Below, one piece after another: positions 1-64,000 of a stretch of 64,000 nt of DNA. The notes under the pieces were generated by a model. The model saw only the letters and a list, made by a program, of their open reading frames with translations, had not been told where the DNA came from and ran no database searches. The position numbers and the translations under genes were made by a program. This DNA comes from Botryosphaeria dothidea (Eukaryota > Ascomycota > Dothideomycetes > Botryosphaeriales > Botryosphaeriaceae), in assembly GCA_011503125.2 (NCBI GenBank), contig WWBZ02000002.1, forward strand, positions 248,001 through 312,000. The letters are read 5' to 3'. Each line of letters opens with the position of its first letter. Position 1 is the first letter of the stretch.

Positions 1-3000
1 CGAAATGAGGGTAGCGAGGCGGAAGTCCTTGCCTTCGATAAGAGCATCGCACGCCTCGGCGATGCTGTGGCTGGACAAACTAGCAATTGCCTTCTCCTCG
101 GCGGACTTGGCTAGCCGTGCCTGGTGGTCAGCATCGGCCTGAATTATGGACTTCCAGAATTCGCTGAGCTTCGTAGCGCGAATTTGGTTCTCGTAGGTCT
201 CAAGATCATTGGGAACACCGTCAGGGATGTCCTGTTCGCTAAGACTGTCGAACAAGATGCTGGCGAGCTTCCAAACTTCCTGCTCAAATCTGCCAGGAGG
301 AGTATCGATGGAGACCGCGTTGGCCAGATCTGCGAACCTCATCTCCAGAGTCTCTGCGCGGGGAGGCTCATCATCCGAACCATCAATCAAGTTAGTGTTG
401 TTCGCGCTGGCCTGCTCGATGATGGTTGCCGGCCAGATCTGAACAGAAAGGTTAGAGACCTCACAAGAAGATAGGCTTGAGAGACTTACATCTTCAGGTG
501 TAGAGAACTTTGCGAATCTGACATCCATGTGCTGGCTGACGATCGAGTTCTTCAGGTTGGCGATGAAGCTTCCCTGCAGTCTTGGAGCATTACCCGCAGT
601 AGAATAAGTAAGGGTACCGTCGTGTGTCCAGGTAGGCTTGAAAGTGTCGTGGAAGGCTTTGTCGGCCTCGTTCTGGTCGTCAAGTTCATCACCAGTTTTT
701 GGTCGCTTTTGGTAGGGCCACTGTTAAACACCAATTTGTTCAGTATGCTGTTCAATCTGTGCTATGCTACGTACAAGAGTCAGGGGCGCGACGTCCGGCA
801 GCCCCTGCTGAAACCCTATCAAGATGCCAACCGGATCCGAAGGGAGATGCCAGACGCCAAGCCCATACCCAAAGGGAGGATAAGTGCAAAAGAAAAAAAA
901 CAAGGATAGGTGGTTCAAACCTCGAGACCCTTTCTCTTCTTCACCGGCGATCCGTTGGCCGTTGCGGTCCTGCGAGCCGTGCTCTGTCCAAACAAGGAAT
1001 TCATCAAGTCAATACTGTTTGAGAAAGGCTTGTTGGTGCTCTGATTAAAAGACGGAGCTTTGGGTGTTTCGTCATTTTTCTCATCGAACTGTCGCAGAGC
1101 ATTGTTCTGGTTCTCGCGAAGAGTTTGGCGATCCTGCTTCTTGGGGCTGATGGTGCGCTGCAGTTGGGTCGCCCAATCGCCTTCAAAGTCAAAGGCACCC
1201 TTTGTCGGTGTGCCGAAACCAGTGCGGCTTGCCTTCAGAATAGACTTAGGCATACCCGAAGCGTCGAAGACGTTGTTCCTGGCGGGCGTCTGCTCCGTGG
1301 TGAGATCCGGAATGGGAAAAGAGCCTGCCATGGTGTGCTCAGGTTCCGAATCAGATCCACTGCGATAAGAGGCAACGTCATCCATGTCGCTGCCGTCCTC
1401 GTAGGGACCCACGGAGCGCTCATCTAAAAAAGACTGAGTGCTGTTGATAGTGTCATCCTGTCCGTCTTCCATATAATCGTCATCGTAAGCGTCCTCGTCG
1501 TCAAAGCTACCAGGCACATTGGTCCTCCTGATCAAGCCTCTCTTGAATTCGAAAGTGTCATCGGGACTAGATTCAGGCAGGCTGACGATGGTGGACTCCT
1601 CCTGAGGCACGCGGGATAAAGCAGAGAGAGGAGCAGGCGCATGGCGGGCCATAGGCGTCGGGGATTGAAGATCGGTAGGAGGATCGGTGAGCATGCTGTC
1701 ATCCTCATCGTCGTCATAGTCCAAACCATAGGTAGTGTAGTGGTACACGCGGAACTGCCACTTGCCGGTGTGCGGATCATAAGATACGAAATCCGTGCCC
1801 TCAACCTTCTTGAGGCGTTCCATGTGCCTTTGAAAGCGAGAGCCGCCCTTGTCATTCTTGCCGGCCTGAGCACGAGGCCACGAATTCTCCAAGGTGATGA
1901 GCGACTGAACGTTCATACCCTTACCGACGGGCGGAGTGGACGTCTTGGACGGGTAAACAGTGGCGTTGCGAACATTGAGCTGGATGGTTTCGCCGAAGAG
2001 CTTGTCCCAGTTGACGGCAGTAAGATCGACGGGCACTTCGAACTGGATTTCACCAATGCCCTCACGACCGACTCTGAAGTTTTCGAGAGACTTCAGCTCC
2101 TGCTTGCTCATCTTCTTGAGTTCATCCAGACTAGGCTCCGACCAGTACTTGCCTGGGGTCTGGTCTCTTTGAGCCTTGCGAGCTTTCTCGTTAGTAATCT
2201 TGAGGATCCTGTCGGCTTCGGACGAGTTATCATCAGAGACGATGGCGAGCTCGTTGCCCTTGACCTGCGACATCTCGGGGGCCTTGTCTCCATTGACAGG
2301 GGCGCCGTTCGTCGGCTTCTCGCCGTTCCTAGAAGAACGCAGGAAGCCTTGCTCTTCGGCGGTGGGTGTGGTAGATTCGCGATCGGCGGGAACCAGAGCG
2401 CCGTTAGCACTGTCCAGGCTGCCGTTGAGCGTGGTGCTAGCGTCGAAGCTCACCCGCTTCTTCTGGGAGGCAGGACTGCCGGTGCTATCATCGCCAAAGA
2501 GGGACGGGCGAACATTGAGAGCACGGTCGATGTTGAGCTTCTTCATGCTACCGGTGTTTGCGTAGGCGGGGCGCTTTGAAGGGTTGAATGCGCCCGGAGA
2601 CAAGATACTATCCTCGGCATTCCAGGTGTTCTTGAGACTGCTAGTGGAAAAGCTCTTCGACAAAGACTTCGAGAAGCTGCCTCCACCGCTCATGAGGCTG
2701 CCACTAAAACTGGGACTACCGCTGCTCATGGCGCTACCAGGGGTACCGTAATTAGAGTATGAGAAACCGTAGCCATTGAGGCGCTTCTGGGGGGTGATAA
2801 GCCGCGAGGAAGCAGCAGGGTTGATGCGGTGCTGGGGGAGGATGGCGTTCTTCTTCTGCTTCTGACTGCTGGAGAGCGGGGTTGCCAAAGGGCCGACACT
2901 TTGAGAAGGTGTGTTCAGGCTAGCGAAGAGATGCTCGTTACCGTAAGGGTTGCCGTTCATGGAGGCGGTTAATTGAGGGGACTGGTTGGTGCTCTGTTGT

Positions 3001-5367
3001 GCTGTAGAAGCGCCAAAGAGGCTGCCGCCAAGAGCAGGTTGCTGCTGCTGATTCTGCTGCTGACTAGCGCCAAAAAGGCCACCACCGAGACCAGCGGACC
3101 CAGTATTATTGTTTTGACCAAGGGATCCGCCAAAGAGGCCGCCACCAGTGTTGGTGTTTGTGTTCGTAGCACCGCCGAAAAGACCTCCAGTTTGGCCTGC
3201 AGGTTTCGCACCGAAGAGGCCACCGCCAGTCTGACCCTGCTGCTGGTTCTGGTTCTGACCGAGGCCGCCGAAAAGGCCACCGCCAGTGTTGGTATTGGTG
3301 TTCGTTGCACCACCAAAAAGGCCACCGGTAGTCCCAGCAGGCTTCGCGCCAAAGAGACCCCCGCCAGCCTGGTTCTGCTGCTGGGTATTATTTCCGAACA
3401 GGCCACCACCGGTCTGGTTCTGTTGTTGCTGACCGCCGCCGAAGAGACCGCCGCCGGTCGTGCCAGTGGTGGCGCCACCGAAGAGAGGCTTGTTCTGCTG
3501 CTGATTCTGCTGGTTGTTCTGTCCGAAGCCGCCGCCAAAGAGGCCGCCACCTGCGGGCTGGTTCTGCTGCTGGGGTTGGTTGTTTTGGCCAAAGCCTCCG
3601 AACGGATTCGAGGTATTCTGCTGCGGTTGCTGCTGGTTGTTGGCGCCAAATGCAGGCGGTGTGCTGTTGTTGTTGTTTCCGAACAGACCACCGCCAGTGG
3701 AAGTGTTGTTGTTTGCGCCAAACCCAGTGCCGGCCGTCGAACTGCCGAACCCAGTGCTGGTACCTGAGCCGAATCCACCACCAAAGGCAGGCTTGTTCTG
3801 AGTCTGCTGGTTATTTCCGAACAGACCTCCACCAGCCGTGTTGTTATTAGCACCAAAGCCTCCCCCTGTATTGCCACTTCCGAAAGCCGAGGTACCTGTG
3901 CTGCCCGCAGTACCGAACAAGCCTCCCGACGTCTGGCCAGTCGAAGCAGTGTTGTTTCCGAACATACCGCCACCAGTAGCTGGCTTGTTAGCGCCGAAGA
4001 GCCCACCACCCGTATTCGAGCCAAAACTGCTGGTGGTATTGCTCTGGGCACCACCAAACGGAGAAGATGTGGCGGTGGTGTTGTTGTTGTTCTGAGCACC
4101 GAAGAGACCTCCGCTTGTGTTGTTTGACCCAAAGCCTCCAGACGTGTTGGCCGGGGCGTTGTTCGAGCCAAACCCTCCAAATCCGGTACTTGCGCCAAAA
4201 GCACCGGCCTGACCATTGGCATTGCCGTAGCGCCTGCCCTGCGCGTAATCTTGCAATCTCAATTCCTCCAAGGACGAGCCCTGGTAGGGTTGCTGGAAAG
4301 TGATGGTCTGGTAGTGCGCGTTCTGGCTGGTCGCGCCATCTTTCTCCACATGTGCTTGGAAAGGAGTTCCAGCGGTACCGTTGTTCGCAGATTGTTGGTT
4401 CAAGCCACCACCAAAAGCGGTTGCGCCGCCTGCGCCAAAAGCTGAAGTGGTTGTGCTGGACGTGTTACCTCCACCAAACATACCACCAGTGCCCGTAGTG
4501 CCGGTAGTGCCAGCTCCGAAAGCGGGCTTGTTCTGCTGGCCGAATAGGCCGCCTCCAGTGTTGCCACCTCCGAAGCCTGTACTGGCGGTGTTTGTGCCGC
4601 CGAAACCTCCAGACCCGAAACCTGTGCTGCCCGAGGTGGCAGCAGTGCCGCCGCCAAACAAGCTGCCGCCCCCCGTAGATGTGGTGGTTGCGCCGAACGC
4701 AGGCTTTGCACCGAAAGGAGAGCTTGTGTTGCTTCCAAATCCTACAGAGATCAGATGTTAGCTTCAGTCCATCTTTCGGCTTATGATTCATCGAGAATTC
4801 GGGCGAGCCCCTTGCGGCTGCTGCACGAGTCCTCTGGGTCTGCGATGGATTCAACATGGCTGCGGTGATTAGGTTGATAGGCGCAATGTTGCGAGCAGAC
4901 GTGCGTTTTGGCGGCCGGGCAGTCACTCAAGACGCAAATTCACTCGCAGGAAAGCCGCCGAGTGCTGATTGAGAATGCCGAACCAGGTAGAAAGCCTTGT
5001 GAATCCAGAAGCTGAGACGTACCTCCGCCAGAGCCAAAGCCGCTGCCGCCTGTGTTGCCTGATCCGAAGAGGCTACCGCCGCTGGTGTTGGAGCCAAATC
5101 CAGTGGAGCCAAAGCCTGGAAAGACGCAGAAAGGCAAATGTCAACGTCGGTGTGTCTCTGGTGTGGCGCGGCGGAAGAGTCGAGAGCTCCAGGGTCGATT
5201 CGCGCAAAGATCGGCCAAGGACAAACCAAACAAAACGATATATAATGCTTACCTCCACCCGTGTTGTTATTGGCGCCGAAACCACCACCGCCAAAGCCGG
5301 TGTTTTGCTGCTGTTGCTGCTGGTTGTTGGAGCCGAAGCCGCTCCCGAAACCGCCGAAAGCCGACAT
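1..5367 (-). CDS. sonB: Nup98-Nup96 nucleoporin precursor, 3' end cut by window edge
   Basis: Precursor of two nuclear pore proteins that separate by self-cleavage: Nup98 (FG-repeat barrier, mRNA export) and Nup96 (Y-complex scaffold). Exons, in transcript order: 5367-5253, 5115-5023, 4741-921, 720-490 and 438 to beyond base 1; every junction keeps frame. The first ~670 residues are GLFG/FG repeats. A GLEBS-like Gle2/Rae1-binding segment lies near residues 212-241 ([17 protein letters not shown]). The autoproteolytic domain ends at VYHYTTYGL, with the expected scissile bond between Tyr1071 and Thr1072 (codons 1739-1737 and 1736-1734). The Nup96 part follows, with an acidic linker and then helical sequence typical of the family ([29 protein letters not shown]) up to the edge. 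The introns in the FG part are 137 and 281 nt, and the one at 721-920 has a weak GTTTGA donor, so that junction is the least certain. SONB is the Aspergillus nidulans name. Confidence 0.95.
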
Positions 5368-6708
5368 GGCGAAGGGATGTCAATGGCGAAGATCGCGGGC
5401 GTCGCGCGAAGCTGCGTAGATGCGACTCGGGTAATGTGAGGTTGTTGCGAGCGAGCGACAGCGCGCGTCACGTCTCGTGCAGATCGAACGGGGTTGGAGC
5501 GTCGCGAGGACGCGCCAGGAAAAGGGAAAGGAACTGGCAAACGCGCTGAAAAGAACAATGGAACGGATCAAACCGAGATGCCAGAGAAGAATGAAGCCCG
5601 ACTCGACGCGAGGATGAACGAGGTCGAGGGTGGGGTGGAGCGTCGCGCAACGGAGAGGTGCAGGGCGATGGCGGACAGCTGTGGTGGTGAGGTTGGCTGG
5701 GCGGATATTTCGCGGTCTGCGCGCACGGACTCACTACACACAACCGGAGCACCGCACGTGATGGATCGAGGAGCGGCCCGCTGCCTCTTCAGCACACTTG
5801 CATTGACGAATCAATCACTGGCTATCACACTGGCGCATACTATCCACTTCGACCTGCCTGGTCCTCGAGTCTTCTGCAAAAAAAAGTGATGTCGACGGCA
5901 GATGAACGCCAAAGCACGCTCTTTATGGATGGCGAGTCTTAGGCACCGATCAGGCAATCACTGCCTCGGCAGCCTGCACTCTCCTGCAGCTGCCTGCCAC
6001 CAGCGCCCTGCAACATAGAGACACAGCCCACTTGATAAATTCCGTTTAAAACTCAACATTCAGGTTACTCGAGGCCATATTTACCATCTTCTCGCCGCGC
6101 AAAGATAGCAATATACATCCTGCCTCCAGGGGCAGCCCGACCTTCTGCCTCACCATCATTACTGATGAGCGTTGAAGCAGTCATCCGGACGCGAGTGTCC
6201 ATAGAGATTCTTGAAAGCTACGTCCGGATGACTACTTGAAGTACCCATACGTACTTCTAAACTCATGTTTACGTGAGCATGCACTTCTAGGGCTGCAGGA
6301 ATCTGCTCCGAGCGCGACAAAACACGCGGTTTAAGACAAAAGCTCGAAAGATCAAGCCTTCACTCAGCTTTGCCTTAAGTCAGGCGCCTATTCCTCGACG
6401 CTCATCCTTGCCCCGCAGGAGCTATAGCTGCTCGCAGGCACTTGCTGCTCGTACCCTTGCATCACCACACGCCATCCCGCCGCGCCTAAGCGAGACAGCG
6501 AGCTGGAACACGCGCCTCGAACGCGTCTCCCGAGTCATCGCCACAGCAGCAACCCGCCCGCACTCCAAAGAAAGCCGGGACATCTCACAACACACCGAAT
6601 TTCTACAAGCCCAGGACAACCTCCCCCGTTAAATCGCACTCACGCGGCAAACTGGCTCTCCCAATCCGTCCCAAAGCCAACAACAACACCAATCGCCCAG
6701 GCTCGGCC
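5368..6708. other. Divergent intergenic region, nup98-96 / centrin
   Basis: About 1.3 kb between two divergent start codons, so it should hold both promoters. No ORF here has codon use or length that I would call a gene. It contains one copy of the dispersed hairpin repeat (6171-6241). The stretch 5368-5900 is GC-rich and probably 5' leader of the nucleoporin gene. I see no convincing TATA box for either gene. Confidence 0.6.
6171..6241. repeat. Dispersed hairpin element, copy A
   Basis: Imperfect inverted repeat. The left arm starts GTTGAAGCAGTCATCCGGAC (6171-6190). The right arm (about 6217-6241) reads, when reversed, CTTCAAGTAGTCATCCGGAC. The loop of about 20 nt carries no ORF. It shares the core AAGCA(G/T)TC(A/G)TCCGGA with copies B to F and lies between nup98-96 and centrin. 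Confidence 0.75.
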
Positions 6709-7555
6709 ATGGCGACAACAACACCCTACCCCGGTCGCGGTTTCGGCTCCAACCGCCCCGGCGCAACCGGCGCCGGCTCTTCGAGCGCTTTCGGCGCCGC
6801 GACGCACCAGCAACGAGAAGCGCAGCGCATGGAGCGGGAGCGGGCAGAGCGGGCAGAACGAGAGCGCCTTGCGGACGCAGGACGGGCGGAAATCGCAGAC
6901 CTGAGCGACGAGCAGAGGGAAGAGATCAACGAGGCAGTAAGCGCGCCCCGAACACCCGTTTGCTCCCAGCAGAATGCAAACTCCATACTCCAAGAATGTC
7001 CATTGACATCTCCACAAAGTTCCAACTCTTCGATCTCGACAAGGACGGCCACATCGACTACCACGAGCTCAAAGTCGCCATGAAAGCCCTCGGCTTCGAC
7101 CTGAACAAGCAAGAAATCCTTAACATCCTCCGCACGAACGGGTAAAAAAAGCACCAGACGCCCCTCAAAACAAAACAACTAACAACAACAATAGCGTCCC
7201 CGCAAACACCCTCAAATCCAAAGCCCCCGCCCCCGCCACCACCGCCGCGCAGCAACAGCAGCAAAACCCCAGCTTCACAGGCCCGAACCGCCTGCTCCTC
7301 CCGCTCCAAACCTTCCAGGCCATCATGGCGCACCGCATCCTGACGCGCGACCCGCGCGAGGAGATATTCCGCGCCTTCGACCTCTTCGACGAGGGCGGCA
7401 AGGGCAAGATCACGCTGCAGGACCTGCGGCGCGTGGCGCGCGAGCTGGGCGAGGGGTTGCAGGAGGAGGAGCTGGCGGCCATGATCGAGGAGTTCGATCT
7501 GGATGGGGACGGTGCTATTGGGAAGGACGAGTTTGTGGGGATATGCCTTGGGTAA
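6709..7555 (+). CDS. cdc31: Centrin (Cdc31-type EF-hand protein)
   Basis: Small calcium-binding protein of the spindle pole body, also a partner of the Sac3/TREX-2 mRNA export complex in yeasts. Exons 6709-6936, 7020-7141 and 7195-7555 give 236 residues, longer than the usual ~170. Residues 1-60 are a low-complexity, Arg/Glu-rich N-terminal extension. EF1 has a canonical loop at 81-92 ([12 protein letters not shown]). EF2 is degenerate. The EF3 loop at 182-193 ([12 protein letters not shown]) lacks several ligand positions. EF4 at 218-229 ([12 protein letters not shown]) is canonical. An insert of about 25 residues with a Q5 run (136-140) follows EF1, where exon 3 begins. Family assignment rests on the centrin-like pairing of [30 protein letters not shown] sequence with a strong EF4. 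Calmodulin is excluded by the insert and the degenerate EF2/EF3. Confidence 0.93.
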
Positions 7556-8143
7556 AGGGAGCACAAAGAGGGAGATTTGATCTGGGAAGTGTTAGAGTAT
7601 CCGGTTGGGAATGTCGCTGCTCTGTCCGACATCAAAGAATTGGTAATTATCGAAGGGAAAGGAAAAAGGAATGAGCATGCTTCATAGCGTGGGCTTCTCT
7701 ATCCTTCTCTTCGACCATGCGGGATGTAAGGTCTGCAGATGGCGGGCGACTGAGCGAGGTCATCAGTGACAGTGGCAACTGTGTAGAATACCCCTTTTAG
7801 GACGTCTGTCGTGAGGTTGATGGGTCTTCATTTAGTATTGCACTTTGGAGGCGTTTGTTTGCGTAGGCGTTGAGACCTAGGCGGAAATCAGCAATTCTTC
7901 ACGAGCGCAATTTAATCAGAGATGTGACAATCCAAATGCAAGCTTCAAAAAATATTTACAAACTCTCACATTCAATAAATGAAACAATTGCTAAATCTTA
8001 ACACAAGTAAAATATAGGGTGTCATTGTTACAGCCCGAACGCTCCGCTAGTAATCCTTCCCACCACTTGATGTCCCTTTCGTCTACCATTTGCTTTTCCG
8101 AGCATCCCACTCCCATCAAGTCTTCCATAATCTAGTGGATGAT
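7556..8143. other. Convergent 3' region, centrin / nuo51
   Basis: About 590 bp between two stop codons facing each other. It becomes AT-rich around 7900-8020, as expected for fungal 3' UTRs and polyadenylation signals. I see no ORF or RNA gene in it. Confidence 0.7.
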
Positions 8144-9734
8144 TTACTGTCCCGGTGCAATAAGCAGACCCTTCTTCGAGGCATCGTGCGCCCAACCACC
8201 AGCCAATGCCTCGCCGCCGTTCTTCTCCGCATAGTCCCTTATCCTAGCCTCAAGCTCGGGTCTGAAGTGACGGATGAGACCCTGGATGGGCCACGCGAAA
8301 GCCTCGCCCAGAGCGCAAATGGTGTGTCCCTCAACCTGCTTGGTAAGCTCCTGGATCATGTCGATCTCACGAGCGCGTGCCTGACCCTTCTCGAAACGGT
8401 TCATGATCTGGTAGGTCCACTTAGAACCCTCACGGCAAGGTGTGCACTGGCCGCAGGACTCGTGCTTGTAGAACTTGCTAAGACGGGAGATGGCACGGAC
8501 GACATCGGTGGACTTGTCCATGACGATGACGGCGGCAGTACCAAGACCGGATTGCGAGTCCTTCAACGCGTCGAAATCCATGAGCTGGTCGTCGCAGACG
8601 TGCTTAGGGAGAATGGGAGTCGAGGAACCACCGGGGATGACGGCCTTCAGGTTGTCCCAACCACCGCGAACACCACCGCAGTGCTTGTCGATCAGCTCGC
8701 GCAGCGGGATCGACATCTCCTCCTCGACGGTGCAAGGGTTGTTGACGTGGCCAGAGATACAGAAGAGCTTGGTACCGGAGTTACGCTCACGACCGAACGA
8801 AGCGAACCAGTTACCGCCACGACGGCAGATGGTGGGAGCGACGGCTACGGTCTCGACATTGGTGACGGTCGAAGGGCAGCCGAAAAGACCTACGGCAGCG
8901 GGGAACGGAGGCTTCAACCTGGGCTTGCCGGGCTTGCCCTCGAGAGACTCGATGAGAGACGTTTCCTCGCCGCAAACATATGCACCCATACCACGGTGGA
9001 CGTAGACATCGAAGTCGTAGCCGGAACCGCAGGCGTTCTTGCCAATGAGGCCTGCTTGGTAAGCCTCCTGGATCGCGCGCTGGAGAACGGTGGCCTCGTG
9101 GTAGAATTCACCACGGATGTAGATGTATGCGGCGGTCGCGTTCATGGCACGGCCGGAAATCAAACAACCCTCAATCAGCTTGTGGGGATCCTTGCGCATG
9201 ATCTCACGGTCCTTGCAAGTACCAGGCTCACCCTCATCGGCATTGACGACGAGGTAGCGAGGCTTTGTGTCCTTGTCCCAGTCCTTGAAGTTCATGAAGG
9301 ACCACTTCAAACCAGAGGGGAAACCGGCACCGCCGCGACCGCGCAGGCCAGAGGCCTTGACCTCGGAAATGATCTGTACGCCGCAGCCATCAGCAATTGG
9401 CCATTGACAGGCTGGCCAGCCATTGGGGATGATAACGCACCCAGTCATGACCCTTCAAGATAATCTCCTTGGTCTTGTACCAGTCGCCGTACTTCATGGC
9501 GCTCTTGAGGTCGGCGCCGTGGTGGCTGTAGAGGTTCTGGAAAATGCGGTCCTGGTCCTTGAGGCCGCCATGGCGGTGGACGGGCGTGTCCTGGACGGTA
9601 GCGAGGCTCCTGCGCTGCTGGCGGCGGGCGGACGAGGTTGTGGCGGAGAGGCGAGCCGCGGCGGATGCGGAGGGCAGGACGCGGTGCGAGGCGCCGTTGA
9701 GGGCCTGGGTAGCAGGGGCGTGCCGAGCAAGCAT
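8144..9734 (-). CDS. nuo51: NADH:ubiquinone oxidoreductase 51 kDa flavoprotein subunit (NDUFV1/NuoF)
   Basis: Matrix-arm subunit of respiratory complex I that binds NADH and FMN and carries the N3 4Fe-4S cluster. Exon 1 is 9734-9441 and exon 2 is 9373-8144, separated by a 67-nt intron (GTGCGT ... TACAG). The product is 507 residues, close to the family length. The N-terminus is rich in Ala, Arg and Ser (residues 1-45) and looks like a mitochondrial presequence. The nucleotide-binding motif [14 protein letters not shown] follows the intron at about residue 110. The cluster ligands are SCGQCTPC near residue 402 plus a fourth Cys in ICALGEA near residue 450. The long open frame on the opposite strand is a codon-bias shadow. 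Confidence 0.97.
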
Positions 9735-10825
9735 GGTGAAGTCTGTCGAGCTGCTCGATGCAAGCGGTTGCTGTAGGAGCCCGCGGGCGGGTGGAGTGGA
9801 GATATGCGATGCTGGAACGGGTCGAGGTTGGCAGGCAAAGCACGGCCGAGGGTTGGATTGAAGATGCGCTTCGTAAGAGGACTAGCGGCGCGTTTCATTG
9901 GACGATGCCCTCCACCACATCATAGACCACCCCATCGCGCTCTCTTTCTCTTCCGCGACACCGCTAAGGCCCTCGCCGGAGGTCATCTGGCCCCTTTGCC
10001 ACGGCCTTCACGAGATGAAACCCGACATTTTCCGCTATCCGCGCTGCCTCCCGAGATGCCTGGCCGAACTTCCACCGTGAGCGGATTATTCAGCCAACGC
10101 CCATTGGAGGGTCCATTTCGGACCAGTCGACGACACCAATCTATAGAGGACTCTAGCCAATCACTACAATCTCGATCTCCGTATTGCGTAAATCTTCGTC
10201 CATTTTTTTGGTTCTTTTACATGCATGTTAGCCTATTCTGTCCATGTCTGCTCAACATCTCGCTGCAGCGCAAAAATAGGACTAGACCGTCTTTGCTACG
10301 TTCTGTTGGGCGGGAGCTGATTGACTTTTTAGCGCGATGCTTTTTATGAGCCTGAGAATTCTGTGCCCCTCTAAATTCCCATACTATGTCGAGAATCATC
10401 AGGACCGCTCTGCTTGTGTTATTAAGTTTGAAGAACGCGGTCAATGTTCATGATATCTCCTTCAGATTTACATGCGCTTTTCCGTTTCTGAGTATGGCTC
10501 TGAGCCTCGACGCCATAGTAACGTGGTATCAATGGCAGTGTTAACGCACCTTGCTGTAGTTATCACTTCTGCTGCCTCATTTCCTTCCCTCCTCGTCGTT
10601 CCATTTACGAGATTGCTTCCTTGAATAATGCTCAGCTGATGCGTTCTTGCCCCGAATGGAGGTCATTCGTGCCCAGGGTCCAGACACATTGGTATATAAA
10701 CATAAGTTATTCCAGCCCCAGACTCTTCTTCTGTTCATCTCCTCGGCCTACTTTTGCTTTCAAGCTTGAGTCACCCTCACTTCAATTATCTCTTGACCTT
10801 ACCATCATCTGACATACGACCTCAC
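9735..10825. other. Divergent intergenic region upstream of nuo51 and the 10.8 kb gene
   Basis: Holds the promoters of two divergent genes. The part next to nuo51 is GC-rich; the rest is AT-richer with short random ORFs. A TATA box is annotated at 10693. I see nothing else that I can name. Confidence 0.6.
10693..10700 (+). promoter_or_regulatory. TATA box of the 10.8-12.7 kb gene
   Basis: TATATAAA lies 133 nt upstream of the preferred ATG at 10826. The sequence between is C/T-rich leader (CTTCTTCTGTTC, TCACCCTCACTTC), typical of fungal 5' UTRs. The spacing also makes the ATG at 10754 (61 nt away) possible. Confidence 0.5.
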
Positions 10826-12717
10826 ATGTCGGATCAACAGACGACAGATGGGTCGATACCAGAGTCAGGCTCACCTCACCACACATCACAATCAATACTC
10901 GCCATTTCGGAATCTAAGTCTTCCACCGACCCCGGTCAAAGCCTAGACAGGCCCAATGGTGTAAATTCGACTGCAAAGAAACATTCGACGGCGAAGTCCA
11001 CCAATGTTCAAAAACCAGCGACATCGGCTTCTAGCAAAAAGAGTTCCTCAGCTCCCAAGCCCGCCGAGAAGTCTAAACCCGCTTCCCAGCCAAAGTCCAC
11101 AAAGTCAGGCCCTACAGCAGGCGCAGCAGGTGCTGCGAGGACGTCCAAACCAGCGAAGCCAAAGCCAGCCGCTCCTATGCTGGAAGCCCTGAAGAGTCCG
11201 ACTACTCCAAAGCCAGCGGCTGCCCACAAGCCCAGCAAAGCATCAACTTCGAAGCCTGCAGCGGCGAAGGCATCATCCTCAAAGACTGTGGCAGCGACCA
11301 AGAGAGCTTCAACTCAGGCGCTCACGACGAAGACCCGCAAGCCCCGCCCGAAGCCGAAGGAATCCACCCCAATCCCCACTGCAACTCACCTAACCATGTC
11401 AGATGGCAAAGTCGATCGAGAGATCTGGCAACCTTCGGATGGTAACGGTGACCCTTCCCCGGAGCTCATCGAGAAGTACCGTTCAAAGAGGAACGGACAC
11501 CCCACGTGGAAGCTGTACACAGGACGAAACGTCCCAAAGAACCCCACAGATACGAACCCTCCTTGCTTCGTGGTGCTCGACGATAAAGCGGACTGGACCA
11601 TTTTGAACTCGAAGAATTGGACCAAGCATGAGAGACATCGAAAGTGGCCGTTCGATTTCACGCCGCAGGGTCGTATCAGCCTTCAGCGTCCCAATCGCGG
11701 CAGGCCGGCGTATGGGAGGGATGGCACCACGTACGCTTCTGTGCCCAAGCAGAAGGGTGAGAAGTATTGGCTCCATGGCTGCCACGAGCCTCCGAAAGCC
11801 GATGGACGTATCTCTCCGGCACCGACGGCTGCTGGTGCTCCTGGAGACAATCAGATCGCAGCTACTCCTCCATCTTCTGCACACCTTGCGCCTCTGACGA
11901 CGGCGGGTGGTTCGCCAATGGGCGAGCAGTCACCCCTTGAGCTGCCTCCATCCACTGAGCTTGCCACCGTCAACCCAATGTGACGCCTGTGTCCGCTTCA
12001 ACCACTACTCCCACACCTGCTCCGCCGCCTGATTGCATCACACCTCCTACAACAGAGTCGAGCAGCCGGACGTCGTCATCTCCGCGGCCAAGCGTCGTGG
12101 GCTCGCCCACCCAAAGACCTCGTGCCACCGTATCACCCTCTCCAGGCCCTTCAGTTCAGGCAATCAAGCGATCTGCTTCCCCAGACCACCCCGCTGCTAC
12201 ACCTCCTAAGCGCCAGCGCAGATCGCTCGTCCCGCTTGAAGTTCCCCCTGATCTCGCCAATCGGGATAGTCAAGTGACCCAGCTTCAGAAAGCGCTACAG
12301 GTAGTTGTTAAGCGCGAGTCCGAAACAGCTAACGAGAAAGCGCGCTTGGAGGCGACAGTCGCAGTCCAGCAGAAGACCATCGCCGAAAGCAGGGGTCGTC
12401 TGGAGGCATTGGAGAGGAAAGCCAAGGCGTTCCGGGACTTGGCCATGAAGCTATACGCCCGCTCGGTGGACCACTCGAATGTCTTGGTGGATAGGCACAC
12501 GGCTATGCTTGGTATCCTGCAAGGTGTGGAGAGTCTCAAGGCCACGGCGGAAAGGTTGGCAGTGGGCACGCGTAGAGAGATAGCGCCGACAGAAGCGCTT
12601 GAGGGGGAAATCGGTGCAGTGTTGGATCAGGCGGAGCAGGGAATGAGGGCCCAGGGCCTGAGCGAAGAGTATGAAGTTTTCGCTGACGAGGCGATGAACT
12701 TGGATATTGAAGAGTGA
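10826..12717 (+). CDS. Unrecognised Lys/Ala/Pro/Ser-rich protein with C-terminal coiled coil; reading frame broken near 11.98 kb
   Basis: No family recognised. Two open frames follow each other. Frame 1 runs from ATG 10826 (or 10754) to TGA 11981-11983; frame 2 is open from 11959 to TGA at 12715-12717 and has no ATG of its own near its start. Frame 1 has a basic, low-complexity N-terminal half (repeated SKPA, KSKPA, PKPAA) and then an ordered block around 11400-11790 rich in Trp and charged residues (ending KYWLHGCHEPPK). Frame 2 is Pro/Ser/Thr-rich with a nuclear-localisation-like PPKRQRR, then a heptad-like coiled coil (12270-12450). I think they are one protein joined by an intron of unclear borders. 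The candidate acceptor is CAACAG ending at 12055, with CTGAT upstream. Candidate donors are GTGGTT at 11907 or GTGAGA at 11757, both frame-compatible. The alternatives are a one-base assembly or mutational frameshift. Confidence 0.55.
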
Positions 12718-12992
12718 CTCGATGCAATGGACTTGGACATCTGAGTTATGAGAAGAGACTTCAGCGAAGGAAAGAAAAAGTTAGTGCTCAATGGCGTTTG
12801 GATGGCAAAGGGCCGTTTTGGCGGCTTCAGGAAAAAGGTATTACGGAACAATGGTTGATAGATGAATTGCAGGTCTCATAGCGATTAGCTTACAGATACC
12901 AAATCAATGCGGGGATTCTAGGGTACTTCAGAACTAAAGCTGTGACGTGGAAACTTTCTGCTTATACCACACGCCTCGCCGACGTTCTTATT

Positions 12993-13079
12993 CGTCCGGA
13001 GTGGAAGCATTCGTCCGGATGCGAGTGTTTCTTTTTGGTGGTGACATTCACGCCCGGAAGAATGCTTCCACTCCGGACG
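12993..13079. repeat. Dispersed hairpin element, copy B
   Basis: An 87-bp inverted repeat with the longest perfect arm pairing of the family. Left arm CGTCCGGAGTGGAAGCATTC starts at 12993; the right arm ends GAATGCTTCCACTCCGGACG at 13079. These 20-nt ends are exact reverse complements. The loop is AT-richer. It differs from the other copies in carrying an extra CGTCCGGA outside the GGAAGCATTC core. Confidence 0.85.
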
Positions 13080-13140
13080 CGTTTTGAACGCGAACGATTA
13101 AACTCTTTAACTGGGCATCCTTTTCAGAAGCGCCCTTTGA

Positions 13141-13222
13141 GGAGAGTCGAAGCAGTCGTCCGGACGCAAGTTCAACATTTTTCTGAGGACAACTACGTCC
13201 GGACGAATGCTTTCACTCCCCA
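13141..13222. repeat. Dispersed hairpin element, copy C
   Basis: An 82-bp inverted repeat only about 60 bp from copy B and in the same intergenic gap. The left arm is GGAGAGTCGAAGCAGTCGTC followed by CGGACG. The right arm, reversed, reads GGGGAGTGAAAGCATTCGTC followed by CGGACG. The arms match except for a few bases, and both end in the palindrome CGTCCGGACG. Confidence 0.8.
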
Positions 13223-13347
13223 CGGGCATATATACGCAGTTTAGCACATGCTACCATAAGGAAAACGCAAAGGCGCAAAGCCCACATTAACTTAGAGCAC
13301 ACTTCGATTCGGCAAGACTCTCATCATCATTGACCCTTCCAGTCCCT

Positions 13348-16108
13348 CTACAACACCTCTTCAATGCACTCCGCACCCTCAACAGCAACCTCACTCTTCC
13401 CCGGCACCCTCACCACACCCTTCGTCCCCTCCACACCACACACCTTCACCCTCACTCCCCCATCCTCCTCCTTCCACCAACCCCCGTCAACCCCCCCCCC
13501 CCCACCCGGCACTGGCACGCGCCCTTTGACCCAGTCCACATCCACCACCCCCGTAACCGCCACACTCGGCTCGAAAACCCATTCCACAAACCCGGGCCGC
13601 GTCGCCCGAATCCCCAAAACATACTCACTCAACACATATGTCGGCGCGCCGCCCCACGGATGCGCATGGCTGGTATACGTATCCAACCCGGGCCGGCCAT
13701 CGCCATACACGTACTCCCACGCACTCCCCGTCGCATACCGATCGTCCGTCACCATCGCGGGCCACAAGCCGTCGAGCAGCACCGAAACCGCCTCGGCGAT
13801 CGCGGCCGCGTCCGTCGCGCTCGCGCTCGCCTTCAGCAGCGCCTCGAGCAAGAAACCGGAGAGGTTGGGGGACAGGGACGTCTCGGTCGCGGGCGTCGCG
13901 ACGCTCGAGTCCTGCTTGTACCCAATGCCGAGCCGGAGGTCGGCCAGCGCCGCGATGGCGCGGGCGCTGCGCTGCTCGTCGGCGATGTCCGCGAGGATGG
14001 CGAAGGCGGTGCCGGTGATCGACGAGTTGCCGAACGAGTCGAGCGACACGGCATAGGTCCCCGAGTCCTCATTCCAGAGCTGTGCGTTGACGGCGTCGGC
14101 GACGCGCTGTGCGGTCGCGGTCCAGGTGGACGCGGTGCCGTTGTCGCCGGTGGCGGAGGCGAGGGCGGCGGCTTTGCGGAGAGCGTGGACGAAGGCGGAG
14201 GAGGGCGCGGTGCCGTTGGAGGCGCCGAGGAAGACGGCGCCGGGGATGGTGCCGGGGGTGATGAGGTGGGAGGAGGTGTCGATGAGGGGGAGGAGGGCGG
14301 AGACGAGGGTCTTGAGTTGCTGCCAGTGGGCGGTGAGGAAGGCGAGGTCGCCGCTGAACTGGAAGTAGTCGGCGAAGGCGATCAGGTAGAGGAATTGGTA
14401 GTCAATCAGGGCGTAGCCGGCGGAATCGGTGCCATATTTAGGAGAGGCGCCCATGGCTGCGGACATGCCCGAGAAGCCGGCATAGGAGGAGCCGTTGGGG
14501 GCTTGCCATTCCAGGGCGTAGGAGAGGGTTCCGGTTGAGAATTCGGAGCTGTTGGTGCTGGCACCGATGATGCGCTGGGTGTGAGCATAATCGCCGGTCC
14601 AGACCAAGCGGTCTCTCTTCGCGCCGTCCAGGCAGACATTGTGGATGTTGGGAGCAACACCATATTCTTCGAGGACCGAATCGTCCTTCAAGTCACTTTG
14701 GTACAGAATCGTGCCGTTAGAGGCCTCGACGACCACATTGGTGAAGTAAGCTTCTTGATCCTGGAATGGCCCAAAACCCCAGGTTCCTGCTGTCTTGTCT
14801 CCCGAACCACCACGAATGTCTGCCCAACCACCAAGGCTGTTTTCGTTGGATACGGAAATTGGGTCGCTTCCATTGATCGACACTGCATATCCAGTAGCGT
14901 TGATTGCCGTCGAAATCTCGTACCATTCTCCTTCCTTGATATCGATTGGCACTGGATACTGGATGGTTGGACCCGTTTCCAACGTTGTCTGGTTGACCAA
15001 GCTCCAGCCAAAATTGGTGACAAGGGTGTTGGGTGGCAGAAGTGTCGTGTTGGTGTTGAGGAAAGTGCCCTCAGGATATTCGCTAGTGAGCACGAAATAT
15101 TCTCCATATCCTTTCAGACCTACAGCAGTCCTCCAACCTGTGCCACCGCGCCCAATCTTTGTGAAAAACTTCAGAGTGTAATTGCTGAAAGAGGTTCCAA
15201 GAGTAGACTGAGCAGGAGCTTGGCCGCGGATAAGAGCGCCATCATCAGTGATCTCCCAAGTGGAGGGGGCTGATCCACTGGCAATGCAGGATTGCTGGGT
15301 TGACCGTACCCCCAGCGCCCAGATCTTGTTGTAAATCTCGTTGGAACTCTCAAAGTATCCTGGCAAGTTCTCCATTACTCGGACGTCGTTTCCTGTAGCC
15401 ATTCCGGCTCCGCAGAAAGTCAGGCTCCCTTCTCCCAGGAGCTTGATGGCTTGCCATCTCTGGCCGCCCTGAATGAAGAACGACTCCAGACGCCCGGAAG
15501 AAGTGACGTTGACCGCCTCGACCCTGAAGGTGTTACTTAGGCCATTCGAGTAAGTCCATGGCCCGTCAGCTTGCGGGAGGTCGAGGCTAGCCTTTGCCTC
15601 AGAATATCTGCTTTCAATCTGAATACCGGCGGCAGAAAGATTGGAAACTTCAATGAACGGGAATCCTCCGATTTCAGTGAGGTAGTCCAGCGTTACCACC
15701 GGATTTGCCGCAGTAAGAGTCAAACAGGTTGACTAGGAGAAATTGGCGGTAGCGGACGAGTTCGCAAAGCTATATTTTACTGGGTATACATCGGTTTTGC
15801 TAGAAATCATTAGAACGAATTTTGAAGCACAGAAAAAGTTTTGCTGACATAGATGGTTGTGATCCGCTTCAAACACAGACATCCTGAAAAGTCGGAACTT
15901 CCGAGCCGTCCAAGGACAGATGCCCCTGACTGTGATTGACAATGTGTAGGATTCTTTGTCACAACAAGTATGCAGACCTCCAGGAGGGAAAGAAAGCTTC
16001 GAAGTCGAACCGAGAATGCACTTACGCCGAAGAGTTTGTCACCGCCACTGCCGCGGACGTCAGTGCAGCAAGCAGCAGGCACGCTGAAGTCGGAATTGCC
16101 GGGGCCAT
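13348..16108 (-). CDS. Secreted GH78-type alpha-L-rhamnosidase-like glycosidase; in-frame TAG or 48-nt mini-intron near the N-terminus
   Basis: Extracellular enzyme predicted to release L-rhamnose from plant polysaccharides or glycosides. Exon 1 (16108-16026) encodes a clear signal peptide (MAPAIPTSACLLLAALTSAA). Intron 1 is 16025-15800 (GTAAGT ... CTAAT ... TTCTAG). Exon 2 starts at 15799 and stays in frame with the main 790-residue block, except for a TAG at 15735-15733. The frame is restored if a 48-nt segment 15780-15733 (GTAAAA ... CTCCTAG) is an intron; otherwise the gene is interrupted. The main block has hallmarks of fungal six-hairpin rhamnosidases: LDYLTEIGGFPF, IQGGQRWQ, DGAKRDRLVWTGDY in the catalytic module, TYTSHAHPWGGAPTYVLSEY, and a C-terminal beta-sandwich. 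A C13 tract at 13491-13503 encodes Gly5 near the C-terminus. Confidence 0.8.
13491..13503. repeat. C13 homopolymer inside the rhamnosidase coding sequence
   Basis: Thirteen consecutive C on the plus strand, read as Gly codons on the minus strand (PVPGGGGGVDGG). It lies about 50 codons before the stop. Homopolymers of this length are prone to replication slippage and sequencing error. Loss or gain of one base would replace the last ~45 residues. Confidence 0.9.
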
Positions 16109-18248
16109 TTCGAGCACTTCAAGCAGAGAGGACAGTCCAGTAAGGACAGAACAAAAGGGGCGACGAAAAGAAGCTTAAATGGGTGGTCGCCAGCAGTTCG
16201 GGCGAGTCCCTGTTAGGGAAGGGGCCCTTTCATACATCTCCACCGGCTCTAACCGTGTGTTCATCATCACGGACATATCGGCAGGGCTTCGGCGAAACAA
16301 TGTCGTACTTTGCAAGCTCTGACTGGAGAAGAGATGGCATGGTTTGTGGGGGAGGCGTTCCTGAGAGTGCGGGGAAGCAAAGGCCTCATCGATATATAGG
16401 CCGCATCCGTACTCGTTTTGAGATTCTACGAGAAAATACGGGCGTCTGGTTTTAGATGCGTCCTGTTCGCCTGCGTCAGATTCAAATGGTGTGCGACTTC
16501 CCTGTCAGCCGGTAAGCGGAGCTCGGAGTAGTGGCGGCTGGGTGCTGCCAGTTCCTGAGTTCCTATTAGCCGTGGAGCACCGCTCTTTCACCTGTTGCGG
16601 GTAGATTGCCGTTGGGTTGATCGATTTCGGCGGGACATGGACCGAGTTGCTGACTCGGTACCCGCGACGGTAGTGAAGGCCTTGGCGGGCTGGGACGCGT
16701 CATGATCGCCTCCGAGCTTGCTATAGATCGTGCCGGTGTCGCTCATGGAGAAAGGCGGGGCCTGAGACATTGCTCGAAAGGAAACAAATGAAGAAATGGT
16801 GTCGTGGAAAGTTGAAGGCAATGAGAGTCACTTCCGGACTTTGGCCGCTGGTGCAGAAAAGGCACCGATCCGAGATGCCGCACCCGCACCCCACAAACAC
16901 GGAGTTCGCGGGGTGCATGAAGCGCAATTTCTCAATTGGAATGTTCAAACATCTGGTTCTCAACTTTTCGTACGGATGTCGCCTCGGTACCGAAACCTGC
17001 ATCATTGTCCCGAGTCCCGAAAGCACTAACGGCATGTGGGCAATCGAACCATGTGGGCATCCGCGGATTTGTGGTCGCCAGTGGACAAGCTCTGTAGTTC
17101 TGTGGCTTACACTGCTGGAAGAAGCACAGAATGCTAAACAGCGCACCAAAATTAAAATAGAAATAATGATCCTCGTACTCGAATAGATGTCCATGGAAGC
17201 GTCAGTGGAGCAGCGTAGCCATAGTCAATCGTCAGGAGGACAAACACGAGCCCCGAGCCTCTAATTTGCTACACAATATCAACGTACCGTATACTGCTCG
17301 CTGAGCTGATGAGCATCTTGTATCCATGCTTGGTGTGTGATTAAGACCCTTGGTTTTGAGGTCGTTTTTCCCCACAAGAATGTGGCTATGACGTCCAGTA
17401 TATGATTCAGATTTTCCAACTGGGGTGTTTCAACCCCCAGTCTTTCGACTTCTTGGATACTCTGGGTCCGACTGCTAAAGGAGACACTCTAGAATCGAGG
17501 AGTTTTAGTGCCATTGGGAGGTCATTTCCCGGAGTCTCTTGGTGGAAAGCCGGAATTTGATCAACAAGTGGTGCGAAGTTGGAGAGCTGGTAAATCAACA
17601 CCAATGCCTCGAAGCGTGATAATCCATGCGGGACCATGGCCGTTAGTAGTGAGGATGAGCAACGATGGGAGACCAGTGCGACAATGACTAGCCAAGAAAG
17701 CAGACTTCATATTTGGTACTGCGACACAACACTGCCGGGCTAAGCATGGCTGGGTGCGCGAGCACAGTCACATTTGGGCATTTCGATAAGTAGAAAATAC
17801 CTTTTAGTGGACGAAATACTGGACTCCTGCATCGTGACGGGTATTCCGGCAAGGCGCAGAATGAAGATAGGAAGAAAAATAGTGCGTAGGTTCAACGAGT
17901 GGGGCGGAAGAGAGCGGAGTGTGGGGTTGAGGATGAGGCTTGCTTTGCGGAAATGAAGGCGTCCGACCCAAGGCTATCGTCGGCATCAGCACGCACGATG
18001 CAAACAGAGAGAAGCGGAACAAGCGGTGGTGCGTAGGCTTTGAGCCAGGGCAAGGGGCTATGCCCCGACAGGCAAGTGCAGCCGAGCAAAGCCGACGATA
18101 AGCTGTTGATAGCTGGGGAAGCTCACGGCTCGCGCCCCAGCCCTCCGAGCTACTACTACTCCTCCACTCTTCGCCATGTCTTTCTTCCCTCTCTTCTACG
18201 AGCTTCTGCTATTCTCCTGCGACGCTCTGGCAAGAGAACCGCGCAACA
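16109..18248. other. 2.1 kb divergent intergenic region, rhamnosidase / amidase
   Basis: Contains the promoters of two divergent genes. Short ORFs occur on both strands (for example minus 16588-16821 and 16721-17194) but show no domain, no plausible splice extension and no codon bias, so I do not call them. The last 75 bases hold an upstream ORF described separately. Confidence 0.5.
16392..16397 (-). promoter_or_regulatory. Possible TATA element of the rhamnosidase gene
   Basis: TATATA, symmetrical, 284 bp upstream of the signal-peptide ATG at 16108. The distance is long for a fungal 5' leader, so this is only a candidate. Confidence 0.25.
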
Positions 18249-18265
18249 ATGGTATACCCTCTTGA
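18176..18265 (+). other. Upstream ORF overlapping the amidase start codon
   Basis: ATG at 18176 opens a 29-codon frame (starts MSFFPLFYELLLF) that stops with TGA at 18263-18265. This is 17 nt past the amidase ATG at 18249 and in another frame. If the transcript starts upstream of 18176, scanning ribosomes meet this ATG first, which would reduce amidase translation. The transcript start is unknown, so this is a candidate regulatory feature only. Confidence 0.4.
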
Positions 18266-20142
18266 TTACTTCCAGCATCGGCGCGATTGGTACGTGAGCG
18301 TGTTCCCCGCATCTTCCCCGCGCCGAACAGACCCTTGATCTCCGAGTCAGTTGCTCACTCTCCCCAGCCAGCGCAAGCAGGCAGAACGTGCCTCCAAGAT
18401 CGCAAAGCTCCCTGCCGAGTACCAATATCCTCTGCTGCCCTCCGAGCGCACTATCCTGTGCAAACCGATCCAAGAGCTCGTCAAAGAGGTCCACGGCCAT
18501 GTCACCAGTCCCGTCGACATCCTGCGCACCTACTCCAAGGTTGCCGTCGCCGCACAAGAAAAAACAAACTGTGTGACCGAGATCCTGTTTCCGGAAGCCG
18601 AGCACTGGGTTGAGAAGGGCGAAATCAACCTGTCCGGCCCGCTCGCTGGTATTCCCGTGTCACTGAAGGACTCCGTTGCTGTTGGCGGCTTCGATGTGAG
18701 CGTCGGATATTCGACCAACACCGGAAAGCCTTATGAGAAGGATGGCTCTATGGTCCGTCTCCTGAAGGATGCCGGTGCCATCCCCTTTGTCAAGACCAAC
18801 CTGCCTGTCACTCTCTTGTCGTTCGAGTCGACCAACGATGTCTGGGGTCGGACCACAAATCCCCATAACAGCAAATATTCTCCCGGCGGCTCGACTGGTG
18901 GAGAGTCGGCCTTGCTTGCTTTTGGTGGTAGCCGCATTGGCATTGGCTCAGACGTTGCCGGCTCCGTAAGAGTACCTGCTCACTTCTCCGGCTGCTATTC
19001 GCTACGCTGCTCCACTGGTCGCTGGCCCAAGATGGGCATGAATACCAGCATGCCGGGACAAGAAGGCATCGCTAGTGTCTTCAGTCCCATGGCACGCACG
19101 CTCAACGATCTCCACTACTTCACTGCAAGCTTCATCGGCATGAGGCCTTGGACATACGATCACACCGTCCATCCGCTTGAGTGGAGAAATCACGTTACCG
19201 AAGAATACTTGGAGAAGAAGAAATTCCGTGTGGGTGTGATGAGAACGGATGGTGAGCCACCCGCGACCACCAGCACGTTGATTTACTTTGTACTGACACC
19301 CGACTAGGCGTTGTTGACCCATCACCTGCCTGTGCCCGTGCTCTCCAACAGGTCTCCGCCGCCCTCAGCGCCGAAGGCCACGAAGTCTTCGACGTGACAC
19401 CTCCCTCGCCTTACGAAGCCTTGAAGATAGCTGCGCACCTGCTCAACTCCGACGGCTGCCGCACCTTCCTGTCTTTCTTCCGCACGGGCGAGTGGAACGA
19501 CCCCGGCGCCGCGCAGATGAGCTTCTACATGAGCCTACCCCGGCCCCTCAAGTACCTGCACTACCTGTGGGTCAAGTACGTGCGCCGCGATCCCTTGTGG
19601 GCCGACCTCCTCGGCGGCTGGCATGAGAGGAGTGCCTATGAGCACTGGCAACTGGTCGGCAAGCGCGAGGCTTACAAGGCGAGATGGCACGACTGGTGGG
19701 AGCAGGAGGCTAAGATGGACTTTTTGATCACCGTTCCCAACGCTACGCCCGCTGTCCCCCATGATGGCATGAAGGATGCTGTCAGCAGCTGTGGTTACAC
19801 TTTCCTGTTTAACCTGGTAAGTCTCCATTTCGAGGACACCGCTTCAGGGTTTTCCTGCTGACATTCCACCCAAAGCTCGATTACACATCTGGAATCCTCC
19901 CTGTCACGCACGTCGACCGCGTGCTGGATGTCTTGCCGGCCTCATTCAACTTCAAGAAACTCAACGGTGTCGCCAAGGGTGCTTACAAGCACTACAACGC
20001 TATCAAGATGGAGGGACTTCCCGTCGCCGTGCAGGTTGTCGGGCAGCGCCTTGAAGAAGAGAAGGTTCTCGCCGTCATGGAGAGGATAGAGGACGCGCTG
20101 GAAAAGAATGGACAAAAGTACCAACTGCTCGAGGTTGAATAG
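18249..20142 (+). CDS. Amidase-signature family hydrolase (acetamidase / fatty-acid-amide-hydrolase-like)
   Basis: Serine hydrolase of amides. Exons 18249-18289, 18368-19251, 19308-19816 and 19876-20142 give 566 residues. The start was chosen because the short first exon (MVYPLDYFQHRRD) joins exactly to CQRKQAERASKIAKLP, a usual amidase N-terminus. The catalytic Ser-cisSer-Lys triad is complete: Lys114 in VSLKDS, Ser189 in PGGSTGGES and Ser213 in SDVAGSVRVP. The spacings 75 and 24 equal those of Lys142, Ser217 and Ser241 of mammalian FAAH. The residue after Ser189, often Ser, is Thr here. The C-terminal segment (MEGLPVAVQVVGQRLEEEKVL) is typical. There is no signal peptide, so it is probably cytosolic. 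The substrate cannot be read from the sequence. Confidence 0.93.
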
Positions 20143-21066
20143 ATCTGAGGCCTGCTATCAATGGAGATCTTCTTCACTTTGACCAGTTGAACCTCATCAG
20201 AAAACAACGAAGTGGTGGCCAGTCCTTCATAATAGGATGCAAGCGAAGAATTGAGAGGAGCGGAATGGGCCGTCCAAAATATAAGGTAGGGGAATGGACA
20301 AGATACCCTCGGGCATCTACCGAGACTTCGGCAGTTGTTTTGCCAAATGAAAACGTGGCGCACCGGCACCGTTCATGCACCCGGCAGCTCTGGCAGCGGT
20401 GCGTTTCCATTTTGGAGGGTTGAATTATTGCCAAGATCCGTACTCTCATCATATAGTTGAGGCTGAACTCTGAAAAATGGACTATGGTGTCGAAAAAGGC
20501 CAGGTGCCAAGGCACTTGTTTGAGATAAGAAAAACTAAAGACCCTTCTATACATGAGTTAAGGCGGTAAAGAAGTTTTAGCGCACGCCACAGTCACGTTG
20601 TCAACGTCCGACTTGTAGCCAAAATACGAGGCGAAAACACAGAGTACGAGTGCTAGCGCACTTTGCGTAATCGGAATGTGCCACTGCGTGCTTCTTTTGG
20701 AAGAGCCGGTGGGAGAGACGTTCGTTGTCCGAACTTGGGAGCATCCAGAACGATAGCAACCTACGCCGGATTCTTGTGAGCCAGGAGGGAAATCTGCGCC
20801 GGACGATGCTGTACGAAGACGGCTTCGAGCGACCAAGGCGCCAGAGCCTCCATAAGCCAGAACATGGTTCCAACCGACTGACACAGACACCTTGGTAGAA
20901 CTTGGCTGCATTGGCAGGCTATCTGTAGGCATGTCTTCAGAGAATACTTAAGGCAAGTAAAGCACCAAGAATCTCCTGCATCATCAAAAGCTGGATCATC
21001 ACTTTAAGGCATTCCACCACTCCGACACAGCATCATCCCTTCCTTCCCGGACATCGTTCTTCCAAA
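20143..21066. other. Intergenic region between amidase and secreted Cys-rich gene
   Basis: About 0.9 kb. A 124-codon minus ORF at 20558-20932 has a hydrophobic C-terminal stretch but no signal peptide, no homolog I recognise and no codon bias. It remains an unsupported ORF. The 120 bases before 21067 are C/T- and AC-rich leader-like sequence. Confidence 0.45.
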
Positions 21067-21530
21067 ATGCAGCTCTCTTACGTCCTCCTCGTCACGTCTG
21101 CGTATGTTCAACAATTTGCCTTCCGTGTTCGGGCATAGAAAACTGACATGAACGACAGGCTCATCAGCACCGGCTACGCCAAGAACTGGCATTTTTGCAC
21201 TTGCCGCCAGGGCCGTGGAGTAATCGCATTGAGCGCCATCACCGACGCCGCTTGCAAGAAGAACCGGGGATGGGGAATTGCCGGTGCCTTTTGGAACGGT
21301 AAGCATCCGTTGAACGTATCCCCAGCAAGACGGTGCTAATCTCAAGAATAGATCACCGCAACTACGAAGGATACAACGGCAACTGGTGCGTCGCAGACAC
21401 CGGTGAGAGACGCAGTATCAACGGACCCAACTTTCATGGGTTCTGCCGGGATGCTGGCGCTGTTGACTCATGCTGCGTCCTGACGGATGTTACCAACACA
21501 TTTGTCACTGACAGTTCTGATGGCTGTTAA
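21067..21530 (+). CDS. Small secreted cysteine-rich protein (effector-like)
   Basis: No family recognised. Exons 21067-21101, 21159-21298 and 21352-21530 give 117 residues, and all three junctions have good GT-AG signals (GTATGT, GTAAGC). Residues 1-19 are a signal peptide (MQLSYVLLVTSALISTGYA), split by intron 1. The mature part, about 98 residues, has eight cysteines in the order CxC, C, C, C, CC, C, the last one being the C-terminal residue. An even cysteine number suggests four disulfides. Size, secretion signal and cysteine content match fungal effector or antimicrobial candidates; that role is inference. It lies isolated in gene-poor DNA next to the amidase. Confidence 0.8.
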
Positions 21531-23568
21531 GCGCACGACGATGGTGGTTGTCGGCCTTCTGTTGGAAAATTGGGAGTTTCTCGTTGATTTTGAAAGATAT
21601 TGAATTCCAGTTCATATAGAATGAAATAACCATCTCTATCGGGGTCAAGCAGACATCTATCTTGCGGTTCGAATTCAATCTCGGAATAAAGCATTTGAAA
21701 TGATCAATGTGATGACGTATGTGTAAACCGCCATGGTTGGTGGTATGCAGGGCCGATTTGAACGTGCTTGTGCATCTGCCCTGCGTTATCGCGTGAGATT
21801 CTGCGGGCTGACGTTTGCAACGCAGTGTGGTTGACAATATGCAGGGGACGTATGAAGCGAGAAAGCGAGCTCCAGGCAAGGATAAATGATCCTCCTTTGA
21901 TCCTCCTTTCTTTTTTCTATGGCAATGTCTTACTAAGTTGCTGAGACGGATATGCCATGAGGTCTCAATACTTTTCAAAGAATCATGTGCAAGGCTGAGG
22001 GTGAGACAGACAAGTGAGCAGGCGTAATGTGTCTTGGCGATTGTATTTCCGACGATTTCCGGAATTCGGGAGCTGTCTTTTTTTGGAAGCTGTTTCGCTT
22101 CAACGACGAGTGACAAGTGGCGCCATGCATAACAGTCATGGTGTCGAGGATTCCTGATATGCGGGCTCCCCAGTCGTTCCCTTTGACTCTGGCCCGAGAA
22201 CTCCGGACTGACGTCGTCGTAGCGTGGCATGAGTTAGCAACGCCGCCTTTCGTCGGGACAACGCTTCCTCGCAACTGCTCGATTGGGGTGGCCATGTCTC
22301 CACCTACCAAGTTTCAATCAGTATTCGTTTACGTAGATAATTCGTATGGGTTTGCGGTATCGGGACGTTGTTGCGTGCTCTCAACAAATTTGGTTCTCAA
22401 GCATGGCGAATTCTCCGAGCAGTCCTTATCATTGCCGTATGAAGGAGGTACATACCATCCGTATCTCAAGGTGCCTGTTAGTGGGATTATCTGCACAGAA
22501 TTGGCAGATGGATTGGCATGACGTTCGCCGAGAGGGACGCAGCAGTTGCTTATGTCGGACGAGACGGTCCAGACAACCTTCTGATTCCTTTTCTTAGTCA
22601 GGCGAGATGTAGAATGGGAAATGCGAAGACTTTGGCACTCCGGGCACTCGGGAGCAGCCGCAAGGGTTAGGGTGCAGAAGCGCTGCAGATCAGGCGGCGA
22701 TCGCAGCCAATAAGCGTAAATGTTAGCGCGAAAGTGGTCTATCTTTTTAGCCGGGCAGGTGCAGATGATGATAAGTGGCTGCGTAATTATTCAAGAATTT
22801 GGAATTTCCGGTTGCCTTAGCTTCCGTACCTGCGAGTGAGATCTAGCTTCGGGTGTTGAACGATAGGGCTGGCGGCTCACAAATACATGCACACAGCTGA
22901 TTGGAACGCTAGTCCGGTCGAAGTGAGCGATGCTGGAGGTCCTCTGGAGAGGAGGTAGGCGGTAACTTTCACGAGTCAGCGTTGGAGGCCATTGGTTAGC
23001 AGGCAAAGTATTGATGGAGATGAAGGGCTAATTCCAGGATGCAAGCTGCACGTCTATCAGCAACAATAGGCCCACTGCTGTATGCCGAGCGGGTCCAGAC
23101 GCAGAAAGGCAGTGGAGAAGTGTGAGAGAAAGCGAGTAGGCGGCCCCAGCCATCACAGCTAGCGCGTCAACCCAACCCCGCGCCTCATGGCCCGTGCAAC
23201 GCTGCCCCTCCTCACGCTAACGTCATAGGAATGCCTCCAACTCAGTATTTGGAAGCGTTCGAATGTGGCCGGCCACCATCGGGCCATGTCCCCTGCCGCC
23301 CGGCCATGTCTAATCCTGCCCCAGCGATCCGATCGGAGGCCGTCTGCGCGTCGATGGATCCAGAAGCTTTGACATATTCCCACTCATCATTGTGAGTGGA
23401 AGGAATCATACGAAGCTCTCCTCGTTCCGTTCCCGATGCTGCGGAAGACTACCGGTGAGTGGCTGCATATAAAAGTCGTACAGTCCTCCTCTTCCTGACT
23501 TCAATCTGCATCCGCCACCTTATACTACAATCAATTGCCACCAACCTTCTTCAACTACAACCGCCACA
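21531..23568. other. 2.0 kb intergenic region before the GFA-family gene
   Basis: No gene supported. A 241-codon minus ORF (21505-22230) overlaps the 3' end of the secreted-protein gene. It has random-looking composition, rich in His, Ser and Arg, without domain. The TATA box of the next gene is at 23468. Confidence 0.5.
23468..23474 (+). promoter_or_regulatory. TATA box of the GFA-family gene
   Basis: TATAAAA lies 101 nt upstream of ATG 23569, followed by C/T-rich leader and then CCGCCACAATG around the start. A strong core promoter is consistent with an inducible or highly expressed gene. Confidence 0.65.
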
Positions 23569-24061
23569 ATGACTACTTACCACGGACACTGCGCTTGCGG
23601 TCAAACCAAGTGGGAGGTCAAGCTCGAGCAAGACCAGGCCAGCCACATTCTTTGGTGCGTTGCCCCTCGATTCCCAACACCCCATTGAACTCCTCATGAG
23701 CTCCCTCGGCTAACTCTTCCATAGCCACTGCGACACTTGCAAATACCTCTCGGGTAGCGCCTTCACCCTCAACCAAATCATCCCCAAGAGCGCCCTGACC
23801 TTCACCGCCGGCGGCGACAACCTCAAGGCCTACACCTACACCGGCGAGTCGGGCAAGCCTGTGCACTGCTACTACTGCCCCAACTGCACCACCCACCCCT
23901 ACCACCACCAGACTGCTCTTGGCGACGACAAGATCATCCTGCGCACTGGTCTCCTGGACGAGAGCAAGAGCTTCAAGCCTGCCGCCGAGATCTTCGGCAA
24001 GGCCAAGCTGGCTTGGGAGAAGGAGGTCGCCACCACCTTCGAGACTCTGCCTCCCTCGTAA
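23569..24061 (+). CDS. GFA / CENP-V domain protein (glutathione-dependent formaldehyde-activating enzyme family)
   Basis: Single-domain zinc protein of 140 residues, of the family named for glutathione-dependent formaldehyde activation; most fungal members have no proven substrate. Exons are 23569-23654 and 23725-24061 (intron GTGCGT ... CATAG). Zinc-ligand cysteines are visible in order: HCACGQ (Cys8, Cys10), then CHCDTC right after the intron (Cys29, Cys31, Cys34), and CYYCPNC further on. The conserved CKYLSGSAF and the C-terminal FETLPPS-type end fit. No signal peptide, so cytosolic. It converges on msrA with about 235 bp between the stop codons. Confidence 0.9.
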
Positions 24062-24296
24062 AAAATGGAATCCTTTCTCGAAAAGCCAAATTGCGGTTGG
24101 ATGTTTGTTTGAGTTGTAGGATTGAGCGTGGAGGTGTAATTGCATGGCCTTCTAGTCGCTGGCAGAATTAGTTGTATACGAATGATGAAAACAATCCACG
24201 ACAACATTGTCTACTCTTGAATGTCTTTCTTGTGAAGCACGCTGCATTCTGCCGTTTCCATTATTTACATGTTGTTTCTTGCTTACTTGACCTACT

Positions 24297-24998
24297 TCAC
24301 GCGTGCTCTGGCTGGCTTAAAGGCGCGAGCTTCCTGATGAAATGCGTGGGACACTCATAACCGCCAGGGTTGTTCTCAAGATAGAGTTGGTGATACGTTT
24401 CAGCGTCCCACCACTCACCCGCTGGAACGATCTGTGTGACAATCTTGCCGCTCCACCACTCCTTGTTGGCGCGCTCTGTGACATCCTTCGCAATGGCCTC
24501 CTGCTCAGGCGAGTGGAAGAAGATGGCGCTGCGGTACTGGGTGCCTGTGTCGGGGCCCTGGTGGTTGAGCTGCGTCGGGTCGTGGATGGTGTAGAAGTAC
24601 TCGATCAACTGCCTGTACGACAGCTTCTCCGGGTCGAAGGTGATTTGCAGCGCTTCGGCGTCTGTGGCAATCCAACGTCAGCATTGCGCGCAACTGCCTT
24701 GGTGGCGCCAAGCGCTCTACGTCCGGGCATACGTACGTCCGGTGTCGCCTCCGCACACCTGCCTGTAGCTCGGGTGCGTGGTGTTGCCACCAATGTATCC
24801 GACCTTTGCGTCGATGAGGCCCTTGTTCGCGAAGCTCTTGCGGTATGTGTGCTCGACGCCCCAGAAGCAGCCCGCCGCGATTGTAGCCTTCTGGTAGCTG
24901 CCGTTGGCGACGCCGGTCGCACCGTTCTCGACCGCGCGCAGCGGGCCGGAGGAGAATGGGCGCATGAAGCGCGTGAAGAGACTGCTCATGGTGGTCAT
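24297..24998 (-). CDS. msrA: Peptide methionine (S)-S-oxide reductase MsrA
   Basis: Repairs methionine-S-sulfoxide in proteins and free Met, using thioredoxin. Exons 24998-24737 and 24661-24297 (intron GTACGT ... CCACAG) give 208 residues. The junction rebuilds the conserved GDTGHAEAL. The catalytic Cys44 is in [10 protein letters not shown]. The [20 protein letters not shown] block and the YRSAIFF strand follow. The roughly 35 residues before the catalytic motif are Arg/Ser/Phe-rich ([14 protein letters not shown]), suggesting a mitochondrial form or a dual-targeted product. The C-terminal part lacks a second Cys pair, so resolution may use other cysteines or differ from the bacterial type. 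Confidence 0.95.
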
Positions 24999-25885
24999 TG
25001 CCGTAGGTCCGATCAGAGAGGCGATAACGAGAACGAGGACGGAGAGGGCGAGTGCGCGATCCAGGGTGACTGCTGCCGGAGTATCCGTCAGAGGAGGATG
25101 TAGAGATAAAGAATTGCTTGCTGGAACGCGGGGTCGTGGCGGTGGTTGCGGAAGCTCTTTTTAGTAAACCAAAAGCTGGCGCGAGTCATTTGCCTCCGAT
25201 GAGCGCAGTCTAGATCCGTATTGCGTCATTGATTATTGACCCCGGTGTCTCGACTTCTTTCCGATTCTTCGTGGGCTCCGGTTAATCTTTGAGGATTCCA
25301 AATGCACTATCGCATTTACGAGCTTACTTCTCTTGTGTAAGATCATTTTGGGGCATGTGCCACCATCAGTGGCTGAGCTGTCAACATGATTCATGGGACT
25401 TTCCCGAATAGGGTATTGACTAAATGTACTACTTACAGTGTTCTGGCTTATATGGAATCTTCGATCGATTCATTGTGGCTGAGTGGATTCGCCCTGTCTT
25501 GTAGTCCTCTTTCATCAGCATACACTGTTGCTCCATGTTCAGCCTGCTCCGTTGTAATTGAGATTTTGATGGTTCTTTCAGGATGCCTCCATACTCACCT
25601 CTCGGGATCTTTCAAAATACTTGATAGCAGAGATCAAGCATTGCAATGGAATTTCTTCTCTTTCATTGTTCCCTGAGGCTATGGATCACCCGTAGTGCTT
25701 CTCGGCACAACATTCAGGCAGCAGTTGCGGTGTCTGCGCCTACCCGTTCCCGACACCGCCCCAGCTGCTGCCTCCTCCCGAACATCTCCCCCGCACACAC
25801 ACCGTAACAAGTGCTGCTCACCAGAATCGGCAGGCCTCATTGCATATTCCAAGTAAGCCAGAATTCTTTCCATCAACAAGCAAGA
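24999..25885. other. Intergenic region, msrA / tRNA-Pro
   Basis: About 0.9 kb. It holds the msrA promoter and flanking DNA of the tRNA. No gene is supported; the 96-codon plus ORF at 25386 has no features. Confidence 0.55.
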
Positions 25886-26029
25886 GGCCTAGTGGGTAAG
25901 TGATGACCCTCCCCTCTTCACCACCACCCGACCCGACTAACCCCAAACCAGTCTAGTGGTTACGATTCTCGCTTTGGGACTTCCCTTCTAAACTGCGAGA
26001 GGTCCCGCGTTCGACTCGCGGCTGGGCCC
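25886..26029 (+). tRNA. tRNA-Pro (anticodon UGG) with two introns, one at an unusual position in the acceptor/D-arm junction
   Basis: Exon segments 25886-25895, 25952-25978 and 25994-26029. Joined, they give a full cloverleaf. The acceptor GGCCTAG (25886-25892) pairs with CTGGGCC (26022-26028) over seven pairs (one G-U). Discriminator C73 is as in eukaryotic tRNA-Pro. The other parts are the D arm GTCT...CGAT, the anticodon stem CTCGC/GCGAG with loop TTTGGGT, variable AGGTC, and T stem CCGCG/CGCGG with loop TTCGACT. U8, A14, G15, G18, G19, A21, T54, T55, C56, A58 and C61 are all present. The canonical intron 25979-25993 (15 nt) follows position 37. The second insert, 25896-25951 (56 nt), lies after position 10. 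It starts GTAAGT, has CTAAC at 25937-25941 and ends CAG. Without its removal no 5' acceptor strand exists. It could instead be a tRNA pseudogene. Confidence 0.75.
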
Positions 26030-26729
26030 TCGGCTTTCTCTTTTGCTGTCCGTCGTTCAGAGGGCGGTCATGGTGCTTTTTGCCACTAAGGTAGCATATG
26101 AGCAGTGTATGAACATTGAAGCTGAGTAAGAGCATGATTAGGGATTCTTCAATTTTGCAAATGAACAAAGACACTGGGCGATTTAATACCGGGTAGGGGT
26201 TAAATGAAGCGTTGCCGATTGAAGTGACTGACCTGTACGGCTTTGGCTGGTGAGTAGCACTATGCGGGTAACCGCAAATCATGTGCGATCGTCAGGGTGA
26301 AATCCTGAGATCATTCAATAGTAAGTATGTAGCAGGCATGATATCCCTGAAGATAATGCATAGTCTTGGTTCTGGTTCAGTGAAGATGCAAGCTGAACAC
26401 TGTAATAGACAACCACCCGATCATCATGCGGAAAAAGACAGATTTTGGAGAGGGTCATTCTTAATTCCCTTGGAAATCGAATGCTGTCCATCTTCAGAGC
26501 ATATCGACAAGAAGCCTGTACTCATTACGTACAGAACCAACTTGGAGCGACACCAGAGTGCACCAAAGGCCAAGTGCAGATCGAGCGACGAACCAAGGTT
26601 ATCAATCGCAATCGATTAAGTCTAATTTTGGAGCATCGTTAGATAGCCATGCCAGCCAAATCTATCCTGTGTACTCCATTCCTTAGCACCTCATGAAGGT
26701 GTATATTACACGAACAGAGAAGTCATCGA
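26030..26729. other. Intergenic region, tRNA-Pro / rpn11 3' end
   Basis: About 700 bp. Apart from the T-run terminator I see no gene. The short overlapping ORFs (26281-26619, 26445-26642) have no bias or domain. Confidence 0.6.
26041..26044 (+). terminator. RNA polymerase III terminator of tRNA-Pro
   Basis: TTTT, twelve bases after the discriminator base, within CTTTCTCTTTTGC. The first T-run of four downstream of the tRNA suits Pol III termination. Confidence 0.6.
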
Positions 26730-28019
26730 TCATAGCTCATCGTCCACCTCCATATCGCCATTGACAGCGCCATTTGCGCCTGCGTTCTTGGGTAAGCAAG
26801 CCTCCTTGTCGATCATCTGCCTCGAAACCGCGACGATATTGTCTTCGATGAGTTGTTGGCCGACATCCTCAATATCTGTGATATAGTCAGTTCAGCGCTC
26901 AGAATCTCGATGACAGCATCAGACTTACGCTTCTTCGGATCCACCTTGCCGACGTATCTTGTCTTCAGCTGCTCCTTGGACAGTTCCGTCTCTTCCTTCA
27001 CCCTCTTCTCGTAGCCCTCCGCCAAGCTTACCAACCTCTTGAGCTTGTCCACATTCTTCTCGCCTTCTTGCTTGAAATCGTCCATCTCCAACGCCTCCGT
27101 CCAAACGTGCTTGTGCAAGTTCATCAACATGTTCTCTTCCAGCCCCGTCTTCCTGTAGTTGATGCCTATGCTGTAGTAGTGCCTGTTCAGGCCGTGGATA
27201 AGCGCTTGAATCGAGGGCTTGTTGAGGTGGCCCAAGTTGGATGTGGTTTGTCGGGGCTCGTGGCCCATCATGAGAGTCTGCGGGTTGATCAAACGGAAAG
27301 CGTCGATAACTACCTTGCCCTTTACGGACTGGATGGGATCCACGACAACGGCGACGGCGCGGGGAGTGAGCTGCTCGAAAGATTGCTGGGTGTTGATATC
27401 GACGCTGGAAAGCCAGCAGCCGAAACCAGGATGCGAATGGTACCAACCAACGACAGTCTCCGGCCTGCGAATTGCGTCATGTTAGAATGCCTATCGAAAA
27501 TACTCCGCTCCTTATGTTCCTTACCGTCCCGTCTGCCTCAGCATGTCCATCATCTTGGTCTGGAAGACAGGATCGACAGCCTCAACACTGACGCCAGTAC
27601 CGCTCTGAGGCATAGCAAAGACGTCGACCACCCGCACGGTATAGTCATCCACGAACTCTCCCAACATGAGACCCATGACTTCCATCGGCACACCGGCGCG
27701 GCCGTGTCGCAGCATCTTGAGGAGGGCGAGAGAGGAGATGTAGACGGTTTCGGAGTTATCGATGAGGTTCGTGTCCTAAAGAAGCCAGCAATTAGCTTGC
27801 TGGGCCGGGTATGCAGCGCGCGCGCGAGTCGAGACCATGCTGCGGTGGCATACAAAGTACCAGTCCGCGTACCATCCATCAGGGTACGGGAAGGGATCCA
27901 TCTTGCCAAAGCAGCAACGAGAGAAGGTATGCAGTGGCAGCAAGAGGCGGACGTACCTGAGCTGGGCCGGCATCTCTCATGCCCTGCGCCGCGGCGAGCA
28001 TGCGGTTTAGGCGATCCAT
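26730..28019 (-). CDS. rpn11: 26S proteasome regulatory subunit Rpn11 (JAMM deubiquitinase)
   Basis: Zinc metalloprotease of the proteasome lid that removes ubiquitin chains from substrates during degradation. Exons 28019-27957, 27775-27525, 27464-26929 and 26875-26730 give 331 residues, the usual length. The JAMM motif is complete: Glu53 ([12 protein letters not shown]), His114, His116 and Asp127 in [15 protein letters not shown]. The Ins-1 region and the long C-terminal helices ([26 protein letters not shown] end) are conserved. The first exon ([14 protein letters not shown]) matches the family start. The last intron joins DPKK to HIEDVGQQL. It is divergent from rpd3 with 431 bp between the ATGs. 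Confidence 0.98.
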
Positions 28020-28450
28020 GCTGTAGTGACGCTGTGGGTGGGGCGGATTTACGAGAAGAGGAAAGTCGGGTGGGCGGTGAGGGAGCAGTGGAGCAGGTAT
28101 GGGAGGGCTGGCAGAGCGATGGAAGATGGAGCAGCGGCGGAGGATGAGGATGTTGTATGCTGCTGTGAGGCGCTGGAGCTCCCGGCGGAGCTGACGCTAC
28201 GAGACGTAGCGGCGACATGCATCGGAGGCCCGGCGCAACTGCGCCGAGACCGCCCGCGCCGCCGCTCACCGCTTTCAAACCGCGCGTGGCGCACTCTTCA
28301 TTGGTCAAGTGCTGCGCTCTTCTGCTCGCGCCGTGCAGAGAGCTCCCACCGGCTCGTCCCTCTTCCACGCTCCTCGGTCCCAGTTGCCCAGCCCTCGCGC
28401 GCCGTGTCCTCGTCCCTCTCGTCCTCTCGCAGCTCCTGCCAGCCGTCACA
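28020..28450. promoter_or_regulatory. Bidirectional promoter, rpn11 / rpd3
   Basis: A 431-bp GC-rich region between divergent start codons of two housekeeping genes. An ATTGG (CCAAT box on the other strand) is at 28300-28304. The half towards rpd3 is C/T-rich leader (TCCCTCTTCC, CGTCCCTCTCGTCCTCTCG). No TATA box is seen. Confidence 0.55.
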
Positions 28451-30732
28451 ATGGTGGGCGCCGGTGCTCCTCCGCTCGACGACTTCAACCTCAACGGCAG
28501 CTCTCAGCCGAAGAAGGTTGCGTACTTCTACGACTCCGATGTGGGCAACTATGCGTATGTCGCCGGCCATCCCATGAAGCCGCATCGCATACGCATGGCC
28601 CACAGTCTGATCATGAACTACGGCCTCTACAAGAAACTCGAAATCTACGTACGTATCCATTCTCCACCTTGCCATTACCCGCGCCGTCTCCACGCGCCCC
28701 GAGCGTTTTCTAGCTGCAGCTGCGCCAATACACGATGGACAGGTAGCTAACAGCTGTGCAGCGCGCGAAGCCGGCCTCCAAGTTCGAGATGACGCAGTTC
28801 CACACCGACGAGTACGTCGACTTCCTGCAGAAGGTTACCCCGGACAACATGGACAACTTCGCCAAGGAACAGAGCAAGTTCAACGTTGGTGACGACTGCC
28901 CTGTCTTCGATGGCTTGTTTGAGTATTGCGGTATTAGCGCTGGTGGCAGTATGGAGGGTGCCGCACGTCTGAACCGGGGGAAGTGCGATGTCGCCGTGAA
29001 CTGGGCTGGTGGTCTCCATCACGCCAAGAAGAGCGAGGCTAGTGGATTCTGCTACGTTAATGGTAAGTCGCCGCGTGGAATTGCTCTGGGTGCTCCTGGT
29101 GCCAGACAAAGCTGACCCGGTTGCTCTTCAGACATTGTGCTTGGTATCATCGAGCTCCTCCGTTTCAAGCAGCGCGTTCTCTATATCGACATCGATGTGC
29201 ACCACGGTGACGGTGTCGAAGAAGCCTTTTACACGACCGATCGTGTCATGACTGTATCTTTCCACAAGTATGGCGAATACTTCCCAGGAACCGGCGAGTT
29301 ACGCGACATTGGTGTAGGCAACGGAAAACATTACGCCGTCAACTTCCCACTGAGGGATGGTATTACCGACGAAACCTACAAGGGTATTTTCGAGCCTGTG
29401 ATCAAGGCCGTCATGGATTGGTACAGACCCGAAGCTGTTGTCCTGCAGTGCGGAGGCGACAGCTTGTCTGGTGATAGGTTAGGTGCCTTCAACCTCAGCA
29501 TGAGGGGACACGCGAACTGCGTCAAGTTTGTGAAGAGCTTCAATCTCCCAACGCTGGTCCTCGGTGGAGGTGGTTACACTATGCGCAATGTCGCACGTAC
29601 TTGGGCGTACGAGACTGGCCAACTCGTTGGTAGTGAGCTGGGTCCTCAGCTTCCGTACAATGATTATTTTGACGTATGTGGAATCCGTTTCTCGCAGAGC
29701 CCGTGTCTCTGGCTAACTGTGTGACAGTACTTTGCCCCCGACTTTGAGCTCGACGTCCGCCCATCGAACATGGATAACGCAAATTCGCCCGAGTATCTCG
29801 ATAAAATCCGCCACCAAGTTATCGAGAACATCAAGCGGACCGCATTTGCTCCCTCAGTTCAGATGACGGATGTCCCACGGTCGCCTATAATGCCTGGCAT
29901 GGACGACGAGGCAGAAGACGAGATGAACGACATGGATGAAGACGAGAACCCAGACGCCAGGTACACTCAACATCGCTGGGACAAGCGAGTAGAGAAAGAC
30001 GGCGAGCTCAGCGAAAGCGAGGATGAGGCCGAAAATGAAAAGCAGGGTGTGCGCAAACAACCAGGTAGGAAGCGGCGGATGAACATCATGGACTACCAGA
30101 ACGCCAACGCTGTCGATGGAGATGGTACTCCCAGACCAGGTAGCGCAAATGGGGCAGAAGCTAGTAATGCCAGCGCTCCTGACACTGGGAAGTCCTCCCG
30201 ACGCACAAGTCCTGCGACCGCCGCAGAGGCAAGTGCCAGCCAGCCGGCTTCGAACGCTCAATCACCGACCCCTGCAGCGGGTGGATCAGAGAACGCGCCT
30301 TCTGCTACGGCTGCGGATCCTGACGGTGATGTTGATATGTCTAATGCTCCCGAGACTACTGCTGCAGCCACTGCCACAGCAGCGACAGAAGAGCCTAATT
30401 CCGCTCTCACGCCTCCTGCATCTCCACCGGCCGCAGAGGCGCCGGTCGCGCCGGTAGTGGAAGAAGCAACTCCCGCTGCTGCGGAGGCCGCGGCCACAGA
30501 GCCTGAACCCAAGGTTGAGTCTGAGACGGAACAGCCAGCCACTGCTCCCGTCGGTGGCAGCCCAGCTCCGCAGCCAGGCACAACGGCGACTGCCGACACC
30601 TCTGCTGAGGATGTCGAAATGGATGATGCTGAACCAGGTGTACAGAAGGAGGATGGTCTCAAGGAAAGACAAGAAGAAGTCAAGGGAGAAGCGGCAACCA
30701 AAGCGGCAGCAGAAGCTGAAGGCTCCTCTTAG
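28451..30732 (+). CDS. rpdA: Class I histone deacetylase Rpd3/RpdA with long acidic C-terminal tail
   Basis: Zinc-dependent lysine deacetylase, the catalytic core of Sin3-type co-repressor complexes in the nucleus. Exons 28451-28648, 28762-29062, 29132-29673 and 29728-30732 give 681 residues. The catalytic core ends near residue 400. Active-site residues are His152-His153 (GGLHHAKK), Asp186/Asp188/His190 (DIDVHHGDG) and the [11 protein letters not shown] loop, with GGGGYTMRN following. After the core comes [15 protein letters not shown] and an acidic segment ([14 protein letters not shown]), then about 200 residues rich in Ala, Thr, Pro and Glu. Filamentous fungal RpdA proteins carry such extended C-termini, unlike yeast Rpd3. 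The basic [11 protein letters not shown] segment is a possible nuclear signal. Confidence 0.98.
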
Positions 30733-31162
30733 CCTTTTCCTCAGGTCATGTTTCTAGGTCGAATGACGGGATGGGAGTATAGGACTGGGAGGACATGTGA
30801 GCCGGCACTGGTTTATCTGGAGTTCAGATGCCGATCTTGCCCTCTGGCATTTCTTATCTGCCGGTGATGGTGTTATGCAGCATGTTTCGGGTTAGGATTT
30901 AAGAACGATACCATATAGGCGTTGGCTACAAAAGGGCGGCGAAGGTGCCTTACACCTACTTCCTCGAGCCGGGCGTAGTGGATTCAAAGGCACCCTGAAT
31001 GGCACGCGTTCTGCTGTCAAAAAATCTTGTGCAATATCATTTCAATTGATTTACCTCTTTCAACATGGCTCTTGCCCGAGAAATGTATAGGATTTACAAG
31101 GATAAAATCATTGGTTCTCTCATCGTATCGGGCATGATCAACGCAAACTATTTACAGGGTAT
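30733..31162. other. Convergent 3' region, rpdA / F-box-like gene
   Basis: About 430 bp between facing stop codons. It is AT-rich around 31015-31060, consistent with 3' UTR ends. No other feature seen. Confidence 0.65.
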
Positions 31163-32074
31163 TCACACAACAGGACGCTTCCCCGACCAGAGATGCAGCC
31201 TTGCGATGCCCTTCTCCAGTTCGGCCACCTTATCATTATCCGCCCAGCCGCGCTCCGGGCCGTATGTAATACGTTTACCGTGCGCAGTGACCTCGCCCAT
31301 CAGCTCCGTCATGAGTGGGCAGTCCTTGGTCACGCTGGGGAAGCCGTCGAACTGCACCTCCTCGATGCTGGGCACGCGCGGCAACAAGCTGCGCAGCAGG
31401 TCCCCGCAGAAGGCCGTGAAGAAGTCGTCGCTGCGCCTGAAGCCGCGGAAGATCTCGTCGCTCGCCGGGTCGCACTCGACGAAGACCTTGAGCTCGCGGC
31501 ACTCGCGCAGGTCCGCCAGCCCCAGCTTCGCCGCGCCCTCCGGCGAGATGTCCCAGCACTTGGGCAGCGGGCCCTGCCAGCCGGGGCCCAGACGCAGCTC
31601 GAGGCGCGTCAGGCAGTGCCGGTAGCGAGGTGGCAGCCGCGCGAGCAGCGGCCGCTTGGTGTGGAAGAAGCGGCCGTGCAGGGGGAACAGGCGGAACTGG
31701 TTGGTGCCGTAGAAGACGCGGTAGGCTTCTTCGTGCATGCGGTGCGAGGCCAGGAAGAGCGGCACGGCGCGCCGCCAGATGTGCCGCGCGTTGGTCGGGT
31801 CGAGGTCGATGACGCGCGAGACGGTGAGGAGCAGCTCGTACACGCGCAGCCGGATCTCGGCGGGCAGCGCGAAGAAGCGGAAGGGCGGCGAGCCTTCGGC
31901 GTCGGTCGACTCGTAATCGGAGGAGTCGTCCTCGTCCTCGGCGGCGGCATGACGAGCAGCAGGAGGCTGGGCGCGCGCTTTGGCACTGTTGCGGGTGGCG
32001 ACGCTCGTCGTGGTGGACGAGTAGGCCTTAGTCGGAGCGCGCGCGAGGGCGGCTTTCCGAGTTCCTCTTGCCAT
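31163..32074 (-). CDS. F-box/2EXR-like fungal protein of unknown function
   Basis: Single-exon ORF of 303 residues. Residues 1-60 are basic and then acidic low complexity (AEDEDDSSDYESTDAEG). A motif common in Pezizomycotina follows: FFALPAEIRLRVYELLL, then VPLFLASHRMHEEAYRVFYGTNQF. Proteins of this pattern are usually annotated as F-box-like or 2EXR domain proteins. Towards the C-terminus there are leucine-containing segments (CLTRLELRLGPGW, RSLLPRVPSIEEVQFDGF) that suggest a repeat-like fold scoring positions, as in leucine-rich F-box proteins. A role in ubiquitin-ligase substrate choice is inferred from the class only. Confidence 0.75.
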   Translation of the reverse strand: MARGTRKAALARAPTKAYSSTTTSVATRNSAKARAQPPAARHAAAEDEDDSSDYESTDAEGSPPFRFFALPAEIRLRVYELLLTVSRVIDLDPTNARHIWRRAVPLFLASHRMHEEAYRVFYGTNQFRLFPLHGRFFHTKRPLLARLPPRYRHCLTRLELRLGPGWQGPLPKCWDISPEGAAKLGLADLRECRELKVFVECDPASDEIFRGFRRSDDFFTAFCGDLLRSLLPRVPSIEEVQFDGFPSVTKDCPLMTELMGEVTAHGKRITYGPERGWADNDKVAELEKGIARLHLWSGKRPVV

Positions 32075-33045
32075 TGAGGGTGGACGATGAAGCGCAAGAG
32101 GTTATACGGGTTCGATATAGCTACGTCGTTGGGGGGGGAAACGCGGGCGGACGGCTCGCGCGATGGCTTGCCGACCTGGGCTCATGCATCCATCTTGAAG
32201 GCGGGGTAGAGGGTGTTGCGAAAGGAGAACAAAGCAGGAACAGGAGGGGTGGAGGTGTCGCGTGGACGAGGAGCATGCGGCTTAATGCGGCAGGGAAGGG
32301 AAGGTGTAGTAGTCAGCAGGCAGAGTGGCGGAAGGGGAGCACGGAAGATGCACTCCGGAGTTAAGGACCGGAGAAATGAGGTGATCGAGTAAGGACATAT
32401 GGGTGGGCATGTACCGCCTCAACGGGAGTCAACGGCTCACTGAAAAAGAGCTGCTGCTTCTTGCCAACGGAATCATCTCTCTCCCCAGCTAATACAACCC
32501 CTTGCTCACGCTTGAACAAGACACCAGCTAGGGTGCAAGCAAGCGAGCAAGGTGTCAAATTTCCTGGGTTCAATATTAACTTTCATAGAGAAAAAAGGGA
32601 AGAGGCGGCGGGGAGGGCGCTCGAATTTTGAGGCCACCGCCAGGGCTCTCGCTTAGTGCGTCACGTGCATGGCGTACGCGGTCGGTGTCTGGCCTCGCGC
32701 CCCCTGCGCTCCGCGTCGGCTTTTGGTTGGCGGGCGGGCGCGCTTTGGGGAATGTCGGAGCGCATTGCCCGAGGTGATGTGCAGCAGGACTGGGGATGCG
32801 GGCCAAGGCGCCTGCCGTTCAACGTGTGGAGGTGCAGCCCGTGGGGAAACTGAACATCATCTCAAGGAATACTGATTCCGTTGTCACTTTATATACAGTC
32901 CGAAATTCGTACTGCTCGTCTTCTTTCCTCAATTCGCTGTCATCTCCTTTTCTGTGCTCTGCTTCAATCACCTCCCTGCTGCCTCTTCCCCGCAGTCCGC
33001 ATTACTCCCGATCTCAAGTCTCGCAGAACCTCACAAATCATCACC
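32075..33045. other. Divergent intergenic region, F-box-like gene / dehydrogenase
   Basis: Nearly 1 kb holding both promoters. It contains a G8 run (32131-32138) and the TATA box listed at 32890. The short ORFs here have no support. Confidence 0.6.
32890..32895 (+). promoter_or_regulatory. TATA box of the 2-hydroxyacid dehydrogenase gene
   Basis: TATATA within CACTTTATATACAG, 156 nt upstream of ATG 33046. A long C/T-rich leader (TCGTCTTCTTTCCTC, CTGCCTCTTCCCC) follows, as in many well-expressed fungal genes. Confidence 0.55.
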
Positions 33046-34454
33046 ATGGGAAAACCAATCGTCCTCCACCTCGGTGATGACATCAAGTGGAACCATGACT
33101 TGTACAAGCAGCTCCAGGACAAATTTGAAATCCGCCGCAGCTACAGTCTGAACCGTGCCGAGTTCAAGCAAGCATTGAAGGACAAGAAGTTCGGGGACTT
33201 TGTGGCCATGTACAGGCCATTCTGGAACACCGGCGGCGAGATGGGCAACTGGGACGACGAGCTCATGTAGGTCACACTATTTCCTAATTCCCGTTCACTG
33301 CAAGTTGGCAAAGTTCCCCGGAAAAGAGGCGGACTTCAACCCGATGGTCGCGTTGGACAACAGCCGAATCGGGAAATTATTCCCGTTTGCATTCTCAACG
33401 TCACTGCACAGGGCGTGCCGCTGAGGATCCGGTCGACGGATGGTAAACGAACTGAGATCCGAAGAGCGGCTGTCTGGGTCTAGCAGAGCCGACTGCTAGA
33501 GAACCGGACGGCCCACGGGGTCTTCTGGAAGTCCCAGTGCAACGCATACCAATTGGGCAGTCTTTCCCCGCTTATCGAACCACTTCTCCACATGCAGCAT
33601 CTATAGACATCCAGCAGTCTAACACCCCTCGCAGTTCTCTCCTCCCCTCTTCTTGCAAGATCTACGCCTCCGCCGGTGCCGGCTTCGACTGGGTCAACAC
33701 CAAGCGCCTCGCCCAGTCCGGCATCATCTACTGCAATGCCGCGGCCGCCTGCACCGAGTCCGTGGCCGACGCGGCCATCTGGCTGATCCTGTCGACCTTC
33801 CGCAAGTTCACCTGGTCGGCACTGAGCGCGCGCTCGCTCGACCCGGAGCGCTTCAAGGATGCCAACCGCAACATCGCCGCCATCACGCACAACCCCAACG
33901 GCTACTCGCTGGGCATCATCGGCCTGGGCAAGATCGGCTACCGCATCGCCCAAAAAGCCCACGGCGCCTTCGACATGAAGATCCTCTACAACGACATCCG
34001 GCGGCTCCCCGCCGACGTCGAGCAGAGCGTCGCCGCGACCTACTACCAGAAGCTCGAGGACATGCTGGCCGTGGCCGACGCGGTCCTCGTCGCCACGCCC
34101 TTCGGCGGCGACAAGATCCTCAACGCCACGCAGTTCCGCGCCATGAAGAAGGGCGCGCGCCTGATCAACATCGCTCGCGGCAAGCTGATCGACGAGGACG
34201 CGCTGGTCCAGGCCCTCGAGAGCGGCCACCTCGAGGCTGCCGGCCTCGACGTCCACTACGACGAGCCGCACGTCAACCCCAAGCTTGGCAAGCTCGAGAA
34301 CGTCGAGGTCCTGAGCCACACGGCCGGCGCCAGCGTCGAGAGCCACATCGGCTTCGAGAGGCTGGGCATTGAAAACATCATGAGCTTCTTCCAGACGGGC
34401 AAGGCCGTGACGCCCGTCAACTTGCACTTCCTTGACAACAAGGCGAAGCTGTAG
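33046..34454 (+). CDS. D-isomer-specific 2-hydroxyacid dehydrogenase (glyoxylate/hydroxypyruvate reductase type)
   Basis: NAD(P)H-dependent reductase of 2-oxo acids, probably glyoxylate or hydroxypyruvate, in the cytosol. Exons 33046-33266 and 33635-34454 give 346 residues; the junction restores ELISLLPSSCKIYASAGAGFD. The Rossmann motif is GIIGLGKIG at 167-175. The catalytic triad is Arg255 (NIARGKL), Glu284 (HYDEPH) and His302 (SHTAGA), all at the family positions. The substrate-loop ASAGAGFDWV is present. The intron (33267-33634) is 368 nt, the longest in the window. It starts GTAGGT and has CTAAC 12 nt before the CGCAG acceptor. Confidence 0.93.
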
Positions 34455-34949
34455 ATATGAGTGGGTCGGTTACGCAGAGCCAGTCCTTTCTGTATCGATA
34501 CCAAGCGGGCTGCGTAAGTAAAAAGACAGAAGACAGCATTTGGGTTATGATTTAGGAGCATCCTGCATTATGAATTCATCTTCTTTTTCATCCTTTCAAT
34601 ATCTGGAGCTGAGTAGCTCAACCTGCGAGTGATTCCACCACACATACATGCCCGGTGAGATTTCCACGATTTCTTGGATTCCGTACGCATCCTCATACTT
34701 GCTGTTCTCATGCCTTTGAATACTGAACAGGGGCAGAAATATGGCATATTCACATTTATGGAGACTCGTTCATTCATTCAAGATAGCTTTTTTTTTTGGT
34801 TCCATTCCTTTCAACTCTAGCCCGTCACCTTTTCTTTTATTGCCTCTGCATAGTGGCAAGATCTACATGAAGCCGTGATATCTCTGAAATCATAGGAGCT
34901 GGACAGCCCATTTGCGTGCTAATCACGAAATTCGGCGCCCCAACCCACT
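34455..34949. other. Convergent 3' region, dehydrogenase / frs2
   Basis: About 500 bp between facing stop codons, AT-rich with a T-run near 34789-34798. Nothing else seen. Confidence 0.65.
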
Positions 34950-36669
34950 CTAGTTCTTATCCAAACGAACTGCTGCGTTGCTCTCAATGAAGTTGAGATC
35001 GACCTTGTGGCCGAGCAAGTCTCTGATGTTGCTCACGCCGTACTTGATCATAGTCGGTCGCTCCAAGCTCAGACCGAAACCGTAGACACGTAGATCCTCG
35101 GGAAGACCCATGGGCAGCAGCATCTCGGGCCTGAACATGCCCGAGTTGCCGATCTCCACCCACTTGCCGAGACCCTGGTGGTAGCCGAAAATCTCCATGG
35201 ACGGCTCTGTGTAGGGGTTGTAGGCCGGCTTGAAGCGCAGGCCTGTGATGCCGATTTGGGCGAAGAAGGTCTCGAGGAACTTTTGCAGACCACCCAGAGT
35301 GAGGCCGAAGTCGGCGATGACACCCTCGATTTGGTGGAACTCTGCCAGATGGGTGGCATCGACGGATTCGTTACGGAAGACACGGTCGATGGAGAAGTAG
35401 CGGGCTGGTCTAGGATCTTCAGCCAACCGGTGCAGCACCCAGGTGGAAATGGCGGTGGTGTGGGTGCGCAGGACGAGCTTCAGGCACTCGTCCTTGGACC
35501 AAGGATAGCGGTAGCCGACGGATCCGAAAGCGCCATCTTGGTGCACAGCCTTGATGTCGTTCCAGTACTGCTCATAATTGCGATGCTTGATCTTCTTTTC
35601 CGAGTCGGCTGTTGAATACAGATGACGGCCTCCATCCTCCATCTCGTTCATCTGCTGCTCCGCCACAGGATCATCCCGGGGAGGATCAGCCGCAGCCGGG
35701 TCAGAGATGAAGAAGGTGTCCTGCATATCGCGAGCAGGATGTTGTTGAGGGACGAAGAGAGCATCGAAGTTCCAGAATCCGGAGTCGACAAAGCTGGAGG
35801 ATGAATGTCAGTGGGACCAGAACGAACGTTTGGCCTCGCCTTGCACGTACCGAGAAGTGGGCATTTCCACGAAGCCCTGGTTGAAGAAAATATTCCTGAA
35901 CTCGGCGCGAACCTTCATCAGGGGATGTAATGCGCCGGCATTCTGAGGGGCACCGAGGGCATTGAAGTTATAGGGCTTGAAAGAAGCCGTCTGCCACGAG
36001 CCGTCTGCCAACATGTCGGCGGTCAGGTCGGTGTGCTCAACAGGCATCTCGCGGGCATATTTGGGGCCCTTCTCCACAGTGTATGTGAAGACCTTGGTGG
36101 TGGTCACCAGCTTCCTCTTCCTCAAGTCGGTCAGAACTTTGGGCTCGGAGACGGCCTTGGTCTCGTGAATCTTCTGCAGAGTGGTGCGCGTGGTGTCCCG
36201 CACCTCGTCGACCAGCGGTACGAGCGAATCGCCGTCCTTCTTAATCCACTTGTTGCGGAAAGCGTTGCCTTGGCCGACCTTGACGTCGGCGTTGGCAGCC
36301 AGGCCCTGTTGTATGCTGCTCAGTACTCAAAAGCTTCAGAGCCAGACCTCATTCTTCACATACAGGAAGTTCCTTGATGGCAACCTTGCCATTCCTCTTC
36401 ACAACGTCCCAGACTTTCCACTCGTGGCTACCCTCGTCGCATATGGTCTGGCCCTCTTTGGTAAGGACGGCCTGTTCGGAGTCGGAGGTCTGATAGGTGA
36501 CCATGGAACGCGAAGCCAGGCGGTCGAGGGCTGCCTTCACGTCGGTCTGCGAAACACCGGCAAGGTCTTCGTTCGAGTGCAGGGTGGGCTTTTCGTTCAG
36601 CAGGTCGAGAACGAGCTGGGTGACATCGCCGTGCTGCGGCACTGGCACGGGGCCGCGTTGGCCGACCAT
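34950..36669 (-). CDS. frs2: Phenylalanyl-tRNA synthetase alpha subunit, cytoplasmic
   Basis: Catalytic subunit of the heterotetrameric enzyme that charges tRNA-Phe. Exons 36669-36364, 36305-35851 and 35793-34950 give 534 residues, slightly longer than yeast or human. The N-terminal winged-helix DNA-binding-like folds ([14 protein letters not shown]) precede the class II core. Motif 1 lies around [25 protein letters not shown]. Motif 2 is [26 protein letters not shown]. Motif 3 is [15 protein letters not shown]. The Phe-binding loop around [22 protein letters not shown] is rebuilt across intron 2. The start at MVGQRG was chosen because the longer upstream frame is GC-rich and has no conserved sequence. 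Its promoter is shared with the next gene (274 bp gap, 36670-36943). Confidence 0.97.
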
Positions 36670-36943
36670 TTTCGCTGGATTCGGAGACCGGAGTAGACGG
36701 AGGATTTGGAGGAGCCTCTTCTCAGGCGACGCGGGAGCAATTGAGGCGGAGACGCGGGCGGTAGGCGGGGGAGAGTTGTTCGGGAGGGCGATGAGTCGTA
36801 GCGCTGCGACATCCCACTTCGAAGCGCAACAGTCAGAATTTCTGCCACCGCCTTGGAGCTCCATCTACCTCCGCTTCAACTTCCTGCACCACACTCTGTC
36901 CATCAGCTGTCCATCGGTCACCCTGCCTGAAGCAGCTCCGAAG

Positions 36944-37789
36944 ATGGGCTTCTGGAAGAACCCTTTCTCCAATTCCTCTCCGGAATCCAAGATTGAAGCC
37001 GCAGAAGTAGCGCAACCCGCGCAGCCCACACCATCGTCACTACCGCTTCCCACTGTCGCATCCCCGGCCACATCGCCGCCTATCGAAATCGCACCTGCGC
37101 CACCCTCTCGATTCGATCATGCGCGCCTATCAACACCCTTCGAAGTCCGCGTCGTCCTCGCCGGCACCATCGCCTTCTTTTCGGGCACAGCACTAGGCAT
37201 GGCCCACGGCAGCCAGGCCGCTGGCCTCCGCTACCGCGCAGAGAACGCCCATCGCCTGCCCACCGATGCCACGGGCTGGTACCTGTACCACAAGAGCAAG
37301 AATTACCACGCCATGCTTGGAGGCGTGCGCGAGGGCCTGCGCATGGGTGTGAAGCTCTCCGTCTGGGTGAGCGGCTTCTTCATGTGCGAGGAGGCCATTG
37401 ATCGGGCCAGAGGGCTGGGGGACAGCAGAGGCGATTTCGCCAGCACGGTCGTTGCCGGCTTAGGCACGGCCGGTGCGTGGAGCTTGTGGAGTATGCCTCC
37501 TAAAGACCCAGAAGACCAGTCTCACGGTTCGTTGAAGTAGCTCTGCTGACCAATTACTCCAGATCGCTTCCCGCCCATTACCATTGCCCGCACCGCGAAG
37601 ATGGGTCTTGTAGTTGGCCTGGGGTATGGTCTGCTGCAAGATGCCGTGACTCTACTCAAAGGACAGCGTCTCAGTTACATTGAGTACTTCCGCAACATAC
37701 CGACGCGCTTTGAGAACTGTCGGCAGCGCAATATCGAAAAGGCTTTGGCACGCCGCGGTGACGGCTCCGACAACGCGCAACATACTTGA
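36944..37789 (+). CDS. Tim17/Tim22-like multi-pass membrane protein
   Basis: Exons 36944-37490 and 37563-37789 (intron GTATGC ... CTGAC ... TCCAG) give 257 residues. Residues 1-60 are Pro/Ala/Ser-rich. Four hydrophobic, glycine-containing segments follow: VVLAGTIAFFSGTALGMAHGSQAAG, the GVREGLRMGVKLSVWVSGFF region, DFASTVVAGLGTAGAWSLW, and KMGLVVGLGYGLLQDAV after the intron. Repeated small-residue helices with this spacing are typical of the Tim17/Tim22/Tim23/PMP24 superfamily, so a mitochondrial inner-membrane or related location is likely. I cannot say which member it is; it may be a fungus-specific paralogue rather than a translocase subunit. Confidence 0.72.
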
Positions 37790-40057
37790 AGGGAGAGCTG
37801 GGAGAGGAAACGTGAGGAAAGAGAGTAGAGGGATCAGAGGAACGCAGCACCTTCAAAGGCACGAGTGAGATTCCCCCAGGCTCCGTCCTCACAGAGAGAC
37901 CGCCGTGCAGAATGTCTAGCACAGCAGGATGGATTCCAAGTAAAGGCATGCACGGTTCTAAAGCTGCTGTATTGTGGCAGGAGGCATACACACTGCCAGA
38001 GAAATTTTTAGAGGCGTGCCGAAGAAACAGCTATGGACTTGCAAAGCCGAGGTTACTTTGCAAGAATGCCAAAGCTCGGGAAGTGAACGAGCACTTCCAT
38101 TTTGGGCGATGTATCGTGACTTGAGATCACGGTACTCAAATCCGACAAAACAGGCAATGGATAAAAAGTCAATCCGGTCTCAACAAAAACTTGCTAGCAG
38201 GAGCAAAATTTACCTGTCAGATGATCTTAGCATAGGATAAAATGAATTAGCCTCAAACTCTACTCCCAAACAGCAAGTTGCCAAAGCGCATCTGAGACTA
38301 CCAAGCCAGCTTGGCGATGACATCCTCACGATCAGTACACCACATCTGCTCTTCCTGCCAAGGCAGAAGAGAAACAGCTATATATTCCAGCGGTTAGAAG
38401 CCCTTCCGAAGACTGGTCATTGTCGTCGTCTACACGACCCCACGTCACTGAATCCGAGACACAACGTGCCATACAACACCCGCACCATCGGTAACCGATC
38501 ATCGGGGCTGACTTTGACATAAATAACTCGAGACAAGGCAGCCTGCAGAACATGGTGAGGGAAGGGAAACAACCGGCAAATCCGCTTCTTTTCCAAATCG
38601 CCAATCAAGGCATATCGGTCTCAGAGGCCATCCCGCGTCCATCCCCGCGCGACCCCGTCGAAAGTAGAGTTTCATTGCTGTTGTGGGCAAAAATCATTCA
38701 CTGTGAACCCACTGTGAACCGACGTAATGAGCATCTACGAGCAAAACCTGATTGTTCTTTCTCAGTGGCGCCCCGCACGAGGCATTCGGCACTGTCTCGA
38801 AAGTCAGTGTGAAGACAACATCACCTAGATTCCACATGGACATGAATGAATGAATCACTTTTTTTTCATGAGAATGCGGTGGGAATCCACTCTCTTATGA
38901 CCACTCGTTCTTGCTGTCTGAGTTACTATTAACTTTAGCACCCGGTGGGAAGACACCGTAAATAAGTCGGGCAAGGCCCAGTGAGACGAGCAGGTGAAAA
39001 ACACGGTAGCCAAAGGACGAGCGCATGATAACGGAGAAAGAAAAATTCAAAGAACACACTGTATATACAGGGAACGTTGGTTTTATCAACACAAGCCCTC
39101 CACCCGATCCCAATCCGTAGTAAAAACGGTATAGCTGTTGTATATGTACTCCCCCAATTTTGTTAATTGCAGTAACAGGTATTGGCGGTAGCAGTAAGAA
39201 AAAAAAGAACCCTTTCTGTATTTCCTTCATCCATTGCTGTTTGGTCTCAAACTCTTTCCTTTCCGGTCGTTTTGTCATTACATCCACCCCTCCAATGTCA
39301 ATCCCTGCCACAACACTAATCAACTTCCAACAACTCACACACAACAGCGGCCCAGCCAGCCCAGGAATGTCCGAGTGTTGCCGCTGTCTTCGCATCCAAG
39401 AGGTCTAGATGTAAGATCAACGGAAAAGGAATGAACTTGTTTAGTCGCCGCCGTCCGGTGCCTACCCGTCGCAGGCTAACGATTCAGAGAAAACGAAGAA
39501 AAACTTTCCAACTCTAACGGCAGGCAATCCGGAATGACGAAAACAAATCTATAAGGAGAGACTAGTCAAACGAAGAAAAGAAGAGAATCCAAATGTTTGA
39601 CTCCCATGTGTGGAAGACGAGGGTCAGTCAATTATGGAACAAGCAGCGACCCCCATCCGAGAGCCGAAACAGGAGACTTGAATAAAAATATGAAGGGGGA
39701 ATCGAGAAGCCGAGGAAGAAATGAGGCCTTGCACCCTATCTCTGCATTTGATCCGAAATACAAGTGTGCTTCCTAGCCAACCTTTGAGTGTGCGGATGCC
39801 GCAGAATACAAGCAGGTGGTTGTCAAGACCTTTTGCCTCTCCCAGCCATTGTTGACATGATAATTGGAATTCGAAACCGAGGAGACGCCGTCCAACTCCG
39901 GCCCGATGGTGCGGTTGATAAAGGAAGAAACCCAATCGACTGAGAATTCGAGACGCTCAAAACTCGAAACAGTACGGCACGTGGTCTATAAAAGTTTGCG
40001 CAAGAATTCGAAAGAGAAGACAAGAAGCACGCGAGAAACACATTCTCTAATGCGTCC
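37790..40057. other. 2.3 kb gene-free convergent region
   Basis: Between the Tim17-like gene and the DUF3405 gene, both ending here. All ORFs are short and unsupported. The composition turns AT-richer at 38800-39600 with several A/T homopolymers, perhaps long 3' UTRs. I see no repeat, tRNA or hairpin copy. Confidence 0.5.
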
Positions 40058-42282
40058 TTATTCTCCTCTCTCGAACTTGATGGGATGGAAGAGGATGCCT
40101 CGCAAACACATGCGGCCACTGCCATTTTCCTCTTCATTACGTCCGCCTTCTTCGTTTTCAGAGGCGCCGAGCCAACGCCTCCACAGAGCACCGGAGAAGC
40201 CGGAGTTGTAGTAGAAGGAGCTGCCAAGGAGGTTGTGCTCTCCCCAGCCGAAGGGGCTGTCGATGTCTTTCTTCGGATAGTTGAAGATTTGATTCATGTA
40301 GTCGAGATCCCAGTTGCGATCAAAGAAGACAGGGTGAGGGGCGTAGAGGGACTTCAGGCCGTGGTGGTATGCAACGGTCGGAGGCCACATCTCAGGAAAC
40401 ATAGTGTGGCGAAGGCGGAAAGTCTCCTCATGCATAAGGTTGAGGAGTCGCTTGGAGAGGCGGGCGACGGTAATGATGGCAACGCGGCGAGGAGGTGGCG
40501 GAAGCGACAGATCGTATCCAGTGATGTCGTGGCGGAACACCCAGTTAGTCTGCTCCGGATCGAAGAACGGGTTGAAAGTGATCAGATCGGCATCTTCGCC
40601 AACGCCCCATTTGTAGTTGTCCTGCTCGTAAGAGGTCGGCGGAGTGGTCCCAGGCGGCGAGGGAATCCTTTCCTTGGCCTCGTAGCTCGGCGGGCCCCAA
40701 ACTGGGGGTACATCAGAAGCAGCGATTTCAGCCTCAACCATTTCGGTGAAGTTGTCCCAAGTGCCATGGACGTCAGGCATGTAGAACTTGGAGCTGCGCT
40801 CCCATGCGCCCTTGCGTGGCTGACGCTTCGCCCATTGTCCAAGCTTCTCGTGGAACTCGTAGTAGTGACCAGTGTAGCGCAAATCCATCTCCCAGTTCCA
40901 GAAGTACTCGTATTCGGGGTGCTGTTGCGAGAACCACTGAAGAGCGAAGTGCGCACCACGGTAGACGCTGTGCACAGGAAGGCCAGAGTCATTCTCGAGA
41001 TTGTCGGTGAAAGGCTCGGGGTAGTATGTACGCATTTGCTGCTCTGACCAGAGAGTAGCGATGCCCCAGAATTCCTTGGGAACGTTCTCCTCGAGCGTCC
41101 TCTGGTAAATAGCGTCAGAAGCCCAGATGGGAATGCTGTCATCCTTCACGTGCACGAGAAGGTGCACGTCGTATTCACCACCGGATTTCAGGGAGAGCTC
41201 GTTGATCATGGCGCGCAGGCTGAGAAGTTGCCATTCCGAGTACTGGTAACCGGTCCAGGTGCGCAGAACGTAGGCGGTGCGTTGCCTCAGCTTCTTACCA
41301 GGAGCGGGCTTCTGGCCATCCTTGGTGGTTGCGTCCTTCTCGAAACGGATCTTGTTCTTCTCGTAGCAGGCGGATTGAGCGCGGCCCCAGTCGATGTTTC
41401 TCCAGTCTACCTTCTTCTGGTTCAGCATCTCCCAGACTCTCTCTGCGCCCACGTTTTCCGAGTTATCGGCCAGACCAACACCACCCTCTTCATGAGGATA
41501 GCCGTAACCGTAGGGGCTCATTCTGCCGAAACGCTCATAGCACATGTCTTGAGAAATGCCGAGCTGCTCGTAGGAGCCGAAGAAGGGCTTCGTCGTGTTC
41601 TGAGGGATACCGGGGTACGCATAAATATCCGGGGTCGGGGTCTTCAGGCCCTCATCCAGGTAGCATTCTTCCACAGGATGGTACTCCCTCAGGTACTCGG
41701 CCGAGCTGAAGGCAGGGTAAGGGTTGAAAGGGAACGGGCGGGCAGAGGGCGAAGGCTCTGGACCCTTGTGCGCCTTGGCTTTTTGTGTAGTCGAAGGGAA
41801 AGTGTCGAGAGGCGCCTCAGCGTCGGCTTCCACATACGTCTGCTCAGGAACGTAGTCCTTGTACGAGACGAGAGTTCGCAGGCCATTGTAGTAGCCGTTT
41901 AATCTGGACGGAGGCGACATCAGCCGGAGAATCGACAAAAGGCACACGGGATAACTTACCTGGGGAAATGCTCCCAGGGGAAAAGTTCGCGCGGAGGTGG
42001 TTGTTGATGTATCATGCGCTGGTGTCTCCTGTAGCCGCCGGTGGCCAGCAGGCCAATGCAAAAGACGGCGGTGATGGCGAAGAGAATGGCACGCGAGAAA
42101 CTCAGCTTTGGCAGGGTGAAACGGTCGCCGCCAGGGCTTGGTGAGCGCCAGCGATACTTCTTGAGCGGCGTGCCATTGCTACTCTCGTAGCCTGGCAGCT
42201 GCTCGTAGGAGAAGCTGGTCTTGAGCGGGAGGAGCTTCATGGGGTTCATGTTCTGGAAGCGAGAGGAGAGAGGCGACTTCAT
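40058..42282 (-). CDS. DUF3405 type II membrane protein (putative Golgi glycosyltransferase-like)
   Basis: Exons 42282-41960 and 41903-40058 (56-nt intron GTAAGT ... GTCCAG) give 722 residues. A single membrane helix (AILFAITAVFCIGLLAT) near residue 65 follows a basic cytoplasmic N-terminus, the type II layout of Golgi enzymes. The lumenal part contains the family's conserved blocks: AYVLRTWTGYQYSEWQLLSLRAMINEL, VHLLVHVKDDS, YRGAHFALQWFSQQHPEYEYFWNWEMDLRYTGHYY and the C-terminal HNLLGSSFYYNSGFSG. WNWEMD resembles a metal or nucleotide-sugar binding acidic motif, but the biochemical role of DUF3405 proteins is not established to my knowledge. The ATG at 42282 is preferred because the frame upstream has no other ATG. 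Confidence 0.88.
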
Positions 42283-45200
42283 GGCTCCCGACTGAGCATG
42301 AGGCTCGCCAGCTTCCCCTCGCACCGAGTTCTTGCGGAACTAGAAGAAGTTGGGAGTCAGCGGAATGGATGACGGAGCGATGCGCGGCGGCGTCGTACCC
42401 GAATCTTGAAGGCTGAAACGCGAGACGGTGAGAGAGGTGATCGGTGGGCCTTGCGGGCGACTAGATCCGCTATGGGCAGTCGCTTGGAGGACGGGTGGAG
42501 TGAAACGGATGAGGGGGCGCCCGGGCTGGGTTGGGCGGTGTCGTCGTAATGGCAATCTGCTGTCGGGGGCGGCAGATGGTCGAGGAGGGTGACGGAGAGG
42601 TGTGGTGCGTGGAAGCTTTCGGGGGTGCGGTGCTAGGGCGCCGGGGCCGCACGCGGTTGCAGCGCGCAGGTAGGGAAGGGATCAAGCGCGCGAAAAACGA
42701 ATGACGATTGGGCGGCGGCCGCTCAGGCGCTCCGCATTGGCAGGCTGACGATTAATTGCCGCAGAGAGGTGGTCGAGCAGAGCAGAGCAGCGCAGCGCAG
42801 AGCACGCGTGGGAACGTCAGGACGAGGGCTGCGACGGAGCGAAAAGGAGAGATCGTCGGCTGTTATCTGGCCGCGCAGCCTGCCTGCCCGCCGCTTTGGG
42901 CGAGCCAATTGCGAGCCCGCCCGCGTCCGGCGCACGCTGCGAGCACGGCTGGCAGTGGCCGGCCAAGGGCCGCTGCCTCTTGGGGATGCGCCGGATTGCG
43001 TGCTGCCCCAGGCCGCCGCCCGCTGTGCTCGCCGTGCTGCTGTCTATCCTGCACGGCGAGCCGGCACTGCAATCTCGATTGTCGACGGCGGCCAGAGAGC
43101 GCGCTTGGCACCCTGCCAGAGGCTGGACTTCCGCCGGCGAGCCTGGTGAGGTGAGGGCCCACCGCGTGCCGGCTCAGGGCTGCCAGGCCTCCCAAAATAG
43201 CGCCTGCTGCCTTGCCACACCCCACGACGCCTGGAAATAATTTCAGCCTCTCTCCAGGAAACAAATATTAAGCCGTCGATAGATTGACTGATTGCCTCCT
43301 GAGCGCCCCCCGGCCGGCGGCGAGCACATCATCGCCGCGCCGAGGTGCCGCTTCCGCACAGAGACAGACCTACGTAGCTGACGCGCCTCCCGAGCAGCCC
43401 TCTCCGCGCGCGCGGCCTGTCATGCAACGGCAGCAGCGTCCAGCCTGTTGAGCCTCCGACCTTGGCCGTCGCTAGTACGCCCGAACCATCCGCCTCCACC
43501 CCGCCACCACGCGCGCTGCGGGCCCGCCCAACGCCAGCCTGGCACACGATCGCCTGTAGCCAAGCACTGCATCAAGGCAGACGTGCTACACTCGTGGCAA
43601 GGACTTTCAGGCCCTGCCGCGCTCCCGCCGCTGCAACCTCCGGCGCGCCGCGAATCATGATGTCTGCGTGGCAGGTTTGCCGCCATCCCTGGAAATAATG
43701 ATCATCTCGTTTCGTATCCCTGGGTCTGCGCTCCCTATGCAAAAGCCTGCTCCCTCCGTCTGAAACAGCTGCTGACGACACCTGTCCGAAGCGGCTCTAC
43801 TGCCTCCAAGTCGCCCTCAATAAACGCGTTACGGTGCCGCCCTGCCCGGCCTTCTCTCCACCGGGGTGGCTGTGTGAGGCTTCACGCCGCCGGGATGCTT
43901 CCTGCGAACGCAAATGCTTGACTAAAGCTTACGACCTGCCACTTGAAAGGAAATTTTCGATGGAATTCCTCGATGCTCCTATTTTTGAACATCCCGGTCC
44001 GTCTCGGGCACACGTCCTTAACCCGCTCTCCTAATCGTACAGATCATAGCCATCCCGTCGTATCTCATAACCTTAATTTTGGCGCCTCGGGTGATTGCCA
44101 TCGCTCATGCACTTAATCACTGCGTCTGCTCGCGCACCTCACCCAGCGGGTTGATCCTCGAGCCATCAACTGCCTCATCGTCAAGGCCGGCACTCCTGTC
44201 AATCGTTGTGCCTTGCTTGCCTCCCAACGGCTCGATCTTGGCGCCCGCGAAAACTGCGTCGCGACCGACAACTCCCTGGCTGTCGGCGTGAGGGGCTGGA
44301 TGCTGGTACTGTCCTGCAGTGCGACCGTCAGTCTCGTTCTTGCCGCATTTGTGAAGTGGCTGGCGGCAGTGTCTCCCGAAGCTACGGGAACGGACTCAAC
44401 CGCGACTTTGGTGGATGCTTACCGTGACCGCCGAGGGGGTCAATGCGCGTCTGGTCGATGCTGCGGTCTGTACCAACGACTCCACGGTCGGACTTGTCGT
44501 GCGGAACGTGGTACTTCGTCTCGGAGTTGAGCGGTGAGATCTTAGCTCCAGAAATGTCCTCGTTGCTGCCGCTGTCGAGCCGTTAGCAAGATGCATCGAT
44601 GAACCGATATATCGACCTATGCCGGATTGGGAAAGAGGGTGCCGCATACGCAGACGACATGTCGAAGGCTTGTTGAATTGAGTTGCTTGAGACTGCTAGC
44701 CTGGTGTTTAGACAAGTTCTCTCGCTGATGAAGGCGGGGCAAATGGCTCCCAGCGCTCAAGTTCGCTGCCTTTTATCAATTGCGATCGACCATGTTGAAC
44801 CGCAGGAGCAGCTGCTGCGTGAAGGGAATATGACGTATCGCAGCTGCCCTCAACTGCTTCCCCGCACAACCATCTACCTCACAGACAGCTGATCAATATA
44901 GCAAAAGCAGTCAGCTCTGTGTACTCGCCACACCCGCGACGTCAAGCTGCATCACCGTTTGCGGGAAAGCACAGGCATTCCTGCCGCTGATTCGTTCGAC
45001 TCCACTCCTTGCCAGAAGCGGGGTGTTAGCTTTCGTCAACGATCCGCATTTTTCGCAACACCTCATCATGCCATCTCGATCCGCAGGCAGCGGAGCGGCA
45101 GCAGTAACCCCCAGTGTGCTTCGCGCCCACAGGCATACGAGATGGCTGGTCCATGTGAACCATCGAGATCTTCGCGGGTGTAGCTACAGCTGAACGGATT

Positions 45201-45340
45201 CGGAAAGCAGCTATACTTTGTATCTAGCTCTAGCTCTAGCTCTAGAAGTAGCTCTATTGCTTCTCTTGTTTCCCACCATGACAAACATCCGACATTCATC
45301 CTCAGAGGTCTTCCTTTCCTTCCGGCGGGTCGAGTCAACA
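42283..45340. other. 3.1 kb gene-poor region, DUF3405 promoter and flank
   Basis: The longest gene-free stretch. 42300-43200 is strongly GC-rich. Overlapping ORFs of 60-133 codons occur in all frames, the pattern of GC-rich non-coding DNA rather than genes. A (CTAGCT) microsatellite is annotated at its end. No transposon or tRNA seen. Confidence 0.5.
45224..45245. repeat. Hexanucleotide microsatellite (CTAGCT)n
   Basis: Three full CTAGCT units plus CTAG, followed by a degenerate AAGTAGCTCT. It lies about 100 bp beyond the stop codon of the SET/MYND gene and so may be in its 3' flank. Confidence 0.85.
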
Positions 45341-46590
45341 CTAAGTTCCAGCGACGCACTTGTCGCAAACACACTCGAACCCCCACGAGTTTCTCAACAG
45401 TTTCCTCCGGCTATCCGTGTCCAGCGCTCTCTCCTCCCCGCTCAGGTAGGTGATGCACAGCTCCTCACCCTTCCGGACGTCCCTACCCGCCGTGAATCGC
45501 CATGCGCGCCCATCCCTCTTCTTCTCTACATTCGGCGAGCAGCTATGATTGAAGTAGCTAGCACTCGTCCACACTCCGTAACCGAAGAATTCGGCACCGT
45601 CATCGTCGAGAGACCGGATGCCAAAGCTATTCATACTATCACGCGTGGCAAGGTTGTAGCATGTCTCGGGCGTTGCGTAGGGTAGCAAGGAAGGCGGTAG
45701 AACGGCAACCAGATGTAATAGCGAGCGGACGTGCTCTCCAAGATCGTCTGCTGATTTGTACGGCTTCTGATTCGGCCAAAGCGCGAGAATCGAGGGCCAC
45801 ATGTCACGATCACGTGATCGCACCAATATTCCTGAGAGGAGCATGGAGATGACATCCGGCACGACTGGAGATTGCAGAGCAGAGGCAAGCGCTCGGCGTG
45901 CGGGCTTGTTGGGCGGCGGGTTGTTGGTGCGTGCGGCGAGAATGAGGGCTGAGACCTTCGCGGCCGCGCTCCAAGCCACTCTGATATCGTTCTCGCTGGG
46001 AATTGGTGAAACTGGATAATGTGAGCTACCCTGTTCACAGTGCACATAGAATATAGAGGGAAAGAAATATGGAACTCATAGAACGGAGGTTGCCTCGAAA
46101 AAGCAATAATAAAAAAAAGGAGGGGCAAAGATGCTTGTAGTCTGAACATAGAGATTCAAGAAAAAGCTCATAGCCACAGCTAATTAACAGCCAGTAGCAA
46201 TTACAAGTATCACTTACTAGCATCCACCATTTCCCTCTCCCTCGAGCAGCCTTTGTTCAGCTTCTCAACAGCCTTCCAAGCCTGGATGCCATCTTCTCCC
46301 AGAGCATCCATCCACAGCTGCTGGCAAGCCAGAGAACAAAATGCGAAGCCTACAGCATTGTCACGAATTTTCCATTCTCGGCCACGGTTGTAGGTCAAGC
46401 ACTGTGCACATAGCTCTTTGCGATACTCGCGCAGGATCACTCCAGCGCTCGGAGCATCAGCAACCCAGAGCTGTGTGCCCTTGGGAATGTCCTGCAGAGC
46501 AAACACGCCGCGGCCCGCCGAGGGCGTGTCTTCCACTGCAAAGAGCGGAGACACAGGGGCGCCGTGAGGAAGTCCGGCAATGCTTCCCAT
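45341..46590 (-). CDS. SET-domain protein with MYND-like zinc cysteines (SMYD/Set5/Set6 type)
   Basis: Putative protein lysine methyltransferase. Exons 46590-46218 and 46011-45341 (206-nt intron GTAAGT ... ATCCAG) give 347 residues. The SET N-flank starts at FAVEDTPSAGRGVFALQDIPKGTQLW. A zinc-binding insert follows: CAQC ... CSLACQQLW, a reduced MYND-like arrangement. The SET core has YFNHSCSPNV and GEELCITYLSGEERALDTDSRR. A post-SET Cys cluster, ECVCDKC, closes the protein. The SAM-binding NHSC and the catalytic-tunnel tyrosine region (CITYL) are intact. The start at MGSIAG was chosen because the longer frame upstream has no ATG. The substrate is unknown. Confidence 0.9.
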
Positions 46591-47929
46591 GGCGGCCGAA
46601 GTCCTCTGTCCTTGATGACGCGTCGTTGAGGGCACAAACGCAAGGGAGTATAGAGAGATGGAGGGCAACAAATGCGAGTTTCGGTATGGAAGCGGAGGGC
46701 CGGCAAGACGGGCTAATGGAATGGAAACGCCTCCACGGATGTAGAGCCCGTGTTATCCGAGCTCGGCAATGCTTGTGGAAGGTTGGTTGAACGGACTGAT
46801 ACTTTTCCAGGATCATAAATTTTTGGAGAGGAAGAAAAGGACAAGAGAGCGTGTGGAACGCATGGCGTTTGGACGTGGTACGAGAAGAACGGATAGGTAA
46901 ATGCAAGGGCCCAGTCTAAGCGCAGACGGCGGGAACTAAGAGGGTTAAATACGGGCGAGGTGGGCAGAACCGTGAAGTCGAAGATAAGTGAGGCAAAATC
47001 CGGCACTAGCTTGATTGATAATGGCAAAGGGTGGATTCGGTCATAATTGTCGTGGACTGCAGAAAGCGGCAAATCAGAGAGAGAAAGGGGCAGCTGTTCT
47101 CGGGAAAACAAAAGCTTTCATGACGCTAGAGAGGGCTGGCGAACCGCTCGGCGGTTCTCAAAAACGTGCCTGCTTGTCCGCCACACAGCTCGGAGCAACA
47201 GAGACCGCGTTCCAGGCCCCCAAGCGAGCCTCTGATATGAGCTCCTGCGCACGACAGGAGAGAACTTATCGGTGGAGACGCCTCGCCCCCCCCCCCCATT
47301 TGACAACGTGCCTGCCCACTCACCGGCTGCCAAGATGCGTATTTATGCCGACGGGAACAAAAACAATGACAGAATGATGGAAACTCGGGAAAGAGACAGT
47401 CGGAAGAGGCTGAGAAAGGAAATCCTCACATGCCCGGCGCCTGGCTACCGCACCACTCAACAGCGGGTCATGAGAGTGACTTAGCTCGACATTGCATCGC
47501 AAAAGACACGTATAAGGCGATAATGGAATTTGCGAGGGGCTATGACTCGGGTAGGAGAGGGATGGTGTCGTGTCTGGACGATGCAGTGAAGTGGTGGACT
47601 CAGGCCTGAAGACTGCACGCGGGACGCGCCGATCAACCCTGCAGGGAGCAGCAGCACAACACACCACCATGAGCACGGAACCCTGCTGCAATAGTGAGTT
47701 TGCCGACAAATCATGTGCACTTGCGCCGCTCCCAGCGCACAGAAAGTCTATCCCGTCATCGCAGCCCTAGAGCTGCAACCCCTCATCCAACCTCGGCATC
47801 GCGACGCCGTTGATTGGGCGAACTGGATGAACAGGCTCATGTCGATGTCGCTATCACCAAAGCTCATCAAACCTCTATCTACTATCGTCCAGCAGCACGC
47901 CGCCTTCAAGAATCTCTATTCCTGAAGAA
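46591..47929. other. 1.3 kb divergent intergenic region, SET gene / monooxygenase
   Basis: Promoters of two divergent genes. It has a C12 run at 47286-47297. ORFs up to 149 codons on both strands overlap each other and lack any domain; I reject them. No hairpin copy is present here. Confidence 0.5.
47286..47297. repeat. C12 homopolymer
   Basis: Twelve consecutive C in the non-coding region upstream of the monooxygenase gene. It is the second long poly-C of the window after 13491-13503. Confidence 0.85.
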
Positions 47930-49700
47930 ATGGGTGATTTTCTGCCCAACGTACCACCCGCTGGTGCGCGTGCTCGTAGCGAGCACATGCCGAACATTAC
48001 AATACCGCTGAATGACTCCCCCGCCTTTACTCCCGAAAGAAAACTGCGAGTGGTCACCATTGGTGCAGGCTACTCCGGTTTGATCTTCGCGCACAAGCTG
48101 CAGTATACGTATGCAAAGGAAGCGGAGTCTATCTTGGAACACGCTATCTTTGAAGCAAAAGATCAAGTCGGGGGGACTTGGGTAGACAACACATACCCTG
48201 GTGTACAATGCGACGTCCCTAGCGCCATTTATGTATGCGTTACAAATGGCATGTATGGTGCACATTGCTGACCAGAAAAAGGCGTTCCCATTCGATCCCA
48301 ATCCAGAATGGTCACATTTCTACTCCAGCGGACAAGAAATTCTCGAATACATGCAGAAGACCGTCAATAAATGGAACTTGGACCGGGATATTATCTTCAA
48401 CACGAAAGTCCAAAAAGCTGAGTGGGATGAAGCACGTTCGCAATGGCGCTTGATTGTTTCTCACCATGGAGAAGAGCGCGAGGAGTACGCAGACATCCTT
48501 GTCTCTGCGAGAGGCTTCCTCAGCACCTGGCATTGGCCCAAAATCCCCGGGCTGTTCTCTTTCAAAGGCAAAACGGTCCACTCCGCCGGCTGGGATCATA
48601 GTTTTGACTATTCCCACAAGCGCATTGGTATCATCGGAAACGGATCTTCGGGCATCCAGATTCTGCCAGAAATGGCGAAGCTGGAAGGTACAACCGTCAC
48701 GAGCTTTCAGAGAGGGCCCACCTGGGTCTTCTCACGCATGACACCTGCTGCTCTGCTTGGAAGTGACGACCCGAACCCAAATCCGGAGTATCGCGAGGAA
48801 GATAAGCAGCGCTTGCGTGATCCGGGAGAGATGAAGGAGTACCGGAAGAACATTCAAGGCGGCGTCAACAAGGCTTTCAGGCTCTTCCTCAAAGGCTCGG
48901 ATACCAACAAGGCCGCCACTGAGTTTGCTGTGAAGCAGATGTCGGAGAAACTCAACCATGGCCCCGAGCTCTGTGAAAAGCTGATTCCGAAATGGGAGCT
49001 GGGTTGCCGTCGTATCACTCCTGGGAGCGGATACCTTGAGGCCTTCACTAAACCAAACGTGAATCTTACCAATAGCACCATCATTTCTATTGATGAGCAC
49101 GGCGTCCGGACGGAAGATGGTACTCATCACGAACTCGATGTCATAGTCTGCGCCACCGGTTTCGACGTCAGTCAGATCCCGCCTTACCCAGTCATCGGCC
49201 GTGAGGGTCTCACTCTGGCAGATAAATGGAAAGATGAACCAGAAAGCTATCTGAGCGTTGCTTGCCCCTCCATGCCGAATTACTTCATTTTCACCGGGCC
49301 AAACGCAACCGTCGGGCATGGCAGTCTGATACAGAGTATGGGTTGGTCGGCTGAGTGGATTATTCAGTGGCTGAAGAAGATATCTGCCGAAAACATCGCC
49401 TCCGTGATGCCGAAGCAGGAGGTCGTCGACGAATTCGTCAGGTATGGGGATCAGATCCACAAAACCCTGACCTGGACAGGAGCTTGCCGCAGCTGGTACA
49501 AGAAGAACAGGGTGGATGGCAGGGTGACCGCTACTTGGCCAGGCTCCGTGATATTGTATCATCAGATGATTAAGCAGATCAGGCCGGAAGACTTCGACAT
49601 CAGGTACAGGAGCAGGAACCGGTTCCGATTCATGGGGAATGGCTTCACAGAGTACGAACTCCAAGACGGCGCTGATCTAGCATACTATGTCTTGACTTGA
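47930..49700 (+). CDS. FAD-dependent Baeyer-Villiger-type monooxygenase
   Basis: Flavoenzyme using NADPH and O2 to oxidise ketones to esters, or a related FMO reaction. Exons 47930-48232 and 48276-49700 (43-nt intron GTATGC ... GACCAG) give 575 residues. The first Rossmann motif (VTIGAGYSGL) begins near residue 42. The Baeyer-Villiger fingerprint FxGxxxHxxxWD is FKGKTVHSAGWD at about 197-208. The second, NADPH-binding Rossmann motif is IGIIGNGSSG near 217-226. ATG-like CATGFD (VIVCATGFDVS) and FTGPNATVGHGS further on are typical. The start could also be the Met at 47990. Next to it are an MFS transporter and an M19 dipeptidase; the three look like a small metabolic cluster. The substrate is unknown. 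Confidence 0.93.
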
Positions 49701-50183
49701 CAGCGTTGAAGCCGCGAGTTTGTCTGGAACATATGACTCAATATTCCACACAGGTACACGATCTTTTTTTTTCTTCGCCTGGAGGATGATATTTTGGTTT
49801 CACTTCAGAAGTTGGGGAGCCTTCAATCATTACGAAGCCAATCGAAGTGTTCAAATAGTGTGGGTAGATATATGGGGAGTTGAAGCATTCGTCTGAATGG
49901 AAATATTTGTGGATCTAATTATACTTACGTCCGGATGAATGCTTCGACTCCCCATGCGTCTCCCTGCACTTTTATGATCATTTCAGAACCGAGGCCGTAT
50001 CCCACAAGCTCAATTTAACCCACCTATCCATCAAGTGGGCGCTGCAAAAATGCATCCTCGATCACGAAGTCTACAAAATCTTATCGGAGAAAGAATTTAA
50101 CGTGAAAAGACATGGAGATCTTTCTCAAAATTCATCAGGAACATAGGTGAGGACACCTCAATGACCCTTAGCCACATTTAAAA
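49701..50183. other. Convergent region with hairpin element, monooxygenase / MFS
   Basis: About 480 bp between facing stop codons. It contains hairpin copy D (49872-49955) and a T-run near 49765. Nothing else seen. Confidence 0.65.
49872..49955. repeat. Dispersed hairpin element, copy D
   Basis: An 84-bp palindrome. Left arm ATGGGGAGTTGAAGCATTCG; right arm, reversed, ATGGGGAGTCGAAGCATTCA. Inside, the left arm reads GTCTGAATG where the right arm keeps GTCCGGAC-type sequence, that is C-to-T and G-to-A changes at the CCGG core. This is compatible with deamination or RIP-like decay of an older copy. Confidence 0.85.
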
Positions 50184-51979
50184 CTAAGGCTGAGGCTTCC
50201 ACCTTCGCTCAGCAAAGATAATCATTACGACGAAGACAATCTCAAGGGCGAAGAACATCGCGCACATCTCGTATCCGATCTTGAAGTGGGGAGATTGTCC
50301 GGTGTTGTAAACAATCAGTGGAACCCACGCATTGAACGTATACGACAGCGTCTCAATGAAGCCGATCGAGACGGCGCGGTACTCCGCACAGTATGAGTAC
50401 GTCTCGTTTGTCCAAGCCATCAGCAACCCACCTGCCCCTGTCTCGCAGAACGTGAGGAGCCAGCCAGCCATCATAGCCGCTGTGTTCTGCTCTGGCCAAA
50501 CCGACAGGATGATGGCACCAATGAGAGCCACCATACATGCTGCAATGATGGAAGGCCATCGAATCCGTAGCGCGTCACTCGTCCAAGCGTAGATCAGAGT
50601 GAAAATAATCTGCAGCCCGTAGCCAGCAGTCGGGATCGTGTTGACGTCCCCAACGCTGTATCTGCCAGTGCTTTTCAGCCAGACATTGAAGTAGCTGTAG
50701 ATGCGAATCCCGAGGACGTGGACAATGAAGGCTGCGCTGAAAAGCCATATCGGCCAGGTTTGTAGTAGATTCGTGATGGTCTTCAGGGTGATCTTCTTGG
50801 GCGGTGCACGGCCGACGCGCTCCATGCGTGTGATTGCAAGCTCCTTTTGCTCGGGCTTCATCCAATGGGATTTCGTCGTCGTCGGGGAGTCAGGGATGGC
50901 CCTATGATTCAAATGTTAAGCTCAAGTCTTCCAAAGCAATCTAACCCGACCGCGTGTAGCTGAGGCAGTCGTCCGGGTGGGAATGTTATAAATGTTCTTT
51001 TACATCCATATCCGGACGACAGCTTCAACTCCCCACGGTAAGTACTGGCGGAATAATATTACGAGAACCTGGAAGGGCACAAGCTAACGAGTTCCTTTAG
51101 TAAAGAGAAAACTTACCAATACCCATAGGTTGCAATAGGGATACCGATAATGCCGTCAAAGATGAACAACCACCTCCAAGCGCTCAAGCCACTCTTGCTG
51201 TTCATTCCAGAGTAGAGCCCTGCTTGCAAATATCCGGAGAACATCTGAGCTGCACTGGACGAAGCTTGAAAGATGCAAGACCGTTTCCCCAGCTCTTGCG
51301 GTGTGTACCAACTGCCCAAGATGGTCATGATTCCCGGGTATGCAGAAGCTTCCAGGAATCCAATGAAGAAGCGGAGTGTATAGATAGTTTCGACATTCTT
51401 GGCTCCGGCCATGCCCATGACCAGAATGGACCAAATAATCTCAAGAGTAGGTAGCCATATGGACGGCCGCACTTTGGTCATAACCAATTGAGATGGAACT
51501 TGTCCTAAGATATAGCCAACGGTCCAGTACGTTGTGAGATAATTCAGATCATTTCCAGATAGATTCAAATCTTCCTTCATTCCAGACACATAGGCGTTGG
51601 AGACCTGATTTTGGCCGCAAAAGATCAGTTTCAGCCCCTGTTTGTGAAACGAAATGCTTACATTTGTCTGGTCCAAGTACTTCACGAAGTATGCTATGCA
51701 GATATAGCTCAGAACCCACCAGTCAAGCTTTGCAACGAATGCGCGCTCCGTGGGGTCTTTGTCCAGGCTGTCCCATAGCACGCCAAGGATGCGCTTGCTG
51801 GGAGTCTTCTTTTGGGGCCGGGAGCTTTCGATGATATCCGAAGCACTCGATGCTTCGGTTGCGGTTGGGACTTTCGAGTCAGCCGCCTTGGTCTTTCCGT
51901 CCTCACCCTGACCCATTTTTAGGCCGTGGTCTAAAGGTGAAGAGTGTATGGGGGTTTTAGCGGATGAGTGGTCAAGCAA
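50184..51979 (-). CDS. MFS transporter, allantoate/nicotinate permease (Dal5) family
   Basis: Plasma-membrane anion:proton symporter family for allantoate, nicotinate, vitamins and similar small acids. Exons 51979-51662, 51604-51117 and 50901-50184 give 507 residues and about 12 membrane helices. Intron 1 (51605-51661, 57 nt) has no stop in frame but interrupts the motif DQTNVSNAYVSGM, so it is certainly an intron. The protein shows YLDQTN in helix 1, GYILGQVPSQLVMTKVRPSIWLP, and ERAFVAKLDWWVL before the first helix. Intron 2 (50902-51116, 215 nt) holds hairpin copy E and joins TYGYW to AIPDSPTTTKSHWM. The start may instead be the Met at 51916. It is divergent from the M19 dipeptidase and convergent with the monooxygenase, so co-regulation is possible. 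Confidence 0.93.
50949..51039. repeat. Dispersed hairpin element, copy E, inside an MFS intron
   Basis: A 91-bp imperfect palindrome inside intron 2 of the MFS gene. The left arm begins ACCGCGTGTAGCTGAGGCAG; the right arm, reversed, begins ACCGTGGGGAGTTGAAGCTG. Both continue TCGTCCGG. It occupies almost half of the 215-nt intron and lies clear of the donor and of the last 45 nt before the acceptor. Confidence 0.82.
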
Positions 51980-52714
51980 AGACTATTCAAGAAGTAATCA
52001 GGCTTTTGAAATTGATCGGCGTAGTTGTCGGGGAGCTATCATCTGCATGCGCAAATCGATAGGGCAACCCTGGTCTTATTCTCTTATCGAGACACAGAAT
52101 GTCAATCATCCCACTTCTGAGAAGAAAAAATGGCAGACCCAGTCATCATGAACACGGGCAGCAAACACGCCACTGCCGATGTCGCCGAGAACAAAGTCGG
52201 CGCCAAAAGCTTGGGCAAAAGCACAAGAGTTGGTAAAGAAATGCTAAGAATCAATCTTAGCACCGGATGGCGTGCTTGAACCCATACCGAGAACATGGTG
52301 TTCCGTCGGAGAGCGTTGCCTGAAGGGGCGGCGTGATCGGAGACCACAGTCCATCTTGTCGGCCCGTCCGCCAAACGCGGCAGCGGATGCTGAGTCGTAG
52401 GATCCGTTTCCCACACACCTTCGGAACTTTACTTGGACATCCGATGTTGCTTTGCAGGTTCCCACGGAGGTGGTGCGCAATCCAGTCGTTGGGAAATGCG
52501 AGCTCCACTGCTTCCAATCACAAGCTGAGGAAAACAGAAAACGATGGAGCATGTCTGGTGGATACCACTTTGCATCGGATTCCTGGCGGGACAGGAGAGG
52601 TGACGTTCCACTGGTGCGCAAGCGCTGACACCATTTGAAGAGAGGGACTTTCGTCCATAGATCATCTTAAGGATTCCCAGCCAGAACTATCCGTCAGCAG
52701 GACAAGAAGAAGCC
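51980..52714. promoter_or_regulatory. Divergent promoter region, MFS / M19 dipeptidase
   Basis: 735 bp between divergent ATGs. No TATA box or obvious palindromic regulator site seen. The ORFs of up to 125 codons here (both strands, 52100-52660) overlap each other and have no domain. A shared promoter would fit joint expression of transporter and peptidase. Confidence 0.45.
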
Positions 52715-53713
52715 ATGGTCTCAGAAGAGGAAGCACGCAACATCTACGCATCGGCCATCCACTTTGATGGGCTGAACATCGCCAAGTTCTCCCGGGATAT
52801 CTTCGAAGCATGGCGTGCTGGCGGCATAACGGGTGTCTCGTGCACATGCGGCCTGTGGGAGGGATTCCGAGCATCCATCGCCAACGTCGTCCAATGGAAG
52901 AAATGGTTTGAAGAGTATTCCGATCTCATAATCCAGGCGCACACCGTAGCCGACATACGCCGGGCGAAGAGAGAAGGCAAGACGGCAGTGCTGCTCAGCT
53001 GGCAGAACACAGCCGGGATCGAAGACCAACTCGACTACTTGCGCGTTTTCCGGGACTTGGGCGTACGCGTTATGCAGTTAACCTACAACACACAAAACTA
53101 TTCTGGCGCGGGCTACACCGAGTTGAACGACTCCGGTCTTACCGGATTCGGACGGGAGGTGGTCGACGAAATGGCAAAACTTGGAATGGTCGTCGACCTC
53201 AGCCACTGCGGACCAAAGACTTCCGAGGATACCATTCGCTACGCACCAAAGCCCCCGTGCTTTTCACATGTTCTTCCAGGCGGACTCAAGGATCACCCCC
53301 GGAATAAGAGCGACGCCTTGATTAAGCTGATTGGAGAAAAGGGGGGGTTTGTTGGACTTTCTCAGTTTGGCCCGCACATGCAGAAAGGCAACGACAGCAC
53401 AATTGACGATTATGTTTCCGCACTGGACTATGTGATCGGGCTCATCGGAGAGGATCTTGTTGGCATTGGGTCAGACTCCTCGGAAGGGCACGGCAGGCCG
53501 AGCAAGTTCATGGCTTGGTGCAATTCAGACAAAGGCTATGCGAGAAAGCTGACCCCATGGGGCTTCGATAAGGTGGTGAAGCCCCTGGGCCCTCTGGCGG
53601 AGCGACCGAAGCTTGCAGAGGCCATGGCGAGGGCTGGTTGGCCGGAAGAGAAGATGAGGAAAGTGTTAGGCGAGAATTGGCTAGGATACCTCGAAAAAAT
53701 CATAGGAGAGTAA
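52715..53713 (+). CDS. Peptidase M19 (membrane/renal dipeptidase family)
   Basis: Zinc dipeptidase of 332 residues in a single exon. Conserved features in order: HFDGLN (His and Asp ligands of the first zinc, in the place of the usual HND/HID motif), SWQNTAGIED (bridging Glu region), VVDLSHCGPKTSEDTI and CFSHVLPGGLKDHPRN (His ligands), then GIGSDSSEGHG near the C-terminus (Asp ligand). There is no signal peptide or GPI signal, so it is cytosolic unlike the mammalian enzyme. Related cytosolic M19 enzymes occur in fungal secondary-metabolite clusters (GliJ of the gliotoxin cluster), where they cleave gamma-glutamyl/glycyl-type conjugates. Its neighbours are an MFS transporter and a Baeyer-Villiger monooxygenase. 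Confidence 0.92.
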   Translation: MVSEEEARNIYASAIHFDGLNIAKFSRDIFEAWRAGGITGVSCTCGLWEGFRASIANVVQWKKWFEEYSDLIIQAHTVADIRRAKREGKTAVLLSWQNTAGIEDQLDYLRVFRDLGVRVMQLTYNTQNYSGAGYTELNDSGLTGFGREVVDEMAKLGMVVDLSHCGPKTSEDTIRYAPKPPCFSHVLPGGLKDHPRNKSDALIKLIGEKGGFVGLSQFGPHMQKGNDSTIDDYVSALDYVIGLIGEDLVGIGSDSSEGHGRPSKFMAWCNSDKGYARKLTPWGFDKVVKPLGPLAERPKLAEAMARAGWPEEKMRKVLGENWLGYLEKIIGE

Positions 53714-54536
53714 GGTGGAACGGCGGTTTGACCTGACGACGTGGCGTTGTGGGTTTGTGGAAAGGTGAAGAGAATCTCAGGCCATGTCAGACCGATTATG
53801 CAGGCCTTGATGCTCAGGTGGTGTTGACATCACAGCCATTATCCGGAGGCTTGGGATGTGGGTGAGAAACAGCATACACTAGCGCAAGCCTAGACCTCGT
53901 TGCAGTGCCAATAACGAGATTAGCTTACTTTTGAGTTTCACCCATCCCTTTCGAGTATTTGGACGGATGCCGGCAACACCCCAGGTCATTCCTGATGCGC
54001 CTGCATTTCCCTTTTCGGATGTAGCATGGGAGTAGTTGAACGCCCATTTTGAGCCCAGTGGGCCCATGGCGTCTACCCACCCCCAGCTTACCGCTGACCG
54101 GATCTCGTAAGCCAAACCCCATTGGGCATGATCAAAAGCTTAAGACTATTCCTGGTGAGCTGTCGGGTTTCCATGATGCCACTTCAGGCATTCTAGAAGC
54201 CATCCGAAATGAAGCAGGATCACACCTCAACACCACAGCGCTCGACGCCGCGCGCACGGCGAGGATGTCGATCACCGCAATTTGCCACTGGGATGAGAAC
54301 GTGATGCGGTCTCTGAGCTGTGAAACGGACTGGATTGGGTTCAGAGCTACGCTGGCCGTGTGAGTATAAAGATCGAGGAACCCGCGTCCATGAACAGTGC
54401 ATCATCGACCAGCTCACTCTCTTGCTTCGGCTCCACATTCCCTCGCCACACTCACTCTTTACAAATCAGACACCCTCTGTCTTCTTCTATTTTCTATCCC
54501 ACCCGAACACACCGGACCTTACCGAAAACTCACAAA
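53714..54536. other. Intergenic region between M19 dipeptidase and the 54.5 kb gene
   Basis: About 820 bp. A TATA box for the next gene is at 54365. The minus ORF 53879-54115 and others have no support. Confidence 0.55.
54365..54370 (+). promoter_or_regulatory. TATA box of the small secreted/membrane protein gene
   Basis: TATAAA in GTGAGTATAAAGATCG, 172 nt upstream of ATG 54537. A long C/T-rich leader (CTCACTCTCTTGCTTCGG, TCTGTCTTCTTC) follows, a pattern of strongly transcribed fungal genes. Confidence 0.6.
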
Positions 54537-55226
54537 ATGAAGTTCTCCATCGCCGCCACCGCTCTCCTGTCCTTCTTTTCCATGGGCGTTTTCTCTGCCC
54601 CCACCACCATCGAATCTGATGCTCTCTCCAACGGAATCGAGGCCCGCACCGCCGATGAGGTTACCGTCTTCAGCGTCATGACTGAACTGTACGCCGATGT
54701 GCAGATCCACACTGGAAAGATCAACGGAACCTACACCGGTCTGTCCAAGTCGGCGGTTTCTCTGAGCCAGAACACTGTTTGCATCGCCACCATCAAGACC
54801 GAGCTGAGCGCTATCTGCGACATCATGACCAGCGCAACCACTAAGCTGCACGGATGCAAGGGTGGCGCCGACATCCAGATCATTGTCGGCCTGTGCGCCA
54901 AGATCTTCCTGGAAATCATGTGCACTATCAACGGCGTCATCGCGTTCTTCGGTGCCTGTAAGTCTTCATTTATCGAAATTCGGCATTTAGATCTGACGAC
55001 TAACATGCTAGCAGCTGCTCTCTGGATGCTTAGCTTCTCTTTCAACCTCTGCATCAGCGTCATGGCCAACCTCCTTCTTGTCGTTGAAGCCTCCATGGGT
55101 GGTGTCATTGCTCTTGTCTGGGGCATGGTCAGCGGTGTCATTAACATCATGCTTCCGGGTGTCGGCTCTCTCTTCTTCGGTCTTGGAAACACTCTCCACG
55201 GCCAGTGCGGATGCGTCAGCCAGTAA
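54537..55226 (+). CDS. Unrecognised small secretory-pathway protein with several hydrophobic segments and conserved cysteines
   Basis: Exon 1 54537-54957, intron GTAAGT ... CTAAC ... GCTAG, exon 2 55012-55226 (or 55015 with the next AG); about 211 residues. Signal peptide MKFSIAATALLSFFSMGVFS, then a short acidic stretch that may be a propeptide (APTTIESDALSNGIEAR). The rest is amphipathic and hydrophobic: IIVGLCAKIFLEIMCTINGVIAFFGAC, then FNLCISVMANLLLVVEASMGGVIALVWGMVSGVINIMLPGVGSLFFGLG-type segments, and a Cys-containing end GQCGCVSQ. Ten or so cysteines, many inside the hydrophobic parts. No enzyme motif. It could be a small tetraspan membrane protein or a secreted surface-active protein; I cannot tell which. 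The strong core promoter suggests high expression. Confidence 0.75.
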   Translation: MKFSIAATALLSFFSMGVFSAPTTIESDALSNGIEARTADEVTVFSVMTELYADVQIHTGKINGTYTGLSKSAVSLSQNTVCIATIKTELSAICDIMTSATTKLHGCKGGADIQIIVGLCAKIFLEIMCTINGVIAFFGACKSSFIEIRHLDLTTNMLAAALWMLSFSFNLCISVMANLLLVVEASMGGVIALVWGMVSGVINIMLPGVGSLFFGLGNTLHGQCGCVSQ

Positions 55227-56457
55227 AAAGATGACGCTCTCTTGCCTCAAAGCCAGATTTGAAGATCTCGATATTGGGCGCTCATTTCAGGAACGACGGT
55301 CTTTACAACTTTTGCGTTAGATGTATACACAAGACTTTGATCGTAGAACACGACAAAGTATCATAGTAATGGTAATCAATATTTAGCTGGATGCAAAATA
55401 TTTCAACGAACTTGCTGAATAGTGGAAGCCTTTGAGACAGTAGACACTTCCGTTTGCCTTCGGCATTTTCACGTAAGGTACTCTGTTTGTTATCTTGAAG
55501 TCCCGTTCAAAGTATGGTATCTATCTGGTACGCCTTGCGAAAGGGCAGTATTCTCCTTAACGGCGACAGCACTCTTCACAATCTTCCTCGTAACGGATCC
55601 GCAACTTATCAACGACTTTCTGCTTTCTTCTGATGCCCAAGCCGGCCCCTACCCATATGACAGATCTCTGAAAATACATGTGTGACAGACTGATGTCAAC
55701 ATCAGGCGGTTCGATCAGCTCGACCTTCATCTCACATCCTTGGCGTCTTCTCCTTTCTGTGTGCCTAACCAAGTAGCAACGATAGCTACACAACTTTATC
55801 CGGGATTCGATATGGCTGCAAGGGAACTCATAGTCGGTTCTCCTGCACATGTTTGGTCTTCTCTTTTAGGGAACTGCTGCGCCCTTGTTTGAGTACTTGA
55901 CCTTCCTCATGCCTGTCAAGGATCATACCAAAAGTAGTGGCCGCGGCTGAATCTGGAAGTCGCGAAGGCCCGTCTTGTTGCTTCTTGAGGTTTGCTCAGC
56001 GCACAGGCTCAGGTAGAAGTAGAAGTCACTGCAACGATTTTGTGGAAGGCTGGATAAAAGGTGTCGCTGATATAGGAGGTATGTGATTGGAGAAAGTGGG
56101 CCTACCTTATATTTGGACGCAGGCGTATACATGGTGTCGCGTGAGCCGGGAGGGCATTTGGACGGCAGGAACCATCACCGGGGAGCATGTGCATGGCGGT
56201 GAACAGGCGGAGAAGACAGACTACTGCAGGCGGGATGGTGGCCGAGCATGACCAGCAGATGGATGGGTCCTATGATGTCGGCGCGTGGCCGCCAAGGAGG
56301 ATCGGCGCAGCTCCAGCCATAGCCACCTCCATACCCTAACCTCCAACAACCCCAAACTATGCCACCTTTCTAAATCACCTGCGGCCTCCACCTCTCCGCA
56401 GTTTCATCTGGAGCGCCCATCATCCCCCCTGCACCTACCCGCGCGAACACACCCACC
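55227..56457. other. Intergenic region with one candidate small gene
   Basis: About 1.2 kb between the 54.5 kb gene and alkaline phosphatase. It contains the candidate Cys-rich ORF annotated at 55557-55850. The last 150 bases are C-rich leader of the phosphatase. No TATA box recognised. Confidence 0.5.
55557..55850 (-). CDS. Candidate small Cys-rich protein (97 residues)
   Basis: Starts MCRRTDYEFPCSHIES and ends DCEECCRR, with Cys and His spaced as CxnC-x-H near the start, C...C in the middle and CxxCC at the end. Many Pezizomycotina genomes have short, unannotated or poorly annotated proteins with this architecture (an MC start, an early C.H motif, a terminal acidic CxxCC). This suggests a zinc-binding fold. 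It is highly charged in the second half (EMKVELIEPPDVD, RRKQKVVDKLRIRYEEDCEECC). No intron is needed and no signal peptide is present. It is called on this pattern only; it may be a chance ORF. Confidence 0.45.
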   Translation of the reverse strand: MCRRTDYEFPCSHIESRIKLCSYRCYLVRHTERRRRQGCEMKVELIEPPDVDISLSHMYFQRSVIWVGAGLGIRRKQKVVDKLRIRYEEDCEECCRR

Positions 56458-58286
56458 ATGGCGCGCCCGCTGCTGTCGCAGCGCCCCTCGTCGGAGCACT
56501 CCAACGACCGCGATCTCGCCGAGGAAGACGCTCTACTCACCGGTGAGCGCACCGGCAAACACGATGAGCCATCGCGGAACGGATGGAAGCGATGGCGGGA
56601 GCTGGGCCTGTTCGCCTGGGCTGTGATAGCGACGGCCATCGTCATCGTGCTGGCCGTCGTCTACCAGAAGCAGGCCACCACCAAGCAGCCCAGCTCGACG
56701 CCATCGGGCAAGCGCAACCTCATCTTCATGGTCTCGGACGGCATGGGTCCGACCTCGCTCTCCCTGACCCGCAGCTTCAAGCAGTACGAGAACGCCGAGC
56801 CGTGGGACGACACGCTGGTTCTGGACCAACACTTGATCGGCCAGTCGCGCACCCGCTCGTCAAGCAGCTTGGTGACCGACTCGGCCGCCGGCGCCACGGC
56901 CTTTTCGTGCGGCTTCAAGAGCTACAACGGCGCCATCTCCGTGCTGCCAGACCACTCGCCCTGCGGCACCGTGCTGGAGGCCGCGAAGCGTGCTGGCTAC
57001 CTGACCGGCCTCGTCGTGACCACCCGCATTACCGATGCCACCCCCGCCTGTTTTGCCGCACATGTAAACATGCGCTCTGAGGAGGACCGCATTGCCGAGC
57101 AAATGGTCGGCGACTACCCGCTTGGCCGCGTCGTCGACCTCATGCTCGGCGGCGGCCGCTGCCACTTCCTGCCCAACTCCACCGAGGGCTCGTGCCGCGA
57201 CGATGATAGGGACATTGTTGCGTTGGCGAAGGATGAATACGACTTTACCTACATCGACAGCCGCAAGGACTTCGACGCTCTCGACCTGGGCAGCTCCGTG
57301 AAGCTTCCTCTTCTCGGCCTGTTCGCCCCGACCGACATTCCCTACGAGATCGACAGGAGGAACGAGAACGACATCTATCCGTCCCTCGACGAGATGGCTC
57401 GGACCGCCATGAAGGCGCTGAGCGCGGCTACCAAGGACAGCGAGAAGGGCTTTTTCCTCATGATCGAGGGCAGCCGCATCGACCACGCCGGCCACGCCAA
57501 CGACCCCGCAGCCCAGGTCCACGAAGTCCTGGCCTACGACAAGGCTTTCGCCAGCGTTCTCGAGTTCCTCGAGGAGGACGAGACCGAGGGCGTCATGGTC
57601 AGCACCAGCGACCACGAGACCGGAGGTCTGGCGACCGCAAGACGTAAGTGCACGCACAATGCCGACCACCTCACCCTTGACTAACAACCACGCCAGAGCT
57701 CCACTCCTCCTACCCCGAATACCTCTGGTACCCGGGCGTCCTGGCCAACACCTCCCACTCCGCCGAGCGCCTCGGCCAGAACTACCACAAATTCCTCTCG
57801 TCCAACCCCTCGACCGACGCGACCGTCGCCTGGGTGCGCGACGCACTTGCCAACGGCCTCGGCATCCACGACCCCGCCAACGACGAGGTCGACGCGCTGG
57901 TCTCGCACCCGGACACCTCACCCTACACCTTCGCCGACATGGTGTCGCGCCGCAGCCAGACGGGCTGGTCGACCCACGGCCACAGCGCCGCCGACGTCAA
58001 CATCTTCGCGTCGGACCCGCGCGCCGCCGCGCCGCTCGTTGGCAACCACGAGAACACCGAGGTCGGCGAGTTCCTGCGCAACTACTTGGAGGTGGACGTC
58101 AAGGCCATCACCGCGGAGCTCCGCGAGAAGGGCACCGAGTACGACTCCGTCAGCGCGGCGGGCGAGAGGGTGTCGTGGATGGGCAAGGTGCCGGAGGAGG
58201 GCGAGAGGCTGGATGCGCAGGACCACCTGGATCACTACCAGGGCGATTTCAAGAAGCACAAGAGGTGCGAGATTTGCGGCATGTAA
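56458..58286 (+). CDS. pho8: Vacuolar alkaline phosphatase (Pho8 type)
   Basis: Zinc/magnesium phosphomonoesterase of the vacuole lumen. Exons 56458-57643 and 57697-58286 (intron GTAAGT ... CTAAC ... GCCAG) give 591 residues. Residues 1-48 are cytosolic and contain an acidic leucine signal of vacuolar type (EEDALLTG). A membrane anchor follows at 50-69 (GLFAWAVIATAIVIVLAVVY), the type II layout of Pho8. The metal and catalytic residues are present: Asp94 in SDGMG, nucleophile Ser142 in VTDSAAGATAF, then IEGSRIDHAGHAND, STSDHETGG and THGHSAADV. The C-terminal segment ends in a CEIC pair. In yeast the gene is phosphate-regulated through Pho4; I see no clear CACGTG in the 200 bases upstream. Confidence 0.96.
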
Positions 58287-58848
58287 GTCGTTCGAAGAGC
58301 AAGAGGAGGAACAACGGTGGTGGTGATTATGACGAGTAGTTTTTTTTTTTTTTTGAGAGCGATCGTCCTCCTCTACTTTCAAGAGGTTGGGGTCTGTGGA
58401 TCGGTATGGAGTTTTCGGTTCTCCCATTTTATGTTTTCGCGGATTGGCGAAGGGTGTTTTGTACAAGAACCATTGTATTTGAGCTACCACTTTTCATCCA
58501 CCACCCCCTGAAAGCCAGGAGTTTCTCAGTGGAAGCTGGAAAAAAGATACCTAAATTTTCAGAAAGAAATCCTAGCATGGATTGGGTCATTTCATCTTGA
58601 GCCGCCCTTGGTATATCTCCCCGTGCATGCAAATGAAGCCATAAAAACTTCGAATCCACCCTAGAGGAAAAAGGATTTTTTGATACATGCCGCCAAATTA
58701 GGTTGAACGCCGTCGCTATGCAAGCCGAACTTACCGCTGTCTAAATGCAAGAAGGGATAGAGAGAGCCGGGCCTGAATATCCGGGCCGGCCAAAAAGGTG
58801 AGAATATGTGATGAGGGATACGCTACCCCGCAATGGACATGCTCGCAG
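58287..58848. other. Convergent 3' region, pho8 / rpc34, with poly-T
   Basis: About 560 bp between facing stop codons, including a T15 run at 58340-58354 just after the phosphatase stop. No gene seen. Confidence 0.65.
58340..58354. repeat. T15 homopolymer
   Basis: Fifteen T on the plus strand, 54 bases after the alkaline phosphatase stop codon, probably in its 3' UTR. Confidence 0.85.
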
Positions 58849-59957
58849 CTACGAAGTCACTTTGAGCCACTCCTCAAAATAGGCGCAGTTGCTCGCGCTG
58901 ACGGGCCCGCCCTCCTCGCACAGGTTGAAGACGGGGCAGCGGCCGCAAGGGGCCTGGGTCAGGCCGTTGCCGTAGCCCTCGGCCAGCTCGGCATCGTTGG
59001 CGGCGTCCATGGCGCCGCGCACGCTGCGGTAGCCCATGGCGCCCATGCGCTCCAGCTTGCCGTCGAAGACCATATTGTCGAGCAGGGCGCGCAGGTCCAT
59101 CTCGCGGATCACCACGCCCTCGATGACGCCCGACTTCTCGATGAAGTCGAGGATGGCCGAGGCGGTCGGGTAGCTGCGGAAGCCCGGGGCGTGCGGCAGT
59201 AGCTGGCCGCCGTTGCGGCCCAGCGCGGGGCGGTATTTGGGGATGTCGGGGATTGCGTGGTGGGCGCCGGTGCGCTGGAGCTGCTCCTTCTTCCGCTTGA
59301 TGTCGGCCTTGGAGACGTGGTGCGGCTTCTGCTCGAACCAGCTGTTCTGCTCGACGAAGTTGAGGATGACGGTGGAGATCTGCTCGATGAGCTCGATGTC
59401 CAGCTCGCCGTCGGTGTGCCAGGGCCCGCCGCTGACTTCCTCGGAGGGCGTCAGGTGGGCCAGCATGTAGATCTTGCGGCCCGGGTGCTTGACCGAGGTG
59501 ATGGACTTGACCAGGCGCTTGCCCTCCAGCGACTTCAGGGCCTTGTTGATGACGGTCTGGTGGAAGTTTGTCTTGGCCTTGATGGTGCGCGTCCACATGC
59601 CCTGGTCCTCGGCCGACGAGATGTGCGAGTACACCAACCGCTCGTTCGGGTCCATGCTACGGAGCCTGCGGGGGGTTACGATATCAGCGGGCTATTCCAT
59701 ATGACCCTCGTTGGCTTGGGGCGTACATACTTTGCGGCATCTTCGCGGGTGCGCAGTCTCCAACACAGGACGCGGTCCCAGGTACTGTTACCCTTCTCCA
59801 GCAGCTCGAAGAGGTGGGCGTCGACGAGCTCCTGACAGATGGCGACCAGCTCCTCGACATCCTTGGCAATGTTGAATAGCGACAGATCTTCCTGGAAGAA
59901 AATGGTTTCGGCGGGGCGCTCGGCGCACTTGTCGTAGAGCTGGTCTTTTTTCGACAT
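58849..59957 (-). CDS. rpc34: RNA polymerase III subunit Rpc34 (RPC6/POLR3F)
   Basis: Pol III-specific subunit that works with Rpc82 and Rpc31 in promoter opening at tRNA and 5S genes. Exons 59957-59731 and 59665-58849 (65-nt intron GTATGT ... CCGCAG) give 347 residues. The N-terminal winged helix is MSKKDQLYDKCAERPAETIFFQEDLS, with a second one around HQTVINKALKSLEGKRLVKSITSVKHP. The sequence DIELIEQISTVILNFVEQNSWFEQKP follows. The C-terminal cysteines Cys316, Cys319, Cys325 and Cys336 (CGRCPVFNLC ... NC) match the 4Fe-4S site described for this subunit. Hairpin copy F lies about 310 bp upstream of its start codon. Confidence 0.97.
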
Positions 59958-61974
59958 GGCGGCGATTTGGGATGGTGAAGTCGTCCGGGATTTGTCGGGG
60001 GGGTTAGACGGGGGCGTGGGTAGCTGTAGGCGGCGAAGGCTATCTGTCGACCATGGAGGGAGAGGCGTCGGGAGCGGTGTTGAGGTGGTGGGTGGGCGTG
60101 GAAGAGTCACAGCAATGCGATTACTTTCGGCTGCTCCCCGCTGCGCTGCGATGGAAATTCGTCGCGCACAGGCCAGCAGCCGGGCGGTCAGCAGCGGCAG
60201 ATCGGCGACGCGCGACGAACCCCCGATGTGATCGCAGCCGGTGATAATAATAAATGGCACTTGATGGCGAGTGGAAGCATTCGTCCGGATGGCTTTGTCA
60301 GTGGGGATTCAATACACTTGCGTCCGGACGGATGCTTCCACTCCCTATAGCCGTCCCCGATTAGATCTTTTCCCGGCCTGTTGGTGGAAATCTCGCATTT
60401 GGCGCTAACCGTCAGCTGTGTCTGTATGACGCCTTGGCCCCTGTCAGACCTCAGGCACTGCACTCCCTCTTTGAGCCAATCCTGCGCGATGGAGTCCGCA
60501 CGTCTGTCGTATTTAGTCTTCCGTACTACTGCCTGTATAGACTGAGCTTGCGTGAGCCGCCTGGTCCTTCAACTCTCTAATCTTGACGCATCCTGTTTCA
60601 TTCTGCGAACACCCTACCAGGATCGGTCGTACCTTGCGCAATCCAACGGCCATACAGGGCAAGGTTTCGCCTCCATCCTTGCTGCATGTATGAACCTACC
60701 TTTGTGATCGTCGTTCTCCTTACGTTTCCTTCTGCAGCACAATCCACGCTAGAGTTCGTCAGGGGCGTGTTGGGCATCACGGCGATGAAGTGAAGAAAGC
60801 GAGGGCGATGAGCAGCGGACGTTGTTCCGGAGAGCTGCACCAAGAGCAATGTGCACGATGTAATAATAGGCGAGGGTCGCGAACCAGGCGCGCGGACTCG
60901 ATGCAGGAGTGGAGAGGACCGGGGTGCGGACTGGATTGCGGAGGCTGCCCCTTTGTCGAGTCCGGGGAACGGACTGCGCCGGGAGCAGGCAGAGCGGCGG
61001 TCGGCACCTGGACGTCGACCCGGTCTCGACTGACAGGCGCCAATGACAGCCGCGTGGGATGGTGGGTGCTTGCAGACGGCCAACGCCGACTTCTTCAGAC
61101 GCTGGTGGTTGGCGCAGGCTTCCACAGGGCGCAGAGATAGGAAGTGCCCGATTGGGTTTTCTTCGGCCGAGAGACGTCGATAAGCGACGCACAACGCACG
61201 CCTCACGTCTGGTGTTGAGCCACCACCGCCCTCCAGACTGGCCGCTGGTCTCGAGCACCATGGCTACCGGCGCTCCGCTTGCTCCTGCCTGCCCCCCCGT
61301 ACGCCACACTGGGCCTGGGCGAATGCTTGGAGGCTGGACAAGCCGTCCCTGCAAAGCTTGGAGGCGCGGCACGGCGGGCCTGCCGCTAAACGACAAATAC
61401 CGGCACGTCAAACACCTGCTCCATCCGAACCTTATCGCCTGCACGCCACCACCTACTGCGTCAGCCCTTCTGCTGCGGCGCCATGCGCGCTTCTAGAGCC
61501 CTCAGCCCTTCTGTGCAACCTCTCATCGTAGCCGTGCCACTGCTTCCGCCGCGAGCCAGCGTTGTACCGCGACGCACGCGACGCGTGCCCACCTGCCCGC
61601 CGGCGTGGAACATCCCTATCTCTCCGGCCTCCACTGCCGGCAATGTTTCCCCTTCCTGTTAGTTCGTCGGCTCGCTAGCCTGCGGACACGCCCCGGCCTG
61701 GCCCTTGACCACCCCAAAACGCGAATCTGCTGATCTGCATCCGGCTCTCGGCTTATCAGTGGTGCGCGAGAAAAGTTCGCCCCAGCTGAGAAACGCCCAG
61801 TCCCTTATAATTACTTTAGTGCTGTCCATGCCAAAGCTGCAATTGCCGTGAGACTCCTTGCCATAATCCACCCTCTCCCACCAGGCCCAATATCCCCCCG
61901 CTGCGGGACGAAGATTAAACTCCTTCGCGGAGCTTCGGTAGAGTCTTATCTTCCCGTTCTGATATCCATTCGCC
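59958..61974. other. 2.0 kb divergent intergenic region, rpc34 / permease
   Basis: Promoters of two divergent genes. It contains hairpin copy F (60265-60347). 60780-61650 is GC-rich with overlapping ORFs in several frames (up to 231 codons on the minus strand), none with a domain. No tRNA or TATA box recognised. Confidence 0.5.
60265..60347. repeat. Dispersed hairpin element, copy F
   Basis: An 83-bp palindrome. The left arm is TGGCGAGTGGAAGCATTCGT followed by CCGGATG; the right arm, reversed, is TAGGGAGTGGAAGCATCCGT followed by CCGGACG. The arms match except for a few positions. The loop contains GTGGGGATTCAAT and carries no ORF. Confidence 0.85.
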
Positions 61975-63782
61975 ATGGGCTTCGTCGACGTCGAGAAGCG
62001 CGGTGCCGATGCTGAGGTGTCCTCCGACCCCTCCAACCACAAGACTCCGCCCGGCGTCTTTACCACCGAGGATGGTGCTGTGCCTGGCGAGAGCTTTGAG
62101 TATGGCAATTCCCTCTACGCCAGGATCCAGAGGCTGGCCGGCCGCTTCAACATCGAGCAGAGAGGCATTGAGCGTGTCCCCGAAGACGAGCGCAATGACA
62201 ACTCCCTCCTAAACGTTGGCACCATGGTAATACCGACCCGTGCTCGCAAAACGGCCAAGTGACTGATTCAATGCGTAGTGGCTCTCCGCCAACATGGTCG
62301 TCAGCTCCTTCGCCATTGGCTTGCTGGCCAAGTCTCTCTTCTACCTGGGCGTGGCCGATGCCATGCTCGTCTGCTTGTTCTTCAACATCATCGGCGTCCT
62401 GCCCGTCTGCTTCTTCTCCTCCCTGGGCCCCGTCTTCGGCTTGCGTCAGATGGTTCTCTCCAGGTTTTGGTTTGGCTGGTGGGGCGTGAAACTCAGTAAG
62501 CATGCGTGCAACCTACCACAAAAACCATCAGGCGTGCTGACTCGTGACCAGTTGCCTGCTTCAATGTGTGCGCCTGCATAGGTTGGTCTGCCGTCAACTC
62601 CATTGTCGGCGCCGAACTGATCCACGCCGTCAACGATGACGTGCCTGGTTGGGCCGGAATCGTCATCATCGCCATCTGCACGTTCTTCGTCACCCTCTTC
62701 GGCTACAAGGTCGTGCACGCCTACGAGTTCTGGTCGTGGATCCCGACCTTCATTATCTTCCTGATCATCCTTGGCACCTTTGCCCACAGTGGCGCCTTCG
62801 TCAGCATCCCCTGGGAGACCGGAAAGTCGGAGCTGGGCGGCGTCCTGAGCTTCGGTGTGACCGTCTACGGCTTCGCGACGGGCTGGGCCAGTTACGCCGC
62901 CGATTACACCGTTTACCAGCCTTCGAACCAGAGCCGTCGTAAGGTTTTCCTGTCGACTGCCCTCGGACTGCTCTTCCCGCTCCTCTTCACCGAGATGCTT
63001 GGTATCGCGGTCATGTCTGCCACCGCCATCAACGATGGCGACAACAGATATCAGGCCGGTTACGATTCTGCGGGTACTGGTGGTCTGCTTGCCGCTGTGT
63101 TGTTCCCTCCGCTTGGCGGCTTCGGCAAGTTCTGTTTAGTCATCCTAGCCCTGTCCATCATCGCCAACGTAAGTCCAACACCACAACCAACACCACAGAT
63201 GATAACACAGCATTATTCTGACCTTATTTACAATAGAACTGCCCTAACATATATTCCATTGCGCTTACAATGCAAGTTTTCGGTCGTTGGGCGCAGGCTA
63301 TCCCTCGCCCGATCTGGACGCTGCTCGGTACGGGTGTATACATCGGCATCGCCATTCCCGGTTACTCCCATTTCGAGACCGTGCTTGAAAACTGTAAGGA
63401 AAGCATTAGATTGAAACATTGATAGCGGATGGCTAATTTATATTTCGCAGTCATGAACTTCATCGGCTACTGGCTCGCCATCTACGAAGGCATCTCGCTG
63501 ACGGACCACTTCCTCTTCCGCCGCGGCACCTCCGGCTACGTCGCCGAGCACTACGACCAGCCGGGCAAGCTTCCGCCCGGCATCGCCGCCGTGCTCGCCT
63601 TCGGCTTCGGCGTCGCCGGCATGGTGACGGGCATGTCGCAGACGTGGTACGTCGGCAAGATCGCCCTGCATGCCGGCGAGGCGCCCTTCGGCGGCGACGT
63701 CGGCTTCGAGCTCGGCTTCGCCTTCGCCGCCGTCAGCTACGCCGCCCTGCGCACCGCCGAGCTCAGGATCTTCGGCAGGTAG
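61975..63782 (+). CDS. Purine-cytosine permease, NCS1 family (Fcy2-type)
   Basis: Proton symporter for cytosine and purines in the plasma membrane. Exons 61975-62226, 62279-62495, 62552-63168, 63237-63393 and 63451-63782 give 524 residues and about 12 membrane helices. The N-terminal cytosolic segment is followed by WLSANMVVSSFAIGLLAKSLFYLGVAD (helix 1). Further signatures are GPVFGLRQMVLSRFWFGWWG, CIGWSAVNSIVGAELIHAVNDDVPGW, and the helix 5-6 block FGVTVYGFATGWASYAADYTVYQP. ANNCPNIYSIALTMQVFGRWAQAIPRPIW is rebuilt across intron 3. All introns have GTAA donors. The start MGFVDVEKRG is typical of fungal Fcy paralogues. Substrate preference cannot be read. Confidence 0.96.
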
Positions 63783-64000
63783 GGCGCGCCGCGGCCAAAT
63801 GGGTGGTCGTGGGTTGGTGTGTGGAGAAGGGATCGGTAGTGGACTAAAAAATGGCTGTATGATATTGAAACGAAAAGTTCATTGTGGCGGCAATGTAGAT
63901 GGTTTGAGTTGAGCAAATATACCCGAACTGTGCACATATCGCATGACACGTGCAAACCCCATAGAGTCACCAACCACGTGAAATTTGGTTAGTATGGAAT
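63783..64000. other. 3' flank of permease gene
   Basis: AT-richer sequence after the stop codon with short meaningless ORFs. The window ends before any further gene. Confidence 0.6.

Follow-up and report, generated by a model that had tools for sequence, protein, structure and literature searches.

The tRNA-Pro(UGG) gene at 25886–26029 of the window (the whole stretch of DNA analysed, 64 kb in length) carries an ordinary 15-nt intron after nucleotide 37. Direct reading confirmed that it also carries a 56-nt insert after nucleotide 10, as the original prediction had claimed. Judged from its sequence, it is very probably a working Pol III gene in which a U2-type spliceosomal intron stands together with an ordinary endonuclease intron, and at least 26 tRNA genes in the assembly, this one included, have inserts of this kind. 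Pol III would transcribe the gene from a start approximately 8–13 nt before exon 1, the spliceosome would remove the 56-nt U2-type intron, and the tRNA splicing endonuclease would remove the 15-nt intron. We infer the Pol III start, the processing order and the removal by the U2 spliceosome, the last because the signals and the size of the insert match those of spliceosomal introns.

Structure of the tRNA-Pro(UGG) gene

The features of the gene, all on the plus strand and in window positions, are the following:

25843–25848 (+): TATA-like CATATT, 30 nt 5′ of the TCAACA element
25873–25878 (+): TCAACA, likely the Pol III start element, 8–13 nt 5′ of exon 1
25886–25895 (+): exon 1, nucleotides 1–10, with 7/7 acceptor pairs to 26022–26028
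25896–25951 (+): extra 56-nt intron of apparent U2 spliceosomal type after nucleotide 10, GT-AG, with GTAAGT and a CAG end
25937–25941 (+): branch-site motif CTAAC, 10 nt before the intron end
25949–25959 (+): A box as it stands in DNA, 10/11 against the consensus, its RG coming from the AG of the 3′ splice site
25952–25978 (+): exon 2, nucleotides 11–37, anticodon TGG
25979–25993 (+): ordinary 15-nt tRNA intron after nucleotide 37, not GT-AG
25994–26029 (+): exon 3, nucleotides 38–73, ending at C73
26008–26018 (+): B box, in the T arm
26041–26044 (+): TTTT terminator

The acceptor stem of the spliced tRNA formed the seven pairs (7/7, G-U counted) that had been described. The D, anticodon and T stems formed 3/4, 5/5 and 5/5 pairs, and U8, A14, GG and U33 were all in place. 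The bases directly upstream of exon 2 had been said to be unable to pair with the 3′ acceptor strand, and the acceptor score of 2.0/7 with the insert retained bears this out. The border can also be shifted by one base without changing the product, as had been stated; two borders are possible, one of which is GT-AG. The gene has the cloverleaf, the A and B boxes and the T-run of a functional gene, and it is predicted to be expressed.

When the upstream 220 nt were shuffled 3000 times, 18 shuffles equalled the observed cloverleaf score, none of them with GT-AG. Among 2950 overlapping stretches elsewhere in the window, 22 equalled this score, again none with GT-AG. The blind score based on the cloverleaf only gave three tied best cuts for the window gene, one of which was the GT-AG border. 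Rfam at the gathering threshold detected no tRNA in the 64-kb window. ARAGORN reported none in the window either, a result of little weight because its intron setting was not stated. The single match of a loose Rfam scan of the window was TCV_H5, which was taken as chance.

Interrupted tRNA genes in the assembly

The assembly searched comprises 51.7 Mb and contains the window. A protein encoded in the window shares 97% identity with a Macrophomina phaseolina MS6 protein and 95% with a Lasiodiplodia protein, which points to a probable member of the Botryosphaeriaceae. At least 26 distinct nuclear tRNA genes with 29 spliceosomal-type inserts were found, covering ten anticodons and nine positions; the inserts outnumber the genes because three Ala-AGC genes carry two each. 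The spliceosomal reading put forward in the original prediction is supported by these 25 further distinct genes, which have the same kind of insert at eight other positions. A DNA search gave a second Pro-UGG gene with a 52-nt insert (GTATGT...CTAAC...CAG) between G18 and G19. A T-arm pattern added six genes (two Pro-AGG of the three found, three Ala-AGC and one Val-CAC). Patterns combining CTAAY, YAG and the T arm added sixteen (3 Ser-AGA, 1 Glu-UUC, 3 Leu-CAG, 5 Phe-GAA, 2 Trp-CCA and 2 Ala-AGC), and the T-loop insert of one Ala gene, used as the query, gave one further Ala-AGC gene. The Ala-UGC gene L093 (C29:2975294; C29:2975100–2975600, minus strand) came from the Rfam tRNA search of the genome, with 27.6 bits, below the cut-off. 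The duplicate copies L045 (= L043, 3018/3018 bases), L124 (= L101, 341/341 bases) and L120 (= L119, 299/299 overlapping bases) were left out of the 26. Long duplicated segments were seen in C3/C12 (offset ~1,699,480), C36/C78 (offset ~885,700) and C36/C69, and identical or matching loci suggest that they are haplotigs or recent duplications.

Sixteen of the 26 genes, the five Phe genes included, were found by a pattern demanding CTAAY and YAG, and these features are biased there. The rows of the CTAAY patterns were mostly chance (45 vs 46 and 31 vs 40 in the reversed-pattern control). One CTAAY pattern gave 111 rows against 104 in the control, and genes were taken from the matches listed. The true interrupted genes were picked by eye from these rows. 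None of the 43 rows of a CTGAY pattern (control 28) resembled a tRNA when inspected by eye, and a D-arm scan of viral contigs gave no match. The pattern of T arm plus terminator had 197 matches; among the matches listed, a dispersed repeat dominated, and three new Glu-CTC genes (L108–L110) had no extra intron. This repeat, present at L111 (C1:12600–12760) and in many other places, has a T run after a B-box-like GGTTCGAATCC and is possibly a Pol III-derived element. The census is incomplete and 26 is a lower bound; among others, Asn, His and elongator Met genes did not turn up with the patterns used.

The genome Rfam tRNA search gave 63 rows, and the only two below the cut-off were interrupted genes. 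The Rfam tRNA model lists just these two of the 26, and some isoacceptors may therefore be missing from the tRNA annotation of related fungi. Run on L001–L089 with repeats skipped, the blind cloverleaf score flagged eight genes as better with an extra intron. All eight carry the motifs, and no other scorable locus of this set was flagged. The score failed to place some true tRNAs, such as L052, L062 and L081. A point against the reading is that the best blind cut lay beside the GT-AG border, not at it, in 7 of the 8 flagged genes, the window gene being the exception.

All 29 inserts had GT-AG borders and a GTNNG 5′ site; none of the searches relied on the 5′ site, and the borders were set by hand. 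GTAAGT occurred in 11/29. Among the 25 D-arm and anticodon-arm inserts, GTAAGT was seen ten times, GTAGGT, GTAAGC and GTCAGT three times each, and six other sites once. Each of these 25 inserts allowed 1–7 equivalent cuts, of which only one was GT-AG, and the Ala-UGC insert (L093) allowed a single cut, which was GT-AG. CTAAY was located 8–13 nt before the end in 28 of the 29 inserts, the T-loop insert of L121 being the exception; the distance was 8–12 nt in 25/25 D-arm and anticodon-arm inserts and 10–13 nt in 3/4 T-loop inserts. Because 16 genes were found through CTAAY, the nine found without it (L001, L002, L043, L048, L053, L054, L065, L067 and L093) form the fair sample for this motif, and all nine had CTAAY 8–13 nt from the insert end.

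The inserts were 51–62 nt long, like the protein introns of the genome. In a wider, uncontrolled sample of protein introns chosen by motif and reading frame, 19/30 measured 50–69 nt and 14/30 measured 50–62 nt, and the branch distance was more scattered than in the tRNA inserts (n = 30). The protein introns of the window had been given as 51–57 nt. This held for 6 of 11 motif-selected, ORF-bridging introns (reversed-motif control, 3) but not for the rest.

The insert positions, worked out by hand in tRNA numbering, fell in three regions. In the D arm they were 10/11 in Pro-UGG (window), 17/18 in Ser, 18/19 in Pro, 19/20 in Ala-AGC, 24/25 in Val and Trp, and 25/26 in Leu. In the anticodon stem the position was 30/31 in Glu and Phe, and in the T loop it was 55/56 in Ala-UGC and 57/58 in Ala-AGC. 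None of the 29 inserts was at the canonical 37/38. The ordinary tRNA intron was also present in 22 of 25 genes and in L093. It was GT-AG in none of the 22, so the two kinds of intron stand side by side in one gene.

After removal of the inserts, the T stem was 5/5 in all 26 cloverleaves, and the acceptor stem was 7/7 in 25 and 6/7 in one (G-U counted). By eye, the intronless Pro-AGG gene L055 equals L053/L054 minus their inserts, bar one base in the ordinary intron, and the intronless Glu-UUC gene L100 has the exons of L099 with a different ordinary intron. Intronless Ser-AGA (L019) and Trp-CCA (L081) genes also exist, with bodies slightly different from those of the interrupted genes. The exons of paralogues up to nucleotide 37 were 100% identical in 28/34 pairs (lowest, 89%). 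The inserts were 44–64% identical against shuffled means of 43–53%, an excess that includes the common branch site. The exons are thus mostly identical and the inserts near the shuffled level, which suggests that selection maintains the spliced tRNA while the insert, its signals excepted, is free to diverge.

All five Phe genes found carry the extra intron, which the pattern used required. No nuclear Phe gene without the intron was among the 63 rows of the genome Rfam tRNA search, which scores best candidates only; Phe appeared there solely in AT-rich, presumably mitochondrial stretches of C14 and C26. A Phe junction pattern had no match in the genome at 0 or 1 mismatch. Its 57 rows (control 35) comprised two with 2 mismatches, which were not tRNAs, and 55 with 3 mismatches. 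A junction-spanning Pro-UGG pattern matched only Pro-AGG and Pro-CGG genes, and no intronless Pro-UGG gene. The check for other intact Pro-UGG genes, proposed with the original prediction, came out in its favour: the sole other one found has its own insert elsewhere, making 2/2 interrupted. As these searches gave no intronless Phe or Pro-UGG gene, removal of the introns is probably essential. If there is no hidden intronless copy, cytosolic Phe decoding would depend on it.

Promoter elements and T-loop inserts

TCAACA was present in 16/59 upstream regions of intact tRNA genes, against a mononucleotide-shuffle mean of 1.6. Of the 55 distances below 60 nt from TATA to TCAA/TAACA in these 59 regions, 28 were 26–31 nt. 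CATATT and TCAACA of the window gene have an arrangement of this 26–31-nt type just before exon 1. In 6/8 genes a promoter position score was higher for the exon-1 start than for an inner one, and 7/8 were below the mean of intact genes. When the best matches to the start motif were compared, the upstream one was superior in five of the eight genes, equal in two and inferior in one. A point against this start is that the A box of the window gene lies ~75 nt from it. The A box as it stands in DNA had the full score in 21 of 25 genes and 10/11 in three Ser genes and in the window gene, whose A box is split by the insert. Hairpins were predicted in the 5′ leaders of L046, L058 and L063 (Tyr), L036 and L040 (Asp), and L108–L110 (Glu-CTC), with no chance control. 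They were alike within some families, and stems of the GGCGG...CCGCC type occurred in 3/5 Tyr leaders.

The four Ala T-loop inserts (L093, L101, L102 and L121) split the B box. An exact B-box match (GWTCRANNC) was located inside the insert in L101, L102 and L093, and a match with one mismatch in L121. The other inserts had an exact match in 0/25 and one mismatch in 8/25, and shuffles gave exact matches in 0.6–1.5%. The match in L093 (Ala-UGC) overlaps the 5′ splice site GTAAGT (GTAAGTTCGATCC). The first 22 bases of the L101, L102 and L121 inserts differ at one place, with more changes in the remainder. L101 and L102 end in AAAAAG and L121 has no CTAAY, so these Ala-AGC T-loop inserts could be weak or decaying. 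Loose T arms and acceptor ends of tRNA-Ala with no tRNA body were found at L106:224–254 (C36:2124309) and L069 (C78:903782), ~200–250 nt downstream of the Ala-AGC genes L102 and L121.

It is probable, on the strength of the sequences, that these inserts form a second class of eukaryotic tRNA introns, that they are common enough in this fungus to make the spliceosome essential for tRNA processing, that the insert positions are filtered by the internal promoter, and that introns splitting the B box bring their own B box.

Alternative explanations and known systems

One alternative, which the original prediction had kept, is that the tRNA splicing endonuclease removes the inserts, which would then be ectopic tRNA introns like those of archaea, Cyanidioschyzon and nucleomorphs. 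Passages of PMC4090602 and PMC3978253 describe ectopic positions and several introns per gene in those groups, and three of the four central pairs can form in some genes here. This explanation is nevertheless very unlikely. The complete bulge-helix-bulge, on which the archaeal and Cyanidioschyzon ectopic introns rest, was absent from 26/26 genes, whichever of the equivalent borders was taken for the D-arm and anticodon-arm inserts and the T-loop insert of L093. Cutting by the endonuclease would also leave GT-AG, GTNNG and the nearly constant distance of CTAAY unexplained. We give a similarly slight chance to the interrupted copies being pseudogenes that arose by insertion and are never spliced, which had also been raised. 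Intronless genes exist for Pro-AGG (L055), Glu-UUC (L100), Ser-AGA (L019) and Trp-CCA (L081), the T-loop inserts of L101, L102 and L121 seem weak, and such insertions were taken for pseudogenes in the relevant passage of PMC4090602. The conserved exons fit this poorly: they are mostly identical between paralogues while the inserts differ, GT-AG is retained in all inserts, and the searches gave no further Phe or Pro-UGG gene. Decayed exons were not seen, nor, in this incomplete census, a gene that would make the interrupted Phe and Pro-UGG genes spare for decoding.

Transcription from inside the insert, or an insert that is a leader, with the contiguous upstream bases as the mature 5′ half, is the least likely explanation and hardly credible. 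The A box of the window gene (10/11 in DNA) does adjoin exon 2. However, the contiguous bases score only 2.0/7 for the acceptor stem, and the TATA-like and TCAACA elements stand 5′ of exon 1. The inserts of the other 25 genes are all in the D loop or further 3′, after the start of both the acceptor strand and the D stem.

The spliceosomal intron, which we prefer, has counterparts in other RNAs. Passages of PMC10484740 describe an mRNA-type intron in the U6 snRNA gene of fission yeast, for which an origin by reverse splicing is suspected, and its reference list includes Frendewey 1990, on Schizosaccharomyces U6 introns that hold a B-box match. As in U6, a spliceosomal-type intron would here be located in a Pol III transcript, and a B-box match is also found in 3/4 T-loop inserts. 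U6 is itself part of the spliceosome, whereas the hosts here are many tRNA genes with ten anticodons, most of which also have the ordinary intron. An 18S rRNA gene with a spliceosomal intron is named by title in the reference list of PMC11782384. It would likewise place an mRNA-type intron in a stable RNA of the translation machinery, but 18S rRNA is another RNA, made by Pol I.

Nuclear tRNA introns have so far been described as the task of the endonuclease, one per gene, and a passage of PMC8450103 limits eukaryotic tRNA genes to one intron. The inserts differ from the canonical 37/38 endonuclease intron in position, signals and probable machinery. According to the part of PMC4090602 on ectopic eukaryotic tRNA introns, these are rare and known from nucleomorphs and Cyanidioschyzon, and other D-arm or T-arm insertions are likely pseudogenes. 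The genes found here resemble those of archaea, Cyanidioschyzon and nucleomorphs in having introns outside 37/38 and several per gene. The tRNA section of the Macrophomina phaseolina genome paper states only the use of tRNAscan-SE. No report of spliceosomal introns in tRNA genes was found in searches of an open-access library, which covers few subscription papers and preprints. The intron itself appears to be an ordinary U2-type one, and the tRNA host appears to be new. If this is true, tRNA maturation would be coupled to mRNA splicing, and the spliceosome would also make tRNA. With such genes one could study the access of the spliceosome to Pol III transcripts, the gain of introns by small structured RNAs, and a possible restriction of intron sites by promoter elements.

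Introner-like elements of fungi, for which the abstract of PMC4457414 names Dothideomycetes, are a possible source of new short spliceosomal introns, and this could apply here. A term search of the text of PMC4457414 gave no mention of tRNA. Introner-like elements are near-identical copies; compared among the tRNA genes, the D-arm and anticodon-arm inserts are near the shuffled level within families. The copy-like exceptions are the T-loop inserts of L101, L102 and L121 and the 16-nt 3′ end CTAACAATCTCAACAG common to the introns of L099 (Glu) and L103 (Leu), which is perhaps a trace of intron copying.
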